Shown one piece after another: positions 1 to 64,000 of a stretch of DNA of 64,000 nucleotides. Positions within the stretch are counted from its first letter, which is position 1, and the number at the start of each line of letters is the position of its first letter. Under the pieces are notes generated by a model. That model was not told the origin of the DNA. It saw only the letters and a program-made list of their open reading frames with translations, and did not search any database. The translations under genes were made by a program, and so were the position numbers. Location of the stretch: the NCBI GenBank assembly GCA_019022495.1, contig JAFEKR010000002.1, positions 5,766,001 to 5,830,000 on the forward strand. Reading direction: 5' to 3'. This stretch comes from Epichloe hybrida. Lineage: Eukaryota > Ascomycota > Sordariomycetes > Hypocreales > Clavicipitaceae.

Positions 1-139
1 AAGGAAGTTGAGTGATGATGTACGGAGTGATCCGTCGTCCGTTGTGAAAAAGGCACTCGCTCTGGCACGAGGGCGAGATGCAAGAACGGCCGCAGCGAGA
101 TGGGTCTTTCCAAAGTGCAAGCAATCGCCAGCCGTGTGC

Positions 140-172
140 GGTGGTCACCCGGTGGTCACCCGGTGGTCACCC
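140..172. repeat. Three tandem copies of an 11-bp unit
   Basis: The unit ggtggtcaccc occurs three times head to tail with no mismatch. Each unit contains the inverted pair GGTGA/TCACC, so the array could be a multi-site protein target or simply a minisatellite. Confidence 0.8.
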
Positions 173-870
173 GCCAAGCATTTTCTACTACAGATCGTGT
201 GCGGACTAGAGTGTCTGGTTTGGGTGAACAAAGAAACTGGGCCCTGCTGCATCGTGTTGGGGGGAAGGATGGCCCATGGGCGCAGAATTGTATGTATGTA
301 CATCCTAGTTGGATGCAGGGAGGAAGTTCTTGGATCCAACCCCTGCGATGCGATGAACGGCTGATGTGGCGCGGCCCTTGTTGTTTGGCTGAAAGCGAAG
401 GCGGGTGGGGAGGGGGGACGACATGATGCGGACGTTGTTGGTTGGTTTTTGTTCGTTTGCGGGAGAGACAATTGACAGCCAGACGGGCTTCGGGGAAGGG
501 GAGAGAGAGCAAGGTTCGATCGATGATGGCCGTGACGCCAGATGCAAGCCATGGATGTGGATCCTTGAAAATGAGGGGGGTGCGGATATTTCGGCGTACA
601 TTACGGAGTAGAAGATCATCGTGGGGTTGGACGGGGGCAGCATTACATTGTACACATGTAGCGTTGCACTGGCTTATAATAGACAAACGCGCCCTTGTTC
701 CCCGGACTTGGCTTCGGTTCTCGCCCACCTCTTGTCGCGGCTTGTGGTTCATGCGCCAAGACAACAACACCTGACCACGGCGTACCACGGCAGACCACGT
801 ACGTCGAGAGGCTTGGAATTGCATATTCACAAATCAAACCAATTGAGTGTTTTTCCTCTATCCAGTTCAA

Positions 871-892
871 AGAGAGAGAGAGAGAGAGAGAG
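871..892. repeat. (AG)11 microsatellite in the 5' leader
   Basis: Eleven AG dinucleotides end 24 bases before the ATG at 917. Pyrimidine/purine runs of this kind are common in fungal leaders and vary in length between strains. Confidence 0.9.
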
Positions 893-916
893 AATTCACG
901 CCTTGATCGCCTCGTC

Positions 917-2241
917 ATGAAGTGGACTGCACGGCTCTTGGCCCTCGCGGCCCTCGCCGTCCCCATGGCGTTTGCCGACACCGACACCGACACCGACACC
1001 AACACCGACACCAACACCGACAAGACCCCCAAGCCGGACAAGGATGGCAAGTACTGGATCTACGGCGATGGCATCTCGGCCTCCTTCATTGCCTACGGAG
1101 CGTCCGTCTCCAACTTCATTGTCAAGGACCGCTATGGCATCGAGCGCGACATTGTCGCCGGCTTCGACAACGCCTCGTACTACGGCGAGGACAAACAGCA
1201 CCCTCACTTTGGTGGAGTGCCGGGCCGCTATGCCAATCGCATCAAGAACTCCACCTTTGAGATCGACGGCGTAAAGTACAAGATCAAGCCCAACGAGAAC
1301 CCTACCGTGGCAAATCCCGAGGGCGTGAACACCTTGCACGGCGGCCCCGATGGCTGGGACTGGCGCAACTTCACCGTCGTCTCGCACACCAACCACAGCA
1401 TCACATTCTCCTTTGTTGACCCCGATGGAAAGGAGGGCTTCCCCGGAGAAGTCGCCTCCATCATCACGTATGCCCTGAACGGGAGGGACTGGGACCTCCA
1501 GATGGTGGCCGAGGCGACGACCAAGAAGACGCCCATCATGCTGAGCAGCCATACCTACTGGAACCTGGATGGATTCGCCAACAACGAGACGAACCAGATC
1601 TTCAACCACACCTTGCACATGCCGTACGCAGGCATGCGCGTGGGCGTCGACAACATTCTCATCCCGACAGGCGAGCTTCTGCCCAACAAGAACTGGAGCG
1701 TCAATGATTTCTGGAGCAAGCCCAAGCAGATTGGGGCGTCTTGGGGCGACGAGGAATTAAAGGGCAACTGTGGCTTCAATTGCACCGGCTATGGTCAGTA
1801 CTTGCTCCCTCCGAAGTCCCTCAAGAGACATGGAGACGGGGAAGCGGACTTGTTAACGTGCTTTCTCGTATAGACAACTGCTACATCAACAACCGCGGCG
1901 CCCTCGGTCCCTACGACTGGCGCAAGCAGGGGCCCGTCACCACCCTCTCGTCAGACTGGTCCGGCATCCAACTCGACGTGTTCACCAACCAAGACGCCTT
2001 CCAGATGTACTCTTGCAGCGGCCAGAACGGTTCCGTGGCTCTCAAGAAGACCCAGGGCGTCGAGGGCGGCAAGTTCCCCCGTACCATTGCCAGATACGGC
2101 TGTGTCGTGCTCGAGGTCCAGGACTACATTGATGGTGTCAACCATCCCGAGTGGATGAGGAGCAGCAAACAGATTTACGAGCCTGGCGGTGATCCCTACG
2201 TGCTGCAGGCCAAGTACAGATTCAGCTTGAAGGAAAGGTGA
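917..2241 (+). CDS. Secreted aldose 1-epimerase (galactose mutarotase family)
   Basis: The product should interconvert alpha and beta anomers of hexoses, acting outside the cell or in the secretory pathway. Exons are 917-1793 and 1874-2241 with an 80-nt intron (GTCAGT...TAG); the join gives a clean 414-aa frame. Residues 1-20 form a signal peptide ending AFA, followed by an Asp-Thr/Asn-Thr repeat coded by a GACACC-type hexanucleotide (about 977-1020). Family landmarks visible are the GRYANRI segment, LSSHTYWNLDG with the catalytic-type His, PTGELLPN, and the C-terminal QDYIDGVNHPEW. Several N-x-S/T sites fit a secreted glycoprotein. The start was chosen because it alone gives the signal peptide; the frame extends upstream without an ATG of similar merit. 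Substrate cannot be read from sequence. Confidence 0.9.
977..1020 (+). repeat. In-frame hexanucleotide repeat coding Asp-Thr/Asn-Thr
   Basis: About seven GACACC or AACACC units directly follow the signal peptide of the aldose epimerase and code an acidic DT/NT linker. Unit number may differ between strains without breaking the frame. Confidence 0.85.
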
Positions 2242-2670
2242 TGGTGATGACAAGAAGTCGTCTTGGAGATGGGACCCGCGGGGGAGCTGGTAGCATATTG
2301 TAGAGCAAACATCTAGGGAGTTTTTCTCCAACGTATTTTATAACGATGATAAGTATGTTCTGAATGACATGGCAATGGTTGGGGAGAAGATACTGTGCTG
2401 CTGTGTATATTCCCCCAGCATGGCGGCGTGCATTTTAACAAAAAGCAGAAATTGTTGGTGAAAGACAGAAGGAAGGCCCGGTCACCTCTGAGGCTCTGAC
2501 CAATCGTAGAACTGGGGCCATAAAAACTCTCACGACACGCGCAACCTCGGACATGACTCATGAGTTTGATCGACTTCCCTGCATGAACAAGTCATTCGGA
2601 AAAAAATAAATTCCGACGAGAAGTGAAAGAATTCCAACATTCCTCAATATCGAATTGTCTCCCCACCCAG
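2242..2670. other. Intergenic, aldose epimerase to DPH1
   Basis: It holds the 3' end of the first gene and the promoter of DPH1 in the same direction. I see no gene, RNA or strong repeat. Confidence 0.7.
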
Positions 2671-4195
2671 ATGGAGGACGACAGAGCACAAGTCGATCTC
2701 GGCATCGCAGCCGATATTGAAGAGGCCCAGCTCGCTCAGGCTCATGAATCTCAGCAATCCAACGAGCATGCGCCGCATGCACCGCATGCACCCGTGACCA
2801 AACAGCCCAAGAAGCGCTTTGTAGGGAGGAGAGCGGCTGCAGAGGCGGCGGCAAAGAATGGCCCGGCGAGCACAGAGGCGGAAAGTGGTGCTGTTCAAGG
2901 TCGGTTGCTTCTCAGTGGAAAAGTCATTATGTTGAGGGATGTGGGTATCAAGAAGTTGAGGCGGGGGAGACACAAAAAAAAACCAAAAAAAAACCCCAAG
3001 AAAGGTGAACATTTGGCTGACAGATTATCTTGCAGCTTCCAAACCAAGAAGAGCCCCTCGTCTATTGAACAGGGTGCCGGCGGAGATTCTAGAAGATGCC
3101 AACCTCAAGGAGGCCATTGCCATCCTCCCCGCCAACTACAGTTTCGAGATTCCCAAGACGATTCACAGGATCCGCACATCCGGCGCCAAGAAGGTTGCGC
3201 TTCAGATGCCAGAAGGCTTGCTCCTCTTCGCAACCACCATCTCGGATATCCTGACTCAGTTCTGCCCGGGCATCGAGACCCTCATCATGGGGGACGTCAC
3301 GTACGGCGCCTGCTGCATAGATGACTACACGGCTCGGGCACTGGGATGCGATCTGCTCGTCCACTACGCGCACAGCTGTCTCATCCCCGTGGATATCACC
3401 AAGATCAAGACGCTGTATGTCTTTGTCGACATAAGCATCGACACGGCCCACCTCCTTGCCTCGTTGGAGCGCAACTTTGCGTCAGGCAAGACCATTGCCG
3501 TCGTGGGCACGATCCAGTTCAACGCCACCATCCACGGCGTACGCAGCTCTCTCGAAGCAGCTGGTTTCAGCGTCCTGGTGCCGCAGATTGCGCCCCTGAG
3601 TAAGGGAGAGATCCTGGGCTGTACCTCCCCGCGGCTCAAGGAAGACGACGTCGTCGATGTGATCCTGTACCTCGGCGACGGGCGGTTCCACCTCGAGAGC
3701 ATCATGATTCACAACCCTACCATACCGGCGTATAGATATGATCCCTACTCGAGAAAACTTACCCGCGAGACATATGGCCACGATGAGATGCAGTCCCTCC
3801 GACGGAGTGCCATTCACACGGCCAGGACAGCCAAGAGATGGGGCCTTATCCTCGGCTCGTTGGGACGCCAGGGCAATCCGCATACTATGGCGCTCATCGA
3901 GAAGCGTCTCAAAGAGAAGGGCATTCCCTGGCTAAACCTGTTGCTTAGTGAGATCTTCCCTGGCAAGCTAGCCATGATGAATGAGGTCGAGTGTTGGGTG
4001 CAGGTGGCTTGTCCGAGACTGAGCATCGATTGGGGCTATGCATTTTCCAGGCCTCTTCTGACGCCATATGAGGCATTGGTTGCTTTGGGGGTCAAGGAGG
4101 AGTGGGATAAGGGGAGTGTATATCCTATGGATTACTATGGCAAGGAGGGCTTGGGGAGGACGAGCCCTGGAGACAACGGCATGGTGGCAAATTAG
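2671..4195 (+). CDS. DPH1: Diphthamide biosynthesis protein 1 (2-(3-amino-3-carboxypropyl)histidine synthase subunit 1)
   Basis: With DPH2 this radical-SAM-like iron-sulfur enzyme transfers the 3-amino-3-carboxypropyl group of SAM to the target histidine of elongation factor 2, the first step of diphthamide synthesis in the cytosol. Exons are 2671-2899 and 3036-4195; the 136-nt intron (GTCGGT...TTGCAG) is in phase 1 and rebuilds an Ala codon, giving 462 aa, in line with known DPH1 lengths. The three cluster cysteine regions are visible: TYGACCIDD (about residues 165-173), LGCTSPRL, and [10 protein letters not shown]. The first exon codes an Ala/Gln-rich, poorly conserved N-terminus ending in a basic KQPKKRFVG patch, as in fungal orthologs. 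It lies alone, 430 bp behind the aldose epimerase. A GC-AG or non-consensus donor is not needed, though GTCGGT is weaker than usual. Confidence 0.93.
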
Positions 4196-4866
4196 CAAAG
4201 GGATCATGAGAAGAACATGAAGAATAATGACGATGACGATCACTTTCTCCCTTTCCATTGTTTTAAAATAGTGACTGGGAAGGTTAGGGAGTCAAGCCGA
4301 TGCATAGATAGATGGGTTATTCTACCACAAGGACTGAGATCTGGAAACTAATTGCCATGGAAGGAAGGGATACTTTTACAGCATTAGTGAACCATATGGT
4401 CCGAAAATTCGCGCAGCTGGCCTGCCGCACTTGACCTTGACAGAATCACGGACCTGAGCAAGCCGGGCTGTGATTTTCGTCCAAGAACTTTTTTTTTAAA
4501 AGAAAAAAAAACCCGTATACCCTGAGATCTTGCCACTCCCCCGAGGTCGCAGAAGAGGAGGAGACACTCCCGAGGCTGGATGCCATGCTGATAGTGGCAT
4601 TTCTTTTCATATCGGAAGCTCCAGATGAAAAAAAAAAAAAAAAAAAAAATCTTTGTGGCCCGAGTGTGAACACGGTCGAGGGACTCGCAACGTCTTTCCA
4701 AATGCGGTGCCTACAGCTGCCATGACCGTATACATGTTCAAGAAGCAAGATGGCCTAACAGGATTAAAAACAAAACATAACGCCATCTTCTTATTTCAAA
4801 GCAACCCATGAAAGACATCTTAGTTCGGAACAGGGGAAGAACAACAAACAACCCCATCATAAGGCT
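4196..4866. other. Convergent intergenic region, DPH1 / CTF8
   Basis: This 670-bp stretch takes the 3' ends of DPH1 (+) and CTF8 (-). It holds an A run of about 22 bases near 4628-4650 and a T/A-rich inverted stretch near 4490-4510 that could aid termination in both directions. No gene seen. Confidence 0.7.
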
Positions 4867-5313
4867 CTATACAGCAGCCGCTGCCCCCACCGGCTCAGGC
4901 CTGTTCGAAAATAGAATTTTCCACTTGACTATCTCGACGACGTCAAGATTCTCCCCTTCTTCCATGTACGTGCCCGACGAGTTCTCGAGCATTCTGCTGT
5001 CCCTCCTTCGAATGATGGCAATCGCCCTCGGCAGCTTCTTCACCTCCCCTGTCAGGCGCTGATGCTGGCCGACGTGCATGTGGACGCGCTTCATCCACGC
5101 GGAGCCCTCTGCTTCGGGGACGTGGTCTGGGAAATCGATCTGGCCGATTTCGATGGTGTCTTTGAGGGGTTGGCCGGACGGGTCGAGGGGCAGGTTGATC
5201 TCTCCCTGTAGTTCGAGGAGGGCGAGGCCAGAGGGCGTCTGGATCAGTTGCGGCAGGGGATTTGATATTGGGGTGGATGGTTTTCGGGGCGGGTGAAGCT
5301 TTGCTGACGACAT
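4867..5313 (-). CDS. CTF8: Chromosome transmission fidelity protein 8 (Ctf18-RFC subunit)
   Basis: Ctf8 joins Dcc1 and Ctf18 in the alternative clamp loader that loads or unloads PCNA and supports sister-chromatid cohesion in the nucleus. The intronless frame codes 148 aa, a normal length. The conserved Ctf8 core is seen in order: LALLELQGEI, the acidic IEIGQIDFPDH region, the VGQHQRLTGEVKKL segment, and the C-terminal VVEIVKWKILFSNRPEPV. The frame starts at the only suitable ATG. It is divergent from RPS6, with 752 bp between start codons. Family assignment rests on the combined motifs rather than on one catalytic residue. Confidence 0.88.
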   Translation of the reverse strand: MSSAKLHPPRKPSTPISNPLPQLIQTPSGLALLELQGEINLPLDPSGQPLKDTIEIGQIDFPDHVPEAEGSAWMKRVHMHVGQHQRLTGEVKKLPRAIAIIRRRDSRMLENSSGTYMEEGENLDVVEIVKWKILFSNRPEPVGAAAAV

Positions 5314-5439
5314 GTCTGGGTGGGATGACGTGAGAGTGTATTTGTAGGTATGATGGATCTTATGCTTGGCCGTCGTAAATCATGAGGTTGCGTGGAGGTG
5401 TGGAAATTTAAACACGAATGTCTCTATGGAGATATGACG

Positions 5440-5476
<37 letters not shown>

Positions 5477-6065
5477 GGAGAGTGGAAGAGGAACACAGTT
5501 TGATAAATCTTGTCAACGAGGCCCAAAGCTGTGTCGCGTCTGTCGTCGTGTAAGTGCCGAGGCGGATATTTGGACGTGAATCTGAATGAAGTGGGGGGAA
5601 GTTAGCTGTCTGGTTGCACCTGCCTACACGTATATCACTGATAGGTAAGATGCCATGACCTCTGTAAGCAGCAGGAAAGGACTTCAAGAGTTTATCGTAA
5701 TATGGGAATGGGAATTTCTGAGAATGTACTTTTGAATTGGCCTCTCCGCGGTATCGAACGGTCGGTTCCAGAGAACATCCAAGGTGGCGTGCAAATTCCC
5801 TGGATCATCCTTTTTGTGGCTGGTGCTATGTGGCTCAGCGGGAAAACCCACAGCAGACGAGGATTGCCCTGCCACGTCTAATTATGATTGGCCACAATCA
5901 CTTTTTCGATGACCCAGAGAGAGGGAGCCCTAGCGGCACACATTTTCCACTTTCCACGATTTTGCCCATTTTTCTGGTGAAACCTCTTTCTGGACTTCCA
6001 ATCCATCCGTCACCAATTTCACACCTGCCAGGTCAAGTCAACTTGCACCATCACACACTGGCAAG
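5314..6065. other. Divergent promoter region, CTF8 / RPS6
   Basis: It holds the 5' flanks of both genes and a GACA tetranucleotide repeat at about 5440-5475. No coding region supported. Confidence 0.7.
5440..5475. repeat. (GACA)n tetranucleotide repeat
   Basis: About eight uninterrupted ACAG/GACA units sit in the CTF8 upstream region. No function is visible; length is likely polymorphic. Confidence 0.9.
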
Positions 6066-7661
6066 ATGAAGGTACGAATCTGCCCTTTTTTTTCACGATT
6101 ACAACCGACGCGAGAACCACTTGATGCTTTGGAACGAGTGAAGATTGTCCGACGTTCTTGAGGGTGGAATTCCTAGCCCAATTACTGCACTGCTTTCCAG
6201 CTCGTCCTAGAGTATCTCGTGTACCGATCGTGAAGTATCTACAAACTTGGGGGGGCTTAAAGTTTTTTACTAACTGGTCTCTGTCTACAGTTGAACATCT
6301 CTTACCCTGCCAATGGCAGCCAAAAGCTCATCGAGATTGAGGATGAGCGCAAGCTCGCTGTCTTCATGGAGAAGCGTGTACGTCAAAAACGTCCCCGAAT
6401 CCTATTGTATTGTGTCTGCAGAAATAGCACCCGCCTGGACATGATTCAAACTCGATAACCGTCCCTTCTCTTCAGCGCTGGAGAGTACTCTCTTAAGACG
6501 TCGAGCGAAACGACATGGCATTCGGTGTTGTCTCTGCAGCATATCTTCGTTTCAATCGATGGTGTACAAAAGGAGACTAACATGGCAATAACTTAGATGG
6601 GCGCCGAAGTCGCCGGTGACTCTGTTGGTGAAGAGTTCAAGGGTTACATTTTCCGCATCACCGGAGGAAACGACAAGCAGGGTTTTCCTATGAAGCAGGG
6701 AGTCATGTCCCCTGGACGTGTCCGCCTCCTGCTCTCCGACGGCCACTCATGCTACCGCCCCCGCCGCACTTGTGAGCGCAAACGCAAGTCTGTCCGTGGC
6801 TGCATCGTCGGCATGGACCTGTCCGTCCTAGCCCTTAGCATCGTCAAGCAGGGAGACGCTGAGATCCCCGGCCTGACCGATGTCGTCCACCCTAAGCGCC
6901 TGGGTCCCAAGCGTGCCACCAAGATCCGCAAGTTCTTCGGCCTCACCAAGGATGACGATGTATGTTACACCTCCTTCAATCCATACTCGATCATCGCCTA
7001 TTCGGAGCTGCGGCGTTGGCCAGAGCAGTCCGGATAGAGAGTGAGATGGACCCGAGGGGAAAGAGGCCTCGACATCTCCGAGTCAAAAGCGAGATTTGGA
7101 AAAGGGTGTGTTCTCAGGGGAAACTATCTCTTCCTCTCGTGATCTTGTTCACGCAAGACGCGAAACAAGTTTAACGTCCTGATCCATCTTCTCGCTGCTC
7201 GACAAGTTTTTCTGTCCTCTTCCCCCCCGGGGACACGACAAGTTCAATCAACCGATATTCCAAAAAAAAAGGGAAGTCATACTAATTACGATGCTTCCGG
7301 ATGAAATAGGTCCGCAAGTTCGTTATCCGCCGCGAGGTCCAGCCCAAGGGTGAGGGCAAGAAGCCTTACACCAAGGCCCCCAAGATCCAGAGACTGGTCA
7401 CCCCCCAGCGTCTCCAGCACAAGCGTCACCGTGCTGCTCTCAAGCGCCGCCAGACCGAGAAGGTCAAGGACGAGGCCGTAAGTTGTTCTCCGAAACAGTC
7501 AAGCAGCAACAGCTACTCATTTAATCGCTACCAATCACACTAACATGTGCATTTCCCATCAGAACGAGTACGCCCAGATCCTTGCCAAGCGTGTTGCCGA
7601 GGTCAAGGCCCACAAGGCCAATGTCCGCAAGCGTCGCGCTTCCTCCATGCACAACAAGTAA
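6066..7661 (+). CDS. RPS6: 40S ribosomal protein S6 (eS6)
   Basis: eS6 is a structural protein of the small ribosomal subunit and a target of the TOR/S6 kinase pathway. Five exons: 6066-6071, 6291-6377, 6597-6959, 7310-7477 and 7563-7661, all joined in phase 0 to give 240 aa. The first coding exon is only ATGAAG, and its intron has a TACTAAC branch site and CTACAG acceptor. The order [58 protein letters not shown], and the basic tail is that of eS6. The C-terminal [11 protein letters not shown] matches the RRASS phosphorylation sites of the fungal protein. Introns are 219, 219, 350 and 85 nt, so introns outweigh exons. I chose the model because every join is in phase and restores the conserved protein. 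Confidence 0.97.
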
Positions 7662-8676
7662 ACTAGTCTCTGGCGTTATCTATTTACAATTAACTCGAAA
7701 CAAAAAGTGGAAAGTCATACCTTGATCCTGCGGGTCTGCATTGCATGCGTTTAAAAGAGGAGTGAGGATTTATAAATGATCTTGAGGACAAAGGGGCTCC
7801 TTGGGGAAATTTCCAAATTGAGGGAAACGGAGACCTTTCTTTTGCTCTATTCCCATGTCACGGATGTATTAGAGAGCCTTTTGCGGAATACCAGAATGCA
7901 TTCATGACGCCCCTCCTTCCAACATCCCTTTTTGCATCTGTCTCCCCGTCGTGACATGAAATTACGTTTTGTAAAGGACAAGCTCGTAGACAGTGTCAGA
8001 ACGCTGCATCAGGAGAGTATGTCTGTCTCTTTCTTTGGAATATAGTAGCTCTGAGGTCATTGACCAACTCATTGACGACGATAAAGGTGCCTGCCAGGAC
8101 GCGCGTGAGTGCATGTTCTTTGGAAAGCTAAATTGGCGTTCGTGGACTAACTTAAGTTGAAACAGCTCACACACAGTGCAGGTAGCATGCAAGAAAGCAC
8201 CACAAACACCACATGCCATAAAATTTCAGGAGCAACCTATTTTATTCTCTAAGCGTCATGTTCCTAGTCCTACACCTAAAACGATTGCATTTGTCTCTTC
8301 TCTCAAACATGCCCGACTCCCGTAACTCACCAAGAGCGGAAGACCTGCACGCCTCCCTATCTCGGGTCGTCCAGACCGTCTGTTAAATAACTATCTCCCA
8401 TAAGATGGACGGAATTGGTACATGTGAATTGTAAGAGGTGCTGCTGACCAGCAACTCATGAAATGATGTAAACATTCCAAGAAACGAAGAGAGATGCAGA
8501 GATTGAAACCCATAAGTACGGCGGCCAACGATCCTGGAAAAGATCGTGTCGGCCAACGATTAACACGGTCAACACCAAGGCGCCGTGGTGAAGCCTACCC
8601 TTCCTCCTGTCCAAATGCGCTATGCTTCGATTTTCATGCAACCCCGCGGCGTCGCGTCGGTCAACATGCGTATTGT
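7662..8676. other. Convergent intergenic region, RPS6 / TOM1
   Basis: One kilobase between two 3' ends. An 85-codon frame on the minus strand (7962-8219) has no recognisable content. Nothing else supported; it probably consists of 3' untranslated regions and spacer. Confidence 0.6.
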
Positions 8677-11600
8677 CTACGCAAATCCGAAGTACTCGCT
8701 GCCCTGTGTAATAGCTTTAAGAATCTGGGCTCGGAGTATATCATAGCTTTCATACTCTGGAACATCAAGTTCTGCCAAATATGGTTAGACATGTACATTT
8801 CGCCCATGTATCCTCTTGAATGAAACTTAACAATGACAACTTACGATTGAAGCAAGTGTGAGAAGATGGCAAGCGACCCTTGTCACCATAGTCTCGGTGA
8901 ATGTTGAAGCGGCTGATTCCATTCATACCCTCCAGTTCCTTGAAGCCGTTGAGGGGTACCTTACTGGTACCCGTGACGAACTGAAGCAGCTTGGCTCGCT
9001 CTTCCTTGTCGAAGGACCTGACCGCTCGCCAGAACCATTGGATTTGCTGCGACGATGGTGTATAGTTCTGGTATTCGGTGTTGCTCTTCCAATCGTCAAC
9101 ATCAATGTCAGGTAGACCAGATATCAGCAGCTCAAGCTCCTGTTCGTTAAAAATGGAGATTAACTCGGCCGGAATGATTTCATGGAAGCCTTTCTTTATG
9201 ATTAGTATATTTGTGTGTGAAGTTTAACAAGTTTTCACAAGGGGCGAGCATGAACAATAGTGTAGACTCACCCTTCAGAAAGCTTTCCATCTGGTCTTTT
9301 ACTGACGAAAGCAGTTTGTGTTCCACAACTAAACGGACATATTCGTGTTTGTTCTCCTCAGTGACAGCAATGTCTCTTCCATTGGCAATCATATCAACGA
9401 CATTGGTCACACCGAATTCATCGTCTTCAACGGAAAAGGTCTCAGTAATGATGTCTGTGATGTCGTTGTCCAACATCCAGCAAAGAGATTTGTAATAATC
9501 CGGATCGAATGACTCCATGTCCTTGACAGATACGGACTTGCCCAAGATTCGCTTGTAGACAGCGCGGCTGAAGAAGCAGTCAAGGAGACGACCCTCGTAC
9601 AAGGCCTTTCCGATAATTCGCCCGATAAACTTGAAGAATAGCAAGTGCTCGGGGTTCACTGCGCTGAGCTTGTGGGGGTGGAAGGTAGTCCGATCTGAGG
9701 AAACCGGAGTGAAGAGAACATAATTTGGGTCAAACATCTGGCGAGCGAGCACTTGGAACCACTCGCGAGTAACACCACCAGCATCGACACCTTCCTCGCC
9801 GTGAAATCGAATATTGAGCTTACCGAATTTCATTTCGTCGCCGGATTTGAAGTATAGTGACCGAAACGAATCGTGGAAGACGTTTTCACGGCGAACCGAT
9901 AGTTGCAGAGGAGGATGTGACGGGCGGCCATTTTGGCCATTGCGAGAGTGGACGCTGCGATTGAAGTAGTTGCGCTTGTTGTCAAATTCCAAAACCTTCG
10001 GATTCTTGACCAGCAGGGCAAATGTCCCTGACATAAGCTTTGGGTTATTCCGGACCAGTTCGTTGAGAATGCGACGATGATCTTCAGTAAATGTGAAGAA
10101 CAGGCTGGCAGTCCGAGCTTCCGGCGGAGGGCTCGAGATGACCAATTCTTTGTTCGTCTGGCTTTGGGAAAGATCATCACCTGCAGTAGTGTTCTTGCAA
10201 ACGACCATGAGAGATTCAATAAGTGGAAGTAGAATTGTGGCGACGTTAAGCATATTTTCCCGCTCGCGAATAGCTTTGAGACAAGCACTTAGCTTATCCC
10301 ACATAGCAGCAAAGGTGGAATTGTGGTACAATGAAGTGACGAGATGCTGCTTGTCGTTTTGTCTAGTTTGGTTGCTGTCTCCGTCTCCGTCTCCGTCTCC
10401 GTCACCGCTCTTCTTTCGTCCATCAAAGAGATGGTCAAGAGCCGTGAGAACTCGTAAAAGTTTGTTCTGTTCGGACGCTCCAGGAGAGAACTTGGATAGC
10501 GCGACGCCCTGGATCTCAGTTCCAGATGTAGCTGACTCGATGTGAGGCAAAAGGTCGTCGAGGTCTGAAACAATGTTTTCGCTCAGGAGGCGAGCTTGAT
10601 TCACAAGCTCTTGTCCAAACACAGCCTTGGCACCCGGTATGGCAGACAAGTTTTTGATGGTCGAAATGGTGTTCTGGAATGTCTTGGAGCTGCATTCTCT
10701 GGCAACGAAAATTTTGACAACCAATGTCAGATTTTGAGGTGGAACGAATGGTGGCTGCAGCTGTTTGGGCTTCTTGGGGACAGAATCCTTTTTATCCTTG
10801 ACGAGCTCTCCTTCGGCAGCATTCTCCAATGTCGCATGTGTTTGTTCGGTAGAGGCATCAGCTGGAGCACTACCACTGGCTTGCTCGGTAACATTCGACT
10901 GTTCCCCTCCAAGTGAAGCAGGGTTTGGCTTGTCCTTCTCCGTGATGGCCTTTGAGTCTTTACGTTTGCGCTCAAGATTCAACAGTGGCAATGTGACGCG
11001 GTTGAGTAAGTCGGCGAGATGTGTCATGACAACAGGACTCTCAGTTACCACTTCGCGGTCCAGAAGTGTTAACAAAGAGTTGATGGCATATTTGTGTGCC
11101 TTGGAGTCCTTCATCTTGCCTTTTCGATTCAATGCTCTCTTCAAAGTGGAACCAACCACTTCATGCTCTGTCAAGAACAACCAGGGAATATGATGACTTC
11201 TCGTGCACAGATCTACGAGAAGATCCAAACATTGCTGGACAATTAATAACGGAGAGGTCTCGGAGTTGGTCTGTTGAACATGCGCGCTTATAGATCCCAA
11301 ATTAGTCAGGGATTTCTTAACGCCCTGAGGTGTTTTTGGCTCATTTTCACGTTCTTTATGCTTTCGAGCTTTAATGGAAAGATGCCCAAAGCTACGCTCG
11401 ACTGCGTTCATATCCAGGCTTCCCTCCTGCAGAATCTGCAGAATAGTGCTGATGACCTCAAGTCGATTTTGGCGATTCTCACAAACGTCAGCAAAGACGC
11501 TGAATAGGTAGCTTCGGATAGAGCCATGATGGGCAATGAACATTAACCGCACAAGAGTTGCAACCCCAGACTTGTCAAGCATCTGCACAACGGTTCGCCG

Positions 11601-14600
11601 TTGAACTTTGTTGTCAATCCGTTCACCGCCAGCATTTTGTACTGGAGGTCTCCCAGAGACAACGACAGTTCCTCTACCCTGGCGATGAGGGGGCGGTGGA
11701 TGATGCTGATTCAAGGCTCGGGCTTGAGCAGCCATCTCGGGTGTCAATTGGTCCATGATGTCTTCTCCCTGGTCCATGAGAACCTGTTCACGCAGTGCCG
11801 GTGGGAAGGTTAACAGAATACTTGCGGCATCCATCTCTGCTACAGGTGGTTGTCCAGAAGAGACTGCGGCCTGTCGGCGACTCTCCTCCCGATTTCGTCT
11901 GCGCTCTTCTTGTCGTTCCTGCTGGGCAATTTCTTGTCGCAGCTCCTCGGGAAGAGCATCAAGGAATTCCTGGAACACCTCGGTGGACTCCCCGGCCGTA
12001 GCCTCCTCGCGGGCCTGAGATCGTCTTTCACTCACTGTCTGAGCAATCACCTCCTCCCTGAATTCCTCAGGTAGAGCTGCAAGATACTCTGGATCAATGC
12101 CTAGCTCTGTGACGTCAACTTCTTCACCTCTGATAGTTGTCATAACCCGTTGAGGGTCGGCAGGAGCGGGAGTGGAATCTGGTTGTGCTGCAGCCTCGCC
12201 ATTATTTGTAGACTCGGACGATTCAACGCCTTCCATTGGTCCTCGATCCGCACCTTGGTGATGTTCAACAGCGTCTGTGGCCTCGACTGCAGCCAAGCGC
12301 TCGCGGAGGACCCGGTCGTTCTCCTCGCGCTCCTCTGCCTCCTTCTTCTCTTTGGCAGCCATCTCCTCGGCGGCTTTCGCTTCGCGGGTTTTGCGCTCCT
12401 CCTCCTCCCTTTTCTTGCGCTCCTCCTCGGCCTGCTTCTGGAATTCGATCTCTTGGGCCTTGATTTTCTTCTCGAGCTCGAGAGCGTCAGGGGTCAGTTT
12501 GGCGGTGATGATGTTGGATAGTTTAGCTGCTTCAGCAGCATTGTTGGTCCCAAAAACCATCCTAGCCTCTTCCTGGTAACGATTCAAGGTCGATTCTGGC
12601 GTGAACGACACAGCCTGGTGCGGTTCTTGAGCTGCGGTGTCCCGCCTGTGATCTGTTCTCACCAATCGTGCCGGCCCAAGGTCTCTCGTTGCCCGAGGCC
12701 CCCCTCCAGTTCCAGTGATGTGCAAGTGGAATCCCTGCTGACTATTTCCGTTACGGCCCATCATTGGTAAAAATTCCATGAGCTCGCCGAGCAGGCCCAT
12801 TGGGCCATCTATGTTGTGCCGACCGCTAACAAGCAAGCCGGGAGGAAGTCTCACATCCAATGAGTGTGTGTGGCCATGCCTCGATGAGGCTTCATTTACT
12901 TGCTCGCCGCGGCGCAGAAGCGGGTTGAGACCATCCTCGGCGTTTGGTTGCGGCCCGGCAGAACGGTGACTGCGGGAAAAGTAGCTGCGGAAATCTGAGG
13001 AATATCTGTCAGCTGGGCATGTAGCAATACCAACAAACATGGAGAGGTTTTCTTACCGAGATGATCACGATGAGACCCTGCGAATCGTGTTGGGACTGGG
13101 CTTCGATTGTCCATCCTCGTCAATACCGGACGTCGGTGATTACCATCGAAGAAGAGAAGTTGTCTATGCCTGTCGTCGACGTCGGTATTGCCGTTGTCCC
13201 ATCCAAGAGCTGGCATGGGGTGTTGATCGTGTCCTTTGACGCAGGTTAGCCATGCGATTGAATCCAGATCGAAGTTGTGAGGGATGAGGGCTTTTGGGTG
13301 ACCAGAGAATAGTAGGAATAAAGGGCTTACCAGGATAGGCATCGTCGTGAATATACTCGTCATCATCAATATCCTCTTCGTCGTCATCGTCTTCTGCACA
13401 GTCATGTAAGCAAACACACAAATGGACACCGGGTCGATATCAAACATACCACCATCGTCATGATCATCGTCGAGATAATGATCATCAATACCTAACTCCG
13501 GCTCGTATCCGCCGTCGTCACCCATGATGGCTCTGGCCATGTTGTGAACCAAATCACTTGGCCCCATGCCATGCATATGCGCTTCCTCCTCCTCTTGGAC
13601 TTCTGCGTCATAACGCATGCCGCCCTCTTCAGGACCTTCGTCTCCGTCCATATCACTTTCACTCTCCCAGCCTGAGTCTCCATCTTCCTCAAGAGGATTT
13701 CCATCTTCATCCACGATTTCTACTCGGTCGTCGATATCTTCCATATCGGCAGACTCCATATCGTCGTCTTCGTCGTCTTCACTGTCGTCATCATCGTCAT
13801 CATCGTCGTCATCATCGTCGTCGTCGTCATCGTCGTCATCCATGATGACCTCAACGACGCCAGGTTCGCCGTGAAGGCCCTCGATGTCACCCATGCCACT
13901 CAATACCTCATCTTCATCACTGATATCGTCTTCGCCGTCAGACACATCGTCCTCACCATAATCCATCTCGTCATCGTCATACTCATCACCATACATGTCT
14001 TCATCGTCGTCTTCGTCGCCCTCGTCAGATTCGTCATTCTCTCCTCGAGGTTCTAGCATGCCTAGCGCGGAGTTGCGATAGAGGTCGGGGGTCTCCTCTC
14101 GATCATCGTCATCAACATCAGATACAGACGACGAAGAAGCAAACTCTTCATCACTGTTATCTCCAGCTGGGTCGGCTGGGAGAATGCTGGAATGGCTCAG
14201 CTCTTTGGCGGTACCTGTAAGAACCCGTAAAACGCGGAGAATATACTTAATAGCTCGCTTGACACCAGGGTAGTTGAGACTGATATCAGCAATAGACGAT
14301 GTAAGTTTCTCGACATATCCCTTTTCGTACATCAAACGACGCAGTTGCGCCTGCGAACGAGACTGATCACTCTCATGGTTTCTTGAATTGGGATTTTCCT
14401 CCTTATCTTTTTCGCCAACCATATGATTCATTAATTCAGCAAGACACTGCATTCGAGAGTATCGCGTTTCGAGGGGCTCATCCGTGAGTGGCGCTTTTTC
14501 GTAAGCCTTGAGCACGGTATCCAAGACAAATTTTCTTACAAACAAAAGGTCGGGCTCGTCATCGTACGCGAACTTGTCAATAACACGATCCATTTGTTTT

Positions 14601-17600
14601 TCGCTTGTCTTTGATACAAGTGCCACTAAGACCTTCTGGGTAAGTGCAGATGTTGCGGCTCTCTTTTTTGCCACGATTGTGTCCATGGTGCCATTGAGGT
14701 TGCCCTGACACAGTAAGTCATAAATCAAGTAATTCAAAATACTTGTTCGCGGTTTGATAGGGGTGGTGGTTGACAATGGTGGTGCACTGCGCTTGAAGTT
14801 GATGAATTCAACCTTGGTTCGGGTATAACTCTGCAGGAGTTCTGCCAGACAGTTGAGCAAGAAACATCTGTAAACAAAAATAGGATGTTCCTCCGCCTTG
14901 AAGACAGGCTTCGCCTGCTTTTTATCTTTCAGATCGGCAGCCGTTGATGTGCACTTCGAGCTTGCATTTTCTGAGTCTCCCGGTGCTGCAGCTGCGTCTG
15001 TATTGGCTGAGTCTGTCGTGGTGGATGGCTCCTTGTCATCAACTTCACGATAATTGACCAACTCACATAGCAGGAAATGAATCACGCCATCGGGATTCTC
15101 AACAATCGGTCGTTTGACTTCGTGGTGTGTTTTGGGAGCGTCAGCCATGTCTTTGTCTGCAGGCTCCGTTGAGGCCTTTAGAGTTCCCTCATGCATTGCC
15201 CTGACATCAGTCAACTCCTTGGTGCTGGGCAAAAGTTCGTCCTTGAAAACCAAGGTTGGTGGCCTACTGGAAGTGTCTCCAGGTGCGCCAAGCCATCTTG
15301 AGAAACAGAGCATTTCGTTGGTTACCTCCACGAACAAGTCCGGGGCACGAAGAGCAAGGGGCGCCATAGCCCGCAAGTAAGATGGCACATCGGGATGTCC
15401 TCGTTGGCTGCGTACTACATTGTGGAAGTCTGAATGGATCTCCGCGCGCATGATTTGCTTCACAATTTCCACATCTTCGATGACATGTCGTAAGACAGTA
15501 ATTATATGAGCGGTCAGCCGCGTTTGCTTGAGACGCTCAGAGCCGGAACCAGACAATTGCTTCGCCATCAAGAACAAACGTTGCAAATTCTTCTTCTCGC
15601 CAACAACTTTCGCCAAAGCATGTCTTCGTGTCAGGATAACCAGTACGCGGAGCACTGCGGTTGCCAGGATTTCTTCCTTGCCTATGCGCGGGAGGAGGTC
15701 CAGCAGCGACTCCAGAATCTTGCTGCGGTTATCATCGCCGACCAATGGCAATCCTGCCTTGACAATGGGTTCTGCGACGGTGTCGTCGATAGTCTTGGGA
15801 GGCTTCCACTGAGCGGGAACAGGTTTTTCATCATGACATAGAAGCACCTCCAGTACGAGAAGAATATAGGGGATCCATGGGGGCAGCTCGTCGGTTGATG
15901 ATGTCAGGGGCACCTTCAAGAAACCTACATACTCGTCTACCTTATCAGCGAGTATTTCTGTGTTCTGCTCGAAGAATTTTTCGTCCTGAAGGAGCAACGC
16001 GAGAAGATGGGCATATGCAGCAATACATTTCCCATTTCGCCGCTTCTCCTCCTCGTCAAGGGCCAACGACGAGAGTGCAAAGGTTAGAGTAGATGCGACT
16101 TCTTCTTGGGCATCCTGATTATGTCTTTTCAGGACAATCGCTGACACGAAATCGGAGACGTCGATGGCTGTCTCGGGGTGGGTTCGAATGACATCCAGAC
16201 ATTGGTCGATCAAATTGCCGCGAATGTTTGAACGCAAACTGTCCAATCCCTCCTTTAAAGCGACAACGTCAGCCCCGGTATTATGTTCGGGAGACTCGCT
16301 TTTAGAAGTGGACGATGCCTCGGCAGCGCTATTTGTTGCTGAAGGAGTGATGCTGTCGTCACCGTGACTGGTATTGATCTGTCGATCGACATATTCTACC
16401 ATATCATCGGCTGATGCCAAGTCAGGCAATGTGTCCAGAATCATTGGCTCTGACTCAAGAGTGGCAGCAGCACTGTTAGTTTCCTCTCCTTCTTTCGACG
16501 AACCTTCCCTCAGTGCCGATACGTCAGCATCCTCAGCAGGGATAGGATGACGCGGCCCTGCAAGTCCATCCACGTGAGCCCGGCAATATTCGGCGACTTC
16601 GTCACGATTTCCATTGGCTCTATACATTGCTTCATGGACAAGTTCGTCGTCATATCCCCAGTTCGCGATCTCGGTCAGCATGCTCCGGAAACGAGACCAT
16701 TTGAATCTGGCATCCGTATAATCGAAGAGGTTGAAAGGTGCTCTGTCGTCGAGAGCAGTCTGTGGTTCATGATCCGCAGCGCAAACGGTCCTGAGAATAT
16801 CGATAAGCTTCTTGACTGTGGCATCTGAGACTTTTTCAATGAAGCTGGACGTCCACAGTTCCGTGATTGCTGGGAGTATTGCTGCACGAAACTCGACAAC
16901 AACTTGATGGTGTACGTTCGGTCCGCTTTGCATCCGATCTGCCTGCCGCTGGAGACTAAAATGATTGCAGGCCTCCGACAAATACTTGCCATGCGCCAGA
17001 ATGAAATACAAATCCAGCACCTTTTTGAGGCCAAATGCGGCAACCTTGGCTCTTGACGACTCATCTGAGCTGCTTTCGACATCTTTCTTCACATAAGAAG
17101 CAAAGACTCTTAGCAGATCATTGAGCACATTCAGTCCTCCTTGCTCCTTGAAGGCGAGAAGAACTGGCATAATGATTTGCACGCTGGACCTGTCACTTTG
17201 TCTAGTAGAGGGGTGGTCAATCAGCATCTCATGAATGGTATGGAGCATGATGATCCAGTAATGGAAGACCTTGGCGGTCGGCTCAGGTTGAGCCACGGAA
17301 GGAGCCAGGTGAGAAAGAACAGTGTCAGCCAAAGCCATGGCAATTTCTAGTTGCCTCGGTCGAGGAAATGGGTCAAGATGGTAAGGTTCTCGCCGAGGTA
17401 GCAACGCTTTACCCAGAGACTGGAAGAGAGGAAATGACGTTGGAATCATGGGATGCAGCACTGTGTAGAGAGTCGCGTAATTCATATACCGAGCACTGCA
17501 TCGCTCTTGCTCCGTGGGCTGGACAGGAGCAGATGTGTCGATGCCCCCATCAGTGTTCCAGGTGTTGGTGGCACTGTTCAGTACATCGGGAATGGACGGC

Positions 17601-20600
17601 TCTTCTCCTCTGACTCCTTCGCGATTGTCTGTTGAGGCGGGCGCTCCCGTGGCACCTTGTCTGCGCAAAGACCAGTGCTGTGGAACGACCGAAACCTCGC
17701 CTGCTTCTTCTGCAAGAACCCCTCGAAGTAGCGGCCCCATTGACTTCACCAACTTGAGGTAGTAATCGTACACGTTAACGTGGTAGAATTGCAGAGAATT
17801 TGACCTCGTTGTCGTGAAACAGTCAGATATTATTTTGATCAACGTTTGGGCGTTTAACAAGGATTTGATTCTGTGCGTCGCCGCCAACACAGTTATGGTC
17901 ATTTGAGGATCATCGTTCCTGAGGCGTAAATCTGGCGAGAGAAAAGCACCGAAGTAAGGGGGGAGAGCTTCGGTTTTGGCTGCCAGAGGCTGCAGAAAGT
18001 CAATATTCTTCTGTGCCCGGCGCAAGAGGGAAGGCAAGCCCCACACTGGAGAGTGCTCAATCAGTCGAGCAATCACTTGGTTCAAGACTCTGGAAGCGGC
18101 CGAGTCTCCAAAGGCTGCATCAAGGCTGGGCGATTCGCATAGATCAAGAAGAAGCTCTATGCCACCTCGTTTGACGAAGTTGGCCTTGAGGAGCGAATTT
18201 GACAGGTAGCCGGTCAAAAAGTTGGCCAACCCGAGGATGTACGGAGTGAGTGACTGCGGACGCACCACCTTCTGGGCTATGGTCTTCTCCTTCGCCGTTT
18301 CCCTTGCCTCCATAGTGGACAGATTTTCGTCTGGCATGTCGACATCCACTGCTTCACTGCATTCGTCCTCGTTGCCAGAAGATATCTCCGTGTTCATCAC
18401 TATTTCAAGGTGCCCTTTTGGGTGCACGGTGCTAAGGACACCTTCGGGGGTGGATATGTAGAGCCTGGCACCCCAGTTGGAATTGATGCCTTTGTCGACA
18501 CCTAACCATCGTACTCGGGCCACCATGTCAATAACAGCATTCGAGATAGACGTGCGAAGTGGAGGATGATGACGAGCAAGCTCGTCGAAGTTGGCGCCGA
18601 CGTTGCTTGCAATCTCATAGTCCGCCTCCATACAGGTGACGTGTGCTGGGCTTTCGAAGATTTCCAGGAAACTGTCGAATGCTTTAGAGGCCACAACCAT
18701 TTTCATGCCTGTGTTGTTTAAACAGATGGAGTTCAGGACCTGAGGCACGATGTTCATGGCTTCTGATGAGGCCAGAATACCCTGAGCGGGTTTATCTTGC
18801 CGGAGTTTCCGAATCTCTTCATCTGAGGGTGGGTGAAGACGCTCATCTTCATCAGCGATTGACGCATCTGCAGAACTGTTGGAGGACGCAGCTTGGTCTC
18901 CCTCTTGCTGTTGTTCACTCTGCTTTGGCTCTCCGGCTGCTTGTTGCTCTGGCACTGGCCGCCCGGTGATTGCTTCGAGATAAGTCTTTATCATACCCGA
19001 CTCGGAAATGGCGGCAAAACTCGTTGGGTCATTGTTTATGAAGTCGCTCAATATAGTGACAGAGTGTGTCCAAACCACGGATCCGAAACTCTGCTTATTG
19101 GCCATGATCTCACGGAGACTTTGGAGCAAATCGGATTTCTCGGCAAGATTTCTAAGCAAACGATCCGTATTGCCACCATAACTGTAAGAATTGGTCATGA
19201 TGTGATGCACGAACTTCAGCAGCCATTTCAGTGTTTGCTGCTGATAGTAAGGGATCTCATAGTCAACAGCAGTCGACTGTTGATCAGCATGCACACCACG
19301 ACATGATTGAAGCAACCCTTGAGCCTCCGCAACCGCATCCACCAAAAGCCTTGCGACTGCGTCTAGGCCGTTTGCATTGAAAAAAGACGTGAATGCATTC
19401 TGGTAGGTCCAGATCAGTCCATCCAAGAACGCCAGGACCATGGAGTGGTGTCTCTGGGCGACATGAGACCGAATATTGAGTATTTCAACCAATATATTCA
19501 TAAGGCCGGCAGAGACCATTTCGCTACCGACACGGGTGGACATGGAAAGGTGGAGTGTAAGAGAAAACAGATTGTTTCGCCAATCGTCCTCCTCAGTAGC
19601 CTGATCGCCTGCATCGGCAGCGTCGTCAACTTGCATACCAGCCACAGCCTTCCTAATAACGTAAAGCAAGATTCCGTGATTAACATTTGCATTTAGAGAA
19701 GACAAGACGTCCTGACATTTGGAATTGAAGCCAGAAACGGCTTCCAGAAGAGCCAAGGCAAAGGTCTGCAACCAGAGAGGAATAATAGCATTTCCGTCAG
19801 CGGCAGGGTGAATCAGTTCTGCGAGCTGGTACACGAGTTGAAACCTTCGAGTCTCGTCAACGTCATGGCGAAGTACTCTGTCCACAAAGTTCGACTCTGT
19901 GTGGATGTAGGCTAGATTTGTGATGGCTAGTAACCGAGTTGCCAACATCTTTTGGCGGGATTCTAGGGACTCGGCGAGTGCTTTGGCCACACGAAGCTTG
20001 TGAAACACCTCGTATTTGGCCGATGACGGCATCTCAGCGGGACATCTCTTGAGAAGGTCGTAGATAGGCGTGGTTGCAATGACTGACTTGGGCAGATCAA
20101 ATGACCTTTGTCCAGGTGTGCCCTGCTCGTCTGCAACGGCTGGAGTTCGAGGAGCAACTGGGGAGGAGTCTTCTACATTCGTAATTCGCGCCCGAGGTGT
20201 GTTCTGCTGGCTTCCAACCGTGTAGCTACGGCGGAGAGGTGTTGGAGTCGAAGGCACTGATGAGCGACCAGATTCATGTGGCGGTTTGTTCGAGGCAGGG
20301 CCTTCTTGAGGGTAGTAGAGCACCCTGATATCACCCCAGCTCTGCCATCGCGTATCATCACAGGTGGCAATGGCGACCAGATCGTTGGCGTGAGTTGTCG
20401 TCGAATCCCTGCCACTAGTTCCGTGACTCTTCTCCTTGCCCTTGGTCGAAATTGGGGTCGTGGAAGGCGTAGGGTCAGTCGGATTAATGATGGGCGTCTT
20501 AACAAACGGCAGAGCAATTTTCTGGACACGTTCAAGATCGATATTGTAATGGTTTGCCAGTAACGCCGAGCTGATTTGTCTAGAAGGACTAGAAATGCGC

Positions 20601-21222
20601 TTGACAGAAGCTTGGTACCTTTGAGCGAGCTCTGACCCGACTTCGAGCGTGGAAATCAAAACAGACGATGACGTGCTGTTGAGAAGGTCGTTGAGGTGTG
20701 CACTGCTCGCATAGATGCTCCGATTGCCGCAGTGCTCCAGGAGCATGCGAGTAAATCGTAAAACAGCCTCTATCAGGACTCTGTCGCCATCATCCGGGAA
20801 GCCGAGGTCTGCGAGCTCGTGCTTGTCCCACTGTCGCTCGCTGCTAAACGGAGACTCCTTAGCCTGGTTGAGAAGAACATCCGTGGCGAAATCCCGTTGT
20901 TGGGGGCCATCGTTAAGATTGTACGTCTTGGAGAAATGCTCCAAAATGCTGTCAAAGCGGTTCAGGAGTGGTATCCAATGATACAAGTCGCCCCTTCCAA
21001 AAGGCCACCTCGATGGGAAGGACGATAGATGTCTTGGCAAACACGGTAATTCGATCGTGGACGCTGTTTCAACGTAGCGCTTAAGCCAAGAAGACTGTAA
21101 ATCGAAAACGGTCAGAGGCACAAATTTCAAACCCACTGTATTTGTTGATTGGGGGCAGGAAGCTCGCAAAATACCTGGGTCTCCTTATGCTTGGACTGCA
21201 TCGATTTTGTAATTTTGCCCAT
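8677..21222 (-). CDS. TOM1: Giant HECT-type E3 ubiquitin ligase, TOM1/HUWE1 family
   Basis: The protein accepts ubiquitin on a cysteine and passes it to substrates; yeast Tom1 acts on excess histones, ribosomal proteins and mRNA-export factors. Exons in transcript order: 21222-21175, 21094-13450, 13393-13331, 13233-13057, 12994-9272, 9189-8845, 8771-8677. All phases agree and give 4031 aa. N-terminal MGKITKS and the following armadillo-like DUF908/DUF913 region are typical. A UBA-like segment lies near residues 1480-1525, an acidic region with a run of about 20 Asp near 2430-2460, three ubiquitin-binding UBM motifs ([27 protein letters not shown], and a third), and a charged coiled coil before the HECT domain (last 350 residues). 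The active Cys is in HTCFNQLD, residue 3998 of this model. Two small exons (63 and 177 nt) follow the acidic tract. The long middle exons carry no stop; minor alternative splicing near 13.0-13.4 kb is possible. Confidence 0.95.
13770..13850 (-). repeat. Poly-aspartate coding repeat in TOM1
   Basis: GAT/GAC codons repeat about 20 times with only synonymous variation, coding a pure Asp run inside a longer Asp/Glu-rich region. Such acidic tracts in Tom1 homologs are thought to contact basic substrates such as histones. Confidence 0.9.
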
Positions 21223-23935
21223 TGTGAATAGAAGAGCGGCAGAACCGCTGAAACGAAAGCAAGCTCCCCCTCCACTACTGTGTAACTCCCGATATGGGCT
21301 ACAACGCTGCCGGCCAAGGTGGAGTGCCCCTGGCTGGACAACTCCTGCCTTCTGAATTGAATAGACCTATGGGCCTGATGCGATGAGGCTTGGTAGTGGA
21401 AGAAAAAGTGTTTCTTTCGTGGCCAGGCAAGGAATGGACGGGAGCAGATAATGCGGTGTCGAACCGAGGGGTTTGACGATCTTCAAGAGAGCACTATCAA
21501 CGGCCGACTGGTTCGAGTCCCTCTGGTCAGTATTTTGGGTCTCGTAGCGCTGCGTAGAATGTAATTATACGGCGGAAAGAAATCACAGCGGTCTCAGTTG
21601 TGAGGTTTAGTCGCGGTAGTTTCGGCGAATTAAGCTTCAGAAAGCAAGCACAAGGACGGGTGCAGACGTCCAAGAACAGCTTCTCTAAAGTGCCAATAAA
21701 TGACTTTAGGGGCGCAAAGAAAACAGTCATGTGAGTTCGTCGAGTTTGAAACTCCACGACAAGTCCTCTCCGCGATGCAAACTGATGTGGCGGATACTTG
21801 GGGGGAGGAGGGAGGAAGTTGTGATGTTGGGAGTGAAAAAGATGAGATGGAGATCTTTGGACGTCAAAACGTCAGGTTCAGTCAGCACTTAAGGTGGGCC
21901 TGCCTTTGCGTAATGGGGCGTTCAAGGTCCCAAGGTGGGTCCCAGTATGCACTTGTGAAGTTGTTATGTTGTCATTATTATTAGAGCAGGCAGCCACACA
22001 ACACAACCAGCGTAGCTTGTGTGAATATACTTTGCACGGCGAGGAAGAGAAGGCGGGCGATCGATACGGGACGGGACAACGAGGGATCACACGGCCGCTT
22101 TGCTTATTACCCTCGAGAGTTTCAGAGGTCATATAATATACAAAGGTATCGACAGCCTACTCCGTGATCCTGTGGACTTGATACGATGCGATGCCATGCA
22201 ATTGCTTCTACAAGTAATCCGTAGACAGCCACGTCAAGGTTGAAGGCTGCCACCACACATCATGTAGACTTTTAGCATCAAGTTTTGCGGCTAGCCTCAG
22301 GACCTCAGGATTTCGACTTACTCCGGCAGTGGAGTGGACGACGACGATTACGTTGCTTTTGTGCTTCATGTTCAGTTGCTTGTCGCCATCTCAGCCGGCT
22401 TGAATCGTACATGTAGCAACTTTGCTTCCAGGACACCCTGCGCAGTTCAAGACATTTCATGGACGAAAGAGTCTAATTTCACACTAGCTTGTGGCGTGGC
22501 ATCGCCAGATGTTTGTGCTACTACCCCTACAAGGTGGATGACCGATTTCATCCGATTTCATCCGATTTCATCCTTGATTCACATAGACGTACGTGTTAGC
22601 TGTTGGACATCAGCAAACAAGTTAAATTGCCGCTGGCAGACTGAGATGGGGATAAGATGCCTTGCAACGCGTGTGTCCCTCACCTGCGTGCCACTGGGAC
22701 TCGCGCGATCAAACATGGGCAACAACTGATCAAGTCCAGCCGCTGGAAATACCACAAAGCCATGGCACGAGTCTCACCATCGTCTTCCCCCACGAGAGTT
22801 CGCCATAATACGGACTATGTGATTGACGATTCAGGCGTGGCAACAGGGTTGATCTGCGTGACCACGTTCGATCATGGACCGACCAGTCGGGCATTAGACG
22901 TTGGAAAACCCGTGACCAATCTCGCATTGGCCTACAGAGGTTACTGAGACTTGAAATAAACGTCACGGCGCGGCTGAGTGAAGACTGAGCTGAGCACCAG
23001 AAGATTGAAGATTGCAGTGAATTTTCGATCATGCAGTCGTAATCATCACCATACCTTTGTATAAGTATATTTTCCTTCTGGCAGCTGACTACTGAACGAT
23101 TGAAAGTATACATGTATACAACTGTACATTACGGAGTACATGTCCCTTGTTGCGGGTCGCTCATTCCCGTGTGGGTGGGTTCCACATTGCCACGATCTCA
23201 AGGACGCGCCAGGCCCTTGGATGTCAACATAACATGAATACGCACTACTGATTAGTTCATCAGCGCGTCTAACACATAGCTCTCTCTGAAACCGGGCTAA
23301 CTTGCAATTTCCAGGGAACGCCGTGGCCCGTGAGGGAAGCTCAGTCGGCTCAGTCGACGGGCGCCCCTGATCGGCCTGTCTGCCGCCGCGTCCCAAGCCT
23401 CCTTTGTTTTCTCTCCCACTATTATGACTAATTATTAGGCAATTACGGAGCACTTGCACCACCATCTGTTCCCGGCTCTGCGCGCTAATGTCGTCGTTTG
23501 GCGTGTTGACTTGTCTGGAGTGCCACGAACCCTCCCACGAACCCTCCCACTCCACAGCATATCGACTTTCGCAAGGGCAGCCATCTGTTTTATCTTCTAC
23601 TCTTCATCTCTTCTGCTATCCTGTACGCTTGCATTTTTGGCCTAGACTTGGAACCTGCGACGCTGTGCGGCACGCAGCTTGCCCATTTTCAACGGCACAC
23701 GACCACCTCATCAAACCACCAAGGAAGTAACACCGCCGCCCAGCGCCTCAGCGCCATCGTCGACTCCATCTCCTTGCCCACGGACTTTTGTCTTGGTCCG
23801 ACGTTCGACGACCGTTGATTTGCTGCCGATGGCTGCGTGCTGAAGCACATCAGTCCTCAACTTTGGTGATTCGGTAAACATCCACTTTGTGTTACATCAA
23901 AAAAGGCGCCGTTCCCCTGATATACACGGGACAAG
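21223..23935. other. Divergent intergenic region, TOM1 / GYP5 (2.7 kb)
   Basis: This is the longest stretch without a supported gene. Open frames are all under 135 codons, overlap on both strands and show no family features. It holds three tandem copies of ccgatttcat (22542-22571), repeated CCCACGAACCCT units near 23522-23548, and TACGGAGTA-type motifs at 22158 and 23130. It probably contains two promoters and a long GYP5 leader. A non-coding RNA cannot be excluded. Confidence 0.55.
22542..22571. repeat. Three tandem copies of a 10-bp unit (ccgatttcat)
   Basis: Three exact head-to-tail units lie in the TOM1-GYP5 intergenic region. No function visible. Confidence 0.85.
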
Positions 23936-26900
23936 ATGTCGCTGCAGGGCGGCGACAGTGTCATATTATCTGTCTCCCATGAGGAACAGAAACCGAGACC
24001 GTCTTCGGCAACCAGCTCGACCCCAGATACCGTACGTTCTCTCTCTTTGCCATGAATTTTCCCGACTCTTGAGCTGTGCTGGCAGGACGCAAACATCAAG
24101 CCCGTTCCTTTTTATTTTATTCTATTTTCATTAATAACTGATGCTGATATATTGACTCGCTGCAGGGTGGCGAGCAGGATTCCTTCGAAGACGCCGTCGA
24201 TAATGCAGACGCCACTGTAGATACAGTCGATGCAAGATCACTGACGAAACGATCGGTCTCGGTCACGAAGAGTCCGTCGCCACGGCCCGAACGAGACGAG
24301 AAAGACAACGAGAGAGCCAAAGACGAAGACAAAGACACAAAGAAAAAGAATCAGAATACTAATGCCGAGAACGAGAGTCTTGATGACTCCAAGACGGAGT
24401 CAAGGCCAGAATCTCACCGGACCCCTTCACCACTCTCGAACCGCATCTCGAGCACATCCAACTTGGATAATGTGAATCTGGATGACGATTATTCGACAAA
24501 GACAGAGGGTATGGCCGCCGGTCGCACTTCGAACCAAGAACCTGACGTAGCTCACACGCTTCCAGTCCCTCCAAGCCCACCGGAAAAAGACCTTGCCAGC
24601 AAGACCTTGTCATTGAGTAGTATTACGAATGCGCTACCCGCTCTGCCTTGGTCCCCTTCAGGAGACTCTCCCTCAAAGAGTCCCGGACCGTCGATGAATG
24701 TCGTCGCCTCCCCACCACTACCCCAACATCCTGGTCCACCGACTCGAAAACTCACGAGCCCGTTTTCCTGGTTATCACGAAACTCCACCAGTAAAGATAG
24801 AGATTCATCGTCTCCGCCGGCTCAAACTACAGTGCGGCGAAGCACTGCCAGCTCAATTGCTACATTGACAAGCAATCCAGAGATGATGCTCAGCACACTC
24901 GACGAGGAGAATGAAGGTGTCAATGGTGCCAGTGGCTCGCAGCGGGAGAGTCTAAAGGACAGATTCAAGACACTCAGAATGCGTGAAGAAGCAGGCATCC
25001 ACTCAATCCCAGGCGAAATTGATGGACAAGGGGATGCCCTCGGGATAGCCAGTCTTGGCGGTGAGAGCTTGGCAGGGGACAAGAGCCAACAACAAACAGT
25101 ACCGAATCCCAATCATGACTTGGCCCCCGGCACTGCGTCTGGTATCAAAGCTGGGCCTTCTGCAATGCAGGAAGGCCAAGTGGATTGGGATCTCTGGCAA
25201 TCAGTTGTCTACGAAGGACCTGCAGCGGTAGCTCGTACCAGTCCCGAGGAGCTGAAGAGAGCCATTGCAACCGGTATTCCCAATGCAATTCGAGGGGTCA
25301 TCTGGCAAGTTCTCGCCCAGAGCAAAAATGAGCAACTGGAGATTTTGTACAAAGATCTTGTGGCTCGGGGCACCAACAAGGAGAAAAGAAATAGCGGCAG
25401 CACAACTACGAGCTCTTCTAGCAACCATGGAAACCCTGCCAGCACTAATGGTGGCAGCGTGAAATCGTCTGCGTCCTCAGTACATTCCAATCAGTCAGCC
25501 GCTTACGGAAGCACATCACCGAGAAGTGAGAAAAGTCAGGAAGCGATCGCCAAGGCCCAGATCGCCGCTGCTACGGAGAAGAAGAAGAGGCAGAAGGAGG
25601 ATGCTGCCGCAGTCCAAAAGCTGGAGAAGGTAATTCGACGCGATCTCGGCGCGCGAACCAGCTATTCCAAATATGCGGCAGCTGCTGGGCTTCAAGAAGG
25701 CTTGTTTGGCGTCTGTAAAGCGTACGCGCTCTTCGACGACGCCGTTGGTTATGCCCAGGGCATGAATTTTTTGATTATGCCACTCTTATTCAACGTAGGT
25801 TGTCATTACATTTACGCATGTTATTTCTGTTCCACGATGCCATCGAGACACGACGATTATGTTACTGATTGTTTGCGACCAGATGCCCGAAGAAGAAGCG
25901 TTTTGTTTGCTTGTTCGGCTGATGCATCAATACAAACTCCGTAATCTTTTTGTTCAGGACATGCCTGGGCTTCACCTTCACTTGTATCAATTTGAAAGAC
26001 TTTTGGAAGATTCGGAACCTGCCCTGTACTGCCATTTGCACCGGCGAGGCATCTCATCACATTTGTACGCCACACAATGGTTCCTGACTCTCTTTTCCTA
26101 CCGTTTCCCCCTGCAACTGGTCCTCCGCATCTACGACTTGATTTTCTCGGAAGGGCTTTCTGCCATTTTGCGATTTGGTATCGCACTAATGCAGAAGAAT
26201 GCAGCAACGCTGTTGGGAATATCGGATATGCAACAGCTCACAACATACTTGAAGGATAAACTCTTTGATGTCTATATCGACAAGGACCCTAGCCAAGGCA
26301 GCCTTCTTGAAAATGGATTCTTCGGAAGCTCCAGCTCGAACATGGACAAGGAGGTATATAGAGCAGACCAACTTGTCAGGGACGCTTGCGAAATCAAGAT
26401 TACGCCCAAGACATTGAAGATATATACCACCGAGTGGGAGGAAAAGACGAAGGCAGACAAGGATCGAGAAACCGAGCTGCAGGATCTCAGACTTGCCAAT
26501 CAGAACTTGGCGATTCAGTTACATAAGGTTGAAGATCGTGTCCAGGCGTGCGACACCGAACAAGCAGCTCTGGCCACGGAGCTTGTTCATACTAAAGTCG
26601 AGAACGAGGAGCTCCGAGACGAGAACGAGAGCCTCAAGGGCCAGGTCAAAGAGCTGAGAGTGGTCATTGAGAAGCAGCCCGCCGAGATCGAGGAAACATG
26701 GAAGATGGAACGAGACGACTTGATGAGGCGAAACGAAAAAGTACACGAAGAAAATCAAAGGGTGGAGAAGGAATTGGCCGATCTCGAAGAACAGCTGGTG
26801 CTAACTAAGATGCGTTACGCAGAGGTACGTGGCCAGAGCCAAGCAAGAGCTTAACAAATGTACAACACGTCTTCTGGACCCAACACTAACATGAATCTCC

Positions 26901-26970
26901 GCTCTAGATCGATTCCCAGCACGAAGAACTGAAGCGCAAATGGGCCGATCTCAAGCGCCAGTTCGCGTAG
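23936..26970 (+). CDS. GYP5: TBC-domain Rab GTPase-activating protein, GYP5 type
   Basis: Gyp5-type proteins stimulate GTP hydrolysis by exocytic Rabs such as Ypt1 and Sec4 and act at the Golgi and sites of polarised growth. Exons: 23936-24031, 24166-25794, 25883-26824 and 26908-26970, all in phase 0, coding 909 aa, close to the 894 aa of yeast Gyp5. Residues 1-390 are Ser/Pro-rich and low in complexity. The TBC domain runs from about 398 (IPNAIRGVIWQVL) to 680, with the catalytic Arg in RRDLGARTSY and the Gln of GYAQGMN; the 88-nt intron at 25795-25882 falls inside it. Residues about 765-905 form a Glu/Lys-rich coiled coil, as in Gyp5 and Gyl1. It faces RPS8 tail to tail. Assignment to GYP5 rather than another TBC family rests on the domain order and the EEEAFCLLVRLM stretch. 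Confidence 0.92.
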
Positions 26971-27825
26971 TGCCAGGGGAATGCCTGTGCAAACCCACAT
27001 TTAAACGCACCCTTTTACGTACAAAAATTCGTTCCATCCTAAGCCATTACATGGCGTTACAAACCGCATCCCACTACCTGTATATACCAGATGGGTGCAT
27101 GCGAGAAAGTAAATGTACAGCTGGTTAGTTGTTTCATAATGGCGCCTCCCCGTGCATACGGCATCACCCCTTTTGATCCTCATCAGTGGGTGAACATTTT
27201 TTGTCGGGGTGGGTGGGTCCAAAATGACAGAAGACAGATGAACGGGACGGGCTGGACTTATTACCAGGAGGTCGATTGTCACGATATAGACACGGAAAAT
27301 CGTAGAGACGTGTCAAAAATGGAAAAGAAGAAATAACGATGACGGCAACATGAAGCTAATTACCTGGCTTGTTTTGTTTGTGGTGATTCTGATCATAGAT
27401 AAGTGCATGCGTCTGACAAAACCCAGACAACGAGTATAGAGTGGGAAAAACGACATCACAGCTACAGGCGCAACGACCATATGATGAGATAGAAGACGTG
27501 ATAATTGTTACAAGTCGTTACTGCACTTTTTTTTTTGTGGAAAAAAAAAGGGTCTCTCTTTATCATTTCCCCTATGGACCGACCACCCCCCATTCCGATG
27601 CTCTACGTGAGAGCCCCTTCCAAGACAAACGATAGAAATCCTTGAACACCGTAACCACAAATGGGTAAAGAGAGGACACACAAGGATGGGGAAAGAAGAT
27701 GGACCGAAACCATAATCATATTCTCCCAGTCCTTTCATCATGTCCAAGCAACACGACTTTCACGTGACTCATTCTTCTCTTTTTTTTTTACATTCGTCAA
27801 GAGTATGAATTACTACTACGCTTGC
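26971..27825. other. Convergent intergenic region, GYP5 / RPS8
   Basis: This 855-bp stretch between two 3' ends has short T and A runs (near 27530-27550 and 27781-27789) and no supported gene. Confidence 0.65.
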
Positions 27826-28583
27826 TTACTTGTGCAGCTTGCGCTGGTAGAAAGCAAGCTCCTCGCCCTCCAAGATGTAACCATCGCAGCGACCAGACTG
27901 ACCGGGACGGCTGGAAATAATAGCGTATAGACGACCAGCCTCGAACTGCTTCTCGACGACAGGGTCGACCTTGCCGCCAGCAGCGAAGCGCTCAGCCTGC
28001 TTCTTCTCGACCGCCTTGCTCTTCTTGACCTCCTCGTCGGTCTTGCCCTCCTTGGCGGCCTGGGCCTTCTGGCGTCTACGGCCGATGGGCTGGCCGTAGT
28101 GGGCCTCGTACCATTGTCGGAAGGGAGCAGCGTCAACCTGGACGACGGCGCTGCGGGTCAGGGTGTTGGTGCGGACGAGTTCGTTGTTGGAAGGATGGTA
28201 GGCGACCGCGATGACACGCGTCTTGCGGGTGCAGCCCTCCGAGGCCCAGGCGAAGTTGCCAGAGTCGAGACGCAGGGCACGATACTTGTGGTTGCCTCCG
28301 CGGGTGCGGACAGTGTGAACGCGCTTGGCACCAATACGGGTGTTGGCACCCTGGCGGCCAGCTTCGAAAGCGCGCTTCTTCCCTGTTGGTATAGGTCAGA
28401 ACGTATGGTTCTTTCAAGAATTTTTTTTTTAAAAAAATTCGAAAAAAGTCTCATACGGGCTTTCGAGTGTATCAACGACAACAAAAAAAAAGACGAGTAT
28501 TATAAAGTCTGTTACGCACGGTAGTAGGCGCGCTTGGCACCGGAGGCGGAGCGCTTGTGGCGGGAGTCGCGAGAGATACCCAT
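27826..28583 (-). CDS. RPS8: 40S ribosomal protein S8 (eS8)
   Basis: eS8 is a structural protein of the small ribosomal subunit. Exons are 28583-28520 and 28382-27826, with a 137-nt intron (GTGCGT...ACAG) that splits an Arg codon in phase 1; total 206 aa, a normal length. The start MGISRDSRHKRSASGAKR and the following KKRAFEAGRQ, RIGAKRVHTVRTRGGNHKYR and LDSGNFAWASEGCTRKTR are signature eS8 segments. The C-terminus ends GRCDGYILEGEELAFYQRKL then two residues, as in known eS8. A further intron probably interrupts the 5' leader (listed separately). It converges on GYP5. Confidence 0.97.
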
Positions 28584-28594
28584 GATTGCGAGCT

Positions 28595-28922
28595 CTAAAT
28601 AGAGAGAGAAGACGGGTTAGCCTTTCTGGTGTGAGATGAGAGTGGCTTGGGGGAAAAGGGATCATAGCAGCTAGGCTTTTCAAAGAGAGAGAAATTGAAG
28701 GCTCCAAGTCGGAAAAACACAAAAAAAAAAGGATGGGGGGACGGTATCCTGTCGTAACATTGATCATCAAAATACAGTCGTTCAATTCGAGACTCGAATC
28801 CCAAGGACATGAATGTCGCGGGCGTGGAATCGAAAGTCGAGTGCGTTGTCGTGATTGCATATTCGACATGTCCTTTCGTTCTCTCTCTCTTGATTGCTTG
28901 CTTGACTGCGTTGAAGACTTAC
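28595..28922 (-). other. Probable 5' UTR intron of RPS8
   Basis: On the minus strand a perfect donor CAG|GTAAGT lies at 28922 and a pyrimidine-rich acceptor CTATTTAG ends at 28595, only 11 bases before the RPS8 start codon. Leader introns are frequent in fungal ribosomal protein genes. RNA evidence would settle it. Confidence 0.6.
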
Positions 28923-29553
28923 CTGATGATTATGCTGCACCAGGCAATCGAGTTGGCGACGGATGTGGGAAGGGAAGGAGGATCAGCGTTTGGGGCAGGC
29001 CGAAGTCGATGAGGGTTGAATTACATCGACAAATTGTGGTTGTGGGTTTTTTTTTTTCGCTAGCCCCGAGGGGTACGTACCGACCATGAGGGCTCCGGAA
29101 CAATTGGTTTTACCGTGCTTGGCGAAGGAGGGGCTATAACTTTAGCTGCGCGGACGGAAAAGAGGGTCCTGGCTCCACCTTATGTATGCTTGTGTTTTGC
29201 CTTCAACGTCTCTTCCTCAGCAAAGAGGACGTTAACTGGTCAATGGGAATGAATAAAGTCTGTTCCTGTTTCTGATAGTATTACATCTTTGTCCCGTCTT
29301 TTAAAAAAAATCCTTTCTCTCTTTCATAGTTCCCCCCCGTCCTGTTTTGTGCTGCAAATGCGTAACCCAAATTCCTCAATTCTTTGCCGGACGTGAGATA
29401 TTTATGCATATCCATGAGGAATGCTTCTTTGCTTGTGTACTTGGCCCAGATGCTCCATATTCAAACCAAACGCCAGGCGAGTTGTTGTAATTTATTTTCC
29501 AATATTCATTCCGACCTGCGTCCGTGCGCTTCTTGATTTCAGATTCACCCAAT
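28923..29553. other. Intergenic, RPS8 promoter and 3' flank of the next minus-strand gene
   Basis: It holds the RPS8 leader and promoter and the end of the hypothetical gene at 29554. A T run at about 29048-29058 precedes the leader. No gene seen. Confidence 0.6.
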
Positions 29554-31761
29554 CTAATCATCAAGTTCCTTCTCCATTGTTTGTATCGCGATTCGTAAGT
29601 AGTGTGGTATCTCTTGTTCTGTAAGAGGCGGCTCGTGGGCGAGATTGCATTCATCAGCGAGCTCAGTTACGGGATGGATGAAGCGAGTGTCTATTTTCAC
29701 AGTCTTCATTTGCCAGGGGGTTTTGTGCCCATGCCCGAGTACGTTTGCAATGGCCTGCGTGCTAATTCCAAGCCTTGGTAGTGGAAAGCGTCGGCCGTGC
29801 TGCAATGACCGCTTATCTCCTTCGTCTTTGAATTCGGGCAACGATGGCCATACTACCCATTGTGTGTCATCTCGTGAGATGTGCTCCTTGAAACAATTCG
29901 AAGATGCGAAAACTGGCGATAACTTGTCCTTGAATTGCTTTCCTTGAAAAAAAGGGACGAGCTTAATGGCTTCTTCCCCCGAACCCTTCGACCTTGTTCT
30001 CTTGCGCTCGATTGTGGCAACCCGCCAGCCCACCTCTCGTGACAGTCGTTTCTTTTTGAGATCCGCCATTTCGGCGCGAAATGCGGTCAACTCGGCTGGG
30101 CTTTGTGGCACAAATGGAGAATTGTTGGCTCCTAAGTGGAAGAGATTTGTCACCATTCTTTGAAATATCATGCGTTCCTTGCTCGTCTGGCTCATCCATC
30201 TCTTAGATTGTGACCATGATCCTGATTCGGTTGCGTTTCTTACAGAGCTGGCATTGGCTGGCACTTGAAGTGTACTGAATGCCCCTTTATTTGACGTTGG
30301 CTTGAAAGTGCCTGACGTCGAGTCTTTATCGGAGTTTGATTTTGATCGCTTCCGTGATAGATCCTGCCCTGGTGTTCGCTGTTGTGTATGTTGTTGCGTG
30401 CGAAAATTCGCCGATGGACAGGGCTCAGAGTTTCTGTGCCCACGAGTTTCTCTGCCCAAAGCTGCGGGTTTGTCCTCGGTCAGGAAGTGTATGTTGGAGA
30501 CGATAACGGAAGAATTTGGACATGAACTTTTGATCTCAGCTGTGCCTTGAAGGTCTTCCTACATGTGAAGGTCAGTACATTGCATGAGTGGTACACTAAT
30601 ATGGTTTTATCATCTATGGAGACGATGAAGAACTCACTGCGGTTGCCGTATCTGCCATGGAAAGAATGCCCGACTCTTGGCCCAGACTGGCGGGTGCCTT
30701 TGATGACCGCACGAGGGATTTGCTAATTCCAAGCTCCGGCAGTTGTTGCACCTCTGCTGGTAGCATTTTCCACTGTTCAAGGCTCGCCCGGGAGGAAAAA
30801 TTTCGACGCATACTGCGCATATGTGATAGGTGCTGCGGATGTTGGGGCTTGCCGGAAAGTGAGATACCATCCGAACGAAGCGTGTCGGATGATTTCAGAA
30901 TGTCCAAACTTGGCACATTTGGCGATAAAGGGCCTTTGGCTGACAAAGGCAGGGTATTATCAGGCCACAGCGGGAAGGAAGATGTTGAAGTTGCAGAATT
31001 TGGCAAGGATGATAGCATATCAGGATTTAAGCCAAAGTATTGACGACGGCCATTATGAGATAGTTCTGAGGTTGATCCAATAATATGAGCCGATTTTTCG
31101 CGAGTTCTTCTAGCCGTCTCGCGCAACCCATTTGAATGATTGTCAATAGCGCATTGTCTGGCGCTAGAGGAGGTGCACGCCAGAGGTTTCAAACCAGAAA
31201 CAAGGGCTTTGTAGTCCTTTGTTTTGATATCTCCCCTTAGCTCGTCTTGTGTGAAGAAGTCCTTTGGCACCCGCTGCCTTCCCAACTGTCTGCCGTGAAC
31301 AGCTTCACTTGCAGAGGACCTTTCTGTCACAACCCCCGGGCTTGGAACTGCAGGAGCTTGCATAGTGTTCATAGGGGCGACAACAGTACCCATCGGGCTG
31401 AGAGATGAAGACCCATGAAGAGGCTGCGGAGGTGTACCACAATCATGTCCTGACACAATGGCTGGGTTGTACCACGGATGCACACTCCAGCCTTGTGAGA
31501 GCCCAAGTGGAAACCAAGAGGAATGGAAGGGTACGGCGGTGTTAAATATTCGGAAAACGGTACTTGAAGAGGCGATAAAGATTGTTCCAAATTATATGAG
31601 ATGGGTTCGCTTGTAAGATAGGTTTTATCTGATTCTCGAAGCATGAAACGGATGCCTGCAGAGCCAGATGAGCAAACATCTTCATCCAACGTTGTCACAG
31701 ATGATGAGCACTCCATATCTGGAGTCGAAAGAGGCGTAAAGTCGTCGGCGCACGGATTCAT
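29554..31761 (-). CDS. Fungal protein of unknown function, with a frame break
   Basis: I do not recognise the family. Two coding blocks are clear: 31761-30638 and 30558-29554, joined by a 79-nt intron (GTGAGT...TGTAG) in phase 0. In the first block the frame changes at about 31529-31531 (a GGG on the + strand): the frame starting MNPCADDF runs into the frame holding FHSSWFPLG and VHPWYNPA. One missing base there would give a single frame of about 709 aa; an intron is the alternative, but no donor and acceptor pair of matching phase is convincing. The N-terminal half is Ser/Pro-rich; the C-terminal half is basic and looks folded, with WVVWPSLPEFKDEG, RLGISTQAI and TPWQMKTVKIDTRFIHPVTEL, and ends in an acidic helix. 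No membrane segment or signal peptide is seen. The true start is uncertain because the frame stays open upstream of 31761. Confidence 0.65.
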
Positions 31762-32416
31762 GGTCGAAATTCGGATCTGGCTCTGACCTTTGACGTCGTC
31801 TGATACGGCCAAGCAGCGATGAAAGAGAAGAAAGAATGAGCTCGGGTCGGGGTAAGCCAAGGACGGAGAAGAGTGGAAAAGCAGGAGCAGTGTGTTCATC
31901 TGTACTCCTCTTCAAAGATTCAGTGCAGCTTTGAGCAGGCGAGTCATTGCTCATATTGGGTTTATAGCGTGGGTGCGCAAAAAGTGATGCCTTGTTGGGA
32001 ACGTCGAGGCATCGGGAGGTTCAACTAGTATTCTTCAAGAGCTTTGGGAATGACGATGCAATGCTACCTTACTAGGCATCCCGTGTAGTATACAGATGAG
32101 CGAGAATTATGGCGGTAGTTGAAGACGAAATTGTCTCGATGAGGTGGAACAAAACAAGGGCAGCAAGATGAAGCTGCTCAATGGGAGCAGGTCAGGCGCA
32201 TTGTGTTCGCTCGCAGTCGGTCGCCTGTTGCGGACCAAAGATGACCCCTGGTTCTACAATGTCAAGGGAGAAGAAGAAGAAGCAGTCGGTCGTCAGTCGT
32301 CAGTCGTCAGTCGTCTTGGACAAAGGGTGACGGTCTGCCAGCGAGCTGCCGGCTGGCACAGTCGTTGAGTCCGAAACTGTGAATCAGGTACTTGGCAACT
32401 GGTGTAAGCCATGGTC

Positions 32417-32450
32417 CGTGTTTGGTGTGTTTGGTGTGTTTGGTGTGTCT
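32417..32450. repeat. Tandem ggtgtgttt repeat
   Basis: Three near-exact units of about 10 bases lie head to tail upstream of TSC13. No function visible. Confidence 0.8.
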
Positions 32451-32846
32451 ATTGAAACGACGTCGGCAAACAAACACATCACTCGCAGAGAAAGGACCAA
32501 TTTAGGCAAAAACCGACATGGAGCGAGCGGCAATTGCAGACTCTTGCTAGTAGAAGTCGCAAGCGCATCATTAACTGGGCGTACATGCGACTGACTCTCT
32601 CGATGCAATTGGGTTACGGCCTAAATGCCAACAGATGAGTCTTGATCAGATGACTGTCGGGCCGTTCTCTGCATGCAACTTGGCAAGTGCCGACCGACGT
32701 ATCTTGAACAGCTGAGGTGATACGAACAGCCATGGGTCGACACAATGCTTTGGGGGAAATGGTTCATTTGTCAGTTTCAAATGATGGACTTGTGGAGGTG
32801 AGAACGTTGGCACCTGCCAGCATTTCCACATTTCCACCAGGCAAGC

Positions 32847-32865
32847 CCCCCCCCCCCCCCCCGGG
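32847..32865. repeat. Poly-C run of about 18 bases
   Basis: An uninterrupted C tract, followed by GGGCCCC. Such runs are hard to sequence, so the length is uncertain. Confidence 0.85.
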
Positions 32866-33013
32866 CCCCACTCTGCCACGGGCCTCGGGATCTGGCCGCG
32901 AAGGATCCCATCAATTTTCCCAGCAAGCTCACTGATCATCAGTCAGGGCTGGCTGCCACTTTGCTTTCTGATTCCATCCTTCATCGTCCCATGTCTTCGA
33001 CCGCCTGTCCACA

Positions 33014-34120
33014 ATGGCCAACACGACGATCAAACTCACGAATCGCTGTACGCATCTGCAAACCCATGATACTTGAAACGCACATGCTGCTTGATCTCAC
33101 ATTTTCCACATCTGACTGACAACGTTCGAATGCGCAGCTCCGAAGCAGCCCATCAAGAGGCTTCCCGCGTCAGTAGATCTGCCCACTGATGCCACGGTCG
33201 ATGATCTCAAGGTCCTGATCGCCAAGGAGGCCAAGATTCGTGACTTCAATCGCATCGGGATCTTCGACCCTTCCACCAGAAAGACCTTGAAGAATCGCAA
33301 GGCTAAGCTCTCCGATGAGCCTAACGTCTCTGCTGCCAAAGAGGTTCTCGTCAAAGATCTCGGTACGCTTTCTACCTTTGCCGGTGGCAGTCTCACACAC
33401 CAAGGCCGCTCGTTCGTTTCAGCCTACATCCAATCGAACTAACTTCATACTCTAGGACCCCAGATTGCTTGGAGAACCGTCTTCGTCATCGAATATCTAG
33501 GACCCATTCTTCTTCACGCCCTTGTTGTGGCCGCGCGACCATATATTTACAAAGATGGAGCTGGTCCCATGTCTTCGACACAGTGGCTTAGCTTTGGCAT
33601 GATTGTTGCGCATTTCATCAAGCGCGAGGTTGAGACGCTGTTTGTTCACAAATTCTCTGCCAACACCATGCCCGCGTTCAACATCTTCAAGAACAGCTTC
33701 TTCTACTGGGCTCTGTCCGGTCTGCTCTGCGCTGTATCAATCTACCACCCCGGATCCTTGGCTGCTCGCGCTGAACAGCCACTTTTCGACCTCGTCGGCC
33801 TTGCTCTTTACCTTTTCAGTGAAATTGGCAATGCTTTGGTCCACTTATACCTGTCTTCTCTCCGATCCACCGGTGGCACCGAGCGCAAGATTCCCTCCGG
33901 CTACGGCTTTGCGTTGGTCACTTGCCCAAATTACATGTATGAGATCCTGGCATGGGTTGGCATCATTATTGCTTCCCGTGACTGGTCGGTCGCACTCTTC
34001 ATTTCCATCGGTGCTGCTCAAATGTTTACTTGGGCCAAGGGCAAAGAGAGGGCCTATCGCAAGGAGTTCCCCGACAAGTACAAGAAGAAGCGATTTGTCA
34101 TTTTGCCTGGGCTGCTGTGA
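33014..34120 (+). CDS. TSC13: Very-long-chain enoyl-CoA reductase, TSC13 family
   Basis: TSC13 performs the last reduction (trans-2-enoyl-CoA to acyl-CoA, NADPH) of very-long-chain fatty acid elongation in the ER membrane, feeding sphingolipid synthesis. Exons 33014-33047, 33138-33362 and 33456-34120, joined in phase 1, give 307 aa, matching the yeast protein. Residues 1-85 form the ubiquitin-like N-terminal domain. Several membrane segments follow, starting near the IEYLGPILLHALVVAARP stretch. The KREVETLFVHKFS motif carries the Lys and Glu needed for activity in yeast Tsc13, and the C-terminus has GYGFALVTCPNYMYE and the basic KYKKKRF retrieval-like tail of the steroid 5-alpha reductase family. 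The first exon is very short but codes the only start in frame. Confidence 0.94.
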
Positions 34121-34628
34121 ATGAGCATGATTTAATTATTCCGTTTTCCAGCATCGCTTCACTCACTCGTATCACGGAGTACAATGCTTGCGGTCAATGG
34201 GCATGATTGGACGGGTATCAGAAAGCCTTGAACCAAACAATCGGTCGATCAAATAGTGTCAAGGATCTAACCCAGAGACCTATTAGTAGACAAAGACGGC
34301 AACGAAAAAGAAGTGGCAAATTCTCTTGTCTTGGAACCCGCGTAGGTGAATCTTGACAGACATACAAACAAACAATGCCTCCCGCCCCATCTCTCCAGCA
34401 TTGCCGTGCCAGCCTCTGCATCACGATTCTGCCCACGCAAAACACGTTGACATTTGTAAGAAAGACAGTGGCGGTCGTCATTCGTCCGCTGTAACAATAA
34501 AAGAAAGTCATATCCTCATCATCATGGCACATGAGCGCAATCGTCGACATGTACAAATCCACCAACAAAAGCCCAACCCCAATCACCCCGCTCGTCGAGA
34601 TAAACCACCCCCCTTCCGTCGTCGCATA
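34121..34628. other. Convergent intergenic region, TSC13 / BLOC1S1-like gene
   Basis: Half a kilobase between two 3' ends, with one ACGGAGTA motif at 34174. No gene seen. Confidence 0.65.
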
Positions 34629-35435
34629 TCAACATCTTTTCCCCTCCTCCGTCGACAGGCTCGCCGTTTCCGAGCCCTTCGCCCTGCCCGTCCCCGTACT
34701 AGAGTCCGGCGGCTCCAACAAGCTCCTGCTGGCATCTGACCACGCGCTCCTCCCTCCTTCGTCCGCCTCAGCCTTCATGTCCACGTCCAGATGTACATCG
34801 TGCGGCACCAAAACCCCCTTGTCCTCGCCGTCCTTCAGCGTCATACCATTCTGCCTATGCAGACTATTCGCCAGATCAACATCCACGTCCATCGTGCCCT
34901 CGGCACCAAAGCCCACGTCCGCCGCCCTCTCATCGGCATCATCACTCCACCCGCACCCGCACTCGCTGCAACTACAGCTCGCGCTCCCGCTCGCGCTCCC
35001 GCTCCCGCTCCCCTCCTTGTTCGCCAGCCTCACCGTCTCTTCCAGCACCAGGAACCCCCTTTCCAGCACCTCGGCCCAGTTCTGCACATTCCCCAGCTCC
35101 TTCACCTTCCTCGCCGCGGCGCCCGCCTCCCGCGCGAGCTTCTCCCGCTCCCTGCGCAGCCCCTCCGTCGCGCGGAGCACGTCCCGCTCCTGCCTGTCCA
35201 GCGCCGCCGCGTTCTCGTGGAGAATCCCCGCGCGAGACTGGAGTTCCGAGTCGAGCAGGTTGCCCATCGAGGCCACGACGGCGGAGCGCGCCTCGGCGAC
35301 ATGTCGTTGGGTCTCGGCAGACGGCAGCGTCTGGTGCAACGTCGGGGCGTGCGCGTGAATGGGCTGCGCGTGCGCAGACGTCGTTGTCGCGGAGGGCATG
35401 GGCAGAGACGACGATGGCTGGGGAAGAGCAGGCAT
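34629..35435 (-). CDS. BLOC-1 subunit 1 (GCN5L1-like) protein
   Basis: BLOC1S1/GCN5L1 proteins are small coiled-coil subunits of BLOC-1 (and BORC), acting in endosome to lysosome/vacuole traffic. The intronless gene codes 268 aa. Residues about 45-150 match the family: RSAVVASMGNLLDSELQSRA, LDRQERDVL, then KVKELGNVQNWAEVLERGF and VLEETVRLA, the last being the hallmark GDVENWA-like helix. The C-terminal half is Gly/Ser-rich with a cysteine cluster (CSCSECGCG) and acidic segments, which is unlike animal BLOC1S1 (about 125 aa) and may be fungus-specific. The start is the first ATG; the frame stays open upstream through a repeat in the leader but without another ATG. The cysteine cluster could bind metal, which is inference. 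Confidence 0.78.
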   Translation of the reverse strand: MPALPQPSSSLPMPSATTTSAHAQPIHAHAPTLHQTLPSAETQRHVAEARSAVVASMGNLLDSELQSRAGILHENAAALDRQERDVLRATEGLRREREKLAREAGAAARKVKELGNVQNWAEVLERGFLVLEETVRLANKEGSGSGSASGSASCSCSECGCGWSDDADERAADVGFGAEGTMDVDVDLANSLHRQNGMTLKDGEDKGVLVPHDVHLDVDMKAEADEGGRSAWSDASRSLLEPPDSSTGTGRAKGSETASLSTEEGKRC

Positions 35436-36807
35436 GGTTTGGTTGGTTGGTCTCAGATCTTGTTGATGGTGAGTCTTGGTTGAGTCTTGGTGAGTCTTGG
35501 TTGAGTCTTGGTGAGTCTTGGGTTGTTGATGGTGAGTCTTTATTTTTTCTCCCCTCTTCTTCTTCAACCGCTTTAGTCGCGGAAATTCATTAGCTTGAAC
35601 ATGGCAGCTTTGCTTTTCTGTTATTGAAAAAAAAAAAAAAATTTAAAATTTTGCTGGCTTCTGTCAAGGTAGGTAGGTGGGTGTTAAGTTTTCCCAACCG
35701 GACAAGGGCCGAACTTTATGGGATTACTATGTGAGATGGATGGCACGGGGTAGAGGGTTCCATTCTTCTCTGGGCGCGCAAATTTCGCCATTTGTGCGTG
35801 CCGCTCACTTTGGATCAAACCACAAGGGGGTCTGGTACGTACATGACCCGAGCCGCACCTGATACATGCAACGAGGCCATTGTTGGAAACGAACCAGACT
35901 GGCATCGCCGTCTAGTCCTGTCTGTTTGTGAGCAGACTAGAAGATGGAGGGAGGGAGGGGTCGGGAGGGGTGAGGTGAGGTGAGGTGGGGTTGTTCCGTA
36001 CGGTACGTTGCTACGGTCCGTAATCCGTACTGCCAATCACTCCGTACAGGCTGGACTAACCACTGCCCATGACCTGCATTATGTAGATGACGTGTGACTC
36101 AGCTTCAGGCAACGGCGGCATCGGCGGCATCGGCAGGTGTTTTCCACACTAGCTAGTGTTTTGTCGTGGTTGAACTGAGCACGAATTGCACTGTTGCAGC
36201 ATGTAAAGGTCCACATTATCATCATTCCGGGATCGTATAATGATACACAATGCAATTCCATCCCTATTTTGCCTTGCATTTTGCCTTGCCCAACAACGTT
36301 GCTTTCAAATGCATACAATATATGTGGCAGCCCCTTTGCTCCTTGTGGCCTTCTAACGATGGCATGAAATCCTTTTCCATCTCATGGTGCTCAAATGAAA
36401 TAAAGAATTAGAAAAAGGAAAGAAACAACATGTCCACTTGGAACGCCATCAATGCCTTTGCCCTCGAACCCCGAAGTCTCGTCCCCGCCCGAGGACACGA
36501 GGGAGACATGATCAAAACGATAGAAAAAGAGACAAACCCACAAATCCCATAGTGCTTTGATTGCGTCGCCACAGTTCGTGTGATCATCGAGATCAGAATC
36601 TTTAGTCATTGTTTCCCCATAACGCCGGGCTATGCGAAAAAGAAGAACACATAAAAAGAGAAAAGAGAGACACGAAGGATGATTTGAAGCCATCATCGCG
36701 GAGAGGGGAAAATTTGCCTCCGTGCGTATAGAAATCCCGGCCGGGCTGAATTGTTGTGCAATGAGAAATCTTGCTTTCTCTATACAAAGCAAGGTCTGCT
36801 GGGCTTG
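35436..36807. other. Intergenic, BLOC1S1-like promoter and SOG2 3' flank
   Basis: This holds a repeated leader of the BLOC1S1-like gene (about 35466-35538), an A run at about 35627-35641, and a palindromic cluster of CCGTAC/GTACGG sequences at 35996-36047. An open frame on the minus strand at 36391-36792 starts right after the SOG2 stop and is most likely 3' untranslated region. Confidence 0.6.
35466..35538. repeat. Direct repeats (GAGTCTTGGT/GAGTCTTGGTT) in the leader of the BLOC1S1-like gene
   Basis: Alternating 10- and 11-base units repeat about six times, starting some 30 bases upstream of the start codon at 35435 (minus strand). The array lies in the probable 5' untranslated region. Confidence 0.85.
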
Positions 36808-39800
36808 TTAAAGCGCAACTCGACTGCCATTCGGTCGTGCCAGGGCAGGGCCTCCGTTAGGACTGAAAGATGTCGACGTGGTCGAGTTGCCATCCGACGA
36901 CATCGACGAGATGGATGATAATGAGTTGAACCCGGAATGGCCCCTGGTTAGTGTTCCGTTTCGAGACATGGAGATACCCGGATTGGCCATGAGGGCATCC
37001 GCGCGATCGAAGACGTTGCCGTGGAAGGCCGCTGCAAAGGAAGCGCTGTGAGGGGTTGTGGAAACAGTAGCTTGCAGGGCTGGGCCTAGGGCAGCGCTCT
37101 GAGGTGTGATGGGCACCTGCGTGGGCGATGCGCTCTGAAGGGAGTAATGGCTGCTCAAACTGCCGTTGGGGCCAGGCGATGGTAGAAAGTGACGCCAGGG
37201 TGATTGTACCATGGCGATGCTTGTCTCCTTCATGCTTTGTTGCACCGGCCTGAGGCGCATTTTGGTGTCATATGGAAGGTGTGTACTGTTGACGGAACTT
37301 TGGATGCACCTAACAAATGAGTACCAAGACAGGACGAAGTTGTTGCACAGGTTCCAAAAAGCCGGCTGCGACCGCACAGTAGGGTCTTTGAGTTTGACCA
37401 TCGATAACCTGCCTCTCATGAATTCGGTTTGTTGGATCGCGTGCCCACACACAGCAATCAAGTTCTTCCAGTCCTGGGTGTGGGCAAGAGATGCGCGCTG
37501 CTGCATGGCCGATCTCAAACAACCCTGGAGCAGAACGTGAAAATTGGGCAGAGTACGAAGAACGCTATCCGTGGACTTCTGTAGAGACAGGAAAATCCTG
37601 TCAAACTGTGCGTCCTCTCCAGTGTATTCCATTGCAATATCCCGACTGCCAGAGGAGGAAAACGATTCGCCGGATCGAGAGGTTGCCGACGCGAGTTTGG
37701 CCGTACGAATCTGACCATTGGTGTGGTGCATCGGTATATCGGTGGCCACGCGAAGGTTAGCAGGGTTGTGTAGGACTGTCCCATTCCGACCCCGCTGTAT
37801 CTCTGTTCTATCCGCCGTCGGGGTGGCGAAAGGTTCTCGTTGGAAGGGCTTGATGGTCTCGCTTGTATCAGGCAGGTCTCGGTTCCTTGATCGGGATTGC
37901 GGTGTGGATGCGGTAACAGATGCTAATGTAACTCGAAGTTCCATGATACTATTGTAAAGCAACATCAGGAGCGTACGAATGTATCGGGCGTCTCCGTTGT
38001 TGACAAAAGTATCAATGTTGTCAGCCAAAAGTGTGCAGACGTGACCGTACGCGCTCACGAGCGTTTGGCACGCGCGGTACACATTTTCATTCTCTCGAGC
38101 AGAATAATCATCACTCTCCAGTAACGTCAAATCATGCCTTTGAATCTCCTGTTCCAACTCTTCGACATGCGAGTTGGTATTATAGAAGACAATTTCCAAG
38201 CTTGACCGTTTAGCGGATCCATCACTCGTCAACGTCATCAACATTTGTATCATTGGATGAATCTGGAAAACCGAGTAGAGGATTCCCTTTGCAGCTTCGA
38301 TAACTGGATCAAATACTTTGGATTCTCGCCGGCGCTCGGGAAGAACTGACAGTCGACGGACATATATCGGACGCTGGAGATGATGCTCGTTTGGCGTAGC
38401 TGGGCTCTTGGCACCAGGAGGGGTGCCCTGCATAGCAGAGCCGTGACTCAACCCGCGGTAATGGCTGAACCGGTTATTCGCCCGAGTTTCATCCAATGTG
38501 CCAAGCTCGGACGCCTTTCTAGACACAATCCCCATGCGTCGACTGCGGCCATCGGGGCCGCGGTCAGGTCGTAATAAAGTCTCAGAGTTGCTGCGAAGTC
38601 TTTCATTAACGTTGCCGATAGTCAATGGCATAACGCCAGGGCGACGAACGGCCGTATTTTGCTGCGACAAGCCACGATAATGTGATCTAGTCGGAATCGG
38701 GGGTGGTCGGGGAATCCCATTGGGAGACCGCAAGTCAGGTACGTCGGCTCCATTGACCTTGATGGGAAATCTTCCGCTAGCCACTCGTTTGGGAGGAAAC
38801 CGGGGTGGCTCAACACCACCTTCACTTGACTCATCACCTGTAACATCGCCTTCCATTCGTCCTGTGATGGCATAATGGCGCAAAAATTTCTTAATCATTG
38901 ACGTGACAGCAACCTCTGTGACTTCCGTCTCTCTTGTGATTCCGTCATTTGGCGGGCTTCCAGATTGGGGCTGGATGGCGTCTTTTGGTGGGAAGCTGAT
39001 GGGGTTGCCTTCAAACTTGAGTACTTGAAGAGAGCCCATGTCGGCGAGGCACAAGGGTAGTTCGCGAATCTGGTTCTTAGGCACGGACAGAACCTTGAGG
39101 GATGCCAACTTGGAAATGTTTAGCGGTAATATCCTGAGCTGATTTCGACCGAGGTCGAGGATCTCAAGAGATATCAATTCGCAGAGCTACGTCGGGTTAG
39201 AGACGGGGTCGAGACGAGACATATTATAAACGTGGCTGAAAGGGCCAGGGATTTGACATTACCGCCGCGGGAAACTCCTTGATCTGATTGCCTCTAATAT
39301 TGAGATATCGCAATGATGTGCATTCGGAAAAACGTGCGGGTAAAGTTGATAGTAAATTGTGTGACAGTGCAAGCCTGCATGCGCGTGCCGATGCCGGAGC
39401 TTGTTAGCCGCAAACGTCGTGAGAACCGCTCGTATGGCTAACAGGCAGGATTTACCTTTCGAGTTGGTCTTTGACAATATCCACCACTTCCTCTGGTAGT
39501 TTTTGGATGCCCTTGCGGCTCAGGTCGACTGTGACGCCAGACCTCAGTCCTGTACCAACTGCGCCAGCATCAGCAGCCTGACCCTCGCTTTCGAGCGCTG
39601 TCTGCATAGCTTCTCGAGCTAGACCAATGACCTGTGCCGGACTTGTAAGAGAGCTAGATGCCGACAGGGTCGCATTCGAGGAAGCATTTCGAAGGTTGGG
39701 GATCGGCGGCGGCGGCGGCGGCGGCGGTCCGTTGGACGTGGCGGCGGAATTGGGGACTGGACGGCGGCCTTGGGCAGGATTGTCTGGTAGACCACGAGCA

Positions 39801-39859
39801 GACGAGGCCGAGACCGAGGCTGCCGTGGTGCCTGCGGACGTCCTATCGGGCCACTCCAT
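36808..39859 (-). CDS. SOG2: Leucine-rich repeat protein SOG2 (RAM/MOR pathway)
   Basis: Sog2 works with the NDR kinase Cbk1 (COT1), Mob2 and the scaffold Tao3 in the RAM network that controls polarised growth and cell separation. Exons 39859-39456, 39374-39263 and 39186-36808 give 964 aa; the first join is phase 2 and restores an Arg codon, the second is phase 0. Residues 45-55 are a Pro run (GGC repeat on the + strand), then leucine-rich repeats from about 120 to 220: VTVDLSRKGIQKLPEEV, ALSHNLLSTLP, SLRYLNIRGNQIKEFP, SLEILDLGRNQLRILP, SLKVLSVPKNQIRELP. Both introns fall within the repeats. The rest is the long Sog2-type helical domain with Ser/Pro-rich linkers. The first ATG after upstream stops was chosen as start. 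Confidence 0.9.
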
Positions 39860-40341
39860 GATGGAGGATGGCAGCAACAACGAGAGGGGTTGATGAATTG
39901 AATCCAACGGATAGCTCGCACGTTCGCCGTCGCGGCGGATGTTCGGATGTTGGGCGATGTTGTAGGTCGATGCTTTTCAATTGGACTGCCGATTGACTGA
40001 CTGGTCGTTCGATGTTCGGGGGCTTCCACCACAAATGTTTCAGAGGCCCCTCGCTCACCCCTATGTCAGGGCCCTGAAGGTCTCAACCCAAATAGAGATG
40101 GGGTTCGGGCTTACTGCTTCAAGCCGATCGAGGCTGGGACAGGACGCTGGCTGGCAGGCTGAGTGAGGTATATAGTCTCATGATGCTGAAGATGGCCGGC
40201 AAGGGCAGGAAAGGTGTCGATGCATCAGGGTTGGAGTCGATAGGTCTTGGATCAATTCGGGCGCAGGGGGATTTTGATTTCTGGGGGAGGCTGGCATGGC
40301 AGGCTCTACGGATTGCTCCGGTCCGTGAATGCGGCGCGGAG

Positions 40342-40491
40342 TACACCCCACTGTACGTACAGGTACCTAGGTAACTACTGTAGGCACTTGTACACCCCAC
40401 TGTAGCATCATTCGCATTCGCCGCTTGTTGTTGGTGGCACCTGCCAACCTGACGGAAGGGGGTGGCGCGCAGACGACTTACACCCACTGTA
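40342..40491. repeat. Three spaced copies of TACACC(C)CACTGTA
   Basis: Copies at 40342-40355 and 40391-40404 are identical over 14 bases; a third at 40479-40491 lacks one C. Spacing is 49 and 88 bases. They lie between SOG2 and the RecQ gene and may be a regulatory site. Confidence 0.7.
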
Positions 40492-40861
40492 ACTGATGGG
40501 GCTTGCCGCGTATGTACTGCAGACACCGAGACACCAGACACTGACTACTCAACAAGTTGGCATCGGGCATCGGGCAACGGTCATTGCATGTTGGGCATTC
40601 ATTCGCCTGACCAAATCCCTGGGGAGGCCGAAATGTCAGGTTAGATATTTTTCACTTTGTATTGGTGATCGTCGCCCTTGAATTCTCACAGCCCAAGCCA
40701 AGGATCACCCATGAAAATAGAGCACGGGAACCAGAGATGGCCTGCACTCGAAACAGCCGTGGCTCTGGGGGCTTTAACGCTAGCTGCAGGCGGGCAGGTG
40801 CAGTGGAGTGGGGCAAGACAGCTGGGGGGAAAGGTTGTTGCCCGGATTAGTTAGCTTAGGT

Positions 40862-40903
40862 CACGTGGAGGCTTACATATAAATAGGGCTCATCTACGGA
40901 GTA
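40862..40903 (+). promoter_or_regulatory. E-box, TATA box and TACGGAGTA cluster
   Basis: CACGTG (40862), TATAAATA (40878) and TACGGAGTA (40895) follow one another within 42 bases. The layout looks like a core promoter for a transcript reading right, either a long RecQ leader (start codon at 41495) or an unannotated RNA. Confidence 0.45.
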
Positions 40904-41494
40904 CTAGCTCCCCCTACACAAAACGGAAGTACACAACCTTTGTATTCGCTACTCCGTGGTTGGGGGGCCTTTTCCCCCACTACATCACGTGTAAGGAAAG
41001 AGGCTGGGCGCTGGCATGTATTAGGGCACACTCCAGGCCACCCTGCTCAGGTCCATCTGCTTACTGTTGGTTGGATGGTCATCGTTCTACCATTTCCTGT
41101 TTGTTTCCGCGTTTCAAAGGTGTTAGAACACATGTCTTTTGGCAGTCAACCATCATCTGGTCCGTTGGCTGCGAAGGTTGTTTCCAAACAGTGAGCTGGT
41201 CTCATACCTCACTGTTGCCTGCTTAGTACGGCTAGGTAGGTATCAAGGTACCGACGGTACCAGCCTCCACTCGTTCGCAGGCTCCTCCAAGTTGATGCCA
41301 AGGCTTGTTCGTTGGCCATCTGGAATTGTTTTGGTCAACCCTCGACATCCTCGGCCTAATTTCACATGTAGGTACTTGATCTGATCCATGCTTCAGTTCA
41401 TTTTCAACAGACTGTCCTCGCCCACGCTCGAATCAGAAATCATTAGCTGGTAAACGTCGCGTGCGAGCACCTTGGTTGGGTTCGCCCTTGCGTC

Positions 41495-43180
41495 ATGCCT
41501 ACCCTTCAGCGCACCGGGTCATTTACAGATATTGGTTTCACCCTTCGACGACGATTCCATAAAGATGAATTCAGGTACGCCGAATCAAAAATTGCTCCGG
41601 GCGTCAGAGCTGTCATTCGAGTGGCATATTATTCACCCCAATTGTTCTTGGTATTCTGGCGCTTCTACTAACATAGCTGCCACCAAAGACCATACCAACG
41701 AGAAATCATCGAAGCCGCCCTAGATGGATTCGATGTTTACGTTCAGGCTGCTACGTCTTTCGGTAAGAGCCTGTGTTTTCAGCTTCCTGCGGTCATCAAT
41801 CCAGGCAGTGAGTGATGACTATTCCGACCATGGGCAAGAAAACTGCCATCGCTCATCATGATTTATCAAGTAACTCTTGTCGTTTCCCCGCTTCTCAGCC
41901 TAATGGTCAGTCCATACAAATCTCTATAGACGACTATACTTTAATTTTTTGCTCAACAACATGGCGCATAGTTAAACCAGGTAGAAGCTCTACGGTCTGC
42001 CGGTATCGACGCTAGCTCACTCAACAGCGACACCCCATTTCCGGAAAAGAATCGGATTCAACGAGACCTGGAAACTGGCCATCCCAAGACCAAGCTTTTG
42101 TACGTAACGCCAGAGTTGTGTTCTGGGACGAAATTTCGGGAACGACTCCAGTTGGTCCATAAGCAGAAGGAACTTGCCAGAGTTGCAATTGATGAAGCAC
42201 ATTGCATCTCAGAATGGGGCCATGATTTTCGAAAAGATTTCAAAAGACTCTCGTGGTTTCGTGAGACATTTCCCGATGTGCCCATAACGTGTCTTACGGC
42301 TACGGCAAATCCACAGGTCAGGCAGGATGTGCTTCATACTTTGAAGCTGGACGAGAGGCCTGACAAAGTCAAAACATTTCTGATGAGTCCTCAACGCCAC
42401 AATCTCCATATAGAGATCCGCTATACCAAGGACGAAGACGATAATCGGCTTGCAGACTTTCTGAAATGGATACGGGCAGTCTATGATAGGCGACGAGCAG
42501 CGATCCGGAATGAAGAGTTGCGAGCAGAAGGTGAAAGAGTAGAGAACGTACCGGGCATCATATACACCATTTCACGAGACGAGTGTGAGTCCCTGTCGGC
42601 AGCGCTGCGGGATGAAGGTGTAGGCGCTCGGCCGTTCCACGCAAAACTATCCAAAGAGGTGAAGGAAGACACACTAACTCGATGGATCAACAACGAACCG
42701 GGCTACGATATCATCGTGGCCACAACAGCGTTCGGGATGGGCATCGACAAGGAGAATGTGCGATTTGTTGTTCACTGGCGCATCCCCAAGTCTTTTGAGG
42801 GATATTACCAAGAAGCAGGTCGCGCGGGTCGCGATGGTAATGCAAGCTATTGCTTCCTATACTACAGCCGGGAGGACTTGGAGAGGGTAATGCGAATGGT
42901 ACGGAGTGATGGCAAGAACAATGTCGATTCAATGGCAAGGTTACGCAGCCTGGAGGCCTTGGCGGTGTACTGCGAGAACACCAGTTCGTGCCGACATGCC
43001 CAAATCTGTACATATTTTGGCGCAACGTCCGAAACGAAATGCGACTTCGCATGCGACTGGCACAAGGACGCGCATGACTTGGAAACTCGATTTCTAACAG
43101 GACTTGCGAGTTCGGACTGGGTCAGTACCCAAGCCATGCAAGGTACTTATGACGGCCATGACGGCGACCAAGACGTGTAA
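41495..43180 (+). CDS. Small RecQ-family DNA helicase (RecQ2-like)
   Basis: An ATP-dependent 3'-5' DNA helicase for repair and recombination. Exons 41495-41574, 41689-41807, 41871-41905 and 41972-43180 give 480 aa; phases 2, 1 and 0 all agree. Exon 1 ends HKDEFR and exon 2 continues PYQREIIEAALDG; the intron between them has a CTAAC branch site. Motif I is VQAATSFGKSLCFQ (Lys53), motif Ia VVSPLLSLM, motif II IDEAHCISEWGHDF, motif III TATA, motif V ATTAFGMGIDKENVRFVVHW, motif VI QEAGRAGRDG. A zinc subdomain (CRHAQICTYFGA then KCDFACD) ends the protein; there is no HRDC domain or long N-terminus, so it is not the BLM/Sgs1 homolog. Neurospora has such a short second RecQ (RecQ2), and this is probably its counterpart. 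Very short exon 3 (35 nt) is coding for motif Ia. Confidence 0.9.
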
Positions 43181-43630
43181 TGATCTGATAGAGTAGGCAT
43201 AATCATAGACTGCGTTTGCGAAAGTAATGATGACTTCAAAAGGAAAGATCCATGCCGATCGCAACCGAGAGCTTACGTGGCGACCTGGTAGCCGTATCGT
43301 AGGTACATGATGGTGACTCACCAAGCGGTTTGTCAAAAAGTCGCGATGAACTTGGTCTTGCTTGTATTATCGTTGCAAGTGTTCACTCGGACAGGATCGG
43401 ATTTCACTCGAGCGAACCCATGATGGGACGAGCCAGAACCCGGTCTGCTCACGACCCGTCTGGGCAAACAACTCGAGCATAATCACATGACAACTGTGCG
43501 TGCCGGTTGGGCAAGCGGCAAGCTTCCAGAATGACTAATCCGTGTTACGATGGCCGCACATTATTATCAGGGATTTTCCGAGTTCGGCGGGCACACAAAA
43601 AACTGACGAGTCGTCAAGTTTTTCCAATTC
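43181..43630. other. Convergent intergenic region, RecQ / DUF2470 gene
   Basis: 450 bp between two 3' ends. Nothing supported. Confidence 0.65.
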
Positions 43631-44282
43631 TCAGTGCTTCTTGGCATCCTTGTCCGCCTTCTTCTTGGCAATGACGCTGTCGAACCTCTTGAAAGCCATG
43701 AATCCTTCAAAGAAACAACTGACGATCCACATCCACCACTGGCCCGACCACCTGTCGACGCCATGCTTCTGCAACCTCGACAGGTCCAGATACAGGGGCT
43801 CAAGAGTATGAATGCCAAGCACGGGGAGGATGAGCGCCTTGACCAGCCAGCGGAAACTCTCGGGCCCGCCGGGGAAGTACGCGGCCAGGAGAGCCCACGG
43901 CGGCGAGCCGGGCACAATCCACGGCAGGCTGGCGACGCAGAGGAAGTAGAAGCCGACGCCGAGCATGACGGCGACATCGGCGAGCCCGGGAGCCTGGTAC
44001 CTGGCCATGCAGATGTCGCTTATGCCGAGGCTCTCGCGGGCAGCTGCGTCCATCTCGACGACGCGCGGGCGGACGTCGTCCCAGGACGACGTAGTCGGCG
44101 CCTCCTGCGCGGATCCGCATCCCCTGGAGGGTGATGTCGCGGAGAGAGGCACCGGCGGCTTGTCGTCTCGTGAGGCCGCAGTAGTGACGGAGGTAGTGGG
44201 TGAGTTCGCGTGAGTGCAGCTGGTTCATGTGTGACATGATGCGGTCCCGGAGGACTTGGTCGCCTCCAGCTTTGGCGGCCAT
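43631..44282 (-). CDS. DUF2470-domain membrane protein, with a one-base frame break
   Basis: Function is unknown; DUF2470 also occurs at the end of haem-binding/pyridoxamine oxidase-like proteins, and in fungi it is joined to a small membrane region. Residues 1-90 read MAAKAGGDQVLRDRIMSHMN then HYLRHYCGLTRRQAAGASLRDITLQGM, the DUF2470 core. The frame then shifts by one at about 44078-44086: the part WDDVRPRVVEMDAAARESLG is needed next but lies in the neighbouring frame. One extra base in GTCGTCCTGG explains it; removing it gives 216 aa. Then come hydrophobic segments (VAVMLGVGFYFLCVASLPWI; LLAAYFP; the WWMWIVSCFFEGFMAF stretch) and a Lys-rich C-terminus. An in-frame ATG at 44474 could extend the N-terminus. 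It is divergent from the Zn2Cys6 gene. Confidence 0.75.
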
Positions 44283-44786
44283 TGTGCAAGCGACGAGGGG
44301 TTTTGGTTGTGGCGTTTTCCCCTTGCTCTTCTCAGTGCTGTTGTGTGCATGTAGCTTGTTGGGAGGGGGGGAAATGGTTGGGATCGAGGTTTTTTGAATT
44401 GGAAAAGTTGTTGATGTGATGCGTGACCCGACGGGGCGACTGGGTGGCGCCGATGCCGCCTGCCGGGCTGCCATATACGTGCATGCGGTTGCTGTTGACT
44501 ATTGGTCTGTGCTTGCTTACTTTTCGTACCTCGGACGTCCGAGTCCAACGCGCTGAGTCAGCGCACAGCCGACTCTTACATACACATAACGTCTCTGTCT
44601 TTTGCTCCACTTCTCTCGGACTTCCGCTCGGTTTTTATCCCGACTGAGAGGCGAATTTGCTCGTCCATTCTCAGATCAGATTGATAAGAATTCCCTTATT
44701 TTTGGCGGAGGAAATACAAGCGCACAACACCCACCCCTTCCCTCGATGAGCAATCAGCCCTTCCTCGATGAACTTGATGAACTGCC
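44283..44786. other. Divergent promoter, DUF2470 gene / Zn2Cys6 factor
   Basis: This 504-bp region is shared by two divergent genes and contains the short uORF at 44746-44790. No other feature seen. Confidence 0.65.
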
Positions 44787-44790
44787 ATGA
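44746..44790 (+). other. Upstream ORF (14 codons) overlapping the start of the Zn2Cys6 factor
   Basis: The uORF codes MSNQPFLDELDELP and its TGA stop overlaps the next start codon as ATGA. A ribosome ending the uORF would be on top of the main start, a layout seen where translation is coupled or damped. A strong leader start upstream of 44746 was not found. Confidence 0.6.
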
Positions 44791-47261
44791 CTGAGAGAAG
44801 CTCAAGCCCGGAGTCCGATGGAGGCTCGCGCTCCCACGGCGACGGCGACGGCGACGGCGACCATCCACCAGCGCGCAAGAGACAGCGCGTCCGCCTGAGC
44901 TGTCTCGAATGTCGGCGCCGGAAGCTCTCATGCGACAGAGGCTTCCCGTGCGAGCGCTGCATCAAAAGTGGCACCCCGGACCGGTGCAGTTATGAGTCCC
45001 GCAACGGAGAGGTCGTCAATGCATGTGCATCGTCTGGCATCCCGCCGCCTTTTGCGCAACTGGATTCACGCAGATTCGGCATCGGCATCGGCGTCGGCGT
45101 CGGCGCCGGCGATGGCCCCTCCGGCGGCCTCTCTTCTCGAGAAGACCACGACAGAATTCGAAGACTGGAACTGGAGCTCAACCAGCTCAAGAACCTGCTC
45201 ACCCGACCTGGCGGGGGGGCGCGTGGCTCGTTCGACGGCAGTACTGTCGCGGCAACCGACTCGCCGTCCAACAGGAGCAGGAGGGATGTGAACTTGACTG
45301 AACTTGACGGGCAGCCGCGTCTGGATGTGCAGGAGTGCATCGATGCCACGACGGTGGCGGCGGGTGAGAAGGGCGAACTCCGATTCTTCCGGGGCAAGGG
45401 GTTCCGCACGCGGTATTTCGGTCCGCACAACGCGAGCATGGCCTTTGTCGAGCTGACGGGGCTGTGTCCGTTCATGAGGGAGACGGCAGATGAGTGGCTC
45501 CGTCCAGTCATCCTGCATGACCGCAAGGACCGCAAGGACCGCAAGGACCGCAAGGACCGCAAGCGTCGTGCCGAGGACCGTGATGCCATCTCGGAGAAGC
45601 AGGACCCCGAACTGGAGGCTCTCTTACCGGCCAGGGAGGAAGGCGACGCTCTCGTCTCCGTCTATCTGGACCAGTTCGAGCAAATCCACCGCATCGTCCA
45701 CATCCCCACGTTCCGCAACGAGTACGCCGAGTTCTGGAGGCCCGGCAGCAAGAATCGACATGCTGCCTTCACAGCCCTCGTCTTGGCCATGATGGCCGTG
45801 GCCAGCTGCGCTCACAACCGCGACAGCCCCAGGTTCATCGGCATGATGTCCAACGCTCGACACTGGGCGGAGAGATGGATCAACTCGTGCGACCTGTGGC
45901 TGTCCGGGCAGAGCCAGAAGCATCGCAGGCTCATTCATTTCCAGATCGCATGCCTGCTCTACCTCGGCAAGCGGGTCAACACGATCAAGAAGAAGAGGTT
46001 CTGGACCAGCTCGGGCGCCCTCGTTCAAGACGGCATCTCGGTCGGTCTCCATCGAGAACCCAGCCACATGGGAGGCGGGAAAATCACCGTCTACAACCAA
46101 GAAATGCGACGACGAATCTGGACCACGATGCAGGAGTTCGACATGCAGGCCTCGTTCGACCACGGCCTGCCCACGCTGCTCAGCCAACTCCACTACGACA
46201 CCAACCCTCCCAGGAACCTGGACGATGAGGACTTCGACGAGGCCACCACCACCAGCCTGCCGCCGCCCAAGCCAGCCGAGGAGTACACGTTCTGCTCGTT
46301 CCAGAACCTGACGCGCCGGAGTCTGCCCCTGAGACTGGAGCTCAGCCGGCTCCTGACGGGGCCCATGGCGGCGGAAATCGACTACGACCAGGCCATCCGC
46401 TTCACCAACGACCTGACGCACGAGATTGACGCCCTGCCGTCGTGGGACATGAAGAACCTCCAAGGCGGCGGCGGGGAGAAGAAGAACCCCCTCATCGCCT
46501 ACACGCTGCTCCACGTGCAGCTGCGGCAGTACATGATCCCCCTCCACCAGCCGTACCTGAAGCTGCGCAGGCAGAACTCCAAGTATCAGTACTCGGAAAT
46601 CATCTACTACAACGCCGCCCGCGACATCGTCCTGCTCCACGACAAGCTCCACGAGCAAGGCGTCCGCTCGCTCAACTTCCTGCGGGAGGACGCCCTGACG
46701 ACGGCCATCAACCTATGCAGCGTGACGATGCTGCAGCCCCGGGGTTCCACCAACATGATCATGATCAACTCGCATCACACGCTGAAGCTCATCGAGAAGT
46801 GCATAGCGATGAAGGAGGATCGCCTGCTGAGATGCGGCAACAACGAGCCCTGGGGCTACTCCATCATGTGCGCCGCCCTCGGCCTGCTCGAGGCACACCT
46901 GGGCACCAAGACGGCAGAGGTGGCCAAGTCGACGTCGGCCGAGAGATTCGTCAACCTTCACTACAGGCTGCTTGCCAACCAGGAGCCGCCGCCGCCGCCG
47001 CCGCCGCCGGCCGTCACGCCCATCATCGGGCTGGACAACGTGCCGGACCGGTCCAATTCTGCCACGCCATTCATCCTCCCGCCATCATCCCTACCAACAA
47101 CAACAACAACCGCCGCCCCCGTGGACCCAGCCGCTGCCCCGGCCACGGCCTGGATGTTCGGCGCAGGAGACCAGGCGCAGCCGTTCAACATGGATCCGAG
47201 CCTAGAGCTTCTTGGCCTGAATCTGAATGAGCTCTGGGGTGAATCGTGGGAGCTGGGCTAG
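44787..47261 (+). CDS. Zn2Cys6 transcription factor with fungal-specific middle domain
   Basis: A nuclear DNA-binding regulator; its target genes cannot be read from sequence. The intronless frame codes 824 aa. The binuclear zinc cluster uses Cys39, 42, 49, 55, 58 and 67 (spacing 2-6-5-2-8) after a basic KRQRVR stretch. A short coiled coil follows near residues 125-140 (LELELNQLKNLL). The Fungal_trans domain spans about 275-620, with IVHIPTFRNEYAEFW, the TSGALVQDGISVGLHREP motif and RRRIWTTMQEFDMQASFDHGLP. Low-complexity parts: a GD run (residues 18-25), five DRK repeats near residues 245-260, and Pro runs near 733. The last 40 residues are acidic and hydrophobic (LELLGLNLNELWGESWELG), a likely activation domain. 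A 14-codon uORF overlaps its start. Confidence 0.9.
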   Translation: MTERSSSPESDGGSRSHGDGDGDGDHPPARKRQRVRLSCLECRRRKLSCDRGFPCERCIKSGTPDRCSYESRNGEVVNACASSGIPPPFAQLDSRRFGIGIGVGVGAGDGPSGGLSSREDHDRIRRLELELNQLKNLLTRPGGGARGSFDGSTVAATDSPSNRSRRDVNLTELDGQPRLDVQECIDATTVAAGEKGELRFFRGKGFRTRYFGPHNASMAFVELTGLCPFMRETADEWLRPVILHDRKDRKDRKDRKDRKRRAEDRDAISEKQDPELEALLPAREEGDALVSVYLDQFEQIHRIVHIPTFRNEYAEFWRPGSKNRHAAFTALVLAMMAVASCAHNRDSPRFIGMMSNARHWAERWINSCDLWLSGQSQKHRRLIHFQIACLLYLGKRVNTIKKKRFWTSSGALVQDGISVGLHREPSHMGGGKITVYNQEMRRRIWTTMQEFDMQASFDHGLPTLLSQLHYDTNPPRNLDDEDFDEATTTSLPPPKPAEEYTFCSFQNLTRRSLPLRLELSRLLTGPMAAEIDYDQAIRFTNDLTHEIDALPSWDMKNLQGGGGEKKNPLIAYTLLHVQLRQYMIPLHQPYLKLRRQNSKYQYSEIIYYNAARDIVLLHDKLHEQGVRSLNFLREDALTTAINLCSVTMLQPRGSTNMIMINSHHTLKLIEKCIAMKEDRLLRCGNNEPWGYSIMCAALGLLEAHLGTKTAEVAKSTSAERFVNLHYRLLANQEPPPPPPPPAVTPIIGLDNVPDRSNSATPFILPPSSLPTTTTTAAPVDPAAAPATAWMFGAGDQAQPFNMDPSLELLGLNLNELWGESWELG
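45519..45563 (+). repeat. Five in-frame 9-bp repeats coding Asp-Arg-Lys
   Basis: gaccgcaag occurs five times without mismatch inside the Zn2Cys6 gene, coding a charged DRK run between the DNA-binding and middle domains. Exact identity at third positions suggests recent expansion. Confidence 0.9.
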
Positions 47262-47666
47262 ACCGGGTGGTCCTGCATCCCAAATGTCCCCCTTCTTTTC
47301 TCTCTTCTTTTTTCTTTTCTGTGTGTGGTTCAAGCAAGCTCTACATTCAGCAAAAAAAAGGGGGGGGGGGGGCAATATGCGAAGAGCGCTAATGACCAAA
47401 ATTTTGTGACTGGAGGGGAATGAATGCATGGCAACGTTTTGATGCCTTTTGATTTCGAGCTCCAAAATTCGGTATTCGTGTAATATCCGTGTGAACAAAT
47501 GAAAATCGTTAAAACCAGAAACGCCCGCCTGGCACCACAAAGTGGCACAAAGTGGATATATCCAGGTCCCTCTGACTCACTCCCCTGACTCGAGCCATCA
47601 TATCCACCAAAACGTGAAGAAGCCCTTTTCTACCACATTTGCTTGCAAAATTTTCAACGGAATCCA
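47262..47666. other. Intergenic, 3' flank of the Zn2Cys6 gene
   Basis: Contains an A/G run (about 47352-47371). Nothing else supported before the tRNA gene. Confidence 0.65.
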
Positions 47667-47801
47667 AGCAATTTGGCGCAGTGGAAGCGCGGTTAGTACC
47701 AGCCCTTTAATTCATCTCAAAATCCAAACCCCATCAAAATTAACAATGTAATAGCCGGGCTCATAACCCGGAGGTCGCACGATCGAAACGTGCAATTGCT
47801 A
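47667..47801 (+). tRNA. Initiator tRNA-Met (CAT) gene interrupted after the D arm by 63 nt
   Basis: Bases 47667-47691 and 47755-47801 join to a full 72-nt cloverleaf: acceptor AGCAATT/AATTGCT, D stem GCGC/GCGC, anticodon arm CCGGG-CTCATAA-CCCGG, variable AGGTC, T arm GCACG-ATCGAAA-CGTGC, and A73. A1:U72, the three G:C pairs at the base of the anticodon stem and the AUCGAAA loop mark a eukaryotic initiator. Box A (about 47674-47684) and box B (about 47781-47790) are intact but 63 bp further apart than usual. The insert 47692-47754 starts GTTAGT, has TTAACAA twelve bases before the end, and ends TAG, so it looks like a small spliceosomal intron. A T5 terminator follows at 47811. Canonical tRNA introns sit at 37/38; the inserted sequence cannot form such a fold because the anticodon arm is whole on the 3' side. 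Could be a pseudogene if the insert is not removed. Confidence 0.85.
47692..47754 (+). other. 63-nt intron-like insert within the initiator tRNA gene
   Basis: The insert lies between nucleotides 26 and 27 of the tRNA. Its removal exactly restores the cloverleaf, with a one-base ambiguity because G flanks both ends. Length, GT...AG ends and the TTAAC branch-like site match the pre-mRNA introns of the window. AGCCC at 47701-47705 can also pair with GGGCT at 47757-47761, which would open the anticodon stem in the precursor. Confidence 0.75.
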
Positions 47802-47810
47802 ATCCTCTAC

Positions 47811-47815
47811 TTTTT
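47811..47815 (+). terminator. RNA polymerase III terminator (T5)
   Basis: Five T residues start nine bases after the discriminator base of the tRNA, a normal pol III stop. Confidence 0.8.
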
Positions 47816-48640
47816 GCACTTTGGCAATCCCAACATGGTGCTTCTTTCTATTTCTGTTTTCTTATTTCATTTCCTTTTAACCTATGTATAGCTACTGGAA
47901 TGTGCTGTCATGTCATCTGTGGGGGTTTTTTTTTTTTGACAAGCCTTGTGATTGCTTGTGCGTGATTGGGTGACGACGCCCCCGGTTGTTGCTCTTGTTC
48001 ACTTCTTGTCCGTTCACAGAAGAGAAGAGGAAACTTGGATTTGAACATGGCGGTGTGTTGACTCCTGACTTTCCGAACATTGCCTACTCGGCTTGCCGCT
48101 CAGGTTGTCTAGTTGAGAGAGACCTCGCGTTCCCCCCATCTGCACAATAGTAAGTGACGAAACGAAATACCAGTCCAGTATAACAACTCCTGACCCTCTC
48201 TCTGGTGAATAGATGTTTGCTTTATTCACCGAAGTAACACGCAGGCATACACCGACAATGTCGGGAGCCGAATGAGGCCATGCGTGCGTGATTCAGCTTC
48301 CCCCCCCCCCCCCTCCCATGTCGCTGCAGTTTCTGTTGAGTTTTGCGTCTTCCCGTCTGTTTTTGTTGCACAGAGCCCACCAAACCGGGCCCGTTCCAGG
48401 CGACAATTTGTATAACCTGCCAGGCAGGTTCACGGTCAAGACGATGTGCGTATCACCAGACGGTCTCGATGGGGAGCAAAAAAAAAAAAAAACCGAGACT
48501 CTGGCATGCAAAGTCGCTTGCTGCACGACAGGTGACAAGGTTGTCTCTCGGAAACTTGGCTCGGACAAGTTGAGCGTTGATACTACGTCTCCGGAGCCTC
48601 GTCTTCAATCTCTGAAATCAACCGGAGGGGAACCAGAAAG

Positions 48641-48648
48641 TATATAAA
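48641..48648 (+). promoter_or_regulatory. TATA box upstream of the SMP-like gene
   Basis: TATATAAA lies 158 bases before the start codon at 48806, preceded by an AGGGG stress-response-like element (about 48626). Strong TATA plus AGGGG fits an inducible gene; the link is inference. Confidence 0.5.
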
Positions 48649-48805
48649 CCAGCAACGTTTCCGGCCACGACTAAAAAAAAAAAAAACCTTTGGGCAAAAC
48701 CAAACACTAAATAACATTCCTGACTTGACCACTTCGTTTCCCAGATCCCCCCCTTTTTCCGCATCGCATCATCAGTTCAAATTCAACCCAAATCACTCCC
48801 CCAAC

Positions 48806-49085
48806 ATGCCTGAACATAAGATGAGCAAAGCGGATGCCTCGAGAATCCAGAGCGGACAGGTACGTGCTGTTGTGCCGTAGTCCCCGACTTCGACTTCTTC
48901 AACTAAACACAGAACCATAGGCGAGAAACGGGGGAGACATGTCCTCCAGTGGCTTTGCATCTCGGGCTCAAGCTGCGGGAGATCGCAACGCCCAGGCTTC
49001 TGGCAATGGCAATGGCAATGGCAATGGCAATGGCAATGGTGGCACGAAGACGGATGCCGGGGCTGGCGCCGGTGGGAAGAAGTAG
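48806..49085 (+). CDS. Small SMP-domain-like protein (72 aa)
   Basis: Exons 48806-48859 and 48921-49085, phase 0, with a 61-nt intron (GTACGT...CATAG). The protein opens MPEHKMSKADASRIQSGQAR and continues GGDMSSSGFASRAQAAGDRN, which resembles the seed-maturation-protein (SMP) domain of plants and a group of short fungal proteins. It then has Gly-Asn repeats coded by a GGCAAT hexanucleotide and ends in GAGAGGKK. It is hydrophilic, without membrane segment or signal peptide. A role in desiccation or spore stress is suggested only by the family name and the promoter. It is the kind of gene automated pipelines miss. Confidence 0.75.
49002..49037 (+). repeat. Six GGCAAT units coding Gly-Asn
   Basis: Six perfect hexanucleotide units lie in frame inside the SMP-like gene. 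Copy number can vary without frame loss. Confidence 0.9.
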
Positions 49086-49322
49086 GCGCAAGTTGTCGAT
49101 TGCTGCATTGTTGCTCGCGCTTGTTCTAGCCTTCTCGATGTAATCAATGTAGTTATTGTGCCCGACAGAAGCAACCCTCTCGTCGCCGTCTGTCTCGCCT
49201 TTCGCCACGTGTCTCTTGACGATGAGTGAGGAGAGACCAGTGATTCCACATTGGCCCATGTCTTTTCAATTCTTTGCATCCCCCCCCCCCTGCCTTGCTA
49301 AATAAAACGGGCTAGCTCTGAT

Positions 49323-51996
49323 TTATTTCATTTTTTTCCTCTTCAGGTCTAGTGCTTCTTTACCAAGCTTGGCCAATGCATCCTCGTATCCCTTCATCTT
49401 TTCCTCGCTCATCTCGTCTATTCTCGGTCTTTCCACCTTTTGTGCTCTCCTGATGCCTTGGTTCTTGGCGATCTTGCCCCAGAACCATCCGCTCTCGTCA
49501 TCGTCAACCAGTGTCCATGCACAGCCCGTTCGTCCTGCACGAGCCGTTCGGCCAACACGGTGCACATAGCCTGCTACGCTGGCAGGCAAATCGTAGTTGA
49601 TTACGTGTCCCAGCTTCGGAATGTCGATACCTCGAGCCACCAGGTCGGAAGCGATGATGAGACGAACGGGCGAAGAAGACGTGGTGAATGCCCGGAGAAT
49701 CTTTCGTCGAATGTGAGTAGGTGTAGTAGAGGTCAATGTGCTGACCTGCGTTTCGAGTGAGGCATCCAATAACGTGAGAAGACGAGACAATCGGAGCGCA
49801 TGTTCGTTGGATTTAGTAAAAGATCAGGGAGATGGGTAGTTGTGATTTTGATGCCGCGGACATCTTGGTTCCATCGTCACCTTCTGAAGAATCATCAGAG
49901 TCGGAGGCGCTCGTGTCCGAAGAATCCGAGCTGCCATCTGACTCGTCAGAACATGTATCTGAACTGTCATCAGACGAGCCATGGCCATTTTCTTCCAGTG
50001 CTGAAGAAAAGTCTCTATTCGTAGTGCCCGCCTTCATGTGAGGACCTCGTAAAAGATCGAGTAGGTACAGCGGCTTGAGATTCGCCTCGTGTACTCGCAC
50101 CGCATATTCCCGCAATGTCGCAGGTAATGTGTGCTCGGCAACCTGGACGCTTGCATCGTTCTCAAGAACTATCAATTGGGGTCTCCTCAAGGTCAGCCGA
50201 TTCAAAAGACTCAAGTCCCTGGTCAGCGTGGCACTGAGAATCACTTTTCGAACGCCGGAATACGCCATGTCAGGGAAGTCGCGGGCGCTGAACTTGTCGG
50301 TCTGGAACTTATCTAGTACCAGCTCTAACCACCCCTGGAAGCTTTGCGCCAGGAGCTTATCGGCTTCGTCCACAACCAGCCAGCGGACGTAATCGAGGTT
50401 GAATCCGGGCGTTTGCTCGATATGCTCTACGAGTCGGCCTGGGGTGCAGATGAGTACATCCACTTTGGACGTGAAATCGACGACTTCGCCTTTCCAGGCG
50501 CCGAGACGAGGGTCGCCAACGGCAAAATCAAGGTCAATCGCATCGTCTATATCGGCTGACATGGGCCCGCTCGCTCGCTGTTGTCTGTCCTCTTCTTGTA
50601 TTCTTTGGTAAGCGTCCGGGTCGTAGCGTGAGTCGCGGTCGACAAGGGCCTCTTGTTCCGACTTTATCGACTGACTGCCAATGGCGACTCCGACGCGAAC
50701 TCGTTTCCGGCCCTCGCCTTCGTATGCCTTGGCGCAGATTTCGAACGCCTCTTGCGCTTGCTTGACCAGCTCTCTGGTCGGAAGCACAACCAGAGCTCTC
50801 AGCCTTGTCACCACGCCCTGGCTGATGTCGCGGACGATCGGTAAGGCGTATGCAAGGGTCTTGCCGGATCCCGTGGCCGCGGACACCAATACATCGCCGG
50901 CGCGATGTTTGCTTGTAGGGAGCAGCAGAGGTATCGCAGCGGTCTGAACGGCGAAGCCTTCCGAGTATCCCTTTTCAGCTAGGATGCGGGACGCGCGCTG
51001 TGGGATTCCCAGGTCTGTGAACGGTCTTCGGGTGTCCTGGGAGACTCGTAAGGGAGCAGAGAGCCACGTGGGTAGTGTGTCGTACGTGGGCTTGAACTCG
51101 TCGTCTGGTAGCACGGCAGGTTGGGGCAATGGCTCCAGGGCATGCACTTCCACCGATTCCCCGTCAGAGTCACTGCCTTGGTCTTTGGCGACTACGTTTG
51201 CCAGCTGGATCGATTTGGACTTTCGTTGTAAAATGGCCTTGTGTCGTGTCGATGCCTCGTCGTCCACCTCAATCCTTCCCTCTGGCGTAACTTGTTTGCC
51301 TGGCTTCTTTTTCTTATCCCGTTTGGGCTTCTTTTCTTTCGCTGGCAACTCGGGTTCCGGCTGCGTACTCGTAGTCGGCGCTTCATCCACGTCCATGTCG
51401 CCATTTGAGTTTTCGTCAACGTTTACAGAAGTATATTGACCTTCCATGACCGTATCTTTTTCCTCTTCAACCGTCGGCCCGTGCTCGATTTGCTTGTGTC
51501 GTGGTGATTTTGACGGCGCCTTCCCGCGTACTTGTGAATCGTCAGAGTCAGAGGCAGAGTCGTCCGCCGTCCGTGTTCGTTGTTTGCGCTTCCTCCTGTT
51601 CTTCTTCTTCCTCTCGACCGACTGTTCATTTGAGGTCGACTCGCCCCCTTTTGTGAAGACATTCCTCTCCATGGATTCCGTCTTCCCTTTCCTCAGCTTC
51701 TTGGTAGCCGATTGCGGCTCGTTTGCAGACTCCCTTTTCCGCTTCGAATTGACCGATCCAGGTTCATCGTCGAAGAATTGGATCGGCTTTGGATCAGGTG
51801 CAACTGCAGTAGTCGTCTTCGCCTTGGCAGCCGGAACATAGCGTGTATAGCTGAATGCTTCTACCAAATTTGGCTTGATCACATCCACCTTGGTCGCAGA
51901 CTCCGACAGCTTGCGCTCTGGTGTGGCCGCCGCCGGTGACTGAGCGGCAGCCGGGGTTTTCGAGCCCTTTGACGGAGGCACGTACCTCGCGTACAT
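49323..51996 (-). CDS. DBP6: DEAD-box RNA helicase DBP6 (60S ribosome assembly), with a one-base frame break
   Basis: Dbp6 acts in early pre-60S particles in the nucleolus. Residues from the start are Ser/Lys-rich and acidic, then the helicase core: AATGSGKTLAYALP (motif I), PTRELV (Ia), TPGRLVEH (Ib), VVDEADKLL (II), SATLTRDL (III), then a Ser/Asp-rich insert, SDLVARGIDIP (V) and HRVGRTARAGR (VI). The frame breaks at 49818-49821: the expected LIFTKSNEHALRLSRLL segment spans a TTTT that should be TTT, so motif IV and the C-terminal 160 residues lie in the next frame. Without the extra base the product is 890 aa. No splice signals fit. The start at 51996 (MYARYVPPSK) is chosen; an in-frame ATG at 52116 would add 40 residues. 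It is divergent from GPI3. Confidence 0.85.
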
Positions 51997-52446
51997 ACTG
52001 GCGTCCCAATTGCTCGTCCGAGTGAGCAACGACAGGTGGAGATGGATTTCCGATTGAAGTTTTTCTCCCAACGGCCCAACGGGACAAAGGCGCCTGGAGC
52101 CAGCCAATGCCGCCATGGCCCCAGAAATTTAGGCGGTCGCACGGCTTATCGGCGTTTTGCCTCTGCCTACCGCCCAGCTTATCGAACGGTTTTCTGCCCC
52201 CCCCCCCCCTTTCCCTTGCTTGCATCATAGCTCCTCCAGCTAACTCGGCTCGCGGCTAGTTTGGCCGCCCCCCCAAAGGCCTGCCAGGCGGGAAGAGTTG
52301 ATCAATCTTCAACAACTCCAACTCCAACTCCAACTGCACAGCACCGATACGAGTCGTTATCGACAAGATTAGAGCAAGAAACCACAGTCAAGGCCATGTC
52401 GAACCCCAGTGCAATCTCATAGCCCCCGCCCCATTCAGTCGCCAAA
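51997..52446. other. Shared divergent promoter, DBP6 / GPI3
   Basis: About 450 bp (330 if DBP6 starts at 52116) separate the two start codons. It has a C run near 52198-52209 and four CAACTC units near 52316-52336. No gene seen. Confidence 0.65.
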
Positions 52447-54032
52447 ATGACGCGTCGGCGGTACAACATCGCCATGGTCAGCGACTTCTTCTTCCCACAA
52501 CCCGGAGGCATCGAATCGCACATTTACCAGCTCTCCAGCAAGCTCATCGACCGAGGCCACAAGGTCATCATCATTACGCACTCGCATGACGACAGAAAAG
52601 GTGTGCGCTATCTCACCAATGGGTTGAAAGTGTACCATGTGCCCTTTCTCGTCATCTACCGACAGGCTACGTTCCCTACGGTTTTCTCCTTCTTCCCCAT
52701 CCTGCGATACATCTTCATCCGAGAGCGTATCGAGATAGTTCACGGTCACGGTAGCCTGAGCTGTCTTTGCCATGAGGGCATGCTCCATGCGCGAACAATG
52801 GGGTTGAGGACGGTATTCACGGATCACTCGCTGTTTGGATTTGCCGACGCTGCGAGCATTCTCACCAACAAGCTCCTCAAGTTCATCCTCAGTGACGTGG
52901 ACCATAGTATTTGCGTGAGCCACACATGGTGAGAGCCAACAGATCTCAGATGAACTTGAACTTACAATTGCTTACACCAACGCCATCCATCACCTTACCT
53001 TGGAGAGTCTGCCCACCAACTGACCACGTCATCAACAGCAAGGAAAACACCGTCCTTCGCGCCTCACTCGACCCCCTCATGGTCTCCGTCATACCCAATG
53101 CCGTCGTCGCCGAGAACTTCCGCCCACGCGATTGTCCATCATCCCCGAGCGTATCCTTCGCGCCAGATGCATCGCCGCAGCGTCTCGGAGCCAACGACAT
53201 GATCACCATCGTCGTCATCTCACGCCTCTTCTACAACAAAGGAACCGACCTGCTCATCGCCGCCATCCCACGCATCCTTGAGAGCCACCCCAACACGCGC
53301 TTCATCATAGCAGGCTCGGGTCCGAAAGCCATTGATCTCGAGCAGATGATTGAGCAAAACGTTCTGCAAGACCGAGTAGAGATGCTCGGCCCCGTGCGCC
53401 ACGAGGACGTCCGCGACGTCATGATCCGCGGCCACATCTACCTGCACCCTTCACTCACCGAAGCCTTCGGAACCGTCATTGTCGAAGCCGCCAGCTGCGG
53501 GCTATACGTCGTATGCACCCAGGTCGGCGGCATCCCCGAAGTGCTCCCTTCGCACATGACGACGTTTGCCAAGCCCGAAGAGGACGACCTCGTCATGGCC
53601 ACATGCAAGGCCATTACCGCCGTGCGCGCCGGAAAAGTCCGCACGGAAAAGTTCCACGAGCAAGTCAAGAAGATGTATTCGTGGTCCAATGTCGCCATGC
53701 GCACGGAGCGCGTATACGACGGAATCACCGGCACCATCAGCGAAGAGGAGTTTTACGGTTTCGACACGGGCGGCTACAACGGGAGCAGAACCCGCAATTT
53801 CGCCCTCATCGATCGCCTCAAGCGCTACTACGGATGTGGTATCTGGGCCGGTAAATTGTTCTGTCTGTGCGTCGTGATCGACTACCTCTTCTTCTTGTTC
53901 CTGGAATGGTGGTTCCCGCGGGAGAATATAGACATTTGTCCGGACTGGCCGAGGAAAGCGCTCCTGGAAGATGATGTCAAGAAGGACGCCAAGAGCAATC
54001 GCTCGAGTATGTCGCAGCGAACCGAAGGTTGA
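52447..54032 (+). CDS. GPI3: GPI-GlcNAc transferase catalytic subunit (PIG-A/GPI3)
   Basis: Catalyses transfer of GlcNAc from UDP-GlcNAc to phosphatidylinositol on the cytosolic face of the ER, the first step of GPI-anchor synthesis. Exons 52447-52928 and 53039-54032 (phase 2, rebuilding Cys in VSHTC) give 491 aa. N-terminal [20 protein letters not shown] and [13 protein letters not shown] are signatures of the family; the GT4 glycosyltransferase C-lobe shows [24 protein letters not shown], and [19 protein letters not shown] with the EX7E motif. Near the C-terminus a hydrophobic stretch ([20 protein letters not shown]) forms the single membrane anchor, followed by a short lumenal tail. The 110-nt intron uses GTGAGA and CAACAG. 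Confidence 0.95.
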
Positions 54033-54765
54033 ACCGTCTTGTTGCTTGGGGGGGGGGTGGACAAGCAGTGAGGTTTGAACACGTACGAATAGAATAGGCT
54101 GATTGCCGGCATTGGATCTGTAATTTGAGAAAACATGTGTTAATCGGGTAGCGAGGAGGAAATGGCGTTGCGGCGCATCACCTATGTTGGGAAATTTTTC
54201 AATTTTTTTTTCAAACTCGGGATTTATCCTTTGTAAACCATGATGAAAAGTTTATTGCCATCGCGTTGTGTTCGTCCAGTATGGAGACGGTTATACATAC
54301 ATACCCCCCCCCCCCCACGACGCACAAGAACCAACAGTAAGTAGTAGACTCGTCGTGTTTGGACATGGACAAACAGAACCAGACTGATCACAAGGTCAAC
54401 CACTTACATTGCCAATGAGAAATCACGAAATGTACCAGAAATAGAATTATATATAAATAACGGCATTCCACGCTATCCACGGCCCCCCATGGGAGAAGAA
54501 AGAAGAAAGAAAAAGAGGCAAGTGGGAGGGAGGGCCCAGAAAGACCTTTCCAACGATGAATGGAACAATGCTTTCCCCGTTGCCTATGCACGCTCATACA
54601 CCTCTATAATGAAACATGCTTCCCGTTACTCTCTGGCTCGAACGCGTTTTCCCTCCCTGCTCCGTATTGTTGTCTTTTGAAACCCGATTCGATGGGCTGG
54701 GATGGGATTTTCCCCCCTCTAGGTCTGCTGACACGCACTACGCGACATGAATTCGCAAACAACCC
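54033..54765. other. Convergent intergenic region, GPI3 / bromodomain gene
   Basis: Contains G, T and C runs (54049, 54205, 54304) and a TATATAAATA stretch near 54450 with no gene beside it. No coding region supported. Confidence 0.6.
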
Positions 54766-57657
54766 CTAGTTTCTGGTTGCAATTCGCCTTCTCTTGACGA
54801 CACTGGCTGTGGTGTTGCCATCGCCTGCTAATTCGTCCTCGTCCTCTGCCGTGTCGTCCGCGGGGGTGGCCACGCTCGCCTGGCGGGTGGCAGAAGGGGG
54901 CGGCGGAGCTCCTCGTTGCTTCTCCGCGCTGCGCAGATCGCCGAGCAGTTTCTCCACCTCGACAAACATGCCTCGTGTGTTCTTGACGACGCCGTTCTCG
55001 TCCAGGTGGTACCCTGGGACCTCTGCTTCCTCGTCTTGGTTCCGCTTGAGGAAGGATGGGCCTAGGCCGCGGTCCGGATCCGGGTTGTACATGATGGCGT
55101 TGCAGAACATGTGGACAAGCTCGCGCTCGAGCTGCGCCGAGTTGATGATGCCCCTGGGGGGGACGAGTTCGTGCGACATTGGAAGCCAGACGCTGGCGGT
55201 GCCGGGGTCGCCACCTGGGAGACTGCTTGCGGCTTGCAATGCCGCCTTGTTGCCTTGTTTGATGGCTGACCGGATGGATGTGATGTCCTGAGGTTGCAGC
55301 ACGATCTGGCGGTAGTTGGGTGCATCTCGTTCTCGTACACCTGTCGCAAACATGTTGGCGTCACGGTGGCTGGAGACTTGTTCGAGCGCCGATGCCGACA
55401 CTCTGGTGAAGCCGCGAGTCCACAAGACCTGAGACGGAGAAGAGCCCGGTGGTGGCACAGGCGGGGTTTCTTGACGCTTTCGTTTCGCAAGTCTTGATGA
55501 GACACTCCCGGGAGTCGCCATACTCGTTCGTCCGTGAACACTCTCGTCGGCAGTGGTGTCGCCTGTGTCCTCGATATGTCGCGGAGTGAGAACCTCGTGC
55601 TTGATCCCTGTCGCTGTGGCAGGGTGATCCATGGAAAGCTCATCAGCCTGTGAAGCCGCCGACATACTTCTCCTCGTTCCACTGACAGAAGACGTGGTAC
55701 TAGGTCCGCGTCCTCTCTGTATGGTTCGAGACGGCCTCGTCCTTGCCTTGGGCACAGCAGTGTCTGTTCTGGCCACGCCCCTGACGTCCCGCTTGATCCC
55801 AGTCCTGGAAACATCAGATAGCATGGAAGCCTCTCGGGGCGGTGGGCTGACTGGCTCATACGCTGGACTCTCTGGTTCAGCCGTGATGGGCCGTGGCGTA
55901 GAAGGAGTCGAGTGACATGCCCATTTCGTGCCAAAACCACGGGTCAGGGCAATTGGCGTTGTAGCACCTGGTGTTTGAGGTGTAGCTGTGACGGGGCTAA
56001 CCTTGTTCGATTTTGGCGTCGCGGCGTTTGCTGCCGCTGCTGCTGCTGCCGCCGCCGCCGCTTGTCGAATGATGTGATCGGGAATGGCCGGTTTGGGTGG
56101 CTGTGTGCTGTAGGGTGACGCATGCGACTTGCCCTTGTGTGAAGACAGAGGAGCTGGAGATCCTGTGGGAGAAGACAGTTGCTGTGCTGCTTGTTGTGCT
56201 GTATGCGCTGGAGTCCATTTCTGAGGAGGCGGAATCGGCCCGGCAGCTCCTCTCTGTGGTGCTTGTTGAGCGGCTGCAATCGGTCGCGGAGGATTCTGTG
56301 CGACGAAGGGTTGTTGTTGTTGTTGTTTTTGCTGTTGTTGGGGCTGAATCGGTCGTACTGGAGGCGCCACAGGGGTCGTAGATATCGGTCGAGGCTGCTG
56401 TTGACCTGGTGGAACGGTCGCTCCTGTTGGTCGCGGCGGAGGAGCTGGTTGTGATGGATTGGCTTGCTGCTGACCAGCGTTTTGAGGAGCCGCAAGAATG
56501 GGTTTGACAGGAATTGTTCGGGTCTGCGTGATTGTAGAGTTGGGTGTTTGACCAGCGAGCTGCGCTTGTTGTAGTTGCTGCGGACTCCATTGCGGTTGAC
56601 CCGCCCTTAAGGCACCGTTAGTAGCTGTAGCTGCGGGCGCGAGAGGTTGTTTTTGACCCGGAGTGCCAGGTGATTGAGTTGCTGGAGGTCGATATGGCTT
56701 CTCCCACTTCAGACGTCCACCAACAGCAGTTGCGCCGGAAGATGGCGGCGGCGGCGGCGCGGGCGTAGCATCCTTTGGTGTGCTGGCGATGGCGATCGCA
56801 TCTGGACGAGGTGAGATTACCGGCCGCGGTGGTTGTGAAGGGCTCTGCAGAGTTCGAGATCCAGGCTGGGCCATGCCGACTGGTGCTTGGAGACCAAAAC
56901 CTGCAGCGCTTTCGGGTTTCGGCGAAGGAGTCGGTCGCACGGGAGGTGTGCCAGACGGCAGAAGACTCGGGGGCGCAACTGTTGATTTTATCGCGGGCTT
57001 CGTCAATGGTTTCGGCGGATACACCGGGGTAGTCGTCGCTGGAGGCGGCCTCCTTGTTCCACCCGCCTGGGCTGCAGTTTGATGCAAACCGGCGGTTGGC
57101 GGCTGGCCGGGGACGTTTGGTGCCAGGCCAGGTCTCCCATCTCGAGGCGCAAGCGTAGGGGTGCCATTTTGAGTAGCAGCGGCCTTGGCCAGTCGTTCCT
57201 TTTCGTTCTTTTCCAACGCGGTGATTTCCTTCTGTATCTTAGAGACCCGTCGCTCATCTTCCCGCACTTGTTTGACGATGGTGTCCCGGTACCGGGCGTA
57301 AAGTCGATCCACCAGGACAGGGACTTTGTCAATATGGGCATACGCTTCCCGCAGCGACGGCAGCGGCGGACTACCCATCTTCCTTTTCCGCGAAGCAGGT
57401 GAAGTCGATCCATCGGACGTGGGTTCTGCGCGCCCCGTTTCGCCCTTCACTTCGTCCCGCAGCAGCAACAGGAACAATTGCTGCAGCGCATCGGGCGCTA
57501 ACCGCGCCGCATCGAATGACTTGTCGCTCTTGACGAGCGCATTGTTCCTCAGGGACTCCGAAGTGCGAGCAAACGCTTCCGTGTCTAGCCCATGCGTCAA
57601 TAGCGACTGAAAAAGGAAGAGCGACTCGAGGGGCGTATAGGCGGCTGGATTGTTCAT
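54766..57657 (-). CDS. Bromodomain protein, probable NuA4 subunit (BRD8/Bdc1 type)
   Basis: BRD8 in animals and Bdc1 in fission yeast are bromodomain subunits of the NuA4 histone acetyltransferase complex. The intronless gene codes 963 aa. Residues 1-75 (PLESLFLFQSLLTHG, then ALQQLFLLLLRDE) resemble the N-terminal fold shared by these proteins, and residues 100-160 form a basic helix. A long Pro/Gln/Thr-rich linker with many CAG/CAA and CCA codons fills residues 165-680. The bromodomain lies at about 725-870: HRDANMFATGV, APNYRQIVLQPQDITSIRSAI, and MFCNAIMYNPD with the acetyl-lysine-binding Asn. The protein ends basic (VKRRRIATRN). Assignment to NuA4 rests on domain order; another bromodomain role is possible. 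Confidence 0.78.
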   Translation of the reverse strand: MNNPAAYTPLESLFLFQSLLTHGLDTEAFARTSESLRNNALVKSDKSFDAARLAPDALQQLFLLLLRDEVKGETGRAEPTSDGSTSPASRKRKMGSPPLPSLREAYAHIDKVPVLVDRLYARYRDTIVKQVREDERRVSKIQKEITALEKNEKERLAKAAATQNGTPTLAPRDGRPGLAPNVPGQPPTAGLHQTAAQAGGTRRPPPATTTPVYPPKPLTKPAIKSTVAPPSLLPSGTPPVRPTPSPKPESAAGFGLQAPVGMAQPGSRTLQSPSQPPRPVISPRPDAIAIASTPKDATPAPPPPPSSGATAVGGRLKWEKPYRPPATQSPGTPGQKQPLAPAATATNGALRAGQPQWSPQQLQQAQLAGQTPNSTITQTRTIPVKPILAAPQNAGQQQANPSQPAPPPRPTGATVPPGQQQPRPISTTPVAPPVRPIQPQQQQKQQQQQPFVAQNPPRPIAAAQQAPQRGAAGPIPPPQKWTPAHTAQQAAQQLSSPTGSPAPLSSHKGKSHASPYSTQPPKPAIPDHIIRQAAAAAAAAAAANAATPKSNKVSPVTATPQTPGATTPIALTRGFGTKWACHSTPSTPRPITAEPESPAYEPVSPPPREASMLSDVSRTGIKRDVRGVARTDTAVPKARTRPSRTIQRGRGPSTTSSVSGTRRSMSAASQADELSMDHPATATGIKHEVLTPRHIEDTGDTTADESVHGRTSMATPGSVSSRLAKRKRQETPPVPPPGSSPSQVLWTRGFTRVSASALEQVSSHRDANMFATGVRERDAPNYRQIVLQPQDITSIRSAIKQGNKAALQAASSLPGGDPGTASVWLPMSHELVPPRGIINSAQLERELVHMFCNAIMYNPDPDRGLGPSFLKRNQDEEAEVPGYHLDENGVVKNTRGMFVEVEKLLGDLRSAEKQRGAPPPPSATRQASVATPADDTAEDEDELAGDGNTTASVVKRRRIATRN

Positions 57658-58626
57658 GCCCCACGGTCCGCCTCGCCAGTGACCGAGGGGACCTTCACGC
57701 GTCGCAAGGAGATGAATCGGCGCCAGGATCTAGCCAGATGTTTCGAGGCAATAGTTAGTTGTCGGGACTTCTTTTGCACAGTTTGCCCGTTTGCTCTCGG
57801 TCCCCCCCTACGTCATGCACGGGGGTGTGGGATCGGGGAAAACGCATACCGGCAGCCTAGATCAGCGACTGGGGGCTTCTATGAGCAAATGTCCGACGAT
57901 TTCATCGGATTGACGCGATTATTGAGGCCAGTATCCGTTCAGTCCTTTATTGCCCAGCCGTGGTGTGTGGTTTTCTCCTGTCCGCGATCGTCTGTCCAGA
58001 AATCACGTGACACGGGGGGACTCGTATGCGTTTCTGTGTAGGCGGCGTGTTTGCAGAAAAAGGAATCCAACAAGTGGCGTACAGCTGGCTGGGAGCTGGT
58101 AAGCAGGAGCGTGAAAGTTTGGCGTCAATCACGTGATTCTCATTAGTGCACAACGCCCCCCTTATCAATATTGCTACATGTAATCCGTACATACGTCCGC
58201 GTTCTAGACTCTGCCTTTGCCAACAACTCAATGGGGCCAGTCACATGTGTCACGACTACAACTGAAGAAATATGAGGAATATCATCTCTTATGAGTAAAT
58301 CGACGTTTCTCTCTTCGCTGGGCTAAAACCTATGCCGAGCGCATGAAATGCCAAAGCCATATAACGCCAATCCCAGTGGTATCATATCACAAAAAAACGT
58401 GATGTTCAAGAGCCATGTCTCTCTCTGCTCTGCTATCAAATACAAGCTTCCTAGAGCTGTCTTCCGGATCGACGGAAGTAAAAATAGAATACCTTAAACG
58501 CCGGTCCCAATGCCGGATCAAGTGGATCTTGAGAACAGTAAGCAGGCTGTCTCTCGTCATTCCATGTGAACAAAAAAAAAAAAAAAAAAAAAAATCCTGC
58601 TAATAACACATGAGATGAAATGAATG
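57658..58626. other. Intergenic, bromodomain gene promoter and MABP1-like 3' flank
   Basis: Contains an A run of about 24 bases (58569-58592). Open frames are short and unsupported. Confidence 0.6.
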
Positions 58627-61600
58627 TTATGGAGACGATGAGCCAGATGTGCCATCCGCACTGCGAGGCCGGTCATCGGATTGTGTCTCCATTCCCTGGT
58701 CCTTGGGGGGAAGCTGGCTCGTAAGCCGCAGCTTCTCATCCAACAACGTTACCAATCGCTCCGAGTATTGGTCTAACAATCCGCTGAGAACTGTTTCGTT
58801 CATGGCCTTGCTTCGAATTGCGCGGTCACCCAGTGCTGCAGCTGTGAGACGGAGCTCGAGGTCTAACTCGGTTAGCACGTCCGCTGTGATGGGCTCCGCA
58901 GAGGAGAGCTTCTTGCGGTACGCTCTCAAGGTGCGGCAAGCTTGCTCGGTTGTCATGTTCAGCGAGCCGAAGCCTCGCAGATTGGAAGATGAGGTCTTTC
59001 TCTTGGCAGTGGCTGACAAGGCCGGCATGGAGGGTGTTCTAGTAACCCTCGACTTCGGGCTTGCAGGTGGGCTGTCACTCCGGTTTGTTTCAGAGGGCCG
59101 CCTTCGAGATGGTGTGTCCTCGTTAATGGCACTATCGCTAGGGCTGTTTGCCAAGTTCCCGATTGGAGTCCTGTTGGAGGAAGAGACTGTTCCTAGCGTC
59201 ATCCGCGAGGTCCGGCGGCGTAGAGTCCGGGGTGGCGAGCGGCGACCAGCCGGTGATGGAGATGGTCGCTGGAATTCTGCCAATTCAGCTTTGGAAAGAA
59301 CTCTCCGTAGAGTCGGCCTGCCAGTTGTGGAAATCTCCTTTACCGGTGATGGATCCCTACTCATCGTCCTCGGTGAGGGGTCATATAGATCCAGAGCCCA
59401 GATCATAATCGTTCCGTCTGAACCGACACTGACTACTTTTTTGCTACCATCTTCATCCTCCACAAAGGATACGCCATTGATGGCTTCTGTATGGCCCCAC
59501 TCCCTATCGAGAAACGTGCCGGCGTTGGCATCGTACAGGCGGATGGACTTGTCCGTGTTGGAGGAGCCAAGCAGGAAGTCAATCTCCTTCGAGGGCCATT
59601 GGCCAACGAATAATGAATCCAAAACAGCAGATTCCACGCCGCCTTCGTCCATGCATTTAAAGGAACATATCTGCCTCCCTGTTGCCAAGTCAAATTGGCA
59701 GATTGACCGGTCGAGAAGAGAAACAAATATGGTACGGTTATCTGAGCCCATGGCCATGGATGTAGGCGATGCCTTTAGAGAAATCACCTTGGAGGGAATG
59801 GCGGCGATTACATCGGGTTCTCCTTCGCGACAAACAACATCGTGAACCTGCAGGGTGCGATCGAGAGAGCAGGTGATGATCTTGTCATCTGTTGGAATGA
59901 GTACTTGGGCAACCTTGGCTGTGAACTCTAGAGTCTGAAAGTGCTCAATTTTGCCCTTTGAATCTCGATGAAACAGTTGCGCTGTCCGATCTCTCCCACA
60001 GCATGCCATGAGAAACTTGGAATCTTCGTCGTTTATACTGATGCAGAGGCAATGGCCATGATGCGCCTTGATGTCCAGTAAGCATTCCTTGGAGTCCACA
60101 TCAAGAACTCTCACGACTCCCTGTCTGTCCGCCGTGACCAGCAATTTTCCACTCCTTGTTGCGCGTGCGCTAGCGAGCTGATTTGCTTCAGCTGAATCAC
60201 AGAGGGTTTGTGCCTGTTCGATGGGGACGTTCAGTGAAAGCTTGATTTGTCCGTCCAGATCCCAGAAAGTGACGTTGCCCGAGGCTGACCAGGTCACAAA
60301 GGCAGCATTGGCCTTGTTGGGTCGGTAAAGCGGATGGACACCGATGATTGGGTCTCCATGTCCGGGAATGGGAGTGTGAGACAGAGCTTCGGTCTGCTGT
60401 CCAGGCAAGTAGTCGGAGTTCCAAACGTCAATGGACTGCTTAGAGTCGATGGTAACTAGCTTCTCGGCTAGGAATCCCAAAGCGAGGATGCCGGCAGATG
60501 GCTGACTCGTCGTCAGGACGCTTATTGCACAACCGTTCATGACTCCCTCAACATTCAACGTGGCGAACTGGCCGTCCCTACCCCCCACATAAGCGACATT
60601 ACCACGGATTGTGATGGTTGTAATGCAAAAGTCTAAACTCAACACCCTGGTTAATCTCATCTGCCTGTCGTCGTCGTCCAGGATACAGACATCGCCGGCT
60701 TCGGTACACAATATAAGTCGATTGCCATCAACAGCAGCACAGCTGAATGTCGCTTCCAACAAATTTCCCAAAAGTATATTTCGGCCAGGCAAGGTCTTTT
60801 GCGCCGTTGGGGCTGAAAGCGTTGCATCGCCCAGGGCCTTGGGCTTTGTCGGTGATGTGGACGAACCGTCTTCAATCTTCCATACTTTGACATGCCGCAC
60901 GCCCAGTGTAATTAGACTGTTGTCCATCCAGACCATATCCTTGATATAAGAAGTGCATCTGTTCTGCTGAAAGAGCTTGGCGGCCCCTGTTCGCGAATCA
61001 ATCCTCCAAACACAGAGAAAGCCATCGTTGGCAGCACCTAGTGACGCTAAGTATCTGGAGTCTGGGGACCAAGCGACGGCTGTCACACCGAACGCATGCT
61101 CACTGATGGATACGAGCGGCGTATCAGAGGAAGCATCTAATAGACTAAAGATGAGCACACGCGGTGCGTAGCCCGTCTCGCCCACGGCCAAGTATCTGCC
61201 GTCTGAGCTCAGAGCTAAACAAGTAGCAGCTTTGATTCTCTCTCGGCTTGTCCACGTCTTGGACCCTCCCGGCGAGTCTGGCCATTCTGCAGGGCTGTAG
61301 GTCGAGTCACGATGACTGGGAGCGACTCGGTTGCGGCTATCATTGGCCTTTGGCGTAGTCGCAATTGGCGTCGAGAGGTTGTTTTGAGAGCTTGATACTG
61401 AATAAGCCGGCACAGCTGTGGGCCGGGCCCTGTAGAAACGCTGAGAATAAAGATGGTCCTCGACATCAACAACGACGACGGCTCCGCCGGCAATGTAGGC
61501 AAAGGAAGAATTCGCAGTTGCGAATCCGGTCGGTGAGCGACAAGTGGTGCCCACGACTCTCTTGAGAGAGAGCCGTGGCTCGTGCATCAGGCGTCCACGC

Positions 61601-61689
61601 ATTGGAGATTTGGATGGGCGTGACAAAAACGGAGAGTTGGACGGCGTGAGCTTCAGCCGGTTGTTGGAGGGAGTAGCAATCGCAGCCAT
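58627..61689 (-). CDS. WD40-repeat protein, MABP1/WDR62-like
   Basis: In animals MABP1 and WDR62 are JNK scaffolds and spindle proteins; the fungal members have no settled role. The intronless gene codes 1020 aa from MAAIATPSNNRLKLTPSNS. WD40 repeats run from about residue 35 to 720, for example YLAVGETGYAPRVLIF, VTAVAWSPDSRYLASLG, FLCVWRID, MLKLSLN-like and FVEDEDGSKKVVSVGSDGTIMIWAL; the first MABP1-type propeller feature is the FAYIAGGAVVVVDVEDH strand. The C-terminal third is Ser/Pro/Arg-rich (SPPRTLRRRTSRMT) and ends in two helices (TEQACRTLRAYRKKL; LLDQYSERLVTLLDEKLRL), possibly for dimerisation. The frame is open upstream to 61863, but the Met at 61689 gives the start best fitting the family. 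Confidence 0.82.
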   Translation of the reverse strand: MAAIATPSNNRLKLTPSNSPFLSRPSKSPMRGRLMHEPRLSLKRVVGTTCRSPTGFATANSSFAYIAGGAVVVVDVEDHLYSQRFYRARPTAVPAYSVSSSQNNLSTPIATTPKANDSRNRVAPSHRDSTYSPAEWPDSPGGSKTWTSRERIKAATCLALSSDGRYLAVGETGYAPRVLIFSLLDASSDTPLVSISEHAFGVTAVAWSPDSRYLASLGAANDGFLCVWRIDSRTGAAKLFQQNRCTSYIKDMVWMDNSLITLGVRHVKVWKIEDGSSTSPTKPKALGDATLSAPTAQKTLPGRNILLGNLLEATFSCAAVDGNRLILCTEAGDVCILDDDDRQMRLTRVLSLDFCITTITIRGNVAYVGGRDGQFATLNVEGVMNGCAISVLTTSQPSAGILALGFLAEKLVTIDSKQSIDVWNSDYLPGQQTEALSHTPIPGHGDPIIGVHPLYRPNKANAAFVTWSASGNVTFWDLDGQIKLSLNVPIEQAQTLCDSAEANQLASARATRSGKLLVTADRQGVVRVLDVDSKECLLDIKAHHGHCLCISINDEDSKFLMACCGRDRTAQLFHRDSKGKIEHFQTLEFTAKVAQVLIPTDDKIITCSLDRTLQVHDVVCREGEPDVIAAIPSKVISLKASPTSMAMGSDNRTIFVSLLDRSICQFDLATGRQICSFKCMDEGGVESAVLDSLFVGQWPSKEIDFLLGSSNTDKSIRLYDANAGTFLDREWGHTEAINGVSFVEDEDGSKKVVSVGSDGTIMIWALDLYDPSPRTMSRDPSPVKEISTTGRPTLRRVLSKAELAEFQRPSPSPAGRRSPPRTLRRRTSRMTLGTVSSSNRTPIGNLANSPSDSAINEDTPSRRRPSETNRSDSPPASPKSRVTRTPSMPALSATAKRKTSSSNLRGFGSLNMTTEQACRTLRAYRKKLSSAEPITADVLTELDLELRLTAAALGDRAIRSKAMNETVLSGLLDQYSERLVTLLDEKLRLTSQLPPKDQGMETQSDDRPRSADGTSGSSSP

Positions 61690-63392
61690 CTCTTCGCCAT
61701 TGACTGTTGCAAGAGTCACGCGCACAGGTCTGTGGTAGCAATTTGAGGGACCAGAGGTCTCATCGAACGGGTGGTGAAGTTGGTGAAATTGGTGAAGTTG
61801 GTGGAAATGGCCGTTTCCAACAGCCAGCGAGCGAGCAGGCGAGCAAGCAGAGAAGCAAGACACACAAGGTCCAGCGAGCAGCGGGGACTTGTCTCGTGAG
61901 AAAGAAGAGGAGAAAAGAGGGAAGAAATAATTCTTTGGCGGAATAGGGGGTATCCGAAGTGTCCGGAAAATGCAGATTGTATCAGTATCAGTATGTAAAA
62001 AACCAAGGCTGTCGCAGGTTCGCAGGTGATATCGTGGTGGTGTGCAAGAGACTGGAAGCGAAGGGGGCGGCGGTGTAAGTCAATGTCTGGCAGCCCTCCG
62101 CAAGTGAGGCCGACGTGAGCGGTAAGAGGGAGCGCGAAACGAGCGAGAAGAAAGGAGGAGCTGTGGTGGTTCCTTCCCGTTAGAAAAAAAAAAAAAAAAA
62201 AAGACCAACCAAACTCACAACGACCGTGGGAACTCACAACGATCGTGGATGCCGCAACGACGAATTGGAAGAAAATGTGAATGAACAGAAACCAGTGTAG
62301 CCCCTCTCCGATGGAAGCTGCCCGGATGATGTAAAGAGGTGCAAGAGGAGAAGATAATTCGCAGGCGGCTGGCTGTCTTCTGTCTGGTCTGGTGTGTGTG
62401 CCTTGTTGTCTGTCAATGTTTTGGTCTCGGCACCGAGAAGTGGTCCAGGGACCAGGGCTCACTGATCAGCTCCGGCTCCTGCAAGTATTACAGTGGGGTG
62501 AACGTACCCGCAGCGCAGCCGCCTGCTCGCCTGCGTCAACGTCATATTAATCATTTGATGGACAAAATGGCAAAATGAGCCGGGGTGCCTGGCAAGAAAC
62601 AAAAGGTGGTCCCCAGTGTCCCCAGTCGGATCCACCTCTGCCACCGCCTGGTTGGCTGCCCGGCCGTCCGCCCCTGTTGCCGGGCCACCGCTCCGAGATT
62701 GGAGATGCGAGCGGCTGACCATCGCAGAAAAACCCCAGCGTTTGATAAGGGGAGTGAGTGATAGCGATCCGTGCAGAGTATGGACTACTCCGTAGTAATG
62801 TTACAAAAGGGGAGCGTTTATAGCATCCCCTCTAAAAGGGCGTGGCGCCCGCTACGCTCTATTACAGTATGTACAGTGTACAATACAACTAGCCCGTCCC
62901 CCGCATCGGTACATGGATGCATCAATGCCGCTGGCTGGCGTGCTCCGGCGTTCGTAAAATGGTATATTATGTACATGGTATAAATTTCTCACAGCGGGCA
63001 AGGAAGGGTCCCCTGGCTCGTCACACTCGCTCCCCCGATGCATCGATGGCCTTGGATCGACGGGGGTTCGCGCTTCCTCGCCATGATTTAATTTAATTTC
63101 TCTATTGTGCAACGTTTCTTGAAAAATTTCCTTTCGACGGCTTGGCTTCGGTCTGGCATTGAGCCATCATTTGTCATTCGACCGGACGTTTAAAAGATTC
63201 CTTCGTGCCTCAAAATGAATCGCTGACATGGAACGAAGAGGCTCGTAGTGTTCAGTCGTGTGATTCGAGAATGTCATACGGTCCGTCATGTACGGATCAC
63301 AATGTTTAACTGGTTGCCAGCCATGTGCCTCCCTGCTATCCAAATATATGTCCTTATATATGGAGTACATTCCGTCATCGACGCCATTCTGT
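61690..63392. other. Intergenic, MABP1-like promoter and RGP1 3' flank (1.7 kb)
   Basis: Contains an A run of about 18 bases (62183-62201), a GGTGAAGTT/GGTGAAATT repeat near 61775-61803 and a TACTCCGTA motif at 62786. Open frames on both strands are short or antisense shadows; none supported. Confidence 0.55.
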
Positions 63393-64000
63393 TTACACTG
63401 CCAGGCCCTCCTCGGAGGCTTCGTCTCGCTCGAGCCTTTCCAAGCCATTGCCGACGGCGCCGTAGACGCGCAACGGCACACACACATCAAAGCTTTCGCA
63501 GGCCAGGTTCTCCATCGCCACAAGCACGAGGCCACCCTTTTCGTCTTGGGAGATTTGCTCCAAGAGCGGATGCGGAACTGGCAGCTCACTTGAACTTGAT
63601 GCATCAGGCCCCTGATATGGAACTACGAATTCGACTCGAATCTTCCACTCCAAGTTGATGCCGCTGGTGACAAACTCTGGTGTGGCGGATATTGGTATTG
63701 TTGGCGTAAATACGACTCGTCGCGAGTACATGGCCGCCTCCGAAGAAGCAACATAGACTTTTCGCGTGACGCGTTGGAGGCTTGATTCGGATCGAACTGC
63801 CAATGACGCATCTACCTTTTCTGACGTCTCCAAAGTAGCATGGACCGCGTAGCACGGTATGTCAGCATCAGTGAAATCGACAGCCATGGTCACAATTTCT
63901 CCGAGTCGATAGGCCGGTCTTGTAAGCATGACGACGCCGACCCGTTGCCCGTTTCGTGCAATTTCAAATCTGTTGGCGCTTTGTTGTCCATCACTGGCCA
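63393..64000 (-). CDS. RGP1: RGP1, Ypt6 guanine-nucleotide exchange factor subunit (5' part outside window)
   Basis: Rgp1 with Ric1 activates the Golgi Rab Ypt6 (Rab6). Only the C-terminal part is present: the frame is open to the window edge, so the N-terminus lies beyond 64000. Visible features are NRFEIARNGQRVGVVMLTRPAYRLGE, ADIPCYAVHATLETSEKVD, SSLQRVTRKVYVASSE, and SATPEFVTSGINLEWKIRVEFVVPYQ, which are the conserved arrestin-like core of Rgp1. The remaining tail has LACESFDVCVPLRVYGA and an acidic end. No frame break in the part seen. Product position relative to full-length protein cannot be given. Confidence 0.88.
   Translation of the reverse strand, partial: ASDGQQSANRFEIARNGQRVGVVMLTRPAYRLGEIVTMAVDFTDADIPCYAVHATLETSEKVDASLAVRSESSLQRVTRKVYVASSEAAMYSRRVVFTPTIPISATPEFVTSGINLEWKIRVEFVVPYQGPDASSSSELPVPHPLLEQISQDEKGGLVLVAMENLACESFDVCVPLRVYGAVGNGLERLERDEASEEGLAV

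Follow-up and report, generated by a model that had tools for sequence, protein, structure and literature searches.

A split initiator tRNA-Met gene in an Epichloe genome, probably interrupted by a spliceosomal-type intron

An initiator tRNA-Met gene interrupted between tRNA positions 26 and 27 lies in the window, the stretch of 64,000 nucleotides of contig C69 that was analysed here. From sequence comparison, we propose that it is probably a functional second initiator tRNA-Met locus with a U2-type GT-AG spliceosomal intron at 26/27. This reading is favoured because the donor, the TAAC of the branch site and the acceptor are kept in a second copy of the locus, on contig C71, while the rest of the insert diverges, and because changes in the tRNA body preserve base pairs. 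The layout of the gene is as follows.

47667-47801, + strand: initiator tRNA-Met (CAU) gene, two exons and an insert, read directly from the sequence
47667-47691, + strand: exon 1, with acceptor 5′ strand, box A, D arm and G26; 25 nt, identical in the four initiator genes found in the genome
47692-47754, + strand: insert, a candidate spliceosomal-type intron at tRNA positions 26/27; 63 nt with GT-AG ends; absent from the genes on contigs C76 and C146; C71 counterpart 62 nt and diverged
47692-47697, + strand: putative 5′ splice site GTTAGT; identical in C71; one mismatch (+3) to GTRWGT
47740-47744, + strand: putative branch site TTAAC, branch A at 47743; CTAAC in C71; 11 nt from branch A to the 3′ cut in both
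47752-47754, + strand: putative 3′ splice site TAG; CAG in C71
47755-47801, + strand: exon 2, with anticodon arm (CAU), variable loop, T arm (ATCGAAA loop, box B), acceptor 3′ strand and A73; 47 nt
47811-47815, + strand: TTTTT run, candidate polymerase III terminator; a T5 run at equal distance in C71

The joined exons form all 21 of the 21 standard pairs over four stems in a 72-nt sequence that ARAGORN names tRNA-Met(cat), which bears out the proposal of an earlier note that removal of the 63 nt from 47692 to 47754 restores a 72-nt initiator cloverleaf. The CAU anticodon, the full cloverleaf, the length of 72 nt and A73 are all as in an initiator. An A1-U72 pair and three G-C pairs in the anticodon stem are features of initiator tRNAs, and the joined exons have these together with A54 in the T loop. 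A54 is given for initiator tRNAs in the available part of PMC3978253. The placement of the cut is ambiguous by 1 nt, since sliding it to G|GTTAG..TA|G yields the same product; 26/27 with GT-AG ends is thus one of two placements. The split at 26/27 claimed in the earlier note agrees with the intronless initiator genes of the same genome, which define the ends of the insert at this point.

Before splicing, the gene is hard to recognise. In the stretch from 46000 to 50000, the unspliced gene gave no match to the Rfam tRNA model up to E = 1, and ARAGORN made no call at the setting used. When anticodon-loop introns were allowed, ARAGORN misread the unspliced window copy as tRNA-Gly(acc) and the C71 copy as tRNA-Val(aac). 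In both split copies, the GGTTA at the exon 1/intron border (47691-47695) is complementary to the TAACC of the anticodon loop and stem (47764-47768), which explains these false calls. Pairing of the start of the intron, with G26 (GGUUA), to UAACC could switch the RNA between a splice-ready fold and a tRNA-like one, or could be without significance.

The genome, 79.9 Mb in 156 contigs, was searched for initiator genes by patterns that could miss a more diverged gene, and four were found, forming two loci that are each present on two similar contigs. The split locus is on C69 (the window) and at C71:150523-150656, homeologous contigs with the insert at the same place; the intronless locus is at C76:533707-533778 and C146:1730567-1730638, and these two are identical within the gene. 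A search with exon 1 gave seven matches, of which four were exact and belong to the four genes; the other three, each with one mismatch, were rejected as initiator genes since no initiator 3′ half lies behind them. A pattern combining the anticodon loop with the initiator T loop found four 3′ halves in the genome, those of the same four genes, although this pattern is not specific alone (15 matches in a reversed control) and the genes were recognised by their whole sequence. The count bearing on the earlier note's question, whether each initiator copy carries the insert, is therefore two of four: C69 and C71 have it, C76 and C146 do not. The same note held that another intact initiator gene, combined with a lack of mature RNA from the split one, would speak against its reading. 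Two intronless initiator genes do exist, so that the split gene need not be used; the other half of that argument concerns mature RNA. A TATA-like ATTTATATATAG lies upstream of the intronless locus on both C76 and C146, and by eye none is seen within 60 nt before the split locus, a difference that may correspond to different promoter strength.

The C71 counterpart of the region aligns piecewise along about 14 kb at 87–94% identity. The adjoining DBP6-type helicase has 96% identity to that of Epichloe festucae and 94% to that of E. bromicola, and the C71 helicase has 99.9% identity to protein P0003. We infer that the genome is that of an interspecific Epichloe hybrid. The position common to the two homeologs indicates that the intron would predate the divergence of the two lineages combined here. 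Two further observations concern the helicase gene, which is on the − strand. Compared with E. festucae and with the continuous C71 copy, it is split by a frameshift at 49813-49820, either an assembly error or a broken homeolog. Within it, 49840-49874 weakly matches mir-9235 (30 bits against a cut-off of 95), most likely by chance.

Between the window and C71 copies, substitutions affect 3 of the 72 exon nucleotides (4.2%), 29% of the intron and 10–22% of the flanks. At a rate of 18%, three or fewer changes in 72 exon nt have a probability of 0.0005; at 14%, the value is 0.0065. Of the three exon changes, two turn T-stem pair 52-62 from C-G into A-U, and the remaining one falls in the variable loop; the simulated chance that three changes include one such double change and break no pair is 0.006. 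These homeolog statistics compare only two split copies, and each rests on few changes. Relative to the intronless locus, the tRNA body of the window copy differs only by a double change at T-stem pair 49-65, which again preserves the pair and gives the split locus its G49-C65. Given the conservation of exons, stem pairs, splice signals and T5 run, both split copies appear to be maintained in tRNA body and splice signals alike, and the substitution pattern indicates that both would have been under selection since the lineages split.

The insert has the signals that the earlier note had ascribed to it, namely a GTTAGT start, a TTAAC, which lies at 47740-47744, and a TAG end, and both split copies have GT-AG ends. 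The donor of both copies is close to GTRWGT, with only the purine at +3 missing. The branch sequence of C71, ACTAAC, fits RCTRAY, and ATTAAC in the window has one mismatch. In the available part of PMC5832005, about two thirds of the canonical donors of fungal U3 introns are GTRWGT and nearly all the rest have a deviation at a single one of three positions; RCTRAC is the branch pattern of 129 of 138 fungal U3 introns, and the fungal branch-to-acceptor distance is given as 6–36 nt. With the criteria set at a donor matching GTAAGT in at least five of six positions, a branch motif and YAG, 2 of the window's 63,937 + strand 63-mers qualify: the insert itself and 48150-48212. When the window and C71 inserts are aligned, 19 of 63 columns differ, yet the 12 columns that make up GTTAGT, TAAC and AG are all unchanged (hypergeometric probability 0.008, from two sequences).

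Introns of P450 genes in the same genome served as comparators. Twenty gap regions between P450 exon matches were available, of which 17 were analysed, L083-L085 being left out. These 17 gaps span 57–90 nt, a range that includes the 63 nt of the insert, consistent with the earlier note's statement that it is of mRNA-intron length. GTTAGT is absent among the donor candidates of 15 of the 17 gaps. Two of the 17, L066 and L067, are without a frame-consistent GT-AG pair, and in these, GCAAGT where the exon ends points to GC-AG introns. The absence of a T run from the insert was considered as a sign of polymerase III selection and dropped, as TTTT is also absent from 10 of the 17 gaps.

The likeliest alternative is that the split copies persist as relics of an initiator pseudogene that acquired an intron and from which tRNA is no longer made, with the intronless C76/C146 locus sufficing. 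The presence of intronless copies on two homeologous contigs is in keeping with this. Against it, substitutions are rarer in the exons than in the flanks and the intron, the double change in the T stem is compensatory, and the splice signals and T5 run are kept, which is unexpected in a dead copy. We regard such a relic as unlikely. The earlier note had left the choice between an unusual processing route and a pseudogene; with the signals kept in C71 and the pair-preserving changes, a spliceosomal route is now the better supported of the two and a pseudogene the less so.

Another possibility is that the locus is transcribed and spliced within a polymerase II transcript, for instance that of the Zn2Cys6 gene upstream, as part of its 3′ UTR, or some non-coding RNA, with the tRNA cut out later or never. 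The upstream Zn2Cys6 reading frame (Pfam Zn_clus, Fungal_trans) is on the same strand and stops about 400 nt away. Some 350 nt downstream of the tRNA, at 48150-48212, there is a stretch of 63 nt with GTAAGT, CTGAC and TAG that is nearly unchanged in C71 while its surroundings diverge. It could represent a small RNA or belong, as an intron, to an unlisted transcript; its GTGACGA and CTGA resemble box C/D elements. With this well-kept, intron-like 63-mer, a longer polymerase II transcript is conceivable. However, both copies retain the internal boxes and, directly behind the tRNA, the T5 run, and we consider a polymerase II origin quite improbable.

For a functional split gene with a spliceosomal intron, we propose the following maturation. 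RNA polymerase III would read the gene, with boxes A and B as its internal promoter, as far as the TTTTT run. The predicted minimum fold of the window pre-tRNA, and of that copy only, leaves the insert largely open and contains the acceptor, D, anticodon and T stems; the minimum fold of the C71 pre-tRNA breaks the D arm (−37.8 kcal/mol, vs. −33.1 with the cloverleaf enforced). The pre-tRNAs fold little better than shuffled sequences (z −0.52 and −1.85; of 200 shuffles, 57 and 10 do as well), and the spliced 72-mers have an RNAfold minimum other than the cloverleaf. The spliceosome would recognise GTTAGT, the YTAAC branch and YAG at the insert, which sits at the joint of the D stem and the anticodon stem. 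The insert would leave as a lariat, with G26 joined to C27, and the product would presumably mature like any initiator tRNA.

The insert might instead be an ectopic intron of the nucleomorph or Cyanidioschyzon kind, with a bulge-helix-bulge at which the tRNA endonuclease cuts. This motif has a 4-bp central helix between bulges. At the GT-AG placement, the central helix has 2 of 4 pairs in the window and 0 of 4 in C71; at the slid placement, the counts are 2 of 4 and 1 of 4. Both copies thus have only 0–2 of the 4 pairs at either placement. A reversed helix at the junction reaches 3 of 4 pairs in both copies at the GT-AG placement, and ectopic tRNA introns do occur in some algae, as described in the available part of PMC4090602. 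Cutting by the endonuclease would leave the conservation of GT, branch and AG unexplained, and we hold it very improbable.

The ARAGORN calls raise the alternative of a different tRNA, Gly(acc) or Val(aac), with a canonical 37/38 intron cut by the Sen endonuclease. Both copies allow a drawing with a 5-bp anticodon stem of GGTTA with TAACC, U33 and a purine at 37. The anticodon would then differ between homeologs, ACC vs. AAC; the part read as exon diverges, and CCGGGCTC, on this reading intronic, is the same in the four genes; a variable loop of 8 nt would result; the intronless genes join exactly at 26/27; and the T loop ATCGAAA has the A54 given for initiators in the available part of PMC3978253. 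We find this hardly credible. Group I or group II introns we assume to be set aside by size, and Hac1-type splicing we likewise take to be out of consideration. As to insertion of a transposon, or an origin in a mobile family of introners, for which many similar copies would be expected, the insert is single-copy at the sensitivity of the genome search, whose one match was the insert itself; sensitivity was low, as the C71 counterpart was missed, so that diverged copies would escape too.

Searches were extended to other sequences. In collections outside this genome, exon 1 followed by GT matched once in viral contigs and 15 times in genome contigs, a chance-like result in which 0 of the 16 has CTCATAA or ATCGAAA within 250 nt, and exon 2 gave no match in the viral contigs. 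Since these collections are viral and prokaryotic by description, the results have no bearing on conservation in fungi. Within the genome, ARAGORN read 28 other tRNA genes, 18 without an intron and 10 with an anticodon-loop intron of 10–29 nt, the labels being unverified. The 28 were taken from 63 Rfam-scored sequences out of 4008 candidates, and the intronless initiator genes are absent from the 63. ARAGORN seeks anticodon-loop introns only and misreads the split gene, and its labels therefore cannot exclude other introns of the kind proposed. Two U6 genes and two U3 genes found in the genome match their models end to end, the U3 genes over about 300 nt, with no large insert. For U6, this means that the genome yielded no other polymerase III transcript carrying an intron of this kind.

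The closest known systems are as follows. The U6 RNA of S. pombe is, like the split tRNA in our reading, made by polymerase III and spliced by the spliceosome, according to the available part of PMC8917221. The mRNA-type introns of fungal U6 differ in that the host is not a tRNA, and the two U6 genes found in this genome are without a large insert. Fungal U3 introns likewise combine short GT-AG introns and a fungal branch site with a structured RNA, and in some genomes one U3 copy has the intron and another has none, as here (PMC5832005, available part); in contrast to U3, the host here is a tRNA with an internal promoter, and the two U3 genes found in the genome lack a large insert. In the available text of this 2017 survey, U3 and U6 are the only small structured RNAs so far known to be often interrupted by introns (PMC5832005). 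Canonical Sen introns are also inserts in nuclear tRNA genes, at 37/38; here, the insert is at 26/27 by comparison with the intronless genes, has splice-site and branch signals, and shows no bulge-helix-bulge. Nucleomorph, Cyanidioschyzon and archaeal ectopic introns share a non-canonical position in the tRNA, but they go with the tRNA endonuclease (3–24 nt in the Guillardia nucleomorph; PMC4090602, available part) whereas the present insert has spliceosomal signals. In the open-licence literature on tRNA, U6 and related RNAs, we found no spliceosomal intron in a tRNA gene, and the accessible part of PMC4133162 has nothing on spliceosomal tRNA introns. The insert would be best explained as an mRNA-type intron, known before from small structured RNAs, in a host, a tRNA, that is new as far as the open-licence literature showed.

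Eukaryotic tRNA introns are thought to be handled by a dedicated endonuclease and a ligase. A tRNA that depends on the spliceosome, if true, joins two pathways held to be separate. tRNAs would then join U6 and U3 as small structured RNAs that have taken up spliceosomal introns, and the gene would be a natural test of the spliceosome on an uncapped, tightly folded transcript. Because Rfam and ARAGORN miss or misname the split gene, further such genes may hide in fungal genomes. It is tempting, though tentative, to go further: a nuclear tRNA made by polymerase III may be matured by the spliceosome and may have been kept so in both lineages, in which case part of the initiator supply, and with it translation initiation, would depend on splicing capacity.
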